A stretch of 64,000 nucleotides of DNA from NCBI GenBank assembly GCA_013306675.1, contig JABLUY010000164.1:23407-87406 (forward strand), read 5' to 3'. The notes beneath the pieces were generated by a model. It was not told the origin of the DNA. It was given only the letters and a program-made list of their open reading frames with translations, and ran no database searches. This document shows, piece after piece, positions 1 through 64,000 of this stretch; position 1 is the stretch's first letter, and every line of letters starts with the position of its first letter. The stretch comes from Thraustochytrium sp. TN22. Taxonomy: Eukaryota; Sar; Bigyra; Thraustochytrida; Thraustochytriidae. A program made the position numbers and the translations under genes.

Positions 1-2232
1 AAGTTCGAAAAGATCGCGAACGAGATTGCCGTTCCGCTCGAGTACATGCAGGAGCTGGACCGCCTGGGACCGCTGCTTGGTCTGCCACTGCAGACGAGGC
101 TCAAGCAAACGATGCAGCGCGGCCGCGGCGCGCCCAAGGAGCGCGTGCGACCGCTCAATCCGGATTCGCCACGGTTTTTCGAGGTACTGGACCGCGTCGA
201 CGAATGCATCGCCTTCATCGAGGAGCACCCATCGTTTCGCGACTACGAGGAGTATTCGACCAAGTTCCACCAGCTGCACCTGCGCGGGCTTAGCCTGCTG
301 CGCAACCTGGTGATGGACTCGCTGGAGGCCACCACGAACTCTGCGCGCGCCGGCGTGGAGGCCAAGCTCGAGCAGGCGCGCCTGCACAGCGCGGACGAGA
401 GTCGGCTGGCCTCGCTCGACTCGGAGATTAGCTCGCTGCTGTATATTCAGTACTTTCCACCACAGGCCAAGCAGCTGCGCAGCTACATTGAGCAGCTTGA
501 GAAACGTGTCGGCCAAAAGGACGGCGCCGACCTTTTGCTGGAGTGCCAGCGGGCGTACTGCGCGCAGCGCCTTAGCCTGCTGTCGCTCGTCGTGCCGCGC
601 AGCGCCAAGCTGCGCCCGCAGGCCGGCGACCTGCTTCGCACGCTGCGCGTTGCCTGCCCGTACCTGCTGAGCGCAAGCCGTATGGAGTACAAGCTCTTCC
701 ACGAGTTCTTTTCGGCGGATGCTACCGCGGCGCTGCTCAGCGAGTCGGGGCCCTTGGACTATGCTTCTGGCGGCGCCAGTCCTGGCACGCCGCCCTCGGC
801 GCAGCGCCACCTGCGCCAGCAGGCCTCTTCCTCGGCGGTCTCCATCACCACCGAGACCACGGCGGCGCACATGGGCATGGAGTCCAACCGGGATGCCTTC
901 GTGGAGATGATGACGGACCTCTGCGGCGTGCTGTACGACCTCGTGCGCCCGCTCATCGTCAAGCTGACCGACCTTGAAACGCTCTGCGAGGCGGTGCGCG
1001 TGATTGAAGGCGAGATCATCGAGGGTCAGATCGAGGCACTTGGCGACGCCGGGACCGCCATGCACGTCGTCATCGTGCAAGTTCTCCAAGACGTGCAGGA
1101 ACGTCTCATCTACAGCACCAGCCAGTATATCGGCGTGCAGATTGCCTCCTTCGAGCCGCGAGCCGAGCACCTCGACTACCCGGCGCTGCTGGAGCGGTCC
1201 GCGACGGAGAAAGGCAGCGGCGGCAATGGCGCTTCAGCGCGCCCCGCGCTCTACGCGGGCTGCTACAAGACGCTGGAGACAACCTTGCTCTGCCTTGGCC
1301 TCATCTACCGCTGCGTCGAGCCGCGCACCTTTGAGGAGCTCGCGCAGGAGGCCGTGCGCTCCTGCGCGCTCAGCCTCAAGACCGCTAGCGAGCGCATCGC
1401 GGCGCGCTCCAGCAAGATTGACGGCGATCTCTTCTTCATCAAGCACCTGCTCGTGCTGCGCGAGCAAATCAGCCCCTTCAACACGCAGCTTGCCGTCAAG
1501 GAGATCGAGCTAGACTTCTCCACCACTGCCTCGGCATTCTCCGACTTTCTCGCTCACTCGCGCCATATCTTTTCGCGCCATCAGAATGCCTTCGTCGAGC
1601 TCGTCTCGCATGGCGTCCCGCTCGTGCGCGAGCATGAAATCGACTGCAAGCGCGACCTCGAGACGCAACTCAAGCAAGCCTGTGAAAACTACATCAAGCG
1701 CACCTACTCGCAGGCGCTCGCGCAGATCATCGCTTTCTTGCACCGGGCCAGCAAGCCGCCGCCCGACGACCAGGCTTTCCAGGACCAGGACTTTGCAAGG
1801 CCCGACCGCGTCATGCAGCTCCTGCAGCAGCTGCTCGAGTCCGTGCCGGACTTCCTCGCCTCTGTGCGCGCCAAGATGCACCTTTACCTCGCCAACGCGC
1901 AGACCGAGTCCATCCTGTACAAGCCCATCCAGGCCAACGTACTCGCCGCGCTCACGCAAATGACCAACTGCGTCGAGGCCAACTACGCCGCCGACCACGC
2001 TACGTCCATGCTGCGACTCCTTGCCGCACTCCGTACCAAGGTCAGCGCCGCGCCCACGCTGTCCCCTTCCAGCGCACGTACGGCTAGCTCAAGCTCCAAG
2101 GAGGTGCAACAGCAGGTTGAGACGTCGAAGACCGAGACCGAGACCGAGACCGGGACCAAGGCCGAGGCCGAGGCCGAGGCCGCCGTGCCTCCTCAACCGG
2201 ACGCGCCCCACGCCGTGGAAGACCTCGTCTGA
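1..2232 (+). CDS. COG3: Conserved oligomeric Golgi complex subunit 3 (COG3/Sec34), 5' partial
   Basis: The frame is open from base 1, before the first in-window ATG at 46, so the true start lies upstream; at least 743 residues are present. The early segment LDRVDECIAFIEEHPSFRDY, followed by a YxxKxxQLxxRxLxLLRN pattern, matches the Sec34 domain of COG3. This is a tethering subunit of lobe A of the COG complex, which holds retrograde vesicles at the Golgi. The rest is helical, as expected for a CATCHR-type rod. The C-terminal 50 residues are low complexity, with Glu-Thr and Glu-Ala runs encoded by short tandem repeats (about 2128-2185), and are probably disordered. No intron is visible. It is followed 397 bases downstream by SEC15, another tethering subunit on the same strand. 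The family call is firm; the missing N-terminus is not visible here. Confidence 0.9.
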   Translation, partial: KFEKIANEIAVPLEYMQELDRLGPLLGLPLQTRLKQTMQRGRGAPKERVRPLNPDSPRFFEVLDRVDECIAFIEEHPSFRDYEEYSTKFHQLHLRGLSLLRNLVMDSLEATTNSARAGVEAKLEQARLHSADESRLASLDSEISSLLYIQYFPPQAKQLRSYIEQLEKRVGQKDGADLLLECQRAYCAQRLSLLSLVVPRSAKLRPQAGDLLRTLRVACPYLLSASRMEYKLFHEFFSADATAALLSESGPLDYASGGASPGTPPSAQRHLRQQASSSAVSITTETTAAHMGMESNRDAFVEMMTDLCGVLYDLVRPLIVKLTDLETLCEAVRVIEGEIIEGQIEALGDAGTAMHVVIVQVLQDVQERLIYSTSQYIGVQIASFEPRAEHLDYPALLERSATEKGSGGNGASARPALYAGCYKTLETTLLCLGLIYRCVEPRTFEELAQEAVRSCALSLKTASERIAARSSKIDGDLFFIKHLLVLREQISPFNTQLAVKEIELDFSTTASAFSDFLAHSRHIFSRHQNAFVELVSHGVPLVREHEIDCKRDLETQLKQACENYIKRTYSQALAQIIAFLHRASKPPPDDQAFQDQDFARPDRVMQLLQQLLESVPDFLASVRAKMHLYLANAQTESILYKPIQANVLAALTQMTNCVEANYAADHATSMLRLLAALRTKVSAAPTLSPSSARTASSSSKEVQQQVETSKTETETETGTKAEAEAEAAVPPQPDAPHAVEDLV

Positions 2233-2628
2233 CCTGGATGCGAGCCACGCCACGCCTGTGGGAACTCCTCGTTTGACTGTGATGACAACATGTAGTACCA
2301 GCCTCTCAAAAGCTCGCCTTTCTTACTACTTACTTGTTGCGTGTGGAAGTTGACCGGCGCCTTCTTCAAGAACAATGTCACCGACGACGACCACCAAGGG
2401 ACAACACAAGTTATTACGCGCCTTTATGCGCTCTGCCTTGCACTCCGTGGCTGTCGTGCGTGGCGCACCGTGGTCGCTCGACGTCGTCTCGACGTGCGTG
2501 ACATGGTGGCTGTGCCGCTGTGAACGAACTTGTCTTGTTGATGAAGATGGTGATGATCGAGCGGGCTGGGCCGTGCAGCTATAGCTAGCTGCCAGAGTCA
2601 GTTGCGCGGCCGGGCGGCGGCGCGCGCG
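2233..2628. other. Intergenic, COG3 to SEC15
   Basis: About 400 bases between two co-oriented genes. I see no conserved coding frame. The stretch ends with a CTATAGCTAGCTGCC motif (about 2578-2592), shortly before the SEC15 start. It presumably holds the COG3 3' UTR and the SEC15 promoter. Confidence 0.5.
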
Positions 2629-5600
2629 ATGGAGGGCGCGGTGGCGGCGGGCAGCGGGGGGCCCGGGGCGGGCGGCGCGGCGCGCAGCGGCGCGGGGGGC
2701 GCAGGCGGCGCGGATGGAGCGCTGGGCGGGGATGCGTCGGTGCTGGTGGCGAACCTGGTGGGGAGCGACGACGCCGTGGTGCCTACGGTGCGCAGCGTAC
2801 TGGAGCGCGGGTGGGGCGAGGGGTTCTCGCGAAGCCTGGAGGATTACGTCGTGCAAAAGGAGGACGAGCTGCGCGGGCTGTGCAACTTTCACTTTGGCGA
2901 GTTCGCGCGCGGCGTCGACGACATCGCGCAGCTGCGGCGGCACTCGGCGGAACTGCGCGAGCAGCTGAGCGCCATGGACCGCGCGCTGCAGGACAAGGGC
3001 GCGCAGGTTCTGGAGGCGAGCGGCATGCTGTTGCGGTTCTACCGGATCCAGCGGCATTTGCGCGTGACGCGGCAGGAGTTGCGGCGCGCGGCGAGCTGCG
3101 TGAGCTTGGTGCAGCGCGCACGGCGGCAAATGGCCAAGCGCGCGTACTTTGAAGCGCTGCAGAGCATTGACCTGGTGCGCGAGGTGATCCACGGCAAGGA
3201 TGTTCATCGGCTGCTCAATGTGGATGACGGCGAGGAGCCGCTGGAGCTAAGCCAGCAGGGCGACAGCCGCTTCAGCTTGGCGCTGGAGCGCTGGATCCCG
3301 CGCGTCATTGGCAAGATCAAGCTGGACGTGAACGAGGCGCTCATGGAGTGGTTTGTGACCGCACGCGACCGGGCCGGCGCCGTGGGCGCGCGCGCGCTCG
3401 AGCTCGTGCGCCAGGACAAGCTGCAGCTGCAGCAGCTGCAGCAGCCCGGCGGCTCGCTCGGCGGCGCGACGGGCGGCGCTGCCGCGGCGCCCACAGGCAG
3501 CAACGGCGCCGGTGGCACTGGTGGCGCCAACGGCACGGCGGGCGGGCGCCGGTCCGTGAAGAAGGCGAGCCTGCGCACGCGGTCCTCTTCGGATGCGCTC
3601 TTGCAGTGGGAGCACCGGGACTCCGTGCTGCAGCAGGGCCCGGACATTGCCGAGATGTGCCTCGCCGCGGAGAACGTGAGCCTGGCGCCCGTGTACCAAT
3701 ACATGGACATCCAAAAGTATCTCGGTACGCAGGAAGAGGCGCTTGAGTTTTACAAGGAGAACCGCCTCCCGCAGGCGTCGCTGCAGAGCATGCTTCCAAT
3801 CGACGTGCGCAAGCTGCGCAAGGGTCAGTTCCACCAGCTGGCCGTGCCGCTGCTGCATAAGATGACTGGGTTTTTGGTGATTGAGGGCGTTGTCTCGCGC
3901 TCGCTCGGCCTGCTGTCGCCATACGAGATCTCCGCCATCTGGGAGACCATGCTGGACACGCTCGTGCCGCTCGTGCAGGACGAACTGCGCGGTCACGGCA
4001 CGTCCGGGCCGGCGGACCCGAGCGCGAACCTGGACCTCATTCGCCTGCTCATGGACATGGCGACGCTCTTGGGCCGTGGCGGCGGCGCCAAGTCCGCGGC
4101 CAGCGCGGCGGACGGCGTCGCCTCGCACCGTACGGCGCGCATGCTGGACGCCACGCGCCTCGTGGCGGCCTGCTACGACGAGCGCCTGTCCGTGGGGCGC
4201 AGTTTGTCGGACGCGGCCGGCGCGACGCTGCAGGACCTGGTGGCCACCGACAATTGCGCGCCCTATGACATGGGTGCCTACCGTCCGGGCGACCCGGTGC
4301 GCGCGGCCGCCGAGGCACTGCTGGCGCTGACGAGGGAACACGACCGAGACGATGCGGCGGGCGACGCCAAGGTGCAGGACGAGGATGCGGCGATACGCGA
4401 GCAGCAGCAGCAGCAGCCCAAGTTTAGCGCCACCGTGCCGAAGGCCTGCGCGGAGGTGGTCGCGTGCATGAACCAGGCCTTCCAGCTGAGCCGCCAGCTG
4501 GGTGGCAGCCTTGTGGCGCACGAGTCGCAGACGCCCTCGCCCAGGTCGTCCGGGAGCCGGTCCCCGCAGCGGTCGGCCAGCCCGGCCAGCCCAGCCAGCC
4601 CGGCCAGCCCGGCCACGCCCACCCGCAGCGGCGTCGGCGTCGCCTCGCGCATCCGCGGCAGTCTGAGCGTGTCTTCGGCGGGCGGCGGCAACGGCAAGGG
4701 GCGCCCCTCCGGCAAGGGCGGCGCCGAGGACGGCGACGGCTTGGCCCTACCGCCGGCGCCCGTGCCGATCAAGGCGCAGCAGGCCGAGGCAGGCGAGGGC
4801 AGCGGCAACAGCGGCAGCAGCAGCAGCAGCACTGTGGACGCGGCGACCGTGTCGCCGCAGACGGCCGTGCAGAGCGCCATCGAGATCGCGAGCCGCGCGC
4901 TGCTGATGATGTATGTTCGCGCGCAGGCCGTGGTGCTGGACACCAACACGTCGCCCGAGGTGCTGTGCCAGTGGTCCGCAAACCTTGAGGCGCTGCACTT
5001 GGCGCGCGCACTCTGGGAGGCACACGCGCGGCATCTCGCCAAGCTGGATGGCGACTGGTCCTTTCAGCTGCCGTGCGAGAAGTTTGCGAACCTGAGCCAC
5101 GAGACACAGCCGCGCGTGGTGGACGCGCTACGCGACCGTGTGGACGCCATCATGTCCAGCGGCGCCTATGACGACTGGACGCCGGCCGAGGTACCGACGC
5201 AGGCGCACGTCTTCGTGAGCGACGCCGTGAGGTACCTAGAAGTCATGCTGGCACCCACGTCCTGCTTGCGCCTGCTTCCGGCGGCGCAGCGCCAGGTCGC
5301 GCAGTTCACCGCGCTCATCCGTATCGCCGACGGCATTTTGGACCTGCTCACCGGCAATGAGGTGGACTCTATCAACGCGCTGTCCGTGCACCAGGTGAAG
5401 CTCGACCTCGACCTGCTGCGCGCGCTGGCCGCCAAGACCGACGTCCCGTCCCAGGAGGTCCTCCTCACACTCGAGCAGATGGTCGACCTGCTGCGCTCCG
5501 GCAACCTGCAGGACTACCTGCAGCCTGAGACGCGAGGCAAGCGCTACGCCACGCTGGGGCCCAAGATGGTGCGCGATGCGCTGCGCAAGTACCGTCAGCT

Positions 5601-5682
5601 TGCCACCACACGTCTCCCTCGCGGTGACAAGGTGCCCATGCTCAAGCAGACTGACATCAACCTCATCATCGGCGGTGGCTGA
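2629..5682 (+). CDS. SEC15: Exocyst complex component SEC15 (EXOC6-like)
   Basis: A protein of about 1017 residues. The first ATG in the frame is at 2629; the open frame extends to 2602 only through a TTG. The N-terminal third (EDYVVQKEDELRGLCNFHF, then an LR..S..L..QL block and a helical region with RRAASCVSLVQRAR) and the C-terminal block with VRYLEVMLAP and NEVDSINALSVHQVKLDLD fit the Sec15 family. Sec15 is the exocyst subunit that binds Rab8/Rab11-type GTPases and tethers secretory vesicles at the plasma membrane. It is longer than animal or yeast Sec15 because of low-complexity inserts: an Ala/Gly-rich start (residues 1-35), a Gly/Ala loop near residue 285, and a Ser-Pro-Ala repeat near residue 650. 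No intron is visible. Placement next to COG3 is probably coincidental. Confidence 0.85.
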   Translation: MEGAVAAGSGGPGAGGAARSGAGGAGGADGALGGDASVLVANLVGSDDAVVPTVRSVLERGWGEGFSRSLEDYVVQKEDELRGLCNFHFGEFARGVDDIAQLRRHSAELREQLSAMDRALQDKGAQVLEASGMLLRFYRIQRHLRVTRQELRRAASCVSLVQRARRQMAKRAYFEALQSIDLVREVIHGKDVHRLLNVDDGEEPLELSQQGDSRFSLALERWIPRVIGKIKLDVNEALMEWFVTARDRAGAVGARALELVRQDKLQLQQLQQPGGSLGGATGGAAAAPTGSNGAGGTGGANGTAGGRRSVKKASLRTRSSSDALLQWEHRDSVLQQGPDIAEMCLAAENVSLAPVYQYMDIQKYLGTQEEALEFYKENRLPQASLQSMLPIDVRKLRKGQFHQLAVPLLHKMTGFLVIEGVVSRSLGLLSPYEISAIWETMLDTLVPLVQDELRGHGTSGPADPSANLDLIRLLMDMATLLGRGGGAKSAASAADGVASHRTARMLDATRLVAACYDERLSVGRSLSDAAGATLQDLVATDNCAPYDMGAYRPGDPVRAAAEALLALTREHDRDDAAGDAKVQDEDAAIREQQQQQPKFSATVPKACAEVVACMNQAFQLSRQLGGSLVAHESQTPSPRSSGSRSPQRSASPASPASPASPATPTRSGVGVASRIRGSLSVSSAGGGNGKGRPSGKGGAEDGDGLALPPAPVPIKAQQAEAGEGSGNSGSSSSSTVDAATVSPQTAVQSAIEIASRALLMMYVRAQAVVLDTNTSPEVLCQWSANLEALHLARALWEAHARHLAKLDGDWSFQLPCEKFANLSHETQPRVVDALRDRVDAIMSSGAYDDWTPAEVPTQAHVFVSDAVRYLEVMLAPTSCLRLLPAAQRQVAQFTALIRIADGILDLLTGNEVDSINALSVHQVKLDLDLLRALAAKTDVPSQEVLLTLEQMVDLLRSGNLQDYLQPETRGKRYATLGPKMVRDALRKYRQLATTRLPRGDKVPMLKQTDINLIIGGG

Positions 5683-5872
5683 CTGACCGACTGACTGCCT
5701 GAAATACATAAAAGGCCGGTGTGCTAACGTTTTGCCAGAGAGACAAGTCGAACGCCAGCCAGGGAGGAGACAATCGCCGAAGGAAGAAATGTCAAAGAGG
5801 CAAATGCTGCCCAATGCTCATGTAGAAGTAACGTAAAGCAAGAAGGTTGAAACGAGATGCAAGCGAACAAGA

Positions 5873-6012
5873 GTAGGCGACGGTCTCGTCCGGGTTGGTG
5901 CCCTTGTTGGGCTCCTTGCCGTTGAAGAAGTCCCTGAGCAGCTGCTGCACGCAAGGATGTGGATGCAGCCGCCGACGAGCACGACCTCGTCGACCTCGCT
6001 GTTCTTGATCAG
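5873..6012 (-). pseudogene. Decayed, inverted HSP70 fragment
   Basis: On the minus strand this stretch reads [12 protein letters not shown] and then, after a one-base frame slip, continues as [13 protein letters not shown] and NPDETVAY. The intact BiP gene nearby (about 8845-8985, plus strand) reads [12 protein letters not shown], then the [10 protein letters not shown] block, [11 protein letters not shown] and NPDEAVAY. The nucleotide match is high along the whole 140 bases. The frame break falls at the STRIP motif, where one base is missing and several differ. Only the end of the nucleotide-binding domain is present, with no flanking HSP70 sequence, so it cannot encode a chaperone. It lies in the 3' flank shared by SEC15 and RPS28. 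The source could be BiP or another HSP70 paralogue. Confidence 0.85.
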
Positions 6013-6155
6013 AGCTTCGGCTCCTGACGTTTTACGCAGTGCGAAAATGTGGTCCCGCACTCTGCGGACGTTCACTTCAATACGATACAAGGCAAGACAA
6101 GGCGTTTTCACGGTCAAGACACGAACGAGGAAGCAAAGTCAAACACGTGTCTACT

Positions 6156-6824
6156 TTAGCGCAGCCGCCGGGCCTCACGCTCCCACTCGAGCAGGGTAAG
6201 CACGTCGCCCTCCTTGACGGGGCCCTTGACGTTGCGAATAATGCTGCGAGGATCGTCGTCGAGGAACTCGACGCGAACCTGCGTCACGTTACCGGTGGCG
6301 CCGGTGCGGCTGAGCACGCGGGTCACGCGGGCCAGCATAACAGCCTGGGTAGCGGCAGCCGGGGCGTCAGCCTGTGCGCGCGGGAGGAGAAGCGTGTCTC
6401 TGTCAGTCAATCCCGTCCAAACCTGTGCTGTGTGTGTTCAAGCGGCGCGCGGTGGCCGTCCATCTCTCCGTGGCCGCGGCGCCCTTGGGCAGCTCGCTAG
6501 CTCCTCCTGGGGCGCTGCCGCACGACGCCGGCCCACGAGACGCGCCACCCGCGGCGCGCGCGCGTAGGTCAGGGCATGCCGCCTCGCAGCGAAGCTCCTC
6601 CCTGCGTCACGTCACGTCGCGTCTCGTCGCGTCGCGTCGCGTCGCATCGCGTCGCGGTTGGTCGCCGCCCGTGGCGGTCGCGCGGCGCCCCTCATCCCAT
6701 CCTCTCCTCCCTCCCGCCCTCGGCGCGGCGCGGCGCGGCGCGGCGCGGCTGCGGCTGCGACGCTGCGCGCGGCGGCCGCGCCCGCGCTGCGCGGCGCGGC
6801 GCGGCGCGCGACGTGACGTACCAT
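6156..6824 (-). CDS. RPS28: 40S ribosomal protein eS28 (RPS28), intron right after the ATG
   Basis: Two exons. Exon 2 (6156-6371) encodes [20 protein letters not shown] and then the family signature: [35 protein letters not shown] and the terminal EREARRLR. This matches eS28 along its length. Exon 1 is only the ATG (6822-6824), followed by a GTACGT donor. The acceptor is the CACAG ending at 6372 and keeps the frame, giving 72 residues against 65-70 in other eukaryotes. The protein binds in the 40S head near the mRNA exit. Without the intron, the local frame would begin with an unrelated leader. It is divergent from BiP, with about 955 bases between their start codons. The exon 2 call is firm. 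The ATG exon is inferred from the donor, the acceptor, the phase and the GCACCATGG context. Confidence 0.85.
6372..6821 (-). other. RPS28 intron 1 (between ATG and codon 2)
   Basis: A 450-base intron with GTACGT donor (6816-6821 on plus) and CACAG acceptor (6372-6376). It contains a degenerate GCGTC pentamer run (about 6610-6658) and a GGCGC run (about 6722-6750). Confidence 0.75.
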
Positions 6825-7221
6825 GGTGCTGGGGGCGAGTGCGGCACGGAGAAGGCGGGCGTCGCTGGCTGACTGCTGCTCCTCGCGCGGCCTCCCGTTC
6901 GCGCCGCCTGCTTGGCGCCCTGTCTCCGCGCGAGACGTGCGGCGGCGCGCGGCGGCCTATCGGGCGGCCTATCCGCGCTCTGCCATCCATCCCTGCACTG
7001 CCCCTGCGCGCGCCCCACTGGCGCCCCCGCCGGCGCCTTCCCGGCGGTGGGCGCGCGCCTCCCGCGCCACTGGCGGCCCGCCCCCCGCCTCCACTGGCGG
7101 CCGCGCCCCCTCAGCCGCGCCAGTGGCGGCCCCCCGCGCGCGCGGCGATTTCCCGCGCGCACGTGGCGGCGAAGCCGCGGCTCCGCCGCGGCGGGCGCGA
7201 GGAAATCCTCGCGCGGGCACG

Positions 7222-7243
7222 GCTCGCTCGCGCGCGAGCGAGC
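7222..7243. repeat. 22-bp perfect palindrome in the RPS28/BiP promoter
   Basis: The half site is GCTCGCTCGCG, followed at once by its reverse complement. Two further inverted repeats lie just upstream: GCGCGAGGA, AA, TCCTCGCGC (about 7197-7216), and GCCGCGG with CCGCGGC arms around 7173-7191. Confidence 0.7.
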
Positions 7244-7658
7244 TGCCACGTTGGCCGCCGAGGCGCCTTAAGCGCGCGGGGCCGGCGCGGCGCGGAGCAG
7301 GGCGGCGCCGGCGCGGCGCGCGCGGCGTAAGGCGCGCGGCGCGGGGGGACGCCTTCGCGAAGGACGCGCGCGGGGGACGCGCGCCAGGTGGGCCAGGGCC
7401 GCACTGGCAGGCGGTTAGCGGCCAGCGCGGGGCGGCAGTGGCGGCGGCGCGCGAAAGTCGGGAAGGGCGCGCAGCGGCCCTTCCACGCTGGCGCGCAAGT
7501 CGCCAGAAGCCCTTGCGGCCGCCGCGCCGCCGTTGGCACGGGCGAGTTCGGGTTACAGGCTGGAGCGCAGGCCGGATCTCGCGGCGGCCGGCGCGGCGCG
7601 GCGCGGCGCGGCGGCAGTCCCCGAACGAGCGCGGCGGCGGCACGCGGCGGCGCAGACA

Positions 7659-7660
<2 letters not shown>

Positions 7661-7696
<36 letters not shown>

Positions 7697-7706
7697 GCAG
7701 GCAGGC
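7661..7706 (+). repeat. CAGG/AGGC tetranucleotide microsatellite
   Basis: A run of AGGC units with one irregular unit, ending about 75 bases before the BiP start codon. Confidence 0.8.
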
Positions 7707-7779
7707 GGAGGCGAGGCCAGCGAGCGCAGCGGCCAGGCGGGAAGGTCGGCCAGCCAGCCAGCCCGGCGCCCCCGGGAGG

Positions 7780-8310
7780 ATGGCCAGGATGGGCTGGTAC
7801 CGGTCGGTGGTGGCCGTGATGGCGGCCGTCGCGCTGGCCACGGCCGGCGTGGCGCGCGCGGACGAGGAGGCGAAGACCATCGTGGGCATCGACCTCGGCA
7901 CGAGCACGTCGTGCGTGGGCGTGTACCACAACGGGCGCGTGGAGATTTTGGCCAACGACCAGGGTAACCGGATCACGCCCTCGTACGTGAGCTGGACGGA
8001 GACGGGCGAGCGGCTCGTGGGCGACTCGGCCAAGAACATGGCGTCGCTGCGGCCCGAGGCCACCGTGTACGATGTGAAGCGGCTCATCGGCCGCGACTTC
8101 AACTCCAAGGAGGTGCAGGCCGACAAGAAGCTGGTGCCGTACGAGATCATCAACAAGGGCGGCAAGCCGTTCGTGGAGGTCGAGATCAGCGGCGAGAAGA
8201 AGCAGTTCGCGCCCGAGGAGATCTCCGCCATGGTGCTGCAGAAGATGAAGGGCATCGCCGAGGGCTTCCTCGGCGAGGAGGTCAACCACGCCGTGGTGAC
8301 CGTGCCGGCC

Positions 8311-8352
<42 letters not shown>

Positions 8353-9774
8353 ACCATCTCGGGCCTCAAGGTCGAGCGCATCATCAACGAGCCCACGGCC
8401 GCGGCCATTGCCTACGGCCTGGACAAGCAGGACGCGGGCGAGATGACCGTGCTCGTCTTCGACCTCGGCGGCGGCACCTTCGACGTGACGCTCATGACCA
8501 TCGAGGGCGGCGTCTTTGAGGTCATGGCCACCAACGGCGACACCCACCTGGGTGGCGAGGACTTTGACCAGCGCGTCATGAAGTACTTCATCAAGCGCTT
8601 CAAGAAGGAGCACAACCAGGACATCAGCTCGGACAAGCGCGCCCTGCAGAAGCTGCGCCGCGAGGTCGAGCGCGTCAAGCGCGCTCTGTCCACGCAGCAC
8701 CAGGCCCGCCTTGAGATCGAGGCGCTCGTGGACGGCATGGACTTCTCCGAGACGCTTACCCGCGCCCGCTTCGAGGAGCTCAACCTCGACCTCTTCAAGA
8801 AGACCCTCGTCCCCGTCGGCAAGGTGCTCCAGGACGCCGGCATCAAGAAGAACGAGGTCGACGAGGTTGTGCTCGTCGGCGGCTCCACCCGCATCCCGCG
8901 CGTGCAGCAGCTGCTCAAGGACTTCTTCAACGGCAAGGAGCCCAACAAGGGCATCAACCCGGACGAGGCCGTCGCCTACGGCGCCGCCGTCCAGGGCGGT
9001 GTGCTCGGCGGCATGAACAAGAAGGACGAGCTCATCCTGCTCGACGTCGCGCCGCTCTCGCTCGGCATTGAGACCGTCGGCGGCGTCATGACCAAGCTCA
9101 TCAACCGCAACTCCGTCATCCCTGCGCGCAAGTCCCAGACCTTCTCCACCTACTCGGACAACCAGCCGGCCGTCAGCATCCAGGTCTTCGAGGGCGAGCG
9201 CGCCATGACCAAGGACAACCACCCGCTCGGCAAGTTCGAGCTTACCGGCATCCCGCCCGCCCCGCGCGGCGTGCCCCAGATCGAGGTCACCTTCGCCGTC
9301 GACGCCAACTCCATTCTCAACGTCCAGGCCGAGGAGAAGGGCACCGGCAAGAAGGAGCAGATTGTCATTACCGCCGAGAAGGGTCGCCTCTCCGAGGAGG
9401 AGATCGAGCGCATGGTCCGCGAGGCCGAGGAGAACGCCGAGTCCGACAAGCTCCTCAAGGAGCGCATTGACCTCAAGAACTCCTTCGAGGGCCTGCTGTA
9501 CTCTACCAAGGCCACGCTCAACGATGAGGACAAGGGCGTCCGCGACAAGCTCTCCGAGGACCAGGTCGAGGAGCTCGAGACCGCCATCTCCGAGAACATC
9601 GACTGGCTCGATGAGAACCAGGAGGCCGACCTCGAGGAGCTCAAGGAGAAGAAGGAGGAGTTCGAGCAGCTCGTCCAGCCCATCATGGCCTCCATCTATC
9701 AGCAGGGCGGCGCTGGCGGCGCGGCCGACGACGACTTTGACGACGACGACTTCGATGACCATGATGAGCTCTAA
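7780..9774 (+). CDS. BIP: ER-lumenal HSP70 chaperone BiP (GRP78/Kar2)
   Basis: A protein of 664 residues starting at the ATG at 7780; the frame extends further upstream, but that part is GC-rich noise. The N-terminus is a signal peptide (residues 1-26, [20 protein letters not shown] then VARAD). The HSP70 nucleotide-binding domain follows with [35 protein letters not shown] and [13 protein letters not shown]. The substrate-binding domain then leads into an acidic tail ending HDEL, an ER retrieval signal. The length equals that of typical BiP. It folds and retains secretory proteins in the ER, assists translocation, and senses the unfolded-protein response. No intron is visible. The start could also be the ATG at 7789, which also leaves a signal peptide. 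A broken HSP70 fragment lies inverted about 1.8 kb upstream. Confidence 0.97.
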
Positions 9775-10004
9775 TTGGTGAGCCCGTCTTTGTACGCTCG
9801 CGAGTCGTTAGTTGATTTCATACCACCGAAAAACAAAAACAAAACATACAATGCCAGTGACGTGACGTAGTTCGTGCATCCTTGTGGGTGGAGCCGGGTT
9901 CTGTATTGGTTCCAGTGGAGTTCCGAGGCAAGGGGGGAAGGCCTCGTCATCTACAGGAAGCGCGCGAGCTCAAGGGCTCAAGCACCAATCAATTACAGAG
10001 AACG
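9775..10004. other. Intergenic, BiP to TIR/HET-TPR gene
   Basis: 230 bases. An A-rich stretch (about 9827-9850) follows the BiP stop and is a plausible cleavage/polyadenylation neighbourhood. No gene is seen. Confidence 0.4.
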
Positions 10005-11759
10005 ATGCTCGCGACGGTGCGCGCCAGCCTGCAGCGCCGTCGCCGCAGCGCTGCCGCTGCGACCGCCACCGCCGCCGACCCCAACGTCGCTGGCCGCACG
10101 ACCACCGACGCCAGCGCGGCCATCGACTACCGCACCGTCAGCCTGCGCTTTCTCGTGCGCGTGCACGAGGACCTGCTTGCCAACGAGCTCGCCAAAGACA
10201 CCTGCCTGGTCGTGGCGACCCGCCCTCTAGGCCAGCGCGTGCAAAAGGGCGAGACGCTCCGCCTGCAGCCTCGACCCGGACTCGGAACCGGCACTGCCAG
10301 TGAGGCCGTCAGCAGCGAAGGCGAGCGCCTCGAGGTGGTCCTCGGCCACGACGTCGTGGAGAAGCCCCGCGACGAATGGAGCACCGAAGACGTCGCGGAG
10401 CACGTTGTGCGCGAGCGGGCGCGCGGGGTTCCAACAGAGAAGGCCAGCTTTCTCAACGCGGCGCCGCCAGAGGATGTCGGTGCCACATTTCAGGGACACT
10501 TCGTGAGTCATGTATGGCAGGCCTCGTTCGCGTGCCTCGTGGACAGTCTGCAGAGCCACTTCAAGGACACAGATCCGGGCGAGGTCTTCATTTGGCTTGA
10601 TCTTCTATGCATCAACCAGCTCGATGCGGGCGGCGCCCTTTCCGAGCGGGCCCTCACCAGCGGCCTGCACAACGCCTTGCGGTCCTTTCACAGCACGCTC
10701 GTCGTCCTGGACTGCTGGGACCAGCCCGCAGCGCTGCAGCGCACATGGTGTCTCTGGGAACTTGCTGGCGTCCCGCGGGGGTCCACGGTGGCTGTCTTCG
10801 CTCCCGGCGTCTCAGAGGTCTTCCTCGCGCAGCTCCTCCAGGACGCGGCCGACGTAGCTAGGGCACTTCCGGAGACGGTCCACGTCGACGAGGCGGCATG
10901 CAGCCGCCCCGCGGACAAGGCCATGCTTGACCGCGCCATCGAGGCGCTCCCCGGCGGGTCCGCGATGCTCGGTGTCCAACTCGCGAGCAGCATGAGGTCG
11001 TGGCTGGCGCGTCTGGTCATGGACGTGGTCGCTGCAGCTCCACGAGATGATCTGCAGCCTGGCGCTGACCTCGATTTCGGGCGTGCCCTCCGCGGAGCAG
11101 CCTTTCTGCTCGAGGATGGCGGCAGTCTGACGGAAGCTCTGCATGTCTATGAGGAGGCGCTCGCAAGGGCGACAGAGGCCTTCGGCCACCAGCACCCCGA
11201 CGTCGCGCTCGCGCTCGAGGGCGCCGCCGGGATTCACTGGATGCAGGGGCGCCTGGAGGAGGCGCTTCGCGTGCACGACGAGGCGCTACAGCTGAGGCGG
11301 TCGGTCCTTGGCCCGCTGCATCCTAGCGTGGCAACCTCCCTCGTGAGTATTGCCCGCGTCCACCACGCCCAGGACCGTCTGGACGAGGCGCTCACATGCT
11401 ACCAAGAGGCGCTCGAGATCATAGAGGGCGACCTCGGACCGCACCACCCCGAAGTTGCCACCATGCTCGTCACCGTCGCGGTGGTGCTCAAGGCGCAGGG
11501 CAGGCTCAGTGACGCGCTCGAATGCTCCGAGCGAGCACTCGAAATTCGCAGCGCTGCCCTCGGCGAGCGCCATGCGCTAGTAGCCAAGACCCTCGATGGG
11601 ATTGCGAATCTCCACCGTGCGCAAGGCGACCTGGAGACCGCGGCGACTATCTTCGAAGAGGCTGCGGACATCTGGCGAGACGCGCTCGGTCCGGAACACT
11701 CCTTTACAAGGGGCGCTCTCGAGAGCTCCCGCTCCTGTCGGGCGCACTTGTTAGCCTGA
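10005..11759 (+). CDS. TIR/HET-superfamily-like domain fused to kinesin-light-chain-type TPRs
   Basis: A protein of 584 residues from the ATG at 10005; the longer frame starts at a TTG and is not used. The N-terminus (1-30) is Arg/Ala-rich. Residues about 165-290 hold a TIR/HET-like domain. HFVSHVW occupies the first strand, IWLDLLCINQLD resembles the HET-domain signature (WxDxLCINQ), and LQRTWCLWEL resembles both the HET L.RxWxxQE and the TIR WCxxEL motif. Glu252 is in the position of the catalytic glutamate of TIR NADases. From about residue 360 there are four to five 42-residue TPRs of the kinesin-light-chain type (EALxxYEEAL....GxxHPxVA). TPR arrays on such domains usually act as the sensor or scaffold. 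Database tools would probably label it 'kinesin light chain' from the TPRs alone, which would mislead. The domain call is from motif reading and no fold search was possible. Confidence 0.7.
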   Translation: MLATVRASLQRRRRSAAAATATAADPNVAGRTTTDASAAIDYRTVSLRFLVRVHEDLLANELAKDTCLVVATRPLGQRVQKGETLRLQPRPGLGTGTASEAVSSEGERLEVVLGHDVVEKPRDEWSTEDVAEHVVRERARGVPTEKASFLNAAPPEDVGATFQGHFVSHVWQASFACLVDSLQSHFKDTDPGEVFIWLDLLCINQLDAGGALSERALTSGLHNALRSFHSTLVVLDCWDQPAALQRTWCLWELAGVPRGSTVAVFAPGVSEVFLAQLLQDAADVARALPETVHVDEAACSRPADKAMLDRAIEALPGGSAMLGVQLASSMRSWLARLVMDVVAAAPRDDLQPGADLDFGRALRGAAFLLEDGGSLTEALHVYEEALARATEAFGHQHPDVALALEGAAGIHWMQGRLEEALRVHDEALQLRRSVLGPLHPSVATSLVSIARVHHAQDRLDEALTCYQEALEIIEGDLGPHHPEVATMLVTVAVVLKAQGRLSDALECSERALEIRSAALGERHALVAKTLDGIANLHRAQGDLETAATIFEEAADIWRDALGPEHSFTRGALESSRSCRAHLLA

Positions 11760-11848
11760 GGCACAACCTGAGTTAGGCCTACAAAGAAAGAAAAAATGAG
11801 GATGAAGAAACTGATCATGGTTGAGAGGAGAATGACACGATGAGGCGT

Positions 11849-12135
11849 TCAGAGGCTAAAGGGAGAGGAAAACTTGAGCGCATCCACGATATTGGCCTTG
11901 GCCTTGGTGAGGGCGTCTGCCGGGTCGCTAATGAGCGCGCCCGGGAGCGACTCCGCGTTGTTGTTCTCTGCCGATGCCGGCTCCGAGGAGTTCGGCTCTG
12001 GCGAGGCTGCTTCGAGGGCGGCCGCCTCGGCCGGAGGCAGCCACGAAAATGGCGTGTGACCCGGCGGAATGGATGACAGCGAGAGCGTCGACGCGTTGCG
12101 AGCGTGCTGTGCGCCGGCCCGAGGAGACGATAAGA

Positions 12136-12170
<35 letters not shown>

Positions 12171-15100
12171 GTCTCTCCTTGGCCTTCGTCTTGCTCTTGC
12201 TCTTGCTCTTGCTTCTTCTCCTGTTCTTGCTCCTGCCAGGGTGATGCGCTGGCGACGCTCGAGTCCAGACCGAGCTCCACTTCGCCACGTTTGCCCTCGT
12301 GCACATCATCGTCCGCCATCATATCCACCTCTTCCAGGTCACCGGGCGACGGAAGGCTCTCCTCGCTGCTGGCGGGAGTCGCGTCTGGCTCAATGGCGTC
12401 CATGGCTGGTGCGTTGACGTCGGTAAAGGGGTCTTCGCCGAGCCAAGAGAAGCTTGTATGGCCAGGCGGCAGCGCTAGGTCGCTGCTCAGCGGGGCAACG
12501 TGCTGCCATGCGCCCTCGTCGATGCGCGAGGTAGCAGAAGAAGATGAGGACGAAGCTCGCTTGGACCGCGCCTTGCCAGAGCGGCGGCGCTGGCTGTCTT
12601 TCTTGTTCTCGCCGCTCTCCTCGCCCGCCGTCGGGTACTGGATGATGTTGCTAATGAAGGAGAGGATGCTGGACCGGAAGGAGCCGCCGTGGTCGTCGCT
12701 GGCCTCTGCCCGGGTAGACCGCGCGCCGTCCATCGAGACCGAGGAGGCCGAGGCCGGGAGCTCCGGACGCCCCGGCAGGTACACCATGGCATTCCAGCGA
12801 TGCAGCTTCACGCAGTAGACACCGTCGTCCTCGCGAAAGTCCTGCACGACGCCCAGGCCATAGGGTGTCACGACATGAGTGCCGTTCGGGACGCGCAGGC
12901 CGCCATGTGACATGCCGCCGCCGACGAGCAGGCGCGGTACATGGATGTAGGCCGTGCCGTAGGGAAGACGCACGACGAAGAAGCCGTCGGGCCGAATTTC
13001 CAGCACCTGGCCCACCCCATAGGCCTCGGTATCCACGGTGTCGCCCACACGCAGTCCGTGGGCCTCGTCGAGGGCGCTCAGATAGGTGCTCGAGGACTGG
13101 CCCGATGCCGCCGTGGCGAGCGAGTAGAGCGAGAGCAGGCTGTCGGAGTTCGGCAGCGACGGCGTGGCAGCTGCGCTGCCGTGCACGGAGCGCGTCCGCG
13201 TGAGGCCGAGGCGGCCGCCCTGCATGACGGAGAAGGGCAGCTTGAGGCGCTCCCAGTTCTTGGAGATGATCTCGCGCGCCTTTTGCAGCGGGCTCTGGTC
13301 CAAGCGCAGGAGCTTGGCGGCGCTTGCCGAGTCCTGCTTGGAGGTATCGACCAGGCTGACGCAGTCCGGGTTCACGTAGGCGCGCGCCGCCCAGAGGAGG
13401 CGAAGTTCCAGCATGCCCGAGTCGCGCACCTTGAGCACGAGGCCCTCGCCGTAAGGTGTCTTGACGACGGCGCCCGGCTCGATGGCGTTGTGCGTCTGCG
13501 CCGTGCGCACGCTATCTGTCTCGTCGCCACCGTCCGTGGGCGCGGCCTCGCGCGTAAAGAGCTTTTTCATGAGGCCGTAGAGCCGCCGCGGGTACGAGCC
13601 CTCGCGCACCATGGCGCGCGCGCGCTCCTGGAAGAGCTTCTCGTTCCACATGAGCAGCGAGTCTTCCGTGATGTACGCGCTTGCGTTCATGGATGGAATG
13701 GCGAGCTCGTAGATGTTGTCGTGCTCGCGAAAGATGAGCACGACCGCCACCCCGTAGGGCGTCTTGACGCGCGTGCCGATCTCCAGAATATCGTCCACGG
13801 GCGGCTTGCCCGAGGCGACTTGTGATGCCGGGGCCGATGCAGAGGCCGTTGGCGTGGCCACCTTCGTGGCGTCGAGGCTGAGGCTATGGCTGGCCCGACG
13901 CCGCGCCGGCGCTTCGGACGGGTCTGCATCGCCCGCGTCGGGCGGGGCAGCCGCGTCATCGGCGACATCCTCGTCCGAGTCACCGCCCTCTGCGGCCTCG
14001 TCCAGGGCGAAGACAATCTTGCCGCGCGCGTTCCGCAGAGGCTTTGTGGGCGTGGCATCGGCCAGGGCCGAGCGCGGGTGTTGCGGCGTCTCCAGCATGC
14101 TGTCAGACTTGATATGCGCCGCGGCCGTGGTCGCCTCAAGACCCGGGCGCTGCGTTGTTGCGGAGGTGGAATCGGTCGGCGACGGCGTGGAGCGCGCCTG
14201 CGCCGCGCGCTGTGGCGGGTGCGGAGTCGCGGGCAGCGAGCGGGCGCCTAGGAGCACGCCTTCGGACTTTGGCGCGCCCAGGCCGTAGAGCGAGGGGCGG
14301 CGCGGTGTGCCAGACTCCATGCTGGAGCGCTTGCGCAGGCCGAGGTGAGCCTGCTTGCCCGGATAGGTGATGGCGGGCGTGATGAAACCGGAGAACGCAT
14401 CGAGGTGCCTGGGTTTGTCGATCTTTTGTAGGGTTGCGGTCATGGCCTCGCGCACCGTATTGTCGCTAGGCGGCACGAGGTCCTCCGGCTTGGAAATGGC
14501 CGAGGAGGAGCGCGAGGTGCGGCCGCGCATGACGTCGACTACATTCTCGGCACGCGATGAGGTGGACCGCGGGCGGAAGAGGCGGCGCTGCACGTCTTGC
14601 ACGGCGCGGTGGGAGCGGAAGAGGCCGTGCAGCTGCGTGTAGAGGCGCGCGCGGTTTGTGGACGGGCCGCTCGTGGCCCAGTCCAGGAGAACCTCATACA
14701 CGCCGGTGGCGGAACGGTACGAGACGACGTAGCCTTTGCCGAACACCGTATACACCGTGGTGCCCTTGACAAACTCGCACTCGCCCGGAATGAGCCCTGG
14801 GCTCGGGAGGCCGGCGGCTTCGAGCGCGACGCCGGCGGCGCGGAGGTCCTCATTGATCTCGAGGCGGCGGATGTCGCGCTCGTAGGGGTCGGTCCAGGTG
14901 TGTCGGATGCGCTGGAAGTCCTCGTGCGCCGCGATAGCGACGCGCCAGAGGCCGGTGTAGCGAATGAGCCCCTGCTGCGCTGCGTCGAGCGCCGCGCGAA
15001 CGTAGGTGCGGCAGAAGACGATGCCGCTCTGCTGCCAGCGCGTCTCCGAGACGCCCTCCTCGTAACCAAATGTGAACTCACGCGGCTGCACCTCATGCAC

Positions 15101-16702
15101 GTAGACGCGCTCCACGACGCCGCGGCCGAACTTCTCGACCATGAGCTCGGCCGCTTTGACGTCGGCCTGGCCGTTGTCGCCAATGAAGATGTGCGTGTAC
15201 TCGGGATATATGGAGTAGTACTGCTCGAAGTTCTTGAGCTTCTTGAGCGCCATGGGCATAAAGAGACCCCGCATCATGAAGGCCTGGCCGGACTCGAGGT
15301 CGCCCGGCAGCAGACTGGGCATGCAGTGCAGGGCCTGCATCTTCATGAAGGTGCGAAATTTACTGTACATGGTGGTCTCCGTGACGTCTTTGTACACGTG
15401 CGGGCGCGCCGAGAGGAAGACGAGATCGCCGCTGCGCTTGGGCGGCCAGGCGCCCGCGTCCGCCAGCGCGCCGCGCGCACCAAGGTTCAACTCGCGGTAG
15501 AGCGCAGTGATGGCCGGGTAGAAGACTTTACGCCGGTACGAGACGTCGATGCCCGCCGGGTAGCGGCCGCCGGAGGAGAAGAGTGTGTCGTCTACGTCGC
15601 TGAGGATCTTGCGCCATGAGCCCTTTTGCAGGCGCTTCTTGGCCAGCGAACTGCCCATGGCCATTTGCGCGGCCTGAATGGAGGCCTGCTTTCGGAAGTG
15701 CTGGAGGATCTTCTCGCGCACTTTAACGTCCGTGACGTCCTCGTAGACGAGCTTGTGCATGCTCTCCGCGGACCCCTTGTTGTCCACGAGCTGCTTGAGC
15801 TCGCTGAGCTCGTCGCCACGCACGGTGCTCAAAAGGTTCAGGACCCACTCCTGCGCCTCGGCCGCCGTGTCTGGGTGGTTCGTTAGGCGCAGCCCCTGGA
15901 TGACGTCCAGCACGACCGCGCGCGACGAAAGGTTGAGCTCGGCGATTCGCCGCCGCGCCAAAATGTCCAAGAGCTCGCTGCGACACCGATTGCGTCGCCC
16001 CAACGGCGTGCTCGTGTCGGTGGCCTTGTTGTGGTTCTTGAGCTTGTAGGTAATGAGCTTCATCTCCACGCGCACGAGAATGTAATTGAGCTCGCTGCGC
16101 GAGCAGTTGTTGAAGACGCCCAAGATGGCGCGCTCGATCTCCACGAAGCGAGCGATGTTCCACATGGTGTGAAAGGTGGACGGCAGGGTCAGGTCCAGCT
16201 GGCTCACGTGCGCCTTCAGCAACGTCACGATCTCGTTCGCGCTGCTGTTCTGGATGAGCTCGTCAAAGTCCACCAGGCTCGGCAGCGTGCTCAGCCGCGT
16301 GCGGTGGTGCCGCTTGTCCAGGACGTGCGCGGTCATGGTGCTGCCCACGACCAGCACGAAGCCCACCAGGGGGCCGGCTGGGGCCCAGGCTGCCGCGCGG
16401 TACGGCGAGTCGGGCGCGAAGAGCAGCGTGCTGCTGAGCAGGAAGCTTGTCAGCATCCAGAACTGGTTCTCCAGGTTCTGCGACTGGTGCCAGAACGCGT
16501 TGGCCTGCGTCACGTAGTGCAGCAGCATTAGGCAGACCACCAGGCACAGCGTCGCAAACATCGGCCTGGCCACGAACACCGTGCCCACGTAGGTCACGAT
16601 GAGCCCGGCCAGCACGCGCAGGGTCCAGAACAGCACCGACGCCATGTCTCGCGCCGTCTCCACGCTGCTCTTGAGCGCCTTGCGCTGCCCATAGTCCATC
16701 AT
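11849..16702 (-). CDS. APP1-like phosphatidate phosphatase with N-terminal membrane segments and five VxTPYG-type repeats
   Basis: A protein of 1617 residues, starting with two consecutive ATGs at 16702. The first 135 residues hold about four hydrophobic helices. A helical region follows. The App1 catalytic domain (DUF2183) begins at KILSDVDDTLFSSGG (about residue 367), with the DxDxT motif of Mg-dependent phosphatases; LVFLSARPHVYKDV and THIFIGDNGQAD complete the HAD-type core. Yeast App1 converts phosphatidate to diacylglycerol. Beyond the domain are at least five copies of a short beta-rich repeat, GxxVxTPYGxGxV..R..G.Y.V.L. They lie near residues 646, 973, 1076, 1218 and 1274 and are separated by disordered Ser/Ala linkers. 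The C-terminus carries Gln-Glu runs and an 11-Gln tract. It is convergent with the TIR/HET-TPR gene, with 89 bases between stops. Phosphatase activity is inferred from the motifs. Confidence 0.75.
12137..12169 (+). repeat. CTG triplet run (polyQ in the minus-strand APP1-like gene)
   Basis: Eleven uninterrupted CTG units on the plus strand, read as eleven Gln codons by the minus-strand gene. Confidence 0.9.
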
Positions 16703-17639
16703 GCCTGCGTGCCCGCCCGCCCGCCTGCCCGCCTGCCCGCCTGCCCGCCTGCCCTGCTAGCTAGCTAGCTGGCCGCGGCGTCCGCCGCCCTGGCGAGGAG
16801 AGTGCCTCTCCGCGCGCGGCCGCCGCGCTAGTACCCCTCGTGGTTCTCCCCTGCGAAGACGCGCGCGAGCGACGCCGCCTCCGACGCCGGGTCCTGCCGC
16901 AGCTGCCGCCGCGCGCGCGCGCGGTCGTGCGGGCGGGCGGGCGAGCGCGCGAGCGAGCGAGCGCGCGAGCGCGCGAGCGCGCGAGCGAGCCGCCGCCGCC
17001 GCGGCCGCGCGCGCCGCCGCGCGCCGACTTGAGGGACTGCCGCCCGCCCGCCCGCCTCCTTGCCTCGCAGCCTCGGCCTGCCTGCTGCGCCGCGCGATGA
17101 CGACGATGCCGCGAGGCGAGCCCGCCTCGCGGCTGCGCGCGGCGCCCGCGGGCGAGCGCGGCGAGCGAGGAGGCGCGGCCGGAATCAACTCTCTCTCGCT
17201 CTGCCTGTTGCCTGCCTGCCTGTCTGTCAGTCTGCCATCTCAGCCTGGTGGCTGGCAGGCTGGCTGTCGTCGCTGGCGGGCGACGTGGCCGTCGGGGAGA
17301 CCTCAGCTGCTACGTCCTGGTTCGGCGAGCTGCGTACAGCGGACAACACCGTAGTTGCGAAGCGCGAGCTGCCGCTCTGATGTGAGGCACAGCCTGAGCG
17401 CGCGGCCAGCCGGGCCAGACCCGGCGGGGGAACTTGGAGGAGTCTGTCTTGCGCACCTCTGCCGGCGACGGACGCGAGGTCGAAGAGAGAACTCGAAGAG
17501 AGAACTCGCGCGGCGTCCGTCAGAGTCGGAGCGCGCGTCGCGGCCGCTGCGTCATTGTGTTCTGTCATCATCTGCATCTTCGTCATCATTATGTGTCATC
17601 ATCGTCAAGGGTAAAGCAGGCCTCAGGCTCGGCGCGCAC

Positions 17640-17675
<36 letters not shown>

Positions 17676-17712
17676 ACTCACTGCCAGTAGCTAGCTAGTA
17701 GCTAGTAGAGAG
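16703..17712. promoter_or_regulatory. Upstream region of the APP1-like gene and 3' flank of the LIM/GYF gene
   Basis: About 1 kb without a recognisable gene. Right before the APP1-like start is a run of CCCGCCTG units (about 16709-16755), then a CTAGCTAGCTAGCTGG motif (16757-16772). Further on are long CGAGCG runs (about 16930-16990), a nine-unit GTCT microsatellite (17641-17675), and an AGCTAGTAGCTAGTAGAG cluster that abuts the LIM/GYF stop codon. Confidence 0.5.
17641..17675 (+). repeat. GTCT tetranucleotide microsatellite
   Basis: About nine perfect GTCT units, just downstream of the LIM/GYF gene. Confidence 0.9.
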
Positions 17713-20700
17713 CTACTGGGAGAGCTGCGAGAGAGGCGTCCATTGCGGCATGCCGGGCGTCCATACGTGCGTGTTCGTGTCGATGGATCTGGCGACGGCG
17801 AGCTGGTACAGCTGCTCGCCCGTCACCGGGCCTTGCTGGTTGCCCATGCGGTCGATAAAGAGAAAGCTTCCGAGCGGCACGGCCTGCGCAGCACTGGCGT
17901 CGGCAGCAGCACTGGCACTTGCAGCGTCAGGAGCCTCAGCGACGGCCTCGGCGTCTGTATGAGCCGGCGAGGAGCCCTCAAGCTCCGCCCCCGCATTGAC
18001 GCCGTCATCCGTCAGGGCCTCCGCTTCTCCGGCCGAAGGCTCCGAGCCCGGGCCCTGCTCGTGCACGACAGGCTCATCGGCCGTCGCGTTGTCGGCCTGT
18101 TGGAGCTGCTGCTCGAGGAGTGCAAAGTCGTCCTCGCAAAAGAGTTCGTAGTGGGACATGTCGGCGGAGGGGCGCACAAAGCAGACGGCCGCGTCCAGGC
18201 CCTTGCCGCAGGCGTTGCACTTGAGGCAATGCTCGTGGCAGCGGAGACGGCCATCCTCGCCGGTGCGCACCATCTCTACGAGCTCGATGGGTTCCTCGTC
18301 GATGCGCGCCGCGCGCGTCGGCACGAGCACCTTGCGCGGCGTGGAGGTCTCCACCGCGAGCATGCAAACCACGCAGGTAGGGCGGAACTGCGTCTCGCAA
18401 CAGGCTGCGCAGAAGACAAGCAGCCGGTGCTTCTCGAGCGGACTGCGACGCGCCGACTCCAGCGTCAGCTCCGTCTGGCAGCAGCAGCACTTGAAGCACT
18501 GCGGCGAGCGGTGCAGATGGAGGCCGGGCTCGAGCATGACGCCCTCGTCGGAGACGGCCTGGAGGCAGGCGACGCACTGCGGAAGCTCCTCCTCGCGCAG
18601 ATGCTGCTCACAGAGCGCGAGGCTCATGCGCTGCGAGACATGCGCGCGGCTCGTGTGCGTGCCGCAGCGCGCACACGAGAGGTGGTGTTCGTGCCAGCTC
18701 CGATGCAGCGGGAAGAGGCGCGCGTTGGTGCCGGTCTCGCCGCACGACGGGCACTTGTCCTCCTGCTGCACGATGCACTCGGCGCAAAAGGGCCAGGCGC
18801 CGCCCACCTCGTCAACTTGCGGCGGGTCCTCCTCGTCCGAGGGGTCCAGCACGCGCGAGCACGTGTAGCAACGGAGGTGCTTCTTGTGCCACGTGTAGCC
18901 TTGCCACACGACGGCCTCGTCGCCGGTCGCGGCGTGGTGCTGGTGGTGCTGGTGGTGCTGGTGCTGGTGGTGCTGGTGGTGGTGATGGGCGGTGCCCGAG
19001 GGCGAGGGCGGCCGAAGGCGAATGGCCTGCGTTGGAAGCGTGGCGTCCGGCTGCGCTACGTGGTCCTTGCAGATCGGGCAGACCTGGGCCAGGGAGAGCA
19101 CGCTGCTGAGCGTCGCGTCCAGCGTCGCCTCGGTGGTCGCCGCCAGCGGGCGCACGCGGCCCACCGCGTCGGCGTCCTCGCTCAGGACGAGGTGCTCGCT
19201 CTGGTCGCGCACCTGACGCACGTGCTGGCGCGCGGCGGCCGCGGCCGTGAGGTCGGGCTCGGCGAGGCGCTCGAGCGCGCGGAGCGACGCAAGGTCGGCG
19301 GCGCGCATGTTGCAGCAGTAGGAGCAGGCGCAAGTCTGCTCGACACGCACGCGCGCCTCGAGCACGGCGAGCTGTGCCTCGAGCATGGTGACGCGCATGC
19401 GCCGCTTGAGCGCGGCGCGCGCGCGTCGCGAGGTCTCCTGAATGTCATCCATGGCATGCAGGCGAAAGGGCTGGCGCGGCGGCGCGAGGGGCGGCGCGTC
19501 GGGGCGCCCGCTGAGCGCCTCGAGCGCCTCCTGCGCGACGCCGAGCGCGTCGGCGAGCATGGCGAGGCGCGCGCGGATGGCCTCGAGGCAGTCGCGCTCC
19601 CCCGAAGTGTCGCGCTCGCCCTCCAGAACGCCATCCAGCGTGTCGAGCATGTGGCGCGCGAAATCGACGTCCGCAAGGTAGACGGCGTCCTTGTCCAGAT
19701 GGCAGCCGAGGTCGACACCGCGGCGCTGACCGAGGAGCTGGAACTCGAGGAAGTCGACCTGGTTCTCGGCCATCTCGATGGGCGCGCACTGGCCCAGGAC
19801 AGGCTCCCAGAGCCAGTTCTCTTCGACCGTGCGGTGCAAGCTCTCGTCGGCGCCGTCGTCCACGCCGTCGTCCTCGTCTTCGTCCTCGTCGCCGGCGCGG
19901 GCGCCGCCCAAGAGCGTGCCCAGGCCGTCGGCCGCCTCGTCATCCTCCTCGTCCTCGTCGAGGTGATCGTGCGGATCGGAGGAGTCGCCGCCGTTGGCAT
20001 CGTCGTCCTCGGCCTCGGCCTCCTCGGCGGAGAGCACGTGGAAGCTGTCGTCGGCGCCGCCGAGCTCGCCGAGCTCCTCGCCCGGCGAAAGGCTTGCAGA
20101 CAGCACGGTGGAGGACCACTCGCTGCCGAAGGTGGAGTGGCGGCCGTGGTGCGCGGTAGCGGCAGCGGCGAGCCCGAGATCACTGGTGGAATTGGCGCGC
20201 GCCAACGTGGCGGCGCGCGCGGCGCGCGCGCGCAGGCGGCGCGAGCGGCGTGCGAGTTTGGCCCACTTGTTGTCGAACCCGAGGAGCGCGTCCTTGCGCG
20301 TGGGCATGTAAAGCAGAAAGACCTCGACGATGCGGAAGAAGCGCAGCGCCGCGAGGCGCGGCGCGCGCATGAGGACGTCGGCCTGCGCGCAGAGCAGGCT
20401 GCGCGCGAAGGCGACGCTGTCCGCGCGCCATCCGGCGAGGACGGCGGTTTCGTAGAGCGTCTGCTCGAGCCCCGGCACGCAGAGACTCGCAGAGCGCAAG
20501 TCCTCGCGCAAGTGGCTCACGCAGAGCAGCTCGGTTACGCGGCGCAAGATGAGCTCGGTGGCCTCGTCGCGGAAGTCCTTGTCGCTCGGGATGGTCTGCA
20601 GGATGCGCAAAAGGCCGGTGCGCCAACCATCGGTGGACTGCAGCATGTGCAGGCTGCGCGCGCTGGCGGTGCAGAGCGTGAAGAGGCTGGCGACGAACTC

Positions 20701-23200
20701 CTTGCGCACGAGGTTGTCACTCATCCAGCCGAGCATGCACAGCATGACGGGCACGAGCTCGTGCGTGGCGACGCCAAGCGGCTGTGTGAACGGGTTGGTG
20801 GTTTGGAAGCTGTGGCCGTCGAGCGGCTGCACGATTTGGCCCGTGATGAGCTCGAAGAGAGTGGCGCAGTCCGAGTACTCGATGCCAGCGGCCGCCAGAT
20901 TGGCGCGCGCCGAGCCGGCGTCGTTCGGATTGGACCACTGCTGGCTGGCGGCGGCGCTCTTGGAGGACCAGATGCGCTGGTCCAGCTTGAAAATCTCGTG
21001 CTCTGGAATGCTAATGTCGGTGAGTCGGTGGAAGTTGAAGCCGGCTTCCAGGCCCAGCGCGCTACCCTCACGAACGCCCGACGCCAGGTCCTCGGAGCGG
21101 AAAGTGTGCACAGAGCCCACGAAGGACATGCTGGACCGCCGTGCCTGCATCATGAGCTGCGCAAGCCGCGAGTACCGCAGGCCCGACATGCGCAGGTCCG
21201 ACCCGCGCAGCTGCGACATGCGCATGTCCGAGATGCGCGCGCCGAGCGGGCCTTCCTGCGCGGCGGCGCCGGAGGCGCCAGCCTCCGCGGCAGCGCCGGA
21301 CGGCCGGCTCACGGGCATTTGCGACTTACGCTCCAGGGGGGCGCGCGCCAGCGCGCTGGCCAGCTCGGTCTGCCGCCGCGCCCCTGGCGCCGCGCGGCCC
21401 AGCCCAAGCGAGGTGCTGGCGCCTGTGCGCGGCCGCGCCAGCATTTCTGTGTGGCGTGCGCCGCCTGGATCCACAGGCGGCGCTCCGGCGGCGCCGCCGC
21501 CATGCGAAAGCAGCCCTCGGTGCGGCGAGCGCCCCAGCTCCGTGCGCCGGCGGCTTGGGCTTGGCGGCGTCGCCACAGCCAGGCCGTCGCGCTTGCTCGC
21601 CGGGTCGGCGCTGGCCGACGCCCGCGCCGCCCGAAAGCCGGAGAGCTTCGAGCTGGAGCGCGCGTGCTGATTTGGGTTCTGGTGGTGCGGGTCATGATGT
21701 TGTTGCTGCTGGCCGCCCGCCTCGCTGCCACCGATGACGAAGCCGCTTGTCATGGACGTGTCGCAGGTGTCCCGCTTGGAGCTGCTCCCGGTCTCGAAGC
21801 TTGTGATGGGGTCGCGACGGCCACTGCCCAGGCTGCTGTATGGACCATTGCTGGAGGAGTTGCCGGACTGGGACCCGGTGGACCCCAGCGCGAAGGACGT
21901 TCGACTGCCGCGGCGCCGGCCGCGCTGCTCCAACTGCACCATACGGGTGAGGAGAGAGTGCGCAAAGGCACGCCGCACCAAGACGTGGCGCACCCGCGGG
22001 GGGTTGTCGCCGCCCAAGTTGGCGGCCAAGCGCTGCTGCACCTCGGCCAGCGCGTCGCTTGGCGGCGTCGAGGACAGCGCTTGCACGGTGAGCACGTCGG
22101 GCGAAAGCACGCCGTACTCGAAGGCCTCGAGGCCGACCAGGAAGTCGCTGCAGCGCTCGTGTACGCTGCACGTGTGCAGGGCACGCCATAGGCCCTTGAC
22201 GGCCCACCTCCGCACCTCGCGGTCGCTGCACCCCTGCAGCACGTCGAGGCACTCGAAGAAGATCGCCACGGACGAGGCCGTCCCGAGGCCGTGGTCGTCC
22301 GTACCCTGCTGCAGCCCACCGGCCCCGCGCACCCCGCCCGAGGCTTCGGCGTTCAGCTCGTCCATGTCCATGAGGCTCTCCAAGAGTGCTACGCACTCCT
22401 CGGCGCGGAAAATGATGGCGGCCACCGCCTTGATGGCCTGCGCCGCGTCGCGTGGCAGCACGAGGGCAAAGTCTGCCGGCGAGGCCGGCGTCGCCGGGCT
22501 CGTTGGCGAAGCGGTCTCGCTGCTGCTGATGCTGCTGTTAGCCGCGTCCTCCTCGCAGGCGCGGCGTACAAGCCTGAGACACGCAAGCGCGGGAGCACAC
22601 TCGTCCGACTCAGCCGCCAGGAAGAGCGCCTCCATGACGAGCTTCCAAAGCGGCTGCACCGGGCCCAGGTGCGGCAGCAGGTAGGGGCCCTCCCCCTCGC
22701 CGCTGCCACTGCCGCCGCCCGTAGCACTGCTGCCGTCTGCATCGGCGTCCGACGCCGCGCCCTCTCGTCGTGTTGGCGGCACGGCCTTTCCGTCTGCTGG
22801 ATCTGATGTGAATTCTCCCGGCGCTCTTGGCGTCCCTCTCGTCTGCGACGCCGGCCACGAAGTTGCCGCTGCCGCGCCAAGGTGTGCCGCGAGCCCGCCC
22901 TCGGTCCCGCGTGGGAGCTGCTGCGGCGCCTCCCGCTGCGCCCCCTGCTGCCGCGCCTCCGGCTGCCGCGCCGCCTGCGCCTCCTGCGCCGCCGCCCGTG
23001 GCTGCGCTGCGCCGCCGTCCCCGCGCGCGCCGCCCTCGCCCTCGCCCTCGCCCTCGCCCTCGCCCGCGTCGCGCGCGTCGCTGCTGCTGCTCCTGCTGCT
23101 GCGGCCGGCCTCGCGCGCGGGGGCCCACGTCTCGTCCGCCTCGGACCGGCTGCCGGCGCCGCCGCCCAGCGCCTTGCCCCGCGCGCCGCCGCCCGGCGCC

Positions 23201-23231
<31 letters not shown>

Positions 23232-23247
23232 CGCGCGCGGCCTCCAT
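17713..23247 (-). CDS. Large ARM-like protein with four LIM zinc fingers and a C-terminal GYF_2 domain
   Basis: A protein of about 1844 residues from the first ATG, at 23247; the open frame runs to 23457 only by a GTG. Residues 1-200 are low complexity (Ala/Gly, Gly-Glu repeat). The next 900 residues look like alpha-helical ARM/HEAT sequence; the segment around LFELITGQIV and LVPVMLCMLGWMS recalls N-terminal neurobeachin-type regions. Acidic linkers follow. Residues about 1390-1715 hold four LIM-like zinc fingers, recognisable by CPICKDH, CPSCGETG, CVACLQAV and CVVCMLAV, each followed by an HxxHxxCxxC half. A His-Gln run interrupts the first. The last 50 residues (FIDRMGNQQGPVTGEQLYQL to the WTPGMPQWTPL end) are a GYF_2 domain, a proline-rich peptide binder. 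Probably a cytoplasmic scaffold. I do not recognise an orthologue with this domain order. Confidence 0.65.
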
Positions 23248-24942
23248 CGGGGCGAAAACTTCTCTGCGCGCCGCGCCGCCGCGCCGCGCCTGCCTCGCCG
23301 CCCCACTCGCCTCGCCTCGACTCGACTCGTCGCTTTCTTCTTTTTTTCTCGCCTTCTTTCTTTCCAAGTTCTTCGCCCAGCCTGCGCCAACTTGAAGTCT
23401 TGCCTTGAAGTGCCCGCCCGCCTGCTTGGAAGCGACTCGCGCGAGCCGAGCGCGCACGCGGGCAGCGCCGCGGACAAACTCCTCCTGCCAGCTCGGCCGC
23501 GCCCAGCCTGAGGCCAGCTCGCTGGCGCGGCGCGGCCAGCCACCGGCCAGAGACCAGAGACGCAGCGCCGCGCGCTCGCAGTGCGGCTGGCTGCCCGTAC
23601 GAGACGAGCGAGCTCACGCGCCGCCGCCTGCCTGCCTGCCTGCCTGCCTGCCGCCAGCCAGCCGCCCTGCCTGGGGCGCGCGCCGCCAACGCGCTGGCGC
23701 GTTGGAACACGAACTCGGAGGATGACAGGCAGGCAGACAGGCAGGCGCAGCAGCCCGGGTCGAAGACGATGCGACCAGGATGGTCTCGACGCAGGCCGCT
23801 GTAGGCGCGGCGAACTCGAGCCCGGAATCAAAGACAGAACTTACCCGGGTCCGAGGCAAGTCAATCTAGCCCGGGGCGAGCCAAGCGCCGGCCTGCCAGT
23901 GCAGCACGGCCTCGCTGTGCCGCCTGCCTGCGACGGCTGCCTGTCCCACGCGCGTGGCGCGGCTCGTGCGGCGTGGTCCGAGTCGTGGTCGGCACGAGCG
24001 CCGGGCAGCACGGAGCACGCGCCCGCGACGCGCTGCGACGAAGTCTCGCGATCTCGCGCCGACATGCACGCGGCCACGGATGCGGACGAGCGCCGCGAGG
24101 CGGCCTCCGACAGGCTGCTGAGCCGCCGCCCTGACATGACTCGGATAGCGTGGCATGATCATCCACAAGCACACAGGACCACAGATCTATCTCGCCGCCG
24201 CCGCGCGGCCGCCGGGCCCGGCCGTGGCCGGCGGAAACTCGCTCGCAAGACCAGCCACCGGACAGGGCAGCAGCGCGGCGACGGCCTGCGCCCGGCCTGC
24301 CCGCGAGGCGCGCGGCGCGAGGCGTCGCGAGGCGTCGCGAGGCGTCGCGAGGCTCCGAGCGGAGCCGCAGGACTGCGGCAGGAGCATTCGAGAGCGGGAC
24401 CGGCGCGCGCCGTCCCCTTTCCACGGTGGAGGACAACGTGGAGTTTGCCAGAAGTCGTCGGAAGCCGCCGGAGCGAGGCCGCTCGCAGCCGTCGCGGGCG
24501 CAGGCGGTCGCTCGGGCTGGCAGCTGCGCGGCGGGACTGCAGACAGAGAACTCGGTCGTGGAGAGGGCTGGCCGCGGGTCAGACTCGGACGGCGGCGACG
24601 AGGCCAGGCAGAACCACATCGAGCCAGGCGGCCCAGCTCCCGGCTCGCAGTCTCACGCGCGTAGTCTCGCAACCTGTGGCGCAGCGAGCGGGGGAGTGCA
24701 GGCCTGGCAGGGGTCACGCGCTCGCACCCGCCGTCGGAGGCGGACCGCGGCGGCACGGGCGTACTCGCAAGCCGCGGCTCGCACGCGGGCTCGCACGCGG
24801 CTCGCACGCGGCCGGGAGGCGGCGTCCGAGCGCGACGAGTGCAGTGCTAGAGACAGGCCTTGAGACGTCGTCGTGTGCGGTGTGGGACGAGCGCGGCGGC
24901 CGCCGTCGAATCGCGACAGGCCGGACAGGCGGAAGAAGCAGC
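23248..24942. promoter_or_regulatory. Divergent promoter region, LIM/GYF gene and secretory sHSP gene
   Basis: About 1.7 kb between two divergent start codons. Frames are open through parts of it on both strands, but they are Arg/Ala/Ser-rich and match nothing. It contains a TGCC run (about 23630-23652), a CAGG run (about 23725-23746), four tandem copies of GCGTCGCGAG (about 24321-24353), and three copies of GGCTCGCACGC (about 24777-24812). No gene is seen. Confidence 0.45.
24321..24353 (+). repeat. Tandem GCGTCGCGAG repeat
   Basis: Successive 10-base units of GCGTCGCGAG, in the upstream region of the secretory sHSP gene. Confidence 0.7.
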
Positions 24943-25752
24943 ATGACGGACAAGCGCAAGCTCGTTGTGTTGGCGCTCAGTGTGCTGGTCATGGCGGTGC
25001 TCGCGCAACCCGGTCTGGCCTTTGGCTTCCGGGGCCCCGGGTTTGCTGATTTCGGATTCCACCACCCGCACCACGCGCAGCGGCATCGCAGCGCCATGAT
25101 GCAGCATCAGCAGCAGCAGCGCAGGCTCCAGCAGCAGCTCCAGCAACAGCAGCAGCAACAGCAGCACCAGCACCACCATCACCAGCCATTCGGCGCTCCT
25201 CGCCACCGATTCGCGGACGAGGGCCCGTCGTGCCAGGTCTGGCCGCACCAGGCCAAGTGCCAGGAGCGCCGCGCGCCGCAGCAGCCTGTGATGGAGCGTG
25301 CCTATCGCGTGGTGGACGCCGGCCAGACCTACGAGCTCCGCATCGAGGCGCCCGAGGCGCGCAAGGGCGCCCTCTTTGACTTTGATGTGGACCGCGAGGG
25401 CACCTTGCACGTGACGGACCGCGCGCAGCCTGCGCGCTTCAACCGCGCCTTTCAGCTGCCACCCGGTGTGGGACGCGACGACCTCCGCCTGCGCTCGGAC
25501 CGCGACGTGCTCACCGTGCTTGTGCCCAAGCACGCCCATGCACAGGCGGCTCCTGCCGCAACACCAGCGCCAGCCGCCGCGGCGCCTGTGCCGCCCGCTG
25601 CTGCGGAGTCGCCAAAGGTGGCGCCCTCCGCGCCAAAGACCTCCGACACCGGCATTGTCATCGAGGACGCCCCGGCCGACGACTTCACCGCCGTGGACGA
25701 GGACGCAGCCACTGGCTGGGTCGACAACCGCGGCATCTTTCGCGAGTACTGA
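24943..25752 (+). CDS. Secretory-pathway small heat-shock-like protein (HSP20/alpha-crystallin fold)
   Basis: A protein of 269 residues from the ATG at 24943. The N-terminus is a clear signal peptide: MTDKRK, then a hydrophobic core to about residue 26. Next is a Gln/His-rich low-complexity segment (about residues 40-85). The segment from YRVVDAGQTYELRIEAPEA to VLTVLVPK (about 120-195) has the pattern of an alpha-crystallin domain: a D-x-Y-x-L-x-I-x-(L/A)P opening, then RFNRAFQLPPGVGRDDLRLR, then a GVLTVxVPK-like end. The tail is Pro/Ala-rich with acidic patches and ends GIFREY; there is no KDEL-type retrieval motif. Cytosolic sHSPs hold unfolded clients, and one routed through the ER would act on secretory or cell-surface proteins. 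The domain match is by pattern only, but the signal peptide is convincing. Confidence 0.7.
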   Translation: MTDKRKLVVLALSVLVMAVLAQPGLAFGFRGPGFADFGFHHPHHAQRHRSAMMQHQQQQRRLQQQLQQQQQQQQHQHHHHQPFGAPRHRFADEGPSCQVWPHQAKCQERRAPQQPVMERAYRVVDAGQTYELRIEAPEARKGALFDFDVDREGTLHVTDRAQPARFNRAFQLPPGVGRDDLRLRSDRDVLTVLVPKHAHAQAAPAATPAPAAAAPVPPAAAESPKVAPSAPKTSDTGIVIEDAPADDFTAVDEDAATGWVDNRGIFREY

Positions 25753-25858
25753 CCGCCGCATGAACATCACAACTGTAATTTTCAATTGATGCTGATTCTT
25801 GACTGGGAGTTGCTTGATTCTCAAGTTGGCGAGGGTGGGGAGGGAGGGCTTCAGACAG

Positions 25859-27529
25859 CTAGATGGGAGGACGCGCTGCGCGCTGGACGACTACTGCTAC
25901 GGAGGAAATCTGAGGGTTGTTCTCCAGGCCAGGGAAATTGCTGAAGTTGACCTTGATGGACCGCCGACGCAGGAGCCACTTGAGCGCGTTCATGACGTCG
26001 ATCGGGAGCACGTCGACCTTCTCCAGGCGTTTCCAGTCCTCGTCGGCAAAGAGGTCCATGATGTTCTGGTAAGAGTACGTGTCAAAATTTCCCTCTGCGA
26101 ACTGACCATCGGCATCAACCGGCACGCAGCGTTTCCCGTCGCGCTGAGCTGTGACGATGGCAGCAACGCAGTCGCGCTGCTTCATAAGATCTCGCGAAAG
26201 AAGGACGCAGAAGACATCCGTTGCGTGCACATTCTGCACCACGAGGGAGAGTCCATGGCGCTGCGGGAACTGATTTTCGGGGATGGTGATCTGATCATCC
26301 ACCCTCTTGCAGAGCCCCTGATTCAGCAGCGCAGCGTAGGGGGAGGTCGACTGCCCACTGAAGCAGATCATCACAGAACGAGGCTCCAGAGGCCTTGACT
26401 TTGCAGGGGTCGCGACCACATCCTGTGGCACTCCGCAACAGAGCAGCTTGCGGCACGCAAAAGACACCAATGACGTTCTCTGTACGGGTACAGCATCGAA
26501 AGAGATGGTTCGGCCAGTGGCCTCAGGCACCGCGCAAGGCTGCACGGCAGGTGCGCGTCGGAAGATGTAACGGTGCACGGTGAAGTCCTCTGTCACGTCG
26601 CGTGGATCGTACCGCAGCACGAGCATCAGGTTCCCGTTCTTGAACACGAGCCTAGCCGTGGGATTCTTGTTCACAAAGAAGACAGCCTCGCCATGGGGAT
26701 ACCCTTCTTGCATGTTGACGAAGAGCATCGGTTCGGTCTTGGTGGCATCGGTAGACAAGGTTCGAAAGACGAAGCCCTGGCCGTGCATCATACCGCCTTT
26801 GAAGGTTCCGTAGTACTCAACGAGGTGGGTCGTGGTTGTGAGACGAGGCAGGAGAGCTGTGTCAAACCAAATGCTCGCGTTGTCTTTGGGTAGTGACCAA
26901 ACCCTGTCCGCAATGTACCTACTGTCGAAGTAGCGCTCCAATTTGTTCATACGGAGGATGGCTTGGAAGAGATCCTTTTGCTGAGCGGGATCCTTTGCCT
27001 TCGACAGAATGAAGTCTGCCGCGAAGCCACCTATCGCGCCGCCGGCAAGACCGACTCCCACCACAGGGGCTACAGGAACCGCTGCATGAGGGACAGCGCC
27101 GAATTTCATCGCCAAACTTGCGAGGACCTGACCGGCAGCCGGGAGCTCGCCTAAGGCAGTTGCGAACGCAACCGCTGCGCCGCCAGCGAAGAGAAGACTG
27201 GCACCGGCAAAAGCGGCGAGGCCTAAGGGCCCAGCCAAGACCCCGGCCACTCCTTGCCCAAGTGCAGTCATGCCTGCAGCGGCAGCAGCCTTGCCGAAGA
27301 TGACCCATCCGCTCGCGCCTGCAGCCAATGCGCCGAGTGCCGCTACGCCCGCGACCTTGCCAGTTCGTGTGTCATGGTCGCGCTTGATGGCCGCGATCGG
27401 GTTGGTATCCACCTCGCCTGCACGCCAGCTAGGCGGGAAGGCGATGCGGAGCAGCTTGGCCTGCTCATCCTCGCTGAGAAAGCCCGCTCGAGTCGCGCGC
27501 TCCAGCGATGCACGCTGGTTGCGCGACAT
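25859..27529 (-). CDS. Glycine-zipper membrane segment / MORN / TIR-like protein
   Basis: A protein of 556 residues, ATG at 27529. Residues 57-175 are very hydrophobic and rich in Gly and Ala (GVAALGALAAGASGWVIFG, GVGLAGGAIGGFAADF). This is the pattern of glycine-zipper hairpins that insert into membranes. Around residues 238-285 are MORN-type motifs (YYGTFKGGMMHGQGF, NMQEGYPHGEAVFF). The C-terminal 150 residues look like a TIR domain: VMICFSGQSTSPYAALL as the first strand and helix, DVFCVLLSRDLMKQRDCVAA as the middle block, and GKRCVPV as the next strand. Aligned with TIR LSxxFxxSxWCxxEL, the catalytic Glu position is Ala457. It may therefore be an adaptor or pseudo-enzyme rather than an NADase. 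Convergent with the sHSP gene. The domain assignments are by eye. Confidence 0.6.
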   Translation of the reverse strand: MSRNQRASLERATRAGFLSEDEQAKLLRIAFPPSWRAGEVDTNPIAAIKRDHDTRTGKVAGVAALGALAAGASGWVIFGKAAAAAGMTALGQGVAGVLAGPLGLAAFAGASLLFAGGAAVAFATALGELPAAGQVLASLAMKFGAVPHAAVPVAPVVGVGLAGGAIGGFAADFILSKAKDPAQQKDLFQAILRMNKLERYFDSRYIADRVWSLPKDNASIWFDTALLPRLTTTTHLVEYYGTFKGGMMHGQGFVFRTLSTDATKTEPMLFVNMQEGYPHGEAVFFVNKNPTARLVFKNGNLMLVLRYDPRDVTEDFTVHRYIFRRAPAVQPCAVPEATGRTISFDAVPVQRTSLVSFACRKLLCCGVPQDVVATPAKSRPLEPRSVMICFSGQSTSPYAALLNQGLCKRVDDQITIPENQFPQRHGLSLVVQNVHATDVFCVLLSRDLMKQRDCVAAIVTAQRDGKRCVPVDADGQFAEGNFDTYSYQNIMDLFADEDWKRLEKVDVLPIDVMNALKWLLRRRSIKVNFSNFPGLENNPQISSVAVVVQRAARPPI

Positions 27530-28476
27530 CCTGATTTCCTTCGCGATTCAAGTCTGCTGCCGGCGGCAAGTCTGCTGCCGGCCACTGTCAGTGGAGGGTG
27601 GGCTAATCCCGCCTACAGCGCGTGACTCGAACAGCTTCGCCGCCGCGCGCTGGCTGCGTCGCAGGCTGCTCTCGCAGGCCCGGCCCGGGGCTGCGAGAGC
27701 CCCAGTCACCGCTGATCTCCGCGCGGCCACGGCCCGGCGGGCGGGCACGAATCTGTGTCCGAGTCGAGTCGTCAACGCAGCAAAATCGACTTGCAACCCA
27801 GCTTGCACATGGCAAGGCTGTGGCAACCATGGCAACTTGAAGTGCAGTCGCCTTCCGCCTGCCAGCTGCCCCTGGCTCGTTCAGGCCTTCCGAGCCGCAC
27901 GTGCACAGCAGCGCATGAGCACTGGCAGCCCGGCCCAGTAGAGTCTGAGCAGACGGATGCACACTTGGTGAATCGGAGACCTGGACACCGGGACACGCAC
28001 GGCCTGCAGTGGCCCGGCGTGGCCGCAGCGGCCGGCCAGCCAAAGGCAGCCACGCCGTGACGGCGTGGCCGCGCGTGGCCGCGCGCTCCGAGTCTCCGCT
28101 CTCCGTGCCGGGCCGCTCGTCACGGTGCCAAGTCACTGCACTTCGTGGTATCGTGGTTTGTGGTTATGTCGGTCGGCGCGTGTTGGCGCGTGTCGACTTG
28201 ATTGGGTGTGCGGCTTCGGCTCAGGCTGCAACGGGCCGCCGCCAGCGGGCCACGCGGAGGCTGGGCTCGCCTCGCGAGCTGCGCAGGTTGGCCCGGCCTG
28301 AAATCTGATCTGATGGTGCCTCGAGAGCCCTCGAGGCATTGATTTGTCGAGTCGTGCCGGTGCACCAACTACCAGAAAAGATGCAAGGCGTTCGTGCGGT
28401 GCACGTGTCGCAAGCAGCCAAGGCCCGTCCTTCGGCGCTGCGGTATGCAATAATCTGATTGCCGTTTTGAGTTTGA
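27530..28476. other. Intergenic, upstream of the TIR-like gene and 3' of the DnaJ gene
   Basis: About 950 bases. A direct repeat AAGTCTGCTGCCGGC occurs twice (about 27549-27581), just upstream of the TIR-like ATG. Nothing else recognisable. Confidence 0.4.
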
Positions 28477-29010
28477 CTAAGATCGTCTGCCATTGCGTGA
28501 TGAGCCCCCGAAGATGGAGGTGATGGAGGTCCAGATGCGCTGGAAGAAACGGCGGATACTGAGGCCAATGGCGGCAATGACGCCCATCATCCATGCCCTT
28601 GCGAAGCCGCGAACCATGCCGCCAATGGTGTTGCGTAGCTCGCGCTCGATGGCCTCCTGCTGCTGCCTGCGGGCCTCCTCGTATGGGTCGGGCCCGTCCA
28701 CGCGTGCCCTTTGTTGCTGTTGTTGTTGTTGTCGCTGCTGCTGCTGCTGCTGCTGCTGCGCAAAGGCGCCGGCGAGGTTCTGAAAGAACCCGCTGGCGAA
28801 AGAGCTATCCGTCTGGCCGCTGCTGCCACCCATGCCAAGGTCCTCCTCGTTGACCGTCCGCGCCTGGGAGCCATCAGCGAAGGTCTGGATGGTGGTCCGT
28901 CGCAGCTTGCGCCTTCCATTCGGCAAGACTACGACCTGCTCGATGGTCTGCGTGCCGACAACATGCGGTCGGTGCGATGCGCGCGATTGCTGTTGTTGCT
29001 GCTGCCGCTG

Positions 29011-29042
<32 letters not shown>

Positions 29043-29799
29043 CCTGCGCGCGGAAGCCCTGCTGTTGCATGCGCTGCGCGCGCATGAGCTCTTCCCAGAC
29101 TTGAGGGTTGCCGAAGCCGCCTCGTTCCATCTCACGAAAGAGACGGTTCAAGTCCTCGTTGCGAAACATATGCCGGAAGAGCTCCTGAGGGTCCACGTAC
29201 TGGCCCTGGTCGAAGCCGTGGCCAAAGGGCCCGCCCTGGCCGAAGCCGGCGCCGCCGGGCCCGGCGCCGCCAAAGCCACCGCCAGGGCCGCCCCCGCCCC
29301 CGCCGCCGCGCGAGAGCTGGTTGTAGGCGTCGGAGACCTCCTTGAACCTGGTCTCTGCCTCCTTCTTCTTCTCGGGCGACTCGTTCATGTGGCGGTCCGG
29401 GTGGTACTTGAGCGCCAGCTTCTTGTAGGCCTTCTTGATCTCATCCTGCGAGGCGCCGCGCTTGACGCCCAGCACGTCGTACGGGTCCCGCCACGCCGCC
29501 GCGGCCGCCGCCAGGGAGCGCACGGCCGCGCCGCCGCCGAGCCCCGCGCCGCGCGCAGCCTGAAGCGCACCGAGGCCGGCGCCGCCGCCGCGCCAGGACC
29601 CAGAGACCGCGCCCGCGCCGCCGCCGCGGGGCCGCGCGCCCAGCGCCGCCCTCGCCGCGGCCGCGCGCAGGGCCCTCATCGCCGCCGCGCGCTGCTTGCG
29701 GCTCTGCGCGCCGCCGCGCGCCGCGCGCGCGCAGAGCCCCGGTCTGCTCATGCTCTCTCTTCCCCGCCACAGAATGGCCGACGCCGTGGGAAAGCGCAT
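28477..29799 (-). CDS. DnaJ (HSP40) co-chaperone with polyQ tracts and a C-terminal membrane segment, probably mitochondrial
   Basis: The frame has ATGs at 29799, 29751 and 29679. The one at 29679 begins [20 protein letters not shown], a good mitochondrial presequence, so the protein has 400-440 residues. The J domain starts at [20 protein letters not shown] and holds the HPD motif (YHPDRHMN) that stimulates HSP70 ATPase. A Gly/Phe-rich linker follows, then a middle region with two Gln-rich tracts, and near the end a hydrophobic helix ([19 protein letters not shown]). There is no Cys-rich zinc domain, so it is a class C-type J protein. The gene is divergent from GPI8. The mitochondrial location is inferred; ER membrane anchoring is an alternative. 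Confidence 0.8.
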
Positions 29800-30246
29800 C
29801 GCCGTGCGCCACCTCGCGCCCTCGCAGAACCGCGGCGGCGGCGACCACGGCGTGCGAGGCCGCCTGCCCCGGCTGCGAGCGCGCGCAAGCTACCGCTGTC
29901 GGGCGAGCTTTGGAGCGGCCGCGCCGCTCGGAGCGGACTTGCGCGCGCCTTGTTGACGGAAAGGAATGCCGCGAAAGGATACACGGGCGGGTACCACGGG
30001 CAGGACCACCACCACCACCACGACCACCACCAGCGCCTGGGCTGGGCGGACTAGTTATGCGAAGGGCGAACCGCGAGCTCGCGGTCGTGCTCGAGCTCGG
30101 GTGTCGAATGCGAACTTAGTTGCTGGCGCGAATGTCCTAGCCTAGCTGTCGTCAGGGTGCTGTCTGGCCGCTCGCTGAAGAAGATGAACTAACCTTAGGC
30201 CTAGAGCCTGATCAACGTGCGCGAGCGGCGCGGCGGCGTGGCCGAG
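29800..30246. promoter_or_regulatory. Divergent promoter region, DnaJ and GPI8
   Basis: About 450 bases. It contains a short CCACCA run (about 30007-30031) and AGCCTAGCT/CCTTAGGCCTAGAG motifs (about 30138-30205). No gene is seen. Confidence 0.4.
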
Positions 30247-31317
30247 ATGAGGGCGGCGCGGGCGGCGGCCGCGCTGGCGGCGCTGGCGGTCGCCGCGGCG
30301 GCCGGCGCGGCGCAGGCGGCGGCGGCGGCGGCGGAGGTGGCGCGCCATACGAACAACTGGGCGGTCATCGTGGAAACCTCGCTGTACTTCTTCAACTACA
30401 GGCACGCGGCGAACGCGCTGTCCATGTACCGCACGGTGAAGCAGCTGGGCATCCCGGACAACCAGATCATTCTAATGCTCGCGGACGACATGGCATGCCA
30501 CCGGAGCAACCCGCTCAAGGCGGAGATCTTCAACAACAAGCGCCACCAGATTGAGCTGTATGGCGACCACGTCGAGGTGGACTACCGCGGCAAGGAGGTC
30601 ACGGTGGAGAACTTCTTGCGCGTGTTGCTCGGGCGCCACCCGCCTGGCACGCCCGCGTCCAAGCGCCTCGACACCAACGAGGGCAGCAACGTGTTCGTGT
30701 ACATGTCGGGCCACGGTGGCGACGAGTTCCTCAAGTTCCAGGACTCCGAGGAGATCAGCAGCCAGGACCTGGCCGGTGCCTTCGAGCAAATGCGCATCAA
30801 GCGTCGCTTCCACGAGATCTTCTTCGCAGTCGACACCTGCCAGGCCACCACGCTGTACACGCACTTCAACACGCCCAACATTGTCGCGGTTGGCTCGTCC
30901 AAGCGCAACCAGAACTCCTACTCGCACCACGGCGACGACCTCCTCGGCACCGCCGTCATCGACCGCTTCACCTACTACATGCTCGAGTTCATGGACCGGC
31001 GTGGCGACAAGGCCACGCTCGGCGACCTCATGCACTACATGACGCCGGAGCGCCTGCACTCTGACGCTGCCATGGACACCTCGCACTACGCGCGCCCGGT
31101 CAGCAAGGTTGCGCTCACGGACTTTCTGGGCTCTGTTCTGCACGTCGACACCTCCGTGGGCCAGGCGCCCTACGTGCCGCCCGCCAATGCCAGCAGCGAC
31201 GCATCAGAGGAGGCCGAGGACGACAAGCTGGACGACGCACCAGCCCGAAAGCCCGCTCCGGCTGCACGGACCTTGCCCGTGCCGGACATGTACCCTGACT
31301 GGCAGCCCTCGTTCTAG
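30247..31317 (+). CDS. GPI8: GPI transamidase catalytic subunit GPI8/PIG-K
   Basis: A protein of 356 residues from the ATG at 30247; the longer frame begins at GTG. The first 30 residues are an Ala-rich signal peptide. The clan CD cysteine peptidase domain follows, with NNWAVIVETSLYFFNYRHAA, IILMLADDMACHRSNP, the catalytic His in YMSGHGGDEFLKF (about 156) and the catalytic Cys in FFAVDTCQA (about 198). GPI8 cleaves the C-terminal signal of precursor proteins in the ER lumen and joins them to the GPI anchor, within a complex with GPAA1, PIG-T, PIG-S and PIG-U. After the peptidase domain the protein ends in a hydrophilic Pro/Ala/Asp tail. I see no C-terminal transmembrane helix like that of animal and yeast GPI8. 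The identification is very secure. Confidence 0.95.
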   Translation: MRAARAAAALAALAVAAAAGAAQAAAAAAEVARHTNNWAVIVETSLYFFNYRHAANALSMYRTVKQLGIPDNQIILMLADDMACHRSNPLKAEIFNNKRHQIELYGDHVEVDYRGKEVTVENFLRVLLGRHPPGTPASKRLDTNEGSNVFVYMSGHGGDEFLKFQDSEEISSQDLAGAFEQMRIKRRFHEIFFAVDTCQATTLYTHFNTPNIVAVGSSKRNQNSYSHHGDDLLGTAVIDRFTYYMLEFMDRRGDKATLGDLMHYMTPERLHSDAAMDTSHYARPVSKVALTDFLGSVLHVDTSVGQAPYVPPANASSDASEEAEDDKLDDAPARKPAPAARTLPVPDMYPDWQPSF

Positions 31318-31419
31318 CTCCTGGCTAGCTACTACCTAGCTTGCGTTTTACTACTACAGCTCATGTGTGTGATGGATGTGTGGTATGCGGGTGCGAGTTT
31401 GTGCGCACGTATTTGCTCC

Positions 31420-32532
31420 TTACAGCTCATTGCCGATGGAGACCCAGTCCTGCGCCTTGCCTGCGTCAGCCTGTCCGCGAGTACCAGCGAGCGCCCCACC
31501 CCCGAGACGTCTACTTACGTTGCGTAGGTTGTTCCGTCGAGCAAAGATCTCAAGGTACGAGCCCCCCGGCACAAGCTCCTCGATGAGCTCATAGATCTCG
31601 ATCGGCTTCTGGCTCTGGCCTTGCCGCTCGCAGTAGAGCACGTCGCTCGCGATGTTGCGGCGAGTGCCGGGCGGGTCCACCTTGCCCTTCTTGCCAACCA
31701 GACACGTCTCCTTGGCGTGCTGCAGGTAAAAGCCGTGGCTCTTGGCGAGACGCCGGTTCACGGTCTGCTTGACCCAAGCGATCTCGTCCACGAGCTCGTA
31801 GCCCCACTTCTCCATGAGCTCCAGAGCGAACTTGTACTTGGCGTTGATGACCCATACAAACAAGAAGCCGTTCTCCTGTAGAGAGGGGAACGGAATCTTC
31901 TCGATGAGACTGCGATTTCGCGCACGTTAAAAAGTCAGCATGGCCAAGTTGGAGCGTGATCACGGGCCGTGCGAGCGAGCACGCGCGCAGCCTCGCGAGA
32001 CGTACCTGTCCGAGAGCTGCTGGTAGCCAATGGCAACGCCGCGCGTCGGGTTCGAAGTGGCCAGCTGCCAGGGCGGGTCGGTCATAATCACGTCGAAGAG
32101 CTTGCCGGTCTTGCGCCTTTGCGCCTCCGCAAGCTTCTTAAAGTCGAAGGAGCGCACGTCGGCACGCACCGGCACGCACCGCGACGGCGGCTTCCACAGC
32201 GCGAGCTGCGGTTTGCTCTCGGCCGCGGCCTCGGCCTTGGCCTCCTCCTCGGCGGCCGCCTCAGCCTTGGCCTCCTCCTCCGCGTCCTCCTGCTCGCCGT
32301 CCTCCTCGTCCGCAGCCTTGTCGTCCGCAGCCTTGTCGTCCGAGGATTTGCTCTCCGACGCCTTGCGCTCTGCCGCCTTGTCCTCCTCCGAGGGCTTGGC
32401 GGCCTGCTGCTCCTCCTCAAAGAGGTCCTCCAGGATCTCCTGCTCCAGCCTGCACATCTCCTTGCGCGTCGCCTCGATGTACCGCACCAGGTCCTCCTCC
32501 GTGAGGCCTTGCAGGTTCGCCGGCAGCTTCAT
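31420..32532 (-). CDS. MT-A70 family adenine methyltransferase (METTL3/MTA1-like), three exons
   Basis: Exon 1 is 32006-32532, exon 2 is 31519-31909 and exon 3 is 31420-31449, giving 315 residues. Donors are GTACGT and GTAAGT; the phases agree. The N-terminal 50 residues are helical, then comes an acidic Lys/Glu/Ala-rich linker. The Rossmann-type methyltransferase core contains the catalytic DPPW (about residues 149-152) in VIMTDPPWQLATSNPTRG, then FVWVINAKYKFALELMEKWG, WVKQTVNRRLAKSHG, HAKETCLVGKKG and EIFARRNNLRN, and ends WVSIGNEL. MT-A70 enzymes methylate adenine N6 in mRNA (METTL3) or DNA (the ciliate MTA1/AMT1 clade). The TSNPTRG segment after DPPW differs from metazoan METTL3 and from METTL4, and I think it fits the MTA1 side better, though only a tree can tell. 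It is head to head with a SANT-like gene, 222 bases away. Confidence 0.88.
31450..31518 (-). other. MT-A70 gene intron 2 (69 bases, stop-free, in frame)
   Basis: GTAAGT donor and GCAG acceptor on the minus strand. The length is a multiple of three with no stop, so retention would insert 23 residues just before the last nine. Family conservation of RRNNLRN followed directly by WxxxGNEL shows it is normally removed. Confidence 0.8.
31910..32005 (-). other. MT-A70 gene intron 1 (96 bases)
   Basis: GTACGT donor and TCGCAG acceptor on the minus strand. It splits the Ser codon of QLSDS and joins to LIEKIPFPSLQENGF, restoring the family sequence. Confidence 0.85.
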
Positions 32533-32754
32533 GGTGGCCCGCGGCCACCGCCACCGCCCGCTCGCCGAGCCTCGCCGAGCCTCGCGCGCGCGCGCCCGCC
32601 CGCGCCTCGCGCGACGCGACTGCAGCCGCCAGACGCTGCCGCAGGAGCAGCCGACCTAACGACCGCCGCGCGCGCCTGCAACTTGAAAAGATCAAAAAGA
32701 GGCTCGGAGCGAGCAAGGGCAGAACTTCAACTGCGACGAGAAAATCGCAGCGGG

Positions 32755-34440
32755 ATGGCGGCTGCGGCGCGCGCGGGCGCGGGTGGCGCGCCTACGCGGC
32801 ACGCCGAGGCGGCGCGGCCCTGCGACGCGCTCCCGGCATCGCCCTTCGAGGACGCCTTCCGCTCGGATCGGTGCGCCAAAGATCCTCAGGGCGCGGTCCG
32901 CTACACGAAAAAGACGGTCACCACCACGGTGACGGTGGTCACCATGACAACTCGGACGGTGAGGAGAGTTACCGTGTTCCACCCTGCCGCCAAGACGGCC
33001 CCTCAGCAGCAGCCGCAGCAGCAGCCGCAGCCGTTGGCCATGGCCGAGAAGCAGGACCACGTAGCGACGATGCAGCCGGAGCCGCCAAAGCACTCGTCGC
33101 ACCAGTTGACCGTGGCCGAAAAGCCTGACCACGCGTCGCTAAAGCAGCTAGCCGCACCCGAGAACCAAGACCACGTATCAACACTGCAGCCAGAGCCCGC
33201 GAAGCAGCCGCAGCAGCGGCAGCAGCTGGCCAAGAGCCAGGACCGCGTCGTGTCGTCGCTTAAAGATCGCTACTACGATCCCTATGAGGTCATCGAGGCC
33301 GCTGTCCAAGCGATGCCGCCTGGCAAGCGGAATCTTGATTGGATGGCGATCAAAGCCATCTGGAGAGCGAACGGCACGTCCGAAGACATGTATAGCTTCT
33401 ACAAAGGCCTGTACTACAGACGGACCAAGAGGCCTCGTGCCCGGTGGACTGACTCCGCCGCCGACGACGACGACGCCGACGATACCGCGCGCCCCCCGCG
33501 TCGTCGGCGCACTGGGACCAACTCGCAGCAGCCGCGTCCGTCGCAGCTGCCGGCTGTTGCAGTCGAAAATCAGGCGAGCGCCGCGCTGCCGCCTGTAGGT
33601 GGCCGTGACGACCCGTTTGGGGTTGTTTTGGCTGCGGCCCGAGCCCTGCCCCCAAGCAAGCAGAATCTTGACTGGACGGCGATCGAAGCCACATGGAGAG
33701 CGAACGGCACACCCGAAGACAGTTGGGGCTTTTACCGGGGCCTGTTCTACAGACGGAACAAAAAGCCACGCGCTCACGCGACTGACTCCGCCGCCCCAGA
33801 CGCTAGGCTGCTTGAGGCTTCAATGTCGAACCGTACCGACGGCGACTCTGCCGGGCACCTCGACGTCGTTCGCAGTCAGGACGCGACTGTGCAGGGCGAG
33901 CCAGATGGGACCGCCTTTGAAGCTACTGCTGGCGCGGCTCCAGTCAGTGACCACAGGGATGGCAAAGCCCCGGTCAACCCCAATGTCGAGGGCGACACCC
34001 GTGCATCCGCCCTCTCGCAGCCCCCTGTGCAGCCTCGTGCGCCTGCTCTTCCCGAGGCCATCCATGCACGTTGCCCTGAACGAGGTTGCGACTTTGTTTC
34101 CCCGACTTTGGACGAGATGCCGTCCAATGAGGCGTTCATGGTACGAAAGCGCGAGCTTCTGAAGACCGCGGTTGGGAACCTCTCATGGACCGCCGCGGAG
34201 ACGCAACTGCTCGTACACATTGTGAAATGCCAGCGTTCCAAGATGCAAGGGCGAAAGGGACGCAAGAACCTCTGCTGGGACAAAGTCTACAGCAAGTGGC
34301 ATGAGCTAGTCGCCGCGCTGCAGATTCTTGGGCGCGCCGGCACCCCCGAGAATCCACTTTATTATGCACGAACGAAGGTCTCGTTGCAGAACAAGAAGCG
34401 CGAACTTACTCGCGGAGGAGAGCGTCTGTCTGACTACTGA
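32755..34440 (+). CDS. SANT/Myb-like repeat protein, candidate DNA-binding protein
   Basis: A protein of 561 residues from the ATG at 32755. Two modules of about 65 residues (172-240 and 283-350) are clear duplicates: PP(G/S)K(R/Q)NLDWxAI, then (A)xWRANGT(S/P)ED, then a FYxGL(Y/F)YRR(T/N)K end followed by a basic/acidic tail. A third, diverged copy may be at 459-555 (NLSWTAAETQLLVHIVK, KNLCWDKVYSKWHEL, GTPENPLYYARTK). Regular tryptophans in short helices suggest a SANT/Myb-like fold. Between the modules are basic and disordered linkers; residues 85-155 carry a QDHV...QPEP repeat. I recognise no named family. The gene is divergent from the MT-A70 gene, with 222 bases between starts, so they may share a promoter. 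Confidence 0.6.
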   Translation: MAAAARAGAGGAPTRHAEAARPCDALPASPFEDAFRSDRCAKDPQGAVRYTKKTVTTTVTVVTMTTRTVRRVTVFHPAAKTAPQQQPQQQPQPLAMAEKQDHVATMQPEPPKHSSHQLTVAEKPDHASLKQLAAPENQDHVSTLQPEPAKQPQQRQQLAKSQDRVVSSLKDRYYDPYEVIEAAVQAMPPGKRNLDWMAIKAIWRANGTSEDMYSFYKGLYYRRTKRPRARWTDSAADDDDADDTARPPRRRRTGTNSQQPRPSQLPAVAVENQASAALPPVGGRDDPFGVVLAAARALPPSKQNLDWTAIEATWRANGTPEDSWGFYRGLFYRRNKKPRAHATDSAAPDARLLEASMSNRTDGDSAGHLDVVRSQDATVQGEPDGTAFEATAGAAPVSDHRDGKAPVNPNVEGDTRASALSQPPVQPRAPALPEAIHARCPERGCDFVSPTLDEMPSNEAFMVRKRELLKTAVGNLSWTAAETQLLVHIVKCQRSKMQGRKGRKNLCWDKVYSKWHELVAALQILGRAGTPENPLYYARTKVSLQNKKRELTRGGERLSDY

Positions 34441-34664
34441 GAATAAGAGTGATACCAGATCACGACGAAAAAAGACCAAGGCGCGTAATGGTTGGTCCCA
34501 AGTAGGCTACGACCTGATGGTCAGCTGCTCTGGAGTGGTGGTGGCCCTACGCCGGGGTTTGGTTGGTGGTATTGGTACCCACCCACCAGGGAACCACGGG
34601 ACCACTGATACCAACCGCCATGGCCGCTGTCGTGCGAAGTAAGAATAAATAAAAGTCGAAAAGG

Positions 34665-36182
34665 ATGCCTCGGCGCGGAGCGGTGCGGGCGAACACGGAG
34701 CCCTTGCGGCTCGCACGGGCGGCGTGGCTTTGTGATGCGCTCCAGGGGAAGGCGTTCGAGGACGCTTCGGGCTCGCGGTGGCGAATCGCGGGAAGCGCTG
34801 GGCGCGACAAGTGCATCCTCGAGGCCGACACGGATGGCGCGAAAGCTGCTTCCTCGCGAGTCGTGCAGGCCGAGACGGTGGCCAGGAACTTCATCAAGGC
34901 GCACACGAAGAAAACAAAAAAGTCGAGAATTGTGCAGCCGGCCGCCAAGGAGCTTCTCTTCTCCATCTGGATGATCAGCGAGGCCGACAAGGCCGCCGTG
35001 GTGAAGGAGCGGCAGCTCTTAACTCAAGAAGTGGCCAAGCGTGCGGCCTGCCAGGCGAAGCTGCAGGAACATGCGGCGCAGCAGGCCGTCCAGAGGCTCC
35101 CGACCGACGCTAACACGCGCACGAGAAGATCTCTCTTGAGGCAGATCGCAAACAGCGAGCAGCGCTCCAAGGCGATCGAGGAGCGCGCGTCGTTGGCCAG
35201 CGACGGCGCCAAGTATGCGTTCATCGGCCAGGTGGAAGCCCTTGCCTACTTCAAAGAGGTTCTCGGGGTCAGCATACACAAGAGCACCCTCTCGCAGTGG
35301 ATCCATGGGAATCGCTCGCCTATGAATGGCGACGGTCGCAAATCGGCGCTCAGTGCCCGAAGGAAGAAGCAGGCGCAGCAGCCTGGGTCTGTTGCAGACG
35401 GGTCAGCTAGTGAAGTTGAAGACGGAGATCCCGAGACCGCGGGAAGTGAGGATGACAGTGAGGATGACCTGGACGAGCGCGGCCTTAAAGTGTCGGATGC
35501 CGCCGACAGTACGGCGCATGCGGCGGCGGCAGCAACGACGGAGGATAACACCGAGGAATCCGACGGCGAGGACAATGACTCTGATGGCGAGGACGGTGGC
35601 TCTGATGGCGAGGACGATGACTCTGATCATGATTTTCAAGAGGAGTCGGACGAGAAAGAATCCAAGGCGGACTCAGCCAAGGTCGCGACGAGCAAACCTC
35701 CGTCAAGTCTCTTGCCAAAAGAGAAGGCCAGTCATTCCAGCGCTGCTTTGGAGGAGCTCAAGGTGAGGTGCGATGCGCTCTCCAGCACCCTTATCGAGAT
35801 GCGGCACGAGCCGGGCCTCAGGCTCCTCGAAACCGTTGCCGAGCTCCAGGGCGCGACAGATGCAGTAGAGACGGAGTACAGGGCGCGCGTCGCGGAGCTC
35901 AAGGAGGCCATCCGGCAGGCCCAAACCGATCTCCGCCACGTCAAAGAAGAAGCCAAGCGTAAGAAGATCATGGTGCGCTCCAAACTGAAGGGGGAGAAGC
36001 GCCGGTACACCTTCATGAAGGACCGCTTGAAGCGACTCCGTACCGAGAATGGCTTCGCCGACGTCGCAGAGGCGCGCCGCGTCTTCACGGCCTACGAGAA
36101 GATACTTGAGGACGCAAAGAATGCTCCTCGGGACGAATACGGCTGCTTGCTTGATGAGCCCGACCTGGGGACTCTGGGGTGA
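34665..36182 (+). CDS. Acidic coiled-coil protein with a possible helix-turn-helix, function unknown
   Basis: A protein of 505 residues, ATG at 34665. The N-terminal 200 residues are mostly helical and basic. A possible helix-turn-helix lies near residue 205 (SIHKSTLSQWIHGNRSP). A long acidic stretch (250-340) contains tandem DSDGED units. Residues 385-480 form a coiled coil rich in Lys and Glu. The composition, with basic, acidic and coiled parts, is that of a nuclear or chromatin-associated protein. It lies 225 bases after the SANT-like gene on the same strand. Its relation to the MT-A70 gene is position only. I do not recognise its family. Confidence 0.55.
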   Translation: MPRRGAVRANTEPLRLARAAWLCDALQGKAFEDASGSRWRIAGSAGRDKCILEADTDGAKAASSRVVQAETVARNFIKAHTKKTKKSRIVQPAAKELLFSIWMISEADKAAVVKERQLLTQEVAKRAACQAKLQEHAAQQAVQRLPTDANTRTRRSLLRQIANSEQRSKAIEERASLASDGAKYAFIGQVEALAYFKEVLGVSIHKSTLSQWIHGNRSPMNGDGRKSALSARRKKQAQQPGSVADGSASEVEDGDPETAGSEDDSEDDLDERGLKVSDAADSTAHAAAAATTEDNTEESDGEDNDSDGEDGGSDGEDDDSDHDFQEESDEKESKADSAKVATSKPPSSLLPKEKASHSSAALEELKVRCDALSSTLIEMRHEPGLRLLETVAELQGATDAVETEYRARVAELKEAIRQAQTDLRHVKEEAKRKKIMVRSKLKGEKRRYTFMKDRLKRLRTENGFADVAEARRVFTAYEKILEDAKNAPRDEYGCLLDEPDLGTLG

Positions 36183-36939
36183 CGGTCCAACGGTGGTCGT
36201 AGTGAGCAAATCGGATCCCATTCAGAATGTTCCTTTTCTTCATCAGCGCTTGCGCCGTGCATAAGCCGGCGCTCCCATCGGTGCTGTCTCGCAGGTCCGC
36301 CGAGCCTTGAGGCTGCGTGCCTGTGGCAGTGGCTCACGCCTGACACTGTCGCCACTTGCGGTGCTCATGACGACAGCGACGCATGGCGCACCGCGTGGGG
36401 AGCCAGTCGACAAGCTGCAAGCTGCAAGCCACATGAGACCACGCATGCCGCGCACGGGCGGGACAGAGCGTGCCTTCCGCCGACGGCACCTTCGTTGGTC
36501 GCTCAGGGACACGTCGAAAGCGTCCTGGGACCAGCGGGACCTCCAAGCCTGCCAAGGGCATTGCCGTCGGCGGCCGCTACGCAACCAGGCGGTGGAGCGC
36601 CTCTTCTGCGCTTGACCAAGCGGTGGTCGGAGGCGCGAACTCGGTCATGCGCGCTCGGGAGCTTTGCGCGGCTGCTGGCCGGGTGGCGCGCTGGGTGTGG
36701 CTCGAGGCTCGAGGCAGCCAGCGAGGCAGAGCTTCGCCGCGCTCCGTGGCAAAACCTGGTGACGATCACGGAACTCCTTCGCGAGCGGATGAAATGATCT
36801 GCAGGGGCCGAACGATCGCGAGAAGCCGAGATCTTCACCGAGGGCGACTCACGGGCAGCCTGAAGATGGCAGCAGACCAGCAACTGCCGAAATCGCAGAC
36901 GCAGAGCAGCGTTGCACGAGCGCAGGGACGCCGAGAAGC
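36183..36939. other. Intergenic, upstream of the DJ-1 gene
   Basis: About 760 bases. Short open frames on both strands have no recognisable content. It presumably holds the DJ-1 gene promoter. Confidence 0.4.
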
Positions 36940-37659
36940 ATGGGGGACTCCAAGAAGAGCGTGCTGATGGTGCTCACGTCGACGGAAAAGTTCGGCGAGA
37001 CGGGCAAGCAGACTGGGTGGTACCTGCCTGAGTGCGCGCACCCGTACCACGTCTTCAAGCAGTCGGGCATGGTGGAGATGACCTTCGCGAGCCCGGAGGG
37101 CGGCAAGGCGCCGCTGGACGAGAGCTCCCTGGAGGCCTACAAGGACGAGGAGGTGTGCAAGACGCTCTGGGCGGATGAGGACTTCCGCTCGCGCACAGAG
37201 AACACGGAGAAGCTGAGCGAGGTGGCGGAGAAATCCTTCGACGCCATCTTCATCGTGGGCGGCTTCGGCTGCATGTTCCCGGACGGAGGCCTGGCCAACG
37301 ACGAGGACCTGCAGAAGATCGTGCGCAACACCTACGAGTCCGGCGGCATCGTCTCAGCCGTCTGCCACGGCCCGGTCGGCCTCACCAAGGTCAAACTCTC
37401 TGACGGCACGCTGCTGCTCAAGGACCGCAAGGTGGCGGCCTTCACCGACGACGAGGAGCGCGCGGCCGAGGCCTTTGACGTCGTGCCCTTCACCAACGAG
37501 CAAAAGATGCTCGAGATTGGCGCCGTCTATACCAAGCGCGGCCCCTGGCAGGCGCACGTCATCACTGATGGCCGCGTCATCACCGGCCAGAACCCGGCCT
37601 CGGCCTACGGCGTCGCCAACGCCGTCCTCGCCAAGTTCAACGGCGCCACCCTCGCATAA
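36940..37659 (+). CDS. DJ-1/PfpI family protein, HSP31-like glyoxalase III
   Basis: A protein of 239 residues, ATG at 36940. It has the class I glutamine-amidotransferase-like fold: VLMVLTSTEKFGETGKQTG, YLPECAHPYHVF, FASPEGGKAPLD with the acidic residue, FIVGGFGCMFPDG, and the nucleophile elbow SAVCHGPVGL with Cys near 142 followed by His. The G-x-x-TG at the start and the PEGG loop are those of the HSP31 group rather than of human DJ-1. HSP31 proteins convert methylglyoxal to D-lactate without glutathione (EC 4.2.1.130) and protect against carbonyl and oxidative stress. The length is as in fungal HSP31. Cytosolic; no targeting signal. It is convergent with the GT61 gene, 99 bases away. Confidence 0.88.
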   Translation: MGDSKKSVLMVLTSTEKFGETGKQTGWYLPECAHPYHVFKQSGMVEMTFASPEGGKAPLDESSLEAYKDEEVCKTLWADEDFRSRTENTEKLSEVAEKSFDAIFIVGGFGCMFPDGGLANDEDLQKIVRNTYESGGIVSAVCHGPVGLTKVKLSDGTLLLKDRKVAAFTDDEERAAEAFDVVPFTNEQKMLEIGAVYTKRGPWQAHVITDGRVITGQNPASAYGVANAVLAKFNGATLA

Positions 37660-37758
37660 ACAGAGAGAGACCATCTTTTAAGATACACCATGTACGCACT
37701 TCTCTCTCGCACAAACATGTCTCTCACAACAATAATCCTGAGATGAGTGTTCGGCGCG

Positions 37759-39609
37759 CTAACTGTCCACCAGCGCCACTAATGCCTTGCGCAAAGTACG
37801 CTGCCAGGCCGCATCCTCCAGATAAACGTCTTGATCGCGCAGAGGATGCAGACCCCAAGCATCGCTGCCGAGGTAGTCCGTGTCCGTGCCATTCCAGCCG
37901 GCCTCCGGGTCGGCGAGGGACTCCGGCTCGTGCACGACGACGCGCACGCCGAGCCAGCGCGCCAATCGCTCATACATCCAGCGCCACCCAAAGTACGAGG
38001 GTGGCATCACCAAGATGAGCACGGCGCGCCGCGGCAGAAACGCGACGTTGGCGCATCCTTGGCCATGCACGCAACACAACACGCGCGTGCGCTGGAACGC
38101 CGCCCACTGCTGGCGGAAGTCAAGGCGCTCCACGACCACCTCGCGCGTCGTGAGGCCTAGCGGCGCGAACATCTTGCGCGCCGCCGACACGGTATCGCGC
38201 AGGTTCGCAAATCTGCGCGTCCCGCGGCGCTTTACAAAGGTGACCTCACCCGCGATCCCGTCCGGCGCCGTCTGTCGCAACTCGGGCCAGAGCGCCTGCG
38301 CCACCGCGTCTCGAAACGCGGGCCCTGCCGCGTCGTGGCCTGTCGGGGCGGGCTCCGGCTCCAGGGGCCGCGTGAACGGCAAAAGGCCCACCTCGACGAA
38401 TAGATCGGCAAAGCAGAGCGTCCCGGCGCCTGCACTCGCAATCGGCGCGCTCGCCGTGCGTAGGGCCTCCAAAGAATGTACGTGCTTGAAGAGCACGTCG
38501 AGGAGCCCCAACGGGCTCTGCTGTGGCGCGCCGCGCGCCGCGCGCACAATTTCCTGCAGGCGCGCGCGTTCCTCGGCGTGGCCCACGTCCAAAAACAGTG
38601 TTGCTTGCGCCGGATCCACTCCAGCGCGACGCAAAGTCTCCGAGACTGGGATGAGTACATCGGCGAGGAGATGGTACACGTTCGTGACGGACCACACAGA
38701 CAAAATCACCACTGGGTCCGCCGCGTGAGCATCACAGGCAATCTCTGGGGCAGCCGCCGCGCGCAGCGCGCCAAGGCCGTCGTCGCGCAGGTACGGTTCA
38801 AATCGGGACTGACCCATGACCCACTGTGTTGCGTCGGCCGCGCGCAGACGCGCGTACGTCTCGCTGCCAAAGGCGAAGAGCAGCTTCCCGCGCGAGAAGC
38901 CGCACGCCTTGCACCGGGCGCTAATGGCCGGCCCAGGGATGGATGGATGCTCCTCGCGCCAGTCCAGCTCGGACCGCGCGATCTGCTGCGCAGACCGCGT
39001 GAAGAGGTCCTCGCGCACCTGCAGGTCATCCCGAAACCCACTACACCTCGTCGCGCATTGGTGGTATGCCCTGCGCTCGTCCGCACAGATGCTTTCCACG
39101 GTGCTACGCGAGACATTTTGGCCAGCGGTCGCCCAGTCAATATGCTTCCCTAGGCAGGTCTCGAGCGCCCCCAGCAGGGGCCGGCATGGCTGGCGCGTGC
39201 CACACAGGCAGACCGACTCGCCGTCGGCGCGAGCTCGCAGCCGCACGCGACCGTGTGTGGCTGAGAAGAGGTCCTCCACGCCGCGCGCCGTGCGCAGCGT
39301 CTCGAGCACTGGGCCGGGCTCAAGACAGGCGTCGTTGAGAAGCAGCTCACGCGCCAGCGCGCCGCGGACAAGCCGCCAGGGCTCCTCCACGGACGTGGGC
39401 ACAGCCACGGTTGTTTCGAGCGTCTCTCCTCGAAGGTCGTCCACCAAGTCCACCTGCACGCGCAGCAGCCACGGGTGCGGGATCCTCGCTCGCCGCGTGC
39501 CGGCCTCCAGGTCCAACTGCACGTCGAGCCCGGCGGGGATGCTCTGGCCTTTTTCCACCACTTGCCAGTGCCTGCTAGCCACCCAGAGGGTCTCTGGTGG
39601 ACCGCCCTT

Positions 39610-39675
<66 letters not shown>

Positions 39676-39852
39676 CTCCTGCTGCTGCTGTAGCTGCCTC
39701 GTAGGCTCCACCACGGCGCAGGCGCCCGCGGCTCCCGGAGCCGCGCCTACGTGTTCAACATTCCCAGCCGCCGTTGCGTCCAGCAGCAGCAGCAGCGCCG
39801 CTGCAGCCAACGCGGCGGCGCGGGCGGCCGCGCGCGCAGCGCGTCCCCGCAT
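37759..39852 (-). CDS. GT61/DUF563-like glycosyltransferase, Golgi/ER type II membrane protein with long polyQ
   Basis: A protein of 697 residues from the ATG at 39852; the frame extends five codons further only by a GTG. The N-terminus is a signal anchor (RAAARAAALAAAALLLLLDA). A stem follows with an uninterrupted run of about 20 Gln residues. Several Cys-rich segments come before the catalytic part. The C-terminal third fits the DUF563/GT61 family: VYHLLADVLIPVSETL, REVVVERLDF, and the VLCCVHGQGCANVAFLPRRA block, which corresponds to the HGAGxxNxxFLP motif of EOGT and plant xylosyltransferases. It would transfer sugars to secreted glycoproteins in the lumen; donor and acceptor cannot be read from the sequence. 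In the core motif, Gln and Cys replace the usual Ala and Leu/Met, so activity should be verified. Confidence 0.75.
39613..39690 (+). repeat. Long CTG triplet run (polyQ in the minus-strand GT61-like gene)
   Basis: About 20 uninterrupted CTG units, then a mixed CTC/CTG stretch. It is the longest triplet tract in the window. Confidence 0.9.
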
Positions 39853-40258
39853 ACGCAGCTTCGCCACGACCAGCAGCGACCTCTCCGAGGTCTGCAGCCA
39901 GCTCAGCTCTGCGAGCTAGTAGCTACGAAGTTTGAGAGCGATCTATCGGCCTGCTGGGGCTCGACGCGCCGTGGCTGGAACCCTGGAACTCGAGCGCGGC
40001 GCTCGACTGGGACGCTTTCGAGGAAATCCTGGGCGTCCCAACGTGCCAAGAAATTCGAAATCGAAGTCGAAAATTCGAACTTGACAGCCTGGGGGAGATC
40101 GAAGTGGCTGCCCGCCAAACGCGCTCGGCCAGGAGCTTGGGCTCGCGCGTGCGCGCGCGCCGCGGCCCGGCACGGCCCGGCACGGTGCGGCACGGCGCCC
40201 GGCCGGGGGATGCGCTGGGAAACCCAGGTGCGTTGCGTGCGACGACGGGCGCCTGGCG
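39853..40258. promoter_or_regulatory. Divergent promoter region, GT61-like and HEAT-repeat genes
   Basis: About 406 bases between two divergent starts. It carries a GCGAGCTAGTAGCTACG motif (about 39909-39925) and GGCCCGGCACGG direct repeats (about 40165-40185). No gene is seen. Confidence 0.45.
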
Positions 40259-43200
40259 ATGGCCGTCGCGTGGAGCGCGGCCGTCAAGGCACAACTGCGG
40301 AGCTGGTTTGCGGACGCCTGCGCGCTGCTGGCGCCGGAGGACGCTGCACGGAGCGCGCTCGACAAGGCGAGGCGAAGGAGCCTCGCCAGGGCGCACGTCT
40401 CGGGCGCCCAGGGCAGGGATGGCGACGACGTCCTCCTGGAGCCGGCCGAGGCCAGCCTGCGCAGGCTCCGTGCTCTGCTCCAAAGCACAACAACCGCACC
40501 TAAAAACAACCTGCCTCCTGTGCCTGGCGTGGACATGCGCCGCGCCGTGCCCAGCGATGGTGTTGATGAGATCCTCGAGAACCTCACGCTGGACGCACTG
40601 CTTTGCCTGGTGACCATGCTTATGCACGCCAACGGCGACCGCCGCAGGGAGGCGCTGCAGCTGCTCTTCAGCCTGGCGCAGGCGCTCAATGGTCGGGCCC
40701 TTGATCCTCGACTCTTCACAGCGACGCTGGCACAACTCTCGCACGGCGCCGCGCTCTTCCAAGGCCTGGCTCAGGCGCTGACGGCCATCGCTGGCGCTCT
40801 TGGCGAGCTCTGCGCAGAGGCCATCCCGTCGCTCGAGGCCATGCTAGTGCACCCGGCCGGTGCAATGCGCATGCTTGGCGCAACCACCATTTCTGTCTTC
40901 CTCGCAGAGTGCCCACACCTGTTTCCAAAAGCAAGAGGCGGTCACCTGCTCAACACCCTGTGCCAAGCGCTTGCGAGCGGCGGCGGTGGCGGTGGTGGCG
41001 GCAGTGGCCCTGGCGGCGACAGCGGGATTGGGGCCGCTGGCACCAACGGCAGGAACTTCCGCGCGGGTGGCAATAGTCTGTTCCACGCTGTGCAGATGGC
41101 CAGTCAGGAAAAGGCCGTCCTGCTCGTGGGCCTCGCGCGCGTGCTAGACGCGCAAGCTACGGCCGTCGAGGTCAGTATGCTGCTCCAGCTGCAGCAGACC
41201 GTCCTTGGCCGGGTCGCTTTGCTCCCGCAAGAGACGCACGCCGCCAGGACCTGCGCCAGCGTTGTCGCTGCGCGCCTGCACGAGGCCGAGGCGAACGGCG
41301 AACGCTTCAAGGATGTCGCCGGCGGCCTTATTCGGGGCCAGCTGCCCATGGCGACGCGGGGCGACCTTGCAGCACTCTGTCGCACGCTCGTGCAGACCGG
41401 TTCGCAGCTGGCGGCCAAGGAGCCCGTGGCCGCCTTCCTCTCAAGCCTCGAACGCTTCTTGCTTGCGCCGCAGGCCGAGCTGCGCTACGCCGCCCTGCTG
41501 TGCACGCACGCGACCTTGACGAGCTTCCCGCTGGACCTCTTGCTCGTCGAGGACACACCTCTCTTCCCGATCCTTCTCAGCGCCGGGCTCGACAACAAGC
41601 CGTGCCAGACGTTAAGTCTGGAGTGCCTCAAGCGAATCTGCGCGGGCCCCAGCCGCCAGGACGCCCGCGAGGACGCTCTCCGCCGAGGTCTGCATGCTGA
41701 CCTGTGCGCTCTGCAAGCTGTGCTGCGGAGTCCACGGTCGCAGGGCGCAGGTCGTGTTGGCCGCGCGCATCTCCGGGCCGTCCTGCAGAGAGGCATCCCT
41801 CTCTGCGTCAACTTCCGTGAAACGTTCTTCGCCCAGCTCTCTGCCGGCCTGCAGTACCTGCCCAAGGTGGCGCGCCTGCACCGCATGGAGATCATCCTGC
41901 TTTGGGCACGCAAGTTCCAGCACGAGATCCCGACCGTGGCCAACAACCTGCTTATGGGCATGCGCGGCGCGGATGTGGAGACAGGGGCGTTGACCGTGCA
42001 TATCCTTGAGGCGCTCGCACCCGCTCTTGCCAAAGCGCTCCAGGAGCGCGACCCATCCGAGCCACTCGCGAACAACGCCTACTTTAAGAGTCTCTGCGCC
42101 ATCGATACCGTGTTTCGCCAGGTCTTGGAGACCTGCGCCGACGAGATGGTGCCCCGCATCGTCGCTACGATGGAGGCGCTCCCGTATGAGTTCGTGGACG
42201 AGGCGCGCCTGCAGCTCCTGTGTCGCGACCTCTGCGCCAAAGCCATGTCCGGCCAGGCCGCCACGCGGTCGAGCGTCTATCGCTTTTTTGGCACCTGCCG
42301 CAAGCTCTGGCACACCGAGGCGCTCCGTGTCAACGTGCTAGCCTACCTGCTGGCGTGCGTCGGCGATCGCTCGGGGCGTGCCGCCACCGTACTCTGCGAG
42401 GCGCTAGAGGCGCTTCTGGAGGGCGACAAAAAGCGCGCCGGCGGCGATCTCCAGGCCTTCTTGACCGCATTTCGGGCTGCGCTGCGCCAGCCCTTTCTCC
42501 AGCACCGCCTGCAGCCGTACGCGCAGCTCATTCGCGCAGTCCAGTCCGACGCAGGCCTTTGTGAGGTTCTCCTCGCGCTCGGCGCCCTCCAGGACAGCCT
42601 AGCGACCGCCAAGGAGCCGGACGGGCCGCTTGCGGCGGTCCTCCCGCACTGGCCACTCTTTGGGGCACTCCTCCTCGCGCAGCTCGGCATGGAGGGCGAG
42701 CAGGACGAGGCCGCACGCGTCGTCCTACGCGCCATGCAAAGTCGCGCATCCTACGATCGCGAACTGGCCACGAGCGTCTACCTCATGTGCCTGCTCCGTC
42801 AACGGCACCAGAATCGAGACGACTCGGCCTCCGCGGCGTGCGTCTCGGCGCCCATGCTGCGGCTCGCCCTCGTGGAGGCCTTCGCTGCGGTCGTGCAGCA
42901 CCAGACCGGGGACCCAGACGCCATCCAGCAATCGTCCGCCTTGCTCGCCTCCCTGTTGCAGCTCTTTGCTACGCTCATCTCGCTCCGTGTCGCGGATCTG
43001 TCCAAACTCCTCGTTCGCTACTTTTTGGCAGCCGTCTCTGACCTCGTCGGCCGCGAGACCACGGCGATGGACGTGCGCATCGCGGGCATCGGATTCATCG
43101 CAGGTCTCCTGCGCGCGCGTCCACTCGAGTGCACGCCAGTGGCCTTCGGTTTCCGTGACGCACTGCACGCCATGCTTGGCTCCTCGCGACCCGAGCTCGT

Positions 43201-46200
43201 CGGGGCGGCGCTCGACGCTTACCCTCTTGCCGTCAGCGTTTCAAGTCAGACCAAGGCGGACGCCAAGGAAACCTTCGACTTCCTCTATGCGGACGTGGCG
43301 CACCTGGACGTCTCGGACACTGCTGGCCGCGACGAAGGCGGCCCGGAGGGGCGTACCGCGGCCAACGAAAACTCGGCGGGGCGCAATCGCAGCAAACGCC
43401 AGGCCAAGACGCTCACAAAGGCATCGCTCCGCGCGCTGGGCAGCCTGCAGTCCATGTCGATCGCCGCGCAGAGCATCGACATTTTGCTTAACGTGATCCA
43501 CAGCCCCGAGCGCGAGTTGCGCATCGAGGCTGCGCGGTCCATCCTACAGCTCGCAAGCCTGCTCGGCGAGAAGCAGCGCGTTGCGCTGCACTGGGTCATC
43601 CTGCCGCTCTACACAGACCTGGGTGGCCTCTTCAAGACGCACCTAGCAGCGCGTTCAGGCACTGTTAGCGCAGAGATGAACGCACACGCGCCCGCGAACG
43701 CGCTGCCTGACGCGGACGACTCCTCCGGGGACGAACAGATGCTTTTCGTGCGCCGCACCGAGAGCGAGTTGCGCGAGAGCGCCCTTTTCTTGGACGGGCG
43801 CACCACCGTGCCACTCCTGCTGGAGTCAGACGAATCAAGCGCCGCACAGGACCTGCTTGGGATCGGATCGTCTCGAGGCAAAAGTGGGGACACCGCCCTG
43901 GTCGCCGCAGAGGACCTCCGCGTGTCCACAAACGTCTCGGACGCCCTGGTCACGGAGCTGCGGGCCATGCTGCGAGACTTTTGCACGGAGCTTATCCCCG
44001 TGCACATCGACCTGGTACAATACCACTACTTCCAGTTCGCGCAGACATCGTACGCGAGCACATGCGCGATTCTCCTTCTTGGCGAGCTGGGCGTGCGCGT
44101 ATACCGCTTTGAGGAGGCGTCGCGCGACGGCGACGGGAGTGGCGCTGTCCGATCTGAGCGCCTACGCGGCATTCTCGCAGCCCTCCTCTTGGACGCCGGC
44201 GGCGACACCGACCTGGAGGTCCCAATGGAGCTCCCACAGAAGCGCGCAAGCGCAATGGCACTTCGTGCACTCACTGCGCACGCGCCTGCCAAGGTGCTTC
44301 CCTTCGTGCTCGGTAACCTCTGCAAACTCAAGCACCTCGAGCTGGGCCATCTCATCTTACTGAAGCAGGTCTTCCGCGTCATTTACGAGTCGGAGACGAT
44401 GAGTGATGCCATGGAGGAGGAGAAGAGCGAGGGCGCGTTTGACGACGGCCAGGACCCAGCTCAGGGGCCGCTCTCAAGCGCGCAGCTGGCCGAGCTGGTC
44501 CCAACAGCAGATGCGAGAGCGCTCACGGCGCTTCTTCTGGACTGCATCCAGTCCAAGAGCGTGGCCGTCGACGAGCGCCGCGCGGCGCTGGAACTTGTTG
44601 GGCAGACCGCGCTCCTAGCCGGCCCAGAGGAGCTGAGCTCGGTCGTGCGCTGCATCCTCGACATGCTGGAGGCCAACTCAGACGCGCTCATCCACCAGAT
44701 CTCGCAAGAGCAGCTCTCGCGCGTCTTCGCGACCTTTCCCAATGAGCACCCGCTGGTCGCCTCGCTCACCGACCACGTGGAGAGCGGCCTTGCTTCGTGC
44801 GAGGAAAACAAGCGCCACCGCTCCTTCACCTTGCTCAGTATCGTCAGCACGCGCATGGGGCCCGAGGTGGCGCTGCCGAGCCTCGTTCGCGCGCTCTGCG
44901 ACCCAACCGAGCGCCTCCGCCAGCTCGCCATGCGGGCCGTGCTCTGCGAGCCGCCATCCTTCCTGATCGGTGAAGACGCCTTTGTGCAGGCGGTGCGGCA
45001 GCTAGGCAACTCGCTGGAGCTGGAGAAAGCCGCCTCAAAGCGCAGCCAGCGCAGTGGGGCAGGGAGAATGCCCGCGCCAAGTGTGTTGGGGCACGAAGAT
45101 CCGGAGACTGGGCTTGCCGCGCAGCTAGAGGCCGGTCCACTCCCCGAGGAGGCAGACGCAGGCGCCGACGCGCCAGGTGGCGCGTCTCCAAAAGCGCGAC
45201 TTGGCGGCTTTCCGCTACAAGACGACGACCCACTCAACGCGAATTTTTTGCAGGGCGATGCAATGTACCAGCACTACTTGGCGCTGTATGGGCTCTCAGC
45301 ACCAGCGCTTGGGGGCCCGGCCGCCGATGAGGCGGCGGCCTCGGCGACGAGCGAGGCGGGTGAGGAGGACGAGGAGCCGGCGAACCTCTTTGGCCTGCAC
45401 GACTCAGCATTCCAGGGGCTTCTCGCATGCGAGTCAGGGCTTCTCGCCGAGATTCTCGTCCGCATGCACCCCGCGGCGGGCGAGCGTCTTCTGGCGAGCG
45501 TCGAGTCCGCCTTGGAGGACGGCAAGGCATTGCTGGCCCGCAGCAACGCCGCGCTGCAAGACCACAAGGCGGAGATCATTTCGGACGATGCAGACATGGG
45601 CTATGGTGCGCTGGAAATGGAGCAGCTCCTGCACTCGCTAGCCGTCCACACGGGCGTGCTGTACGCCTGCGACGCGCTGCCCGAGGCATGGACCGCGGTC
45701 GTGCAGGCGTACCAAGAGCTCTTCGGCACGTGTGCGGCGAACGCCACCCAAGCGCGTCTCCTGGCCTCTGCCAAGATGAATATGGGCTGCATGCTTCGCG
45801 TGGAGACGTCGCGGCTGCCGGTGGTGTCCATCGAGAGCTTCGAGCTCTTTGAGAAACAGCGCGCAGATATTCTGGCGCAGCAGGGCGCCGAGCATCAGCT
45901 CAAGGCGCTCCTGGCAAAGCGCGCCGACCTGCAGGGCCAGCTCTCAGCCCTGGTCGGCCACCTATGGGTCATGGCCAAGTTTCAAGGCGCGCTTCTCGAT
46001 GGCCTCGGCATGGTATACCGCCGGTCGTCGCAGCTAGACGAGGATGCCGTGGCGCAGGGCCTCGGCTGGCTCCTCGAGCACCTCCGCGGCGGCGAGCATC
46101 GCGTGCTGCGTTCCATGATGGGCGAGGCAGCATTGGGCCTCAGCGCGCACCCGGAGCGCGGCGAGAGCTTCCGCAAGTCGCTCGAGGCGAGTCTCGCCTC

Positions 46201-46558
46201 AGTCCGCGAAGCACTGGAGGCGAGCCGGCCCGGCGCCTCCGCGGAGGACCTTTTGCGGCGCGCCAAGGTCGACCTTCTCCAGACCTTTGTGCGGCTGCTT
46301 CCGCACTCTACGCGAAAACTCCTTGGAAGCACGCTGCCGCTCCTGGTTTCCTTTTGGGATGACCGTGACTCCTACGTGCGTCGGACGGCAGTTCGGCTTG
46401 CCAGCGAGCTGCGCAGCCTACCTGGCGTGCACATCGACAAAGACCTCCGCACTGAGCTCACGCGGCGTGTTGCCAGTCCGGCCTGCGAGGAGCGCCAGCT
46501 TCTGTCTGAGCTGCTACAGCAGCTGGGCGGCGCGGCTGACGTGCAGTCGGTAGGCTGA
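40259..46558 (+). CDS. Giant HEAT/ARM-repeat protein, function unknown
   Basis: A protein of 2099 residues, ATG at 40259, one exon. Nearly all of it is amphipathic helices in pairs, as in HEAT/ARM solenoids; many repeats keep a Pro-Leu or Asp-x-x-(V/R)-R pattern, e.g. FWDDRDSYVRRTAVRLASEL near the end and LCDPTERLRQLAMRAVL. A Gly run (about residues 240-255) and acidic linkers (about 1015-1055, 1140-1165, 1590-1700) break the solenoid. There is no catalytic motif, signal peptide or membrane segment. Very large HEAT proteins are usually scaffolds in transport, chromatin or translation. I compared it from memory with MROH, FOCAD and FANCI and could not support any of them. The open frame is certain; the identity is not. 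Confidence 0.6.
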   Translation: MAVAWSAAVKAQLRSWFADACALLAPEDAARSALDKARRRSLARAHVSGAQGRDGDDVLLEPAEASLRRLRALLQSTTTAPKNNLPPVPGVDMRRAVPSDGVDEILENLTLDALLCLVTMLMHANGDRRREALQLLFSLAQALNGRALDPRLFTATLAQLSHGAALFQGLAQALTAIAGALGELCAEAIPSLEAMLVHPAGAMRMLGATTISVFLAECPHLFPKARGGHLLNTLCQALASGGGGGGGGSGPGGDSGIGAAGTNGRNFRAGGNSLFHAVQMASQEKAVLLVGLARVLDAQATAVEVSMLLQLQQTVLGRVALLPQETHAARTCASVVAARLHEAEANGERFKDVAGGLIRGQLPMATRGDLAALCRTLVQTGSQLAAKEPVAAFLSSLERFLLAPQAELRYAALLCTHATLTSFPLDLLLVEDTPLFPILLSAGLDNKPCQTLSLECLKRICAGPSRQDAREDALRRGLHADLCALQAVLRSPRSQGAGRVGRAHLRAVLQRGIPLCVNFRETFFAQLSAGLQYLPKVARLHRMEIILLWARKFQHEIPTVANNLLMGMRGADVETGALTVHILEALAPALAKALQERDPSEPLANNAYFKSLCAIDTVFRQVLETCADEMVPRIVATMEALPYEFVDEARLQLLCRDLCAKAMSGQAATRSSVYRFFGTCRKLWHTEALRVNVLAYLLACVGDRSGRAATVLCEALEALLEGDKKRAGGDLQAFLTAFRAALRQPFLQHRLQPYAQLIRAVQSDAGLCEVLLALGALQDSLATAKEPDGPLAAVLPHWPLFGALLLAQLGMEGEQDEAARVVLRAMQSRASYDRELATSVYLMCLLRQRHQNRDDSASAACVSAPMLRLALVEAFAAVVQHQTGDPDAIQQSSALLASLLQLFATLISLRVADLSKLLVRYFLAAVSDLVGRETTAMDVRIAGIGFIAGLLRARPLECTPVAFGFRDALHAMLGSSRPELVGAALDAYPLAVSVSSQTKADAKETFDFLYADVAHLDVSDTAGRDEGGPEGRTAANENSAGRNRSKRQAKTLTKASLRALGSLQSMSIAAQSIDILLNVIHSPERELRIEAARSILQLASLLGEKQRVALHWVILPLYTDLGGLFKTHLAARSGTVSAEMNAHAPANALPDADDSSGDEQMLFVRRTESELRESALFLDGRTTVPLLLESDESSAAQDLLGIGSSRGKSGDTALVAAEDLRVSTNVSDALVTELRAMLRDFCTELIPVHIDLVQYHYFQFAQTSYASTCAILLLGELGVRVYRFEEASRDGDGSGAVRSERLRGILAALLLDAGGDTDLEVPMELPQKRASAMALRALTAHAPAKVLPFVLGNLCKLKHLELGHLILLKQVFRVIYESETMSDAMEEEKSEGAFDDGQDPAQGPLSSAQLAELVPTADARALTALLLDCIQSKSVAVDERRAALELVGQTALLAGPEELSSVVRCILDMLEANSDALIHQISQEQLSRVFATFPNEHPLVASLTDHVESGLASCEENKRHRSFTLLSIVSTRMGPEVALPSLVRALCDPTERLRQLAMRAVLCEPPSFLIGEDAFVQAVRQLGNSLELEKAASKRSQRSGAGRMPAPSVLGHEDPETGLAAQLEAGPLPEEADAGADAPGGASPKARLGGFPLQDDDPLNANFLQGDAMYQHYLALYGLSAPALGGPAADEAAASATSEAGEEDEEPANLFGLHDSAFQGLLACESGLLAEILVRMHPAAGERLLASVESALEDGKALLARSNAALQDHKAEIISDDADMGYGALEMEQLLHSLAVHTGVLYACDALPEAWTAVVQAYQELFGTCAANATQARLLASAKMNMGCMLRVETSRLPVVSIESFELFEKQRADILAQQGAEHQLKALLAKRADLQGQLSALVGHLWVMAKFQGALLDGLGMVYRRSSQLDEDAVAQGLGWLLEHLRGGEHRVLRSMMGEAALGLSAHPERGESFRKSLEASLASVREALEASRPGASAEDLLRRAKVDLLQTFVRLLPHSTRKLLGSTLPLLVSFWDDRDSYVRRTAVRLASELRSLPGVHIDKDLRTELTRRVASPACEERQLLSELLQQLGGAADVQSVG

Positions 46559-46976
46559 AGGATAAGAGAAAGAAATTACCATGGTATGATGTTGCTCTCG
46601 ATGCTTTCAATCGCGAGAGTATTCCGACTCGGGTCCAGCTCGCGCCGAGGACGCCCGAGGGCTGACTGCGACGAGGACTCTTGCGCGGCGCGCGACGTCG
46701 CGGAGGCTCGCGGAGGAGGCCGCGCGCGGTAGCTCGGAGAGGGTCCCCGCGCACACCCCGAGAATGTTCGCTTTTCAATGAGCTCCACGGCTACAGCGCG
46801 GGCCAGCGCGGAAGGCACAGTCAGTCACACGATGGATGCCCGCACTGAGCCCTTGCAGGCTCGTGCAGGCTTGTGCACGAGCGACCGTATCCGCGCTCGC
46901 GCTCGCCGAGGTCTGGGGCGCGCGCGCTGCATAGAGTCGAGCCTCGGCAGGTGGTAGCAGCGGAGAGGAGCTGAAG
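46559..46976. other. Intergenic, HEAT gene to small protein gene
   Basis: About 418 bases between co-oriented genes. No recognisable gene or repeat. Confidence 0.4.
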
Positions 46977-47648
46977 ATGCCGAGTGGGTCTCTTCGCGCG
47001 TCGGTGGAGCGAGACTTTGCGGCGCTGCGCGAGACAGCGCACTTCCGCGGCGCCGATGAGACCGTCGCCTCGCGCGGGCTTTCGGCGCTCGGCAAGCGTG
47101 GCTCCGTGGAGCATCTGCGACCGGCCACGCGCGGACGCCACATGACGCTGGACGAGGAGCGCCTGCTCTTCCAGTTGCGTTCCAGCAACGCGGAGACGCT
47201 CGCAGACAAGGCAGACATGGACACGCTGCGCGATAACCTCGATGCTGCACTCGAGAAGCTCGCGGGCGAGCGAGATATGCTGGAGAGCAAATGTCAAGAC
47301 GGCACGATTGTGGCCGAGGCTCGCGACTTGTCCTTCGAGCCGGACCTGGAACCGGGCTGGCGAGCGGCAGCGCGCACGTTGCGCGCGTCGGCGCCGTCGC
47401 GGCCCGCAGAGAGCACGCCTGGCCCCCCTCTCATCACCTCGCAGGTGCTCGGCCATCACCGCCAGAATCTCCCGGTGGACAACTTCGTGCGACGCGTGCG
47501 CCCGCGGAGTCGTCAGGCGGCAGCGACTGCATGGCGGCGTCCCTCCCACAACGCGTCGCAGCGTCGCATCGACGATCTCGTCATTTCGGGCTCGCATGCA
47601 CCCTACGAGCTATCCTACAGCCACGTGCTCCCGGAGGAGCTCGTCTGA
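46977..47648 (+). CDS. Small basic protein of unknown function
   Basis: A protein of 223 residues, ATG at 46977. Residues 55-105 are helical and charged (TLDEERLLFQLRSSNAETLA, DLDAALEKLAGERDMLESK-type), a likely short coiled coil. The second half is Arg/Ser/Ala-rich and ends RIDDLVISGSHAPYELSYSH followed by VLPEELV. No domain is recognised, and there is no signal peptide or membrane helix. The codon pattern matches its neighbours, the frame is complete, and the stop is 44 bases from the convergent SAM-domain gene. I therefore call it a gene with moderate confidence. Confidence 0.55.
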   Translation: MPSGSLRASVERDFAALRETAHFRGADETVASRGLSALGKRGSVEHLRPATRGRHMTLDEERLLFQLRSSNAETLADKADMDTLRDNLDAALEKLAGERDMLESKCQDGTIVAEARDLSFEPDLEPGWRAAARTLRASAPSRPAESTPGPPLITSQVLGHHRQNLPVDNFVRRVRPRSRQAAATAWRRPSHNASQRRIDDLVISGSHAPYELSYSHVLPEELV

Positions 47649-47692
47649 CCAGCAAAGAGATGTACATACACGAGACAGGTTGCCTTTTCTGT

Positions 47693-49543
47693 TTACTTCT
47701 TCGCTTCGAGGAGGTGCTGCAGCGCGGACTGCGCCAAGACAAATTTGCGACCCAGCTCGTTGAGCACGTAGGCGTCAACTCCGGAAGCCTCCTGTGCGAA
47801 GCCGACCTGGCCCAGGCAGGGGTCCACGGCCTGCCGCAGCGCTGCCGCCTGCGCACGCAGCGCCCTGGCGGCCTCGCGCAGTGCGGCTGCGTCACTTGAA
47901 GGACCTGTGCTCCGAGCGGCAAAGCGGGCGCGCTCCGCCGTGCGCGTGAGCTGCACGTTGAGGGCGAGCACCTGGTTCTGACGCTCGAGGCGCAGACGGA
48001 GCTGCTCGTCGTCGTCAGCAGGCCGGGTGCGGCCCACCTTCTTTGCAGACTTGGGCAAGCCTTTCGGGGCCACGGCTGGCCTGGTGGTCTTCTTGTCGTT
48101 CTGGGTGGACTTTCGCTTGAGTATGCGGCCGGCTTCCTCCTCGTTGTTGTTCGAGGACTTCTTTGCGCAGGCCTCCGGATGGCCCTTCGCGCCTTGGCGG
48201 CACGCGGGCGCTTGCTGCTCGCATGCCTCTGTAGTCTCCATGGGGCTCGGAGTATCGCTCTCTGGGACTTCGTGCAACGAGATGGGCTGCGGGGAGACCG
48301 ACTTCGCGAGTGGAGGTGGCCTTGCTGCGTGGGTGAATCGGGACGGTCTCGGTGCGTCCGCAAGCAGAGGAGGCGGTCTTACAAGCTCAGGTGGCGGGCT
48401 CACCGATTCAGGTATCGGACTGCTCGCAACTGCAGGCGGCGGGCTGACCGCTGGGGTTGCTCGTTCCGCCTCTGCGAGTGAAGAGAGCCTTCCAGTGGGA
48501 ACCGAGCTTCTGGTCTCTGCGGTCAAGATCGCGTCCGCCTCTTCTGCAGGTAAAATTTGGCTCCCTGTTGTTGTGGGCGAGGGCACTTTATTCGGAGCGG
48601 CCTGGGCGTCGCGCTGATCGACCTGAAAGCTTGGCAGGAGCCAGAGCTGTGAGCTTTTCTTTTGCAATACCTCGCTTCGCACAGGTGAAAGCTCCAGACA
48701 GAGGACGACGCTCAGCTCAGCAGGGGTGGGTGCGAGGTCCGCACATGCACTAGCGCCAAACTGGAGTGCAAAGTCCAATACGGCGTCGCTTCGCAGCTCG
48801 CCGCAGTCAAACCAGCCGTCGGCGCACTCGACCGCAGAGTGGCCATGTCGCCGGAGGCACCTGAGACCGTGACCGAGGAGCCGGCGCGTGAGTTCCTCAC
48901 ACTCCATGGAGTCGGGCGCGCTGAGACCGAGCTGTGCCATCAGTTCGGACGACACAGGCATGTCGATACATTTGGCCTCTGGCCGAGTCTGGCCCAGTGG
49001 GAGCACGAGAACCCTGCAGCGTACCCTGTGTGAGCAAGCCTGTTCCTTCGCTTCGAGGCGCAGCTGGAGGCGCGAGTCGGGCGCGATCGTAGAGAGCCGG
49101 CCTTGGTTGTCAAGACGGGCTCGTGCGTCGGAGAGACTGACGCGGAGTTGTACGAGGTCTGTGGAGGCGACGACGGCCCAGAGCGCGTCCTGCATAGCGC
49201 AGAACACCTTGGCGGCCTGCTGGTCACTGATCGCCATGGCCGCGCCAAGTTGCGCGCTCGACATGGCCACGAGCTGCGCCCCGCTTAGAAGCGCCGCTCC
49301 GGGCCTCGCCCTGAGCTCCGGGAGCACATCCAGCACAAAGTCGCGCACTTCCTTCTCCGTCCACCGCTCCAGGTGTCTCTTGGGCCCTTGCCTGGCGCGT
49401 TTCTTCGCCCTCTTGGGCGCCTCCTTCCGCCCGCCCCTCCCGGCGGGCTTCGTCTCTCCCGCAAGGCTCGGCCTCGGGCTCCTCTGCTGCATCCGCGCGA
49501 GCGCCGCCTGCACGTCGAAGACGGGCACGCTGACGCCCCTCAT
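47693..49543 (-). CDS. SAM-domain protein with a long disordered Pro/Ser region, function unknown
   Basis: A protein of 616 residues from the first ATG, at 49543; the longer frame starts at TTG. The N-terminus is basic (residues 25-55, Lys/Arg-rich, a possible nuclear localisation signal). A SAM-like domain follows at 60-120 (RWTEKEVRDFVLDVLPEL, GAQLVAMSSAQLGAAMAI). Then comes a mixed alpha/beta region to about 320 that I cannot assign. A disordered Pro/Ser region with repeated SPPPxLxxPPPL-type units and a basic segment (about 470-520) lead to a helical C-terminus (LRLRLERQNQVLALNVQL). SAM domains mediate oligomerisation or RNA/protein binding. A nuclear adaptor is likely. It is divergent from ELOF1. 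Confidence 0.6.
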   Translation of the reverse strand: MRGVSVPVFDVQAALARMQQRSPRPSLAGETKPAGRGGRKEAPKRAKKRARQGPKRHLERWTEKEVRDFVLDVLPELRARPGAALLSGAQLVAMSSAQLGAAMAISDQQAAKVFCAMQDALWAVVASTDLVQLRVSLSDARARLDNQGRLSTIAPDSRLQLRLEAKEQACSHRVRCRVLVLPLGQTRPEAKCIDMPVSSELMAQLGLSAPDSMECEELTRRLLGHGLRCLRRHGHSAVECADGWFDCGELRSDAVLDFALQFGASACADLAPTPAELSVVLCLELSPVRSEVLQKKSSQLWLLPSFQVDQRDAQAAPNKVPSPTTTGSQILPAEEADAILTAETRSSVPTGRLSSLAEAERATPAVSPPPAVASSPIPESVSPPPELVRPPPLLADAPRPSRFTHAARPPPLAKSVSPQPISLHEVPESDTPSPMETTEACEQQAPACRQGAKGHPEACAKKSSNNNEEEAGRILKRKSTQNDKKTTRPAVAPKGLPKSAKKVGRTRPADDDEQLRLRLERQNQVLALNVQLTRTAERARFAARSTGPSSDAAALREAARALRAQAAALRQAVDPCLGQVGFAQEASGVDAYVLNELGRKFVLAQSALQHLLEAKK

Positions 49544-50032
49544 GGCGCGGCGCGGCGCGGCGGCGTCGGCGCCCTGCCGGCCCCTGCCAGTGCCGGGACG
49601 TTCGCTCGCCGCTCGACCGCGATCTCCTGCACGCGCCGCGCCGAGGCCGCGCGCTGCAGCGCGCCGCGCCCGCGCCGAGCCGAGCCGCGCCGAGCCGCGC
49701 GAGCCGTTAGGGATGGGCCGCCCGCGCGCGCGCGGCCGCGGCGCCGCGCGCGGCGACCCGCGAGTTGCCGAGCGCAGCTCGCGAGCGGGCAACCACCGCG
49801 GGCGAGCAAGCCCCCTTCTTCGCTCGCGCTCGCGCCCTCTCGCGCGCGGTGGGCGGCGGCGGCGGCGGCGGCGGGCGGCGCGGCGCCGCGCTCGGCTCGG
49901 CTCGGCTCGGCCCGGACCCTCTGCGCCCCTCGCGCGAGCGGCGCGGGCGGCGGCGGCGCGGCGGCGGCGCGGGCCCGGCGAGCCTCTCCCTCCCGCGGCG
50001 GCGTCCGCGGCGCCGAGGCGGAGGGCGGCAAG
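49544..50032. promoter_or_regulatory. Divergent promoter region, SAM-domain gene and ELOF1
   Basis: About 490 bases, extremely GC-rich, with CGCGCCGAGCCG direct repeats (about 49673-49697), a GGCGGCGGC run (about 49853-49875) and CTCGGCTCGG repeats (about 49892-49910). No gene is seen. Confidence 0.45.
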
Positions 50033-50526
50033 ATGGGCAGGCGCAGGCGCGCGCAGAAGAAGGTGACGACGAAGAAGCGCGCGACGGTGTCGAAGGTGTT
50101 TAAGTGCCCGTTCTGCTCAACAGACGATGCCATCACGTGCAAGATGTAGGTTGGCTTGGCTTGGCTCGCGAGGTCGTGCTCGGCACCAAGTGGCGAGCGA
50201 GGCGCGCGCGAGAGTAGAGGGGCGGCGCGGCTGACTTGCGCGCGGTGCGGCGCGGCGCGACGCGACGCGGACACAGTGACCACGTCAAGGGCATGGCAAC
50301 CCTGAACTGCCGTGTGTGTGACGCGAACTTTCAATCGTGGAAGGTAAACTGTGAGTTGAGAGGACGCGGGGCTGAAGGTCATCCCTGTGAGGACAGGACC
50401 TGACTGACGAGGGTCTGTGCCTTTCTAGACCTCACGGAGCCGATCGATGTCTTCTGCGAGTGGTATGACGCTTGTGAGAACGAGAATGGTGTGGTGCGCG
50501 CCGACGACGGCGACGACGACGAGTGA
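50033..50526 (+). CDS. ELOF1: Transcription elongation factor 1 homologue ELOF1, three exons
   Basis: Exons 50033-50145, 50277-50350 and 50429-50526 give 94 residues. Exon 1 encodes MGRRRRAQKKVTTKKRATVS, then FKCPFCSTDDAITCK. Exon 2 gives IDHVKGMATLNCRVCDANFQ, then SWKVN. Exon 3 gives YLTEPIDVFCEWYDACENEN and an acidic end. This is the Elf1/ELOF1 family: a basic N-terminal tail, a four-Cys zinc ribbon (CPFC...CRVC), and the YL(S/T)EP(I/V)DV..(E/D)W.DACE block. ELOF1 rides on RNA polymerase II, aids elongation and takes part in transcription-coupled repair. Donors GTAGGT and GTGAGT and acceptors CACAG and TTCTAG all keep the frame. An alternative donor at AAG/GTAAAC would break the family alignment. 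The gene is easily missed because each exon is short. Confidence 0.9.
50146..50276 (+). other. ELOF1 intron 1
   Basis: 131 bases with GTAGGT donor and ACACAG acceptor. It splits the Ile codon after CK. Read through, it would stop at once after CKM. Confidence 0.85.
50351..50428 (+). other. ELOF1 intron 2
   Basis: 78 bases with GTGAGT donor and TTCTAG acceptor. It splits the Tyr codon of the NYLTEP segment. Confidence 0.85.
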
Positions 50527-50943
50527 CGCAGAAAAGCTCCAAGAAGGCGAGAACGACGAAGAGAGAGGCCCGTTTCCCCCTTGATCCTCCTTCTCCTGTT
50601 CCTTTTCCATCGTCCTTTTCATCGTCCTTTCATCGGTCCTTTTCATTCTTTTCCTCCTCCTCCTCCTCCTCCTCCTCCTCCTCACCGCTAGGCAGCCGGG
50701 GTGTGCGAGCGTCGCGACGCGTGCCGAGGCGCGACTGGGCGTGCACGCCTGGGCCGCGTGGCGAAACAGACACGACACGCAAGCATCTGACATCCCCTGT
50801 ATTGACGCGTCATTTGCTTGCAAGAGAAAAGACATCTATCTTCACCCTTACAGTCTAGCACCTTGGCAAGGCCTAAAAGCAGAGAACACAGTGGATGGAC
50901 ACAGGCAGAGAGGGGCGGACGGCTCCTCTTTGCAACGGGGAGA
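50527..50943. other. Convergent 3' flank, ELOF1 and SH3 gene
   Basis: About 417 bases with a TCC/TCT-rich polypyrimidine tract (about 50577-50682) that includes a CCT triplet run (about 50655-50682). No gene is seen. Confidence 0.5.
50655..50682 (+). repeat. CCT triplet run
   Basis: About nine CCT units inside a longer pyrimidine tract downstream of ELOF1. Confidence 0.85.
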
Positions 50944-51870
50944 CTAAAAGTCTGGCACCTCGCCTGCGTCTTGCGCAGTCTCAGTGACATAGGAGCGCGG
51001 CACGAGCCCGACGGCGCCCGCGGCGTTGCGTGCAAACCACCACTCCTGGTTGTCAGCGAGGTGCAGGCCGGTGAGCATATCGCCGGCGGTCACGGACAGC
51101 TCGGTGCCGTTTTGCGCCGCGAAGTTGTAGAGCACGGTGAGTGGTACCATGCCATCCGCGGAGGCGCCGTCGTTGTCGTCGTCGTCACCAGAGTCTGCGG
51201 CAGGTGCTGTCGCCGCGAGCTGCTCGAGCTTCCGGGCGAAGTCTGCCTGGCCCGCCTTGAGGAACCGGCGGTGGCGCACGATGAGAATGTAGGCGGCGAC
51301 CAGGGAGAAGACGACAATGCCCGCGCCACTCGCACCGGCAATGAGCGGCCAGTTGATCGGAACGGCGTCGTAGTCGACGTTGGGGTCGCGCGTGGTGTCG
51401 AGGCCGCCGCATTCATAAAAGTCGGCGACACAGTACTCGGTGACGCAGGAGCGGCAGGAGAGCGAGTCCTCACCCTGCGCCAAGAAACAGGTCATGCCGC
51501 AGTTCTCGTAGGTGCACCATGCAAGGCTGGCAAAGCAGTCTGCGCATGGTTTGGAGAAGGCCTGTGCGCCCTGGTAAATGAGCTCGCCTTCAGTGTCAGT
51601 ATTGGCTCTCGTGTCGTTCTGCATGCAGAGTGAAATATCTTCCACGCCCGTCTCCCCCGTGAGGTCGTTGTCTCTGAGGAACACCTGCGTGCAGTCGGAG
51701 AGATCGGCCTCGAAGGAGCTGAAGCCGCCGTTGTTCCAGTATTCGCGGTCCGCATCGCACGCTGTACCGGCCGTGAGCCCGCTCGTGTCGAGCAGCTCGT
51801 CCTCGCCGCGGGCTGCGGCGACGAGGGCCAGGAGGACGCCGGTCATGCACGCCCAGCGGCTGGAGCACAT
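50944..51870 (-). CDS. Type I membrane protein with Cys-rich ectodomain and cytoplasmic SH3 domain
   Basis: A protein of 308 residues, ATG at 51870. Signal peptide at 1-22 (WACMTGVLLALVAAARG). The ectodomain (23-170) has many Cys residues, closely spaced in CADCFASLAWCTYENCGMTC and CRSCVTEYC, so it should be held by disulfides. One transmembrane helix lies at about 175-198 (LIAGASGAGIVVFSLVAAYI). The cytoplasmic part starts with basic residues, then an acidic linker, and ends with an SH3 domain: TVLYNFAAQNGTELSVTAGD, then WWFARNAAGAVGLVPRSYV, with the usual ALYDF, W and PxxYV positions. It would couple an outside signal or adhesion event to Pro-rich partners inside. The ligand is unknown. The architecture is plain; the family is not one I can name. 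Confidence 0.75.
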   Translation of the reverse strand: MCSSRWACMTGVLLALVAAARGEDELLDTSGLTAGTACDADREYWNNGGFSSFEADLSDCTQVFLRDNDLTGETGVEDISLCMQNDTRANTDTEGELIYQGAQAFSKPCADCFASLAWCTYENCGMTCFLAQGEDSLSCRSCVTEYCVADFYECGGLDTTRDPNVDYDAVPINWPLIAGASGAGIVVFSLVAAYILIVRHRRFLKAGQADFARKLEQLAATAPAADSGDDDDNDGASADGMVPLTVLYNFAAQNGTELSVTAGDMLTGLHLADNQEWWFARNAAGAVGLVPRSYVTETAQDAGEVPDF

Positions 51871-52284
51871 TTTCGTGTCCGTGTCCGTGTCGAGCGCTTC
51901 GCGTCACGCCCGTGGCGCGCCGTCCCGTGCGGCGACGCTTCGAGTCACACGCCGCGCCGCCTTGCTTGGCTTGGCTCCGCGCCTCGCCGCGCCGCTCCGC
52001 GCCGCCACGAGCTCGGCGCGGCGCGAGGTTGGTCCTTGAACTGCTGCTTCAAAAGCTTGCACGCGCCGGGCCGGGTTCCTTATGCGCACGCGGGGGAAGT
52101 AGCGGGACAAGGTGGGCGGTAAGGTGGCTCGTGATCGCGCAAGCATGGATGCGGTTGTCCGTGACTCGGATGTGCTTTGTCCTAGAACGAAGAGGAGGTA
52201 CGAGCTGGAGCGCGCAGAGTCAGAGAAGAGAGAGCAAAGCTAAGCCAGGCTGTCGAGCTAGCTCGACGTAACGTTAGACTAAAT
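51871..52284. other. Intergenic, upstream of the SH3 gene and 3' of the flavoprotein gene
   Basis: About 414 bases between two co-oriented minus-strand genes. It contains a perfect 16-base palindrome, GTCGAGCT/AGCTCGAC, at 52252-52267, just past the flavoprotein stop. No gene is seen. Confidence 0.45.
52252..52267. repeat. 16-bp perfect palindrome past the flavoprotein stop
   Basis: GTCGAGCT followed by AGCTCGAC. In RNA it would form an 8-bp stem with no loop, so it is more likely a DNA site than a hairpin. It shares the AGCTAGCT core seen at other gene flanks. Confidence 0.6.
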
Positions 52285-54324
52285 CTAGGAGAAGCGCAGC
52301 ATCATGGTGCGGAGGCGCTGGAAGTCGTCGCTGGCGCGAGGGTCTTTGGCAAAGGGGTAGGGCGCGCCGAGCTCGGTGGCGGCAATGATGCCGGAGAGCA
52401 GCGACGGGTCGTGGCCGTTGGCGGGGAGCACGGCGGAGCCGCAAAAGTAGGTCTGGCCTTGGCGGGCGCCCTGGAGCCAGGGCCAAAAGGCGACGGAGCT
52501 GGCGAGCTGGAAAAGAGTGAGGCACGGGTGCGCCTCGCGCGAGGTGGAGACCCAGGAGGCGTCGGTGCCGGCGCGGTCAAGCTTGGCGTCGGCGTTGTAA
52601 GAGACAAGCATGGGCAGGCGGCCGCGCAGGCCGGCCTCGGTGACGGTGGGCGCCCAGGAGGAGATGACGAAGGAGTTCTCGAGCGAGCGCGGGCGGCGCG
52701 CGTCGACCTCGATGTAGTTGCAGTACTTGTCGAGAACCTCGCCCTGGAAGGCGGACGGCAGGACTGCGTCGGCGTCGGAGTGCACGACGCCGCGCTCGAA
52801 GGTCTTGTCGCGGTCCGTGGTGTACATGGTGTTGTCGAGCACGCCTGCTTCGAGGCGGTCGAGCAGCCAGCGTTGCGGCGGGAGCAGCGAGCGGTCATTG
52901 TTGAGGCCGTTGGCGTCGTTGGGCGCAGCGGCGCGGCCCGGCATAGCGGGCCCCTTGCCATGGAGGATGAGGTTCATGGCGGGCGCCGAGCAGGCGAAGA
53001 CGACGGCGTCAAAAACCTCGTCGCGGTCGTCCTCGTCGATGACGTGCACGAAGAAGCCGTCGGTGCCGTCATCGCGCGGCTCGTAGCGTACAGACTCGAC
53101 GCCGCAGGAGGTGCGCACGTTGCCGGCCGGGAGCTCGGAGGCCATGCGGCGGATGGTGTCGAAGGCGTGCGTCTTCCAGGCGCGCATGACGGGCACGCGG
53201 TCGAAGGGCACGATGTCGTTGAGGATCTCCGCCATGGTGCTGGGCAGGGAGTCCATCTCAACCTCGAGGAAGGTGGACGAGTGAATGGGCACGAAGACGA
53301 GGTCCCAGAAGCGGTCGGTGATACCAAAGAGCCGGCAGAGCGTGCGCAGCGGGATGACGTTGAGCGGATTGGCAAAGCTCATGCGGTACATGCTGGGGAT
53401 GCTGCTGGGCTGGAAGAGGGCATTGACGCGGCGCACGAAGCGGTAGAGGCGCTGCCAGGCGGCCAGGTCACGCTGCATGGCGGCGTCCGGCGCCCAGTCG
53501 CGCTCCTGCTCGCGGCCGTGCGCGAAGACGCAGGCAGTGCTGCCGTCGGCGGCGCGCTCCGCCACGAAGAAGCGCAGCTCGTGCTCCTCGTGCTCGACGC
53601 CCAGCTCCTCGATGAGCGCGTTGTAGTTGTGGAAGTACTCGTGCGGCCAGGCCAGGACGGCCAGGCCGGTCTCCACCTTGGTACCGTCCACCTCCCACGT
53701 CATGGCCTTGGCGTTGCCGCCCACCTTGGGCTTCTTCTCGTACAGCACCGTCTCAACGCCGCCGCGGTTCAGCGTCCACGCCGCCGAGGTGCCGGCAATG
53801 CCGCTGCCCACCACGGCCACGCGCCGGATCGCCGGCCGCCGCTCCTGCTTGCTGCGCTTGCTGCGCCGCGCCGCCAGCCACAGCGCTGCCGCCGCGGTGG
53901 CCGCCAGCGTCGTGGCCGCTGCCGGCTTGGCCGCCAGCCGCAGCAGCCGCAGCAGCCGCTGCACGCGCTGCACGACGGCAAGCAGCAGCCGCCGCAGCGC
54001 CGGCCGCGCCCTCAGCGCGAGCGCCGCCGCCAGCGCCGCCAGCGCCGGTGGGCCATGGGGCCTCAGATGCTGCTGCTGCTGCTGCTGCTGCAGTTCCCAG
54101 TGCTCTCGCAGCACACGCTGCTGCTCCTCGCTCGTCAGCTCCTGCGCGACGTCCTGCTGGAGCCCGCCCAGCGCGTGCTCTGCCCCCGCGAGGGGCCCCG
54201 CCAGCTCAAGCATCCCCTGCGCCTCGTGCGCCATCCCCGCGGTGGCCGCCGCCGCCGCCGCGTTCCCCGCCGCCGCGCTCCCCGCCACCGCCTCCATCTC
54301 GCCGTGCGCCGCCGCCGCCGCCAT
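52285..54324 (-). CDS. COG2907-type FAD-dependent oxidoreductase (amine oxidase-like flavoprotein)
   Basis: A protein of 679 residues, ATG at 54324. The first 150 residues are an Ala-rich leader with a short Gln run and one hydrophobic stretch (LAATAAAALWLAA), a possible membrane anchor. The FAD-binding Rossmann motif follows (VAVVGSGIAGTSAAWTLN, then YEKKPKVGGNA), then a substrate region (VETGLAVLAWPHEYFHNYNA, LIEELGVE). Near the end is the C-terminal FAD contact (TYFCGSAVLPANGHDPSLLS, GIIAA). The pattern is that of COG2907, predicted NAD/FAD-binding proteins related to amine oxidases. Bacterial members often sit next to fatty-acid cyclopropane synthase genes. Substrate unknown; a lipid is possible. 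The family assignment is from memory of motif order. Confidence 0.75.
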   Translation of the reverse strand: MAAAAAHGEMEAVAGSAAAGNAAAAAATAGMAHEAQGMLELAGPLAGAEHALGGLQQDVAQELTSEEQQRVLREHWELQQQQQQQHLRPHGPPALAALAAALALRARPALRRLLLAVVQRVQRLLRLLRLAAKPAAATTLAATAAAALWLAARRSKRSKQERRPAIRRVAVVGSGIAGTSAAWTLNRGGVETVLYEKKPKVGGNAKAMTWEVDGTKVETGLAVLAWPHEYFHNYNALIEELGVEHEEHELRFFVAERAADGSTACVFAHGREQERDWAPDAAMQRDLAAWQRLYRFVRRVNALFQPSSIPSMYRMSFANPLNVIPLRTLCRLFGITDRFWDLVFVPIHSSTFLEVEMDSLPSTMAEILNDIVPFDRVPVMRAWKTHAFDTIRRMASELPAGNVRTSCGVESVRYEPRDDGTDGFFVHVIDEDDRDEVFDAVVFACSAPAMNLILHGKGPAMPGRAAAPNDANGLNNDRSLLPPQRWLLDRLEAGVLDNTMYTTDRDKTFERGVVHSDADAVLPSAFQGEVLDKYCNYIEVDARRPRSLENSFVISSWAPTVTEAGLRGRLPMLVSYNADAKLDRAGTDASWVSTSREAHPCLTLFQLASSVAFWPWLQGARQGQTYFCGSAVLPANGHDPSLLSGIIAATELGAPYPFAKDPRASDDFQRLRTMMLRFS

Positions 54325-55176
54325 CCCGCTGCCTCGCCGCGCTCCTCTCCCTCCTTGCGCGTCTGCTGCCGCCCTGCGTCATCATCCTCCCAATCCGAGC
54401 CATGCCGCCGCCGCCGCGCGGCCTCCGCCCTCGCTCCCGGCGCGCTCGCGTCTCCCTCCTCTCCTCTCCTCCCCCTCCTCCCCCTCCTCCTCCTCCTCCT
54501 CCTCCTCCGCGCTCCTCTCCGCCTCCATGCCCTCCACCTTCTCCCCGTCCTGCAGGTCCTCCTCCAGGTCCTCCTCCTCCTCGTACCCGCCGTCGCGCCG
54601 CGGTCCCGCGGTACCGAGGCTTTCCGCGGAGCCGCGCGCCGGGTCCGGTGCGCCCGGCGCGCGTCGGGCGAACCTCGTCGCTCCGCCGCGCGCGGCGCTG
54701 CGCCCAGCGGACCCGGGCGGCCGGGCTGCCCTGAGAAGACCAGGGCGCGACCTGAGAACTGCGTTATAGTTAAACAAGCAGGCGTGGAGAGTGCGACTTT
54801 CCATTTTCTGCTCTGTCGTCTCTGTCGGTCTGCCCCTCTGTCAGTGCGGCGGCTACGGGAGTGAGGCCGCGGAGTTGCGCGCGGCGGCGCCGACGACGAC
54901 GGCGGCGCGTTGCGCGGCGCGGCAGGGCGGCGCGGCAAAGACGCAACGCGACGCGACGCTACGCAAGGCGCGCGCGGCGAGCGGCGGCGGCGAGCGGCGA
55001 CGGCGGCGCGGCGCGAGCGCGCGGCGCGAGCGCGGGCGGCGCGAGGCGCGGAGCGAGCAACTTCAGCAGGCCGGCACGGCACGGCCCGGCACGGCAGCGC
55101 AGAGCGGCGCGGCGCGGCGTAGCGCAGCGCGGCGCGGCGCGACGAGGCGAGGCGAGGCGCGAACGAGAGCGGGAGG
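54325..55176. promoter_or_regulatory. Divergent promoter region, flavoprotein and ISCA1
   Basis: About 850 bases. It contains CTCCTC runs (about 54450-54530) and a GGCGCGGCGC-rich stretch up to the ISCA1 start. Frames here are low-complexity Arg/Ala/Pro and match nothing. Confidence 0.45.
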
Positions 55177-55716
55177 ATGCTGCGCGCGGTGAGCGTGGCG
55201 CAGCGCGGCGCGAGGGCCGCGGCGCTGGCTGGCGCGAGGCCCGCAGGCGCGCCCGGCGCGTGGTGGCTGGCGGCGGCCCGGGCGGCGACGCTCGAGGCGC
55301 AGGCCAAGGGCTTCGCGACGAACGCCGCGGCCGCGGCGCAGCCGGCGGAGGAGCCCAAGCAGCAGCGGAAGCGGTCGCGGGTGCGGCAGCTCAAGGACCC
55401 CATCACACTCACGGACAACGCCGTGGCGCGGCTCAAGCAGCTGCTCGAGGGCAAGGACGTGGCCGGCGTGCGGCTCTCGGTGAAGCGCCGCGGCTGCAAC
55501 GGGCTCTCGTACCTGCTGGACTACGCGGACAAGTTCAAGTTCGAGGACACCGTGTCCAAGGACGGCGTCACGGTCGGCATTGACCCCAAGTCCCTGATCT
55601 ACCTTGTGGGCTCCGAGATGGACTTTTACGAGGACGACCTCACGGCCGAGTTCCGCTTTAACAACCCCAACTCCAAGGGCGAGTGTGGCTGCGGTGAGTC
55701 CTTCTCCGTCGACTAA
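55177..55716 (+). CDS. ISCA1: Mitochondrial iron-sulfur cluster assembly protein ISCA1 (A-type)
   Basis: A protein of 179 residues, ATG at 55177. The first 60 residues are an Arg/Ala-rich mitochondrial presequence. The A-type domain starts at LTDNAVARLKQLLEGKDVAG and has the three conserved cysteines: one in KRRGCNGLSYLLDYAD and two in GECGCGESFSVD. The IYLVGSEMDFYEDDLTAEFR, then FNNPN, segment is close to ISCA1 of animals and fungi. Its partners are ISCA2 and IBA57. Together they form [4Fe-4S] clusters for aconitase, lipoate synthase and other matrix enzymes. No intron; the length is normal once the presequence is removed. Strong call. Confidence 0.95.
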   Translation: MLRAVSVAQRGARAAALAGARPAGAPGAWWLAAARAATLEAQAKGFATNAAAAAQPAEEPKQQRKRSRVRQLKDPITLTDNAVARLKQLLEGKDVAGVRLSVKRRGCNGLSYLLDYADKFKFEDTVSKDGVTVGIDPKSLIYLVGSEMDFYEDDLTAEFRFNNPNSKGECGCGESFSVD

Positions 55717-56482
55717 GTCTTAGACCTCACCGCCCAGCCTGGGAAGCCGTCAGCACGGCGAACCAGTGAATATCTGCTGCAGTCATGCGCGCTGCGTGCG
55801 CGCACGCGAGCGAGCGGGCGCTACTCTGGCGATTCTCGCCCTCCTGCCCGCTCGCGCGCTCGTGGTCGCTCGCTCGCGCGCTCGGCGTGGTCCGAACCGT
55901 CGCGGCCCTTCTTTTTATCGTTCATGCCGTACCTGTTCTCCCCCCGTCGCCGAATCAGTCCCTATTGTCACGAAGGGTCTGCGTCCCGTCCTGTCTCTTT
56001 TTTCTTTGAGGAGCAATTTTGATCTGAATTTTCTCTCTCTCAAGTCTTCACCTTTTGATTAGCCAGCAAGTCTGACGAAGCGAAAGTCGGGTACTGGCAG
56101 CAAATGGCAAAGCTGACTCACGAGACCCTCGTAAGATCGAAGCATCCGAAGAATAAATCGATGGGTGAATGTATGGAGTCTACTGTCTACATGGATTCTG
56201 ACGCAGTGCGGCGTCAAATGATGAGCGCTGGCTTCAAGGGCGAGCGCCAACTTGTTACAGGCGTTGGCTTCCGAGCGAGAAGGGAGTTACAAAGCAGCCA
56301 GAGCTGACCGCCGTGGAGGCCCACGCCGTGGTATGGTCTGGGTGGCGAAGAAGTGCTTCTGGAGGACTCGGCGCTCGGCGAAGCTTGGGCACAGCATGCG
56401 GGCCTCCAGATTGGGATGGCTGGGCGGCCCCGGAGGCTCACGCAAAGTCGTCCTGGGGACTTGGCTTGTAGCGCACGTGCAA
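55717..56482. other. Convergent 3' flank, ISCA1 and unknown polyQ gene
   Basis: About 770 bases, with a short AT-richer part (about 55910-56060) unusual for the window. Small open frames exist (e.g. 56104-56307) but have no support. Confidence 0.4.
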
Positions 56483-58048
56483 TCAGGGCCAAACATGTGT
56501 AGGGCCGGCATGGGCCGCCGCGGCGGCTCGTGCAGAGATGGACGCGGGGGGATCTTGCGGCTGCGGCCTCGGTTGCGGTTGCGGCTGCGGCTGCGACTGC
56601 CAGAGCGGCCGTGTGTGTGAGGACTGCGCTTGGAGGTCGCGACCGGAGGAGGAGGCGGAAGAAGAAAAGGTTTGGGAGGCTGGTTCGCTGGACTCCGTGG
56701 CTGCTTCAGACTTGACGTAGCCCCCGCGACCGTCTGGCATGCAAACGCAGGGCAGTCTGCGCAGGATGGTATCGACGCGGACATGGCGGAGACGGGTGGG
56801 TGAGGTGAGCTGCACAGCAATCTCGTACTTGTCGTGCCCGCCTGGCACAGTGAGCTTAAGCTTGACGGCACGAGTCGTGTTGTTGAGCATGAAGCGTGCG
56901 TTCGCCACCGAGAGGCGATTCGTACGGTTCTGCAGCCAGACCTTGACGAGGCAGGCCGGGTGCACGAAGAACATGAGGTGCGAGCCGGAGCGCGTCTTAA
57001 GCTCCATGTTCATGATATAGACGCCCTCCGACACCTTGAAGGTCTTGTAGGCGGCCTTGCGTGCCGTCACTTCGAGCTCCGCAGCACGCACCGCCTCGTA
57101 CCGCGCGGGGAGGCTGCCAATGCCGCCGAACTCGTTACTGAAACTGGACGAGGACAAGTCCATGTCCGCCACGTCCACGTCGCGCACATCCAAGAGGTCC
57201 TCGTCCTGCAGAGAACCGTGGCCGCGCGAGTGCCGCGACTTGATGAGCGCGCGAACGCGCTCGGCGCGCATGTCGCCCTTGCCCGTGGCCTCGCCCTGGC
57301 TCTGCTCTTCCGCGTGCACCTCCTCTTCCTCATCCTCTGCGGCCGGGCTTTCTGTTTCTGGGCTTGTCGGCGCACCTTCGGGCGCGCTAGCCGCCGGCGT
57401 TGGCATCATTTGCGCCGGCACTAGAGGTACCTCCGCCGGCTTGGTCGTGTCTTCCTGCATCGTCTTTTCCGTTGGCATTGTCATCATCGCCGGCATCGTC
57501 ATCTCCGCCGACATCGTCGTCTCCACGTTGTTCTTCTTGAGGTGGTCCTCCGACTCTTGCCGTGCGTTCTTGGGCTGAATGTGGATCAGCTCTTCGAGGG
57601 ACGCGTCCTTGTCCCGCTCCTCCTCTTCGTCGTCATTCTTTCGTAGCTCCTGCTGGTGCTGCTCTTGCTGCTCTTGGGGTTGCGCGACGCTCTCCTCAGG
57701 GCGCAGCATGGGTGGCAAGGTGGTCTGGAGCCGCCTCTTGTGCAGCGCTTGCTGCAGAAAGAGCTCGAGGCGCGAGGTGTCCACCAGCAGTATGGGCGTG
57801 GGTTGCTGCTGCTGCTGCTGTTGCTGTTGCTGCTGCTGCTGTTGCTGCTGGTGGTGCTGCCCGTGCTGTCGCTCGCGCTTGCCAAGCGGCAGCCCACGGC
57901 CCGTGTGCGTCGAGGCCGTCAGCGCCGGCACCGGCGGCGCCGCCTCGGGTGGCACGGACCGGGACTGCAAGCGCGGCCTGGCCGTGGCCAGCGCGGCCTC
58001 GCTTCGCGTCGCGCGCGTTGGTGGGGGCGTCCCTCGGCGCGGGAGCAT
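56483..58048 (-). CDS. PolyQ protein of unknown function with one conserved-looking domain
   Basis: A protein of 521 residues, ATG at 58048. Residues 1-60 are disordered, then comes a run of about 17 Gln (HQQ...QQQ, near residue 65-85). Residues 90-290 are acidic and Met/Thr-rich (TMSAEMTMPAMMTMPTEKTM). The only folded-looking part is 315-440: RYEAVRAAELEVTARKAAYK, VSEGVYIMNMELKTRSGSHL, VHPACLVKVWLQNRTNRLSV and VKLKLTVPGGHDKYEIAVQL. These alternate hydrophobic residues like a beta sandwich. The tail has a Pro-Gln repeat. No signal peptide and no catalytic motif. I do not know this family. Confidence 0.55.
   Translation of the reverse strand: MLPRRGTPPPTRATRSEAALATARPRLQSRSVPPEAAPPVPALTASTHTGRGLPLGKRERQHGQHHQQQQQQQQQQQQQQQQPTPILLVDTSRLELFLQQALHKRRLQTTLPPMLRPEESVAQPQEQQEQHQQELRKNDDEEEERDKDASLEELIHIQPKNARQESEDHLKKNNVETTMSAEMTMPAMMTMPTEKTMQEDTTKPAEVPLVPAQMMPTPAASAPEGAPTSPETESPAAEDEEEEVHAEEQSQGEATGKGDMRAERVRALIKSRHSRGHGSLQDEDLLDVRDVDVADMDLSSSSFSNEFGGIGSLPARYEAVRAAELEVTARKAAYKTFKVSEGVYIMNMELKTRSGSHLMFFVHPACLVKVWLQNRTNRLSVANARFMLNNTTRAVKLKLTVPGGHDKYEIAVQLTSPTRLRHVRVDTILRRLPCVCMPDGRGGYVKSEAATESSEPASQTFSSSASSSGRDLQAQSSHTRPLWQSQPQPQPQPRPQPQDPPASISARAAAAAHAGPTHVWP
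57800..57852 (+). repeat. CTG/TTG triplet run (polyQ in the minus-strand unknown gene)
   Basis: Mixed CTG and TTG units on the plus strand, encoding Gln (CAG/CAA) in the minus-strand gene. Confidence 0.8.
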
Positions 58049-58948
58049 GTCGCCTGTGGCTGCTGGCTGGCGCGCGGGCCTGGCGAGTACTACTGCGAGT
58101 ACGCAGGGCGACGCGAGCCCGCCGCGCCCGTTCGGGATGCGCGATGGATCAATGACTGCCGAGGCCCATGCCGTGCCCGTGGCTTGCCTGCGCCGCCGTG
58201 GGCACTAGGAGCGTGCAGTGCTCGACGGCGCTACCAGGCGGCGCCGACGGACCCGAACGCCGCCGCTGCCACGGGCGAGCCCGCGCGCAGGCACGTGGGT
58301 GCCTGGAGCGCTGCGGAGCTTCACCTGCGCGAGACTTTGGACCGACACCGCCTGTATCGGTAGTATCTTCGGCCTGAAGAAGGCACTGCAAGTCTGTGCG
58401 TGCAAGAAGAGGCAACTTGAAGCTTGCACAACAGCAACCATCTCAAGAATCGGCGGCCGACTTATTGCCACAACCAACGCGCACGGCTTATTTTTTCACC
58501 GCTGCCACTGGCAGCCATCACCAGCCAGGCGTGTGCAGCGGCCAGATGTCACGGTAGCAACCACAAGCTCATGACGCGACAAAAAGGCGCACAAGAGCGG
58601 TCTGAGCGCGCAATTTCCTCGGCGCTGACCGTGACGTGTGGTGGTACTACAGGTAAGTGGCTAGCGCTCGGCACGGGCAGGCACGCAGGCAGGCAGGCGC
58701 GGAGCATTTTGCACCTCCTCCTCCGAGCCGAGTCCGGGGCCGCCCCCGTGCGCGTCCCGAGTGAAAGCGACGAGGAGAAGACCGATCGATACCCCTGGCG
58801 CGTGACGGACGAGAGCGAGCCGTCGACCAGCGAGCGACCGACCAGCGAGCGACCGAGCCGCCTCGCGCCTCGCCTCACGCCTCGCCTCGCCTCGCCTCGC
58901 CTCGCCTTCCTTTCCTTTCCCTTTCCCTTCGTTTCCTTTCCTTTTCTT

Positions 58949-58995
58949 GTCTCTCCTCTCCTCTCCTCTCCTCTCCTCTCCTCTCCTCTCTCGCT
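58949..58995 (+). repeat. CTCTC microsatellite
   Basis: Several CTCTC/CTCCT pentamers in tandem in the AP2 upstream region. Confidence 0.8.
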
Positions 58996-60415
58996 CTCCT
59001 TCCTTGGCCTGCCTCGCCGGGCTGCGGCCCACGCGCGACGAACCATCAACCTTGGCAAGCGTGCGAGCGGCCGCGCGCCGGATAGTTGGCCTTGGGTTTT
59101 CTTCCTTCAGTTCGCCAGCTCCGCCGGCCTGCGCTCCGCCGCCAGCGGCCAACCGGCGCCTTGGCAAGCTTCGCCGTGGTGGTCGGCGCCGCCGAGTCCG
59201 GCGAGTCCGCCGGCGGCGGCGAGCGTGCTCGTCCCCGCGCGCCGGACCTGGGCCGCCTTCCTCCTGGTGCACACCCGCACAACTTGCCCAGCTTGCCCTT
59301 CGCCTCTCCGGCCTGCGCGCGCTGCCCTACGCTGCCACAGTGGTGCGCTGCTCTCGACTCGGCTCGGCAGCAACGCTCCGCTCCGCTTCGCTCGCCTCGC
59401 CCTGCCCCGGCGCGGGCGCCCCCGCGTCGGCAGCGGCCGGGCCGGCGGCGCGGACGCCGCGGGAGGAAGCGCGGCGCGCTGCGGCGGCCCGCCGCGGACC
59501 CACAGCGCGGCGGCGCGGACCACCTCCCGCGGGGCGGTGTGCGCGCGCACCCCATAGGACCCGCTAGGCGCTCGCTAGGCGCGGAGCCAGCTCGCGGCGC
59601 GGCCGCGGCGCCGCGCCCGCCGCTGCCGCCGCGCGCGGCGCGTGCTGCGTGGCAGCCTGGCAGGGCAGGGCGGGACGGGCGGGCGGGCGGGCGGGCGGGC
59701 TGGCTGGTTTGCTGGTTGCTGCGGCTCGGTGCGGCTTGCTGCGGCCTGTTGCGGCGTGCTCCGGGCGCCCCTTTCGAGTTCCTTTGGCGCGGAGTTGTGA
59801 CTTCTCGTGCGAGTCTCTCATGGCGTCCGTCACTGAGGTGCCTGGGTTTCCCCTTTACCAGTTTGCACATTTTCACCCAAACGAAACCAAGGGCCAGAAG
59901 TAGCCAGCAGCTGAGCCAGCTGTGGCAGCTGGCCAGCAACTCGCTGCCAGTAGCAAAGATCGCCATACATAGCAAAGATCGCCATTGAAGCCAGCCAGCC
60001 AGCCAGTGGGGGAGGCGAGCGAAAACCTGCGGATTTCACGACGCTCTCTACCGAGGCCGCCCGAATAAAGGAAGGAAGACAGGCAGGCAGGCGCTGCAGG
60101 CAGCCAGCCTCCGTCACCGTGACGGCGTGCGGGCGTGGCGCGGACGGAAGCAGCAGCCAGCTCGCTCCTCTCCTCTCCTCCTCTCGTCTCGTCTCCTCGT
60201 CTCCTCTCGCGAGCAGGCGAAAGACCGCTCGCACGCGCTCCACCTCGCAGCCAGCCGGCCGGCCGGCCAGAAAAGAAAGCGCGCAAGCACCCACGCACGC
60301 AGCTGCAGCCAGCGGCCCTGGGCCCGCCAGCCAGCTCCGAAAGCACCGCGCCGCGCTGCGCTGCGCTGCGCCGCGCCTCGCCGGCCCGCGCGGCCTCCGC
60401 AGCGCCTCTTCTCCC

Positions 60416-60422
<7 letters not shown>

Positions 60423-60448
<26 letters not shown>

Positions 60449-60449
60449 C
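60423..60449 (+). repeat. CT dinucleotide run
   Basis: About 13 CT units. Confidence 0.85.
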
Positions 60450-61012
60450 CGCCAGCCTGCTCCGCGCCGCGCCGGAGGGACCAGCCCACGCCGTCCCGGT
60501 GCGGAGGAAGGGGCTGCTGCGGCGCGGAGGCCGCGGAGACGGCGAGCGCCAGGAGCGGCCGAGCGCGGCGCGGCGCGGCATCCAGTCCCGGTTCGAGCGA
60601 GAGCGCGCTGCGACCGGAGCCGAGGCGCCTGCCTGCCTGCCTGCGTGGCTGCCTGCCTGCCTGCTTGCCCGCCTGCGCTCCTCGGCTCGGACGCCTAGCG
60701 AGCGCTGACTGCGCGCCGAGCGAGGGAGGAGAGTCAGTCGCGGCGAGTCTTTCCCGCACGCGCGGGCGAGCAAGCAAGTAAGCAAAGCAAAAGCGCGAGC
60801 TCGGGTTATCGGAGCGCCCAGGCGCGCCCGCGCGAGCGAGCGAGCGAGCGAGGGGTTGGTTAGCGGCGGCGCGGGCGGGCGAGCGAGCGAGCGAGCGAGC
60901 GGGCGGCGCCGGCAGTCGAGGCGAAGCGCGGCCGCCTGGCCTGCCAAGGCACGGCCTGCGCGCGGGAGTGCACCAGGCGCGCGGAGAGACAGCAGAGGCG
61001 AGGGGCTGTGCG

Positions 61013-61036
61013 CACGCGCGCGCGCGCGCGCGCGCA
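61013..61036 (+). repeat. CG alternating run in the AP2 leader
   Basis: About 24 bases of strict purine-pyrimidine CG alternation, ending 10 bases before the AP2 ATG. It is of the kind that can adopt Z-DNA or a stable RNA stem. Confidence 0.8.
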
Positions 61037-61046
61037 GAGCAGCAGC

Positions 61047-61966
61047 ATGGAGGGCAGCGGCGCCGGCGGCTCGGACGAGTTCCTGGATGCGTGCCTGGCA
61101 CTCGGCGACCACGATGGCCTGCTGATTGACGTCTCCACCAAGGACCTGGAGTTCCTCGATGAGCTGAGCCCGTTCGAGGAGACGGCCGCAGCCGCGGTGT
61201 CCACGGCCTCGTCCGAGACGGCCGCTGGCAGCGACCTCGGCCACGGCCAGCAGCACCAGCAGCACCAGCACCAGCAGGCGCAAAGCAAGGCGCACATGCA
61301 CAACATGCAGCACATGCAGCACCAGTACCACTACCAGATGCCAGGCTACGGGCCGAGCAGCAGCACGGGCAGCAGCAGCAAGGCGAACGTGATGGCGCAC
61401 CAGCAGCTGCCGCCGCCGCCTCACCACACTCGCGCGATGCAGCCGCCACCGCCGCCGCTCCAGCACCGCATGCCGCAGCCGCAGCACATGATGCACATGC
61501 AGTTCGACCAGCAGGCGGCATCCCGGACGGCGCCGCAGCAGCAGCCGCAGCAGCAGTCGCCGTCGGCGACCCGCCGGAGAGGTAGCAGCACGTCGTCGGG
61601 CAGTGGCGCGGCCGCGGGGGGCTCCGCGACCAAGACCGGCCGGCGCAAGAGCTCAGAATACCGCGGCGTTAGCTTCAACGGCAAGAGCTCCCGGTGGAAG
61701 GCGGTTATTACCATCTCCAAGGTGCAGAAGTTCCTGGGCTACTTCGATAGCGAGATCGAGGCCGCCAAGAAGTACGACGAGGCCAGCAAGAAGTGGCGCG
61801 GCAACACCGGTCGCCTCAACTTCCCGGACGGCGTCTACCCGCCCATCCCGACCTCAACGCCCAGCAGCACCCCGACTCACAAGGACGCGCGCCGGGCAGG
61901 CGCGCCCTCGGCCAAGCCGCCCCTGCGCGGCTGCCCTCCTGCCTACGGCGGCGGCGCTGGACCCGA

Positions 61967-61998
<32 letters not shown>

Positions 61999-62759
61999 AC
62001 AACAACAACAACAAGCCAAGGTCAGGACCCGGCGCCCCGTCCGTGGCTGTGCACCCGTACGATTTCGGCTCGGACGACTTCGGCATCCCGTCCATGCCCA
62101 GCCTGAACGCCGGCGAGCCGCCCCTGCCCATGCATGCGGACGCCTTCGCGCCCGTCTTCCCCGTTTCCGCCGGCAACTGGGCATTCATGTCGCCCCTGCC
62201 CTCGCCCATGGCCTCACCGCGTGCGCACCCGAACGGCTTCGACAACATGCTCTCCAAGGACGTCTTCGCCAAGTCCGCGGCCGTCCCGGCTTCGCCCAGC
62301 AAGCGCCGACCGAACCTGGAGCTTGAAATCCCCAACAGCGCCGGCCACGACGAGGCCGCCGGCGTCGGCTCGCCGCGCAAGAAGGCGCGCCCCACCAGCG
62401 CGCAGCGCTCCTCGCCGCTCGCCGCCGCCCCCGCCTCGCAGCAGCAGGCCAAGGTCAAGGAGGAGAAGGACCAGGATTCCGACGACCTCTCGGTTGCCAC
62501 GCGCTGCCCAGGCGTCACCTACTGCAAGGCCAATGGCCGCTTCCGCAGTGATATCACCGTCAACGGCATGCGCTCCTGCATCGGCTTCTTCGACACCGAG
62601 GCCGAGGCCACGCGCGCCTACAACAACATCACGCTTTCCACCGCCAAGGTGATCCGCAAGCCGGACAGCCCCATGGACCCTGCGCTCTCCCCCAAGACCG
62701 CCGACCTCGTGCGCAAAAGCCGCAACCTTAACATTGCGCCCGCACCGCGCCTCTACTGA
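61047..62759 (+). CDS. AP2/ERF-domain transcription factor with two AP2-like domains
   Basis: A protein of 570 residues from the ATG at 61047; the longer frame starts at GTG. The N-terminus (about 1-45) is acidic with hydrophobic residues, an activation-domain pattern (FLDACLALGDHDGLLIDV). A Gln/His/Met-rich region (70-180) follows. AP2 domain 1 is at 203-262: SSEYRGVSFNGKSSRWKAVI, then the YFDSEIEAAKKYDEASKKW helix and GRLNFP. AP2 domain 2 is at about 485-540: CPGVTYCKANGRFRSDITV, then IGFFDTEAEATRAYNN. The second lacks the usual YRGV start and basic residues, so it may bind a different site or none. A Gln/Asn run and a basic KKAR segment (nuclear localisation signal-like) lie between. AP2 factors bind GCC-type DNA and occur in plants, apicomplexans and some stramenopiles. 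Confidence 0.85.
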
Positions 62760-62946
62760 AGCTCATGCTCATCATGAGCCCATGCCCCATGCTGGTGCTG
62801 CCGCCCATCTTGCTGTTGATTCCTGTCCCTACTCACATACACACTGATTCTTCTTCTGTTTACCCGCACTTTCTTTTACTCATCATGGTTGGTGGAACCC
62901 GTTCACTTTTGTTTCTTCAAGTTCCGTGTGCTCTTGCGCCCGGCCA

Positions 62947-64000
62947 TCACCGACCTGATTGCGCACTCTCAGAGTCCTGACTGTCCGCGTCATACTCCGG
63001 GTCGCGCGCAGTGCCCACGCTCAGCGCAGTCGCCTCTTCCCTCTCCTGGAACAGCCCCAGGCCTACCGGGATCTCGTCCAGCTTCCAGCCGAGCATGCAT
63101 GTGTACACGAAAAGCTGGTACGCGACGCGCAAGATGAGGTAGCCTGAGAAGACAATCGAGAGAACGGACGCCGTGCTCCAGCGCTGCAGAAGAATGGCAT
63201 TAGCCAGCTGCACGGAGAACTGTGGGACGCTCTCCAACATCACCTCGAAGACGCGCATGCGGTTGAAGGCGCCCGCGTCGAACGCCGCGTCCGCCTCCTT
63301 GAGTGGTACGTGCTTGGCCTGTTCGACATCAGCGGACGACGAGGACCCGTGGTTCCGTAGCTTTGCATGCGACTTCTCGAGCATGCCCTCCACGCGGCGA
63401 CAGATTGCGCCGCTGGCCGGGTCGAGCAGAAAGGCGCGCTTGACCCGCCCAAAGGGCAGCACTTTAATGACGTACAGCAGGAAGCCGAAGGCCCACCACA
63501 ATGAACCGCCAGCCAGGAGCAGGAGGAGCTTCTCGGACTTTGTCACGGCGAAGAGGCCGAAGCGCTGGCGAACCGGGTTGCGCCGAAGCCACACCACGTA
63601 CGGCACGACCGTGAGCGCGAGTGAGACGCAGCTTAGGATGAAGAGGGTCATGTTGAAGAAGGGCTCCTGCAGGATGTAGATGATGTCCGTCATGAGGTCT
63701 CCAGTGGACGCCAAGACGTCGATGCTGATATCGAGTCCGTGCAGGCCCAGGCTCGCGAGGGCGGCCAACGCAGGCGCCAGCGCCAGGACGCAGAGCACAG
63801 GAACAAGGATGCCCCGTGTGGTGCCGTCGCGGTCCAGAACGAGAAAGCACTCGCCGTCGCTGCTCTCGTAGGCGCCATCCGGACACGCACCGTGACCACT
63901 AGAAGAAGCGTTGCTCTGATTCGCGAGAGACGAGGTCGGTGACGTGGTCGGTGACGAGGTTGGGAACGAGGTCGGCGCCAAGGTCGGCGAATAGGTGTAA
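62947..64000 (-). CDS. Multispan membrane protein, XK-related-like, 5' partial
   Basis: The frame is open to the window edge (codons for YTYSPTLAP precede the first shown TTG), so the start is outside; about 350 residues are visible. It begins with a Pro/Thr/Ser stretch (SFPTSSPTTSPTSS), a type of extracellular low-complexity region frequent in stramenopiles, then a small Cys pair (CPDG...ECF). Four or more hydrophobic helices follow (GILVPVLCVLALAPALAALA; FNMTLFILSCVSLALTVV; LLLLLAGGSLWWAFGFLLYV; LSIVFSGYLILRVAYQLFVY). Between them is the motif FEVMLESVPQFSVQLANAIL, which recalls the E..PQ..LQ pattern of XK-related proteins (phospholipid scramblases in animals). The tail is acidic. The scramblase idea is weak; only the membrane topology is solid. 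Confidence 0.6.
   Translation of the reverse strand, partial: YTYSPTLAPTSFPTSSPTTSPTSSLANQSNASSSGHGACPDGAYESSDGECFLVLDRDGTTRGILVPVLCVLALAPALAALASLGLHGLDISIDVLASTGDLMTDIIYILQEPFFNMTLFILSCVSLALTVVPYVVWLRRNPVRQRFGLFAVTKSEKLLLLLAGGSLWWAFGFLLYVIKVLPFGRVKRAFLLDPASGAICRRVEGMLEKSHAKLRNHGSSSSADVEQAKHVPLKEADAAFDAGAFNRMRVFEVMLESVPQFSVQLANAILLQRWSTASVLSIVFSGYLILRVAYQLFVYTCMLGWKLDEIPVGLGLFQEREEATALSVGTARDPEYDADSQDSESAQSGR

Follow-up and report, generated by a model that had tools for sequence, protein, structure and literature searches.

A single open frame of 556 codons occupies positions 25859–27529 on the reverse strand of the window (the whole 64,000-nucleotide stretch of DNA analysed here), and its boundaries coincide exactly with those given in an earlier note on this DNA. 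The chance probability of such a frame, computed from its base composition, is approximately 2e-8; the gene is real. Its 556-aa product combines a hydrophobic region, MORN-like units and a TIR domain without the catalytic Glu, an arrangement traced with the help of two paralogues from the same genome, L005 and L006. This genome comprises 37.9 Mb in 453 contigs. Its PUFA-synthase profile matches are strong in one 3,044-residue frame (a total of 2,540 bits), adjoined by a divergent 2,083-residue frame that also gives a partial match, and a search of the whole genome returned no matches to light-harvesting genes. Paired divergent PUFA-synthase genes are a thraustochytrid trait, and these genes, together with the absence of light-harvesting matches, are consistent with a thraustochytrid host.

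The only full-length paralogue found, L005 (598 aa; contig C447), matches residues 101–555 of the protein with an E-value of 6e-52. The other, L006 (contig C453), matches residues 384–556 (E 9e-26) and, within the limits of its contig, consists of a TIR domain alone; because it lies about 450 bases from the contig end and has an intron-like site upstream, judged by eye, this TIR-only status is provisional. Outside the domains discussed below, two blocks are conserved, namely the N-terminal part shared with L005 (residues 1–50, 27380–27529, reverse strand; FLxxDEQAxLLRxAFxPxWRAGxxDxxP) and the segment of residues 176–230 (26840–27004, reverse strand; DPxxQxxLFxxIxRxxxLxRxF...SxWFDxAxLPRL).

The hydrophobic region and the MORN-like units

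Between these two blocks lies the Gly/Ala-rich hydrophobic region (residues 57–175; 27005–27361, reverse strand), which is helical in a low-confidence model. The earlier description of some 120 such residues holds, as the region spans 119 residues, 51% of them Gly or Ala and only five charged, and with a mean Kyte–Doolittle value of 1.35 it ranks second when 119-residue stretches are compared across 244 open frames of at least 300 codons, taken from both strands and partly representing overlapping loci. Three 19-residue segments (59–77, 104–122 and 149–167) reach 1.74–1.92, above the usual threshold of 1.6. Since their Hessa-scale sums are positive throughout (1.0, 2.2 and 6.0, as plain sums of scale values and not from the full predictor) and the octanol scale (-1.4, 1.5 and 3.9) favours only one of the three, membrane insertion would be marginal. 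The corresponding region of L005 is longer, with a lower mean hydropathy (0.76 versus 1.35) and 18 charged positions in 166 residues, and its sequence is poorly conserved. Because hydrophobicity is thus partly kept and the sequence is not, an anchor fits the region better than a pore.

The term glycine zipper, under which this region had first been described, had to be abandoned, as the motifs are no more frequent than composition predicts: one GxxxGxxxG is present versus 0.81 expected from composition shuffles (p 0.53), and five GxxxG versus 4.5 (p 0.48). The earlier note had also allowed that the region might turn out to be the ordinary membrane helices of a transporter. No transporter family was matched in Pfam at E-values up to 10, where only TIR_2 and MORN were listed and the HMMER filters remove most weak matches, and in NCBIfam the hydrophobic part matched a single family, ATP synthase subunit c, and that very weakly (9.9/122 bits, E 0.7, residues 145–192). 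Three other weak similarities were taken as compositional chance, i.e. those of the hydrophobic and helical part to importin-alpha (best E 0.032), of the N-terminal profile to sensory rhodopsin transducer (best E 0.022), and of the Ala-rich part of L005 to another place in the genome (E 0.08).

The MORN-like motifs reported earlier are better described, by comparison with the consensus YxGxFxxGxxHGxG, as one fair and one weak unit, both kept in L005, in a protein that stays below the cut-off of the MORN profile (10.9 bits, and 16.8 bits for L005, against 22.5). Unit 1 (residues 237–258, YYGTFKGGMMHGQGFVF; 26756–26821, reverse strand) contains the Pfam match at residues 239–252, is also supported by pattern shuffles and profile comparison, and carries the sequence YYGTFKGGMMHGQG, conserved in L005; unit 2 (residues 268–289, EGYPHGEAVFF; 26663–26728, reverse strand) is degenerate. 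The pattern G-x(1-4)-H-G-x-[GA] was counted three times in the protein (one site twice, the search being overlapping) and twice in L005, counts that were reached in 0.06% and 1.4% of 5000 shuffles, respectively. Compared with the MORN proteins of the genome, this part yielded a weak profile match (17.9%, E 0.0014, 20 columns).

A degenerate TIR domain

The C-terminus consists of a degenerate TIR core (residues 385–478; 26096–26377, reverse strand), recognized from profile and paralogue evidence, followed by a family-specific part (residues 479–556; 25862–26095, reverse strand), in which the family alignment reveals the invariant motifs VLPIDVM, WL.RR and VV.RAA.PP. On its own, the domain scores 14.7 bits against Pfam TIR_2 (STIR clan) over residues 386–494, below the cut-off of 28, and it is absent from the 128 stretches returned by a genome-wide TIR_2 search. 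L005 reaches 24.4 bits, so that L006, with 32.3 bits, is the only member of the family above the cut-off, and the next three places in the genome found with L006, all weak (E 0.04–1.6), are TIR_2 stretches. When a profile of the three members, L006 included, was compared with that of 25 chosen other TIRs of the same genome, they matched at 91% (E 9.6e-7), versus 29.6% (E 5.7e-4) for the single sequence and 0.3% for the N-terminal part of the protein, which served as a control. In the PDB, the family profile reached eight sequences at E-values up to 1, every one of them a TIR domain (seven of SARM1 and one of flax L6), each match being weak (E 0.41–0.66, with SARM1 first at 0.41). In a tree of 59 TIR rows (two of 61 were left out, one short and one identical), the three members form one clade with 100/100 support.

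Although the domain falls below the Pfam cut-off, the paralogues, the family profile comparison and the PDB matches lead us to regard the C-terminus as a genuine but degenerate TIR domain, which bears out its original designation as TIR-like and makes its homology to TIRs demonstrable through L006. The AlphaFold2 single-sequence models were of low confidence (mean pLDDT 37 and 33) and not usable, and the TIR fold is therefore deduced from sequence alone.

Loss of the catalytic Glu

In the TIR alignment, the position of the catalytic Glu is occupied by Ala457 (codon GCC; 26159–26161, reverse strand), just as had been read from the sequence at first, and the same column holds the Glu of the HKEIVTAL stretch of SARM1. 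L005 has Gln501 (CAG) here and L006 has Glu (GAG), which provides the Glu-keeping paralogue that the earlier note had proposed to look for. Among 60 other TIR stretches read in the alignment, which include L005 and L006 and are mostly the better-scoring ones of the 128, so that retention may be overstated, 57 have Glu; Gln stands in two (L005 and L052), and Ala in one, the second TIR domain of L056. Given this retention in the others, the loss in our protein is notable and uncommon. Moreover, the Ser of the first strand, present in 46 of the 52 rows filled at this position, is replaced by Cys389. By its sequence, the protein is without the catalytic Glu of the alpha-C helix, and it is thus predicted to be no Glu-dependent TIR NADase. 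The tree joins it with L005 at 96/60 only, and hence either one or two losses of Glu within the family fit. L052 (contig C364), a TIR–NPHP3_N–WD40 protein with Gln at this position, lies elsewhere in the tree and has lost its Glu separately from the family described here.

Divergence is unevenly spread over the domain. In the active-site half, the protein shares 24 of 90 positions with L006 and 24 of 89 with L005 (27% each), while in the C-terminal part identity rises to 33 of 81 (41%) and 28 of 77 (36%), respectively; over the whole TIR region, 39 positions are invariant in all three members. The stronger divergence of the active-site half, combined with the retained C-terminal motifs, favours repurposing over decay, a pattern that fits the loss of the enzyme constraint and the retention of another.

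The TIR repertoire of the genome

Of the 128 TIR_2 stretches, 114 exceed the Pfam cut-off, and since near-copies and fragments of single genes are among them, the genes are fewer than the stretches. When 15 further TIR frames from the genome were scanned with Pfam, ankyrin repeats were recovered in three, NPHP3_N, which is NACHT-like, in three (two of them with WD40), Roc and/or COR in three, C-type lectin in two, MORN in two and ARM-type repeats in one, with TIR alone in the remaining frame. Judged by these domains, the combination of TIR with NPHP3_N and WD40, Roc–COR, ankyrin and ARM-type repeats represents an NLR-like repertoire in a protist.

The two lectin frames (locus L042, contig C447; 3877–5346 and 5842–7188, both on the reverse strand) are tandem C-type lectin and TIR genes with domains above the Pfam cut-offs, the Glu kept and, by eye, a probable single transmembrane helix between the domains. 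L005 adjoins them and is encoded in the same direction; by the called boundaries, 359 bases separate it from the closer of the two. The recurrence of MORN with TIR is due to another tandem pair, L058 on contig C435, in which the Glu is kept as well (QREW, by eye). On contig C160, at about 0.2–5.7 kb, tandem TIR stretches occur, four of them at a spacing of 1,043 bases and with one TGA inside each; this array of near-copies possibly reflects pseudogenes or an assembly effect.

Within the window itself, a second protein of the same type had been claimed 14 kb from the gene described here. The gene in question (9882–11759, forward strand) does encode strong TPRs, and its N-terminus displays a TIR/HET-like pattern (HFVSHVW, IWLDLLCINQ and RTWCLWEL), but no significant match to a TIR or HET profile was obtained, the best being Pfam HET (11.9/22.5 bits). 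Going by the WLDLLCINQ and WCLWEL pattern, a TIR/HET-like domain is possible in this protein.

Proposed function and alternatives

We propose, with a probability of about 0.42 for the whole chain, that the gene encodes a membrane-associated, catalytically dead TIR adaptor. The Gly/Ala-rich helices, perhaps together with the MORN-like units, would hold the protein at a membrane; with its Glu lost, the TIR domain would have given up the usual Glu-dependent cleavage of NAD+, and it would most likely bind other TIR domains of the repertoire, as an adaptor or as a brake. The Glu-keeping, TIR-only paralogue L006 is a candidate partner. Use as a scaffold or adaptor had been suggested before; the Glu- and Gln-bearing paralogues raise its plausibility, and the role itself is what we infer.

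The nearest contender, which we hold to be unlikely, is a relaxed and decaying paralogue that lost the Glu as the gene was losing its function, with the open frame as a remnant so far unbroken. It is a live rival because the TIR domain forms the longest branch of its clade (1.64 versus 0.82 and 0.28, flagged as long by the tree tool) and because third-position GC of the gene, 0.686, lies below that of five genes of the window (0.77–0.91) and of L005 and L006 (0.86–0.87). Against this speak the 556 intact codons with their low chance probability, the N-terminal, MORN-like and C-terminal motifs retained across approximately 35% identity, and the positions of the TIR region that are invariant in all three members. 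Only marginally less probable is a non-immune membrane scaffold, in which the MORN-like units and helices would direct the protein to the plasma membrane or an organelle, leaving the TIR fold as no more than a structural or dimerisation piece. MORN repeats are membrane and scaffold modules, and within the TIR region conservation is higher outside the NADase half, as such a role would have it; the company that TIRs keep in this genome looks receptor-like instead, with Roc–COR or NPHP3_N in six of the 15 other frames and C-type lectin in two, and L005 adjoins two lectin genes.

The reading offered originally, a cell-death effector whose hydrophobic region forms pores upon TIR oligomerisation, draws on the high hydrophobicity and Gly/Ala content of the region. 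We consider it improbable, given that glycine-zipper motifs are not enriched, that no pore-former family was matched in Pfam, NCBIfam or PADLOC, and that the L005 region carries the charged residues noted above; we class the protein with the TIR-domain proteins, as a divergent member, and not with the pore formers. Continued enzymatic activity through a Glu-independent route, conceivable insofar as other TIR enzymatic activities exist, is the least credible alternative, as the protein has neither the Glu nor the Ser of the first strand.

The proximity of L005 to the two tandem lectin–TIR genes invites a wider and rather doubtful reading, according to which lectin–transmembrane–TIR proteins would act as receptors and membrane-held, Glu-less TIR adaptors would relay or restrain their signal to Glu-bearing TIR enzymes, in a system arisen outside animals.

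Relation to known TIR proteins

TIRs of the adaptor type are known chiefly from animals. Should our proposal be correct, it would suggest that TIR adaptors arise repeatedly as TIR repertoires grow, since the organism here is a unicellular heterotroph whose genome has 114 TIR stretches above the cut-off besides the NLR-like architectures and the lectin–TIR genes. The three paralogues, with Glu, Gln and Ala, form a small natural series on the role of a TIR domain once catalysis is gone. A literature search returned nothing on TIR domains of thraustochytrids or labyrinthulomycetes, and a search for MORN repeats and TIR domains together returned just unrelated work, judged by title. According to one study, 7,432 eukaryotic TIR domains were collected from EukProt (PMC13142454), and the domain described here may already be among them. 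No relatives were confirmed in GTDB species genomes or IMG/VR with two peptide patterns (32 and 21 pattern matches), none were found in phages at E-values up to 1, and PADLOC found nothing in the protein.

Within the same genome, the L058 proteins resemble ours in uniting TIR with MORN; they differ in the reversed order, with TIR first, and in the retained Glu, and their MORN units, of which there are several, score 60.1 and 61.5 bits alongside TIR_2 scores of 21.7 (below the cut-off) and 42.2 bits. SARM1, which is an active NADase and also has ARM and SAM domains, supplies the PDB sequences that the family profile matches best, albeit weakly (E 0.41–0.58). The TIR domains of MyD88 and TIRAP/MAL are used for TIR–TIR contacts, and TIRAP is membrane-targeted. 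Both proteins are named in PMC13142454. They offer a functional parallel to the proposed role: where they have a death domain or a lipid-binding part, our protein, from another lineage, has the Gly/Ala-rich region and MORN-like units. The nearest studied parallel that we saw is a membrane-type protist TIR protein, TirC of Dictyostelium, which possesses an N-terminal hydrophobic region and is reported to be toxic in amoebae when this region is removed (PMC13142454). TirC has a single hydrophobic helix, the paper never mentions MORN, and the protein is reported to be an active NADase that keeps its catalytic Glu (E162); our protein differs from it in the MORN-like units and in the loss of that very residue.
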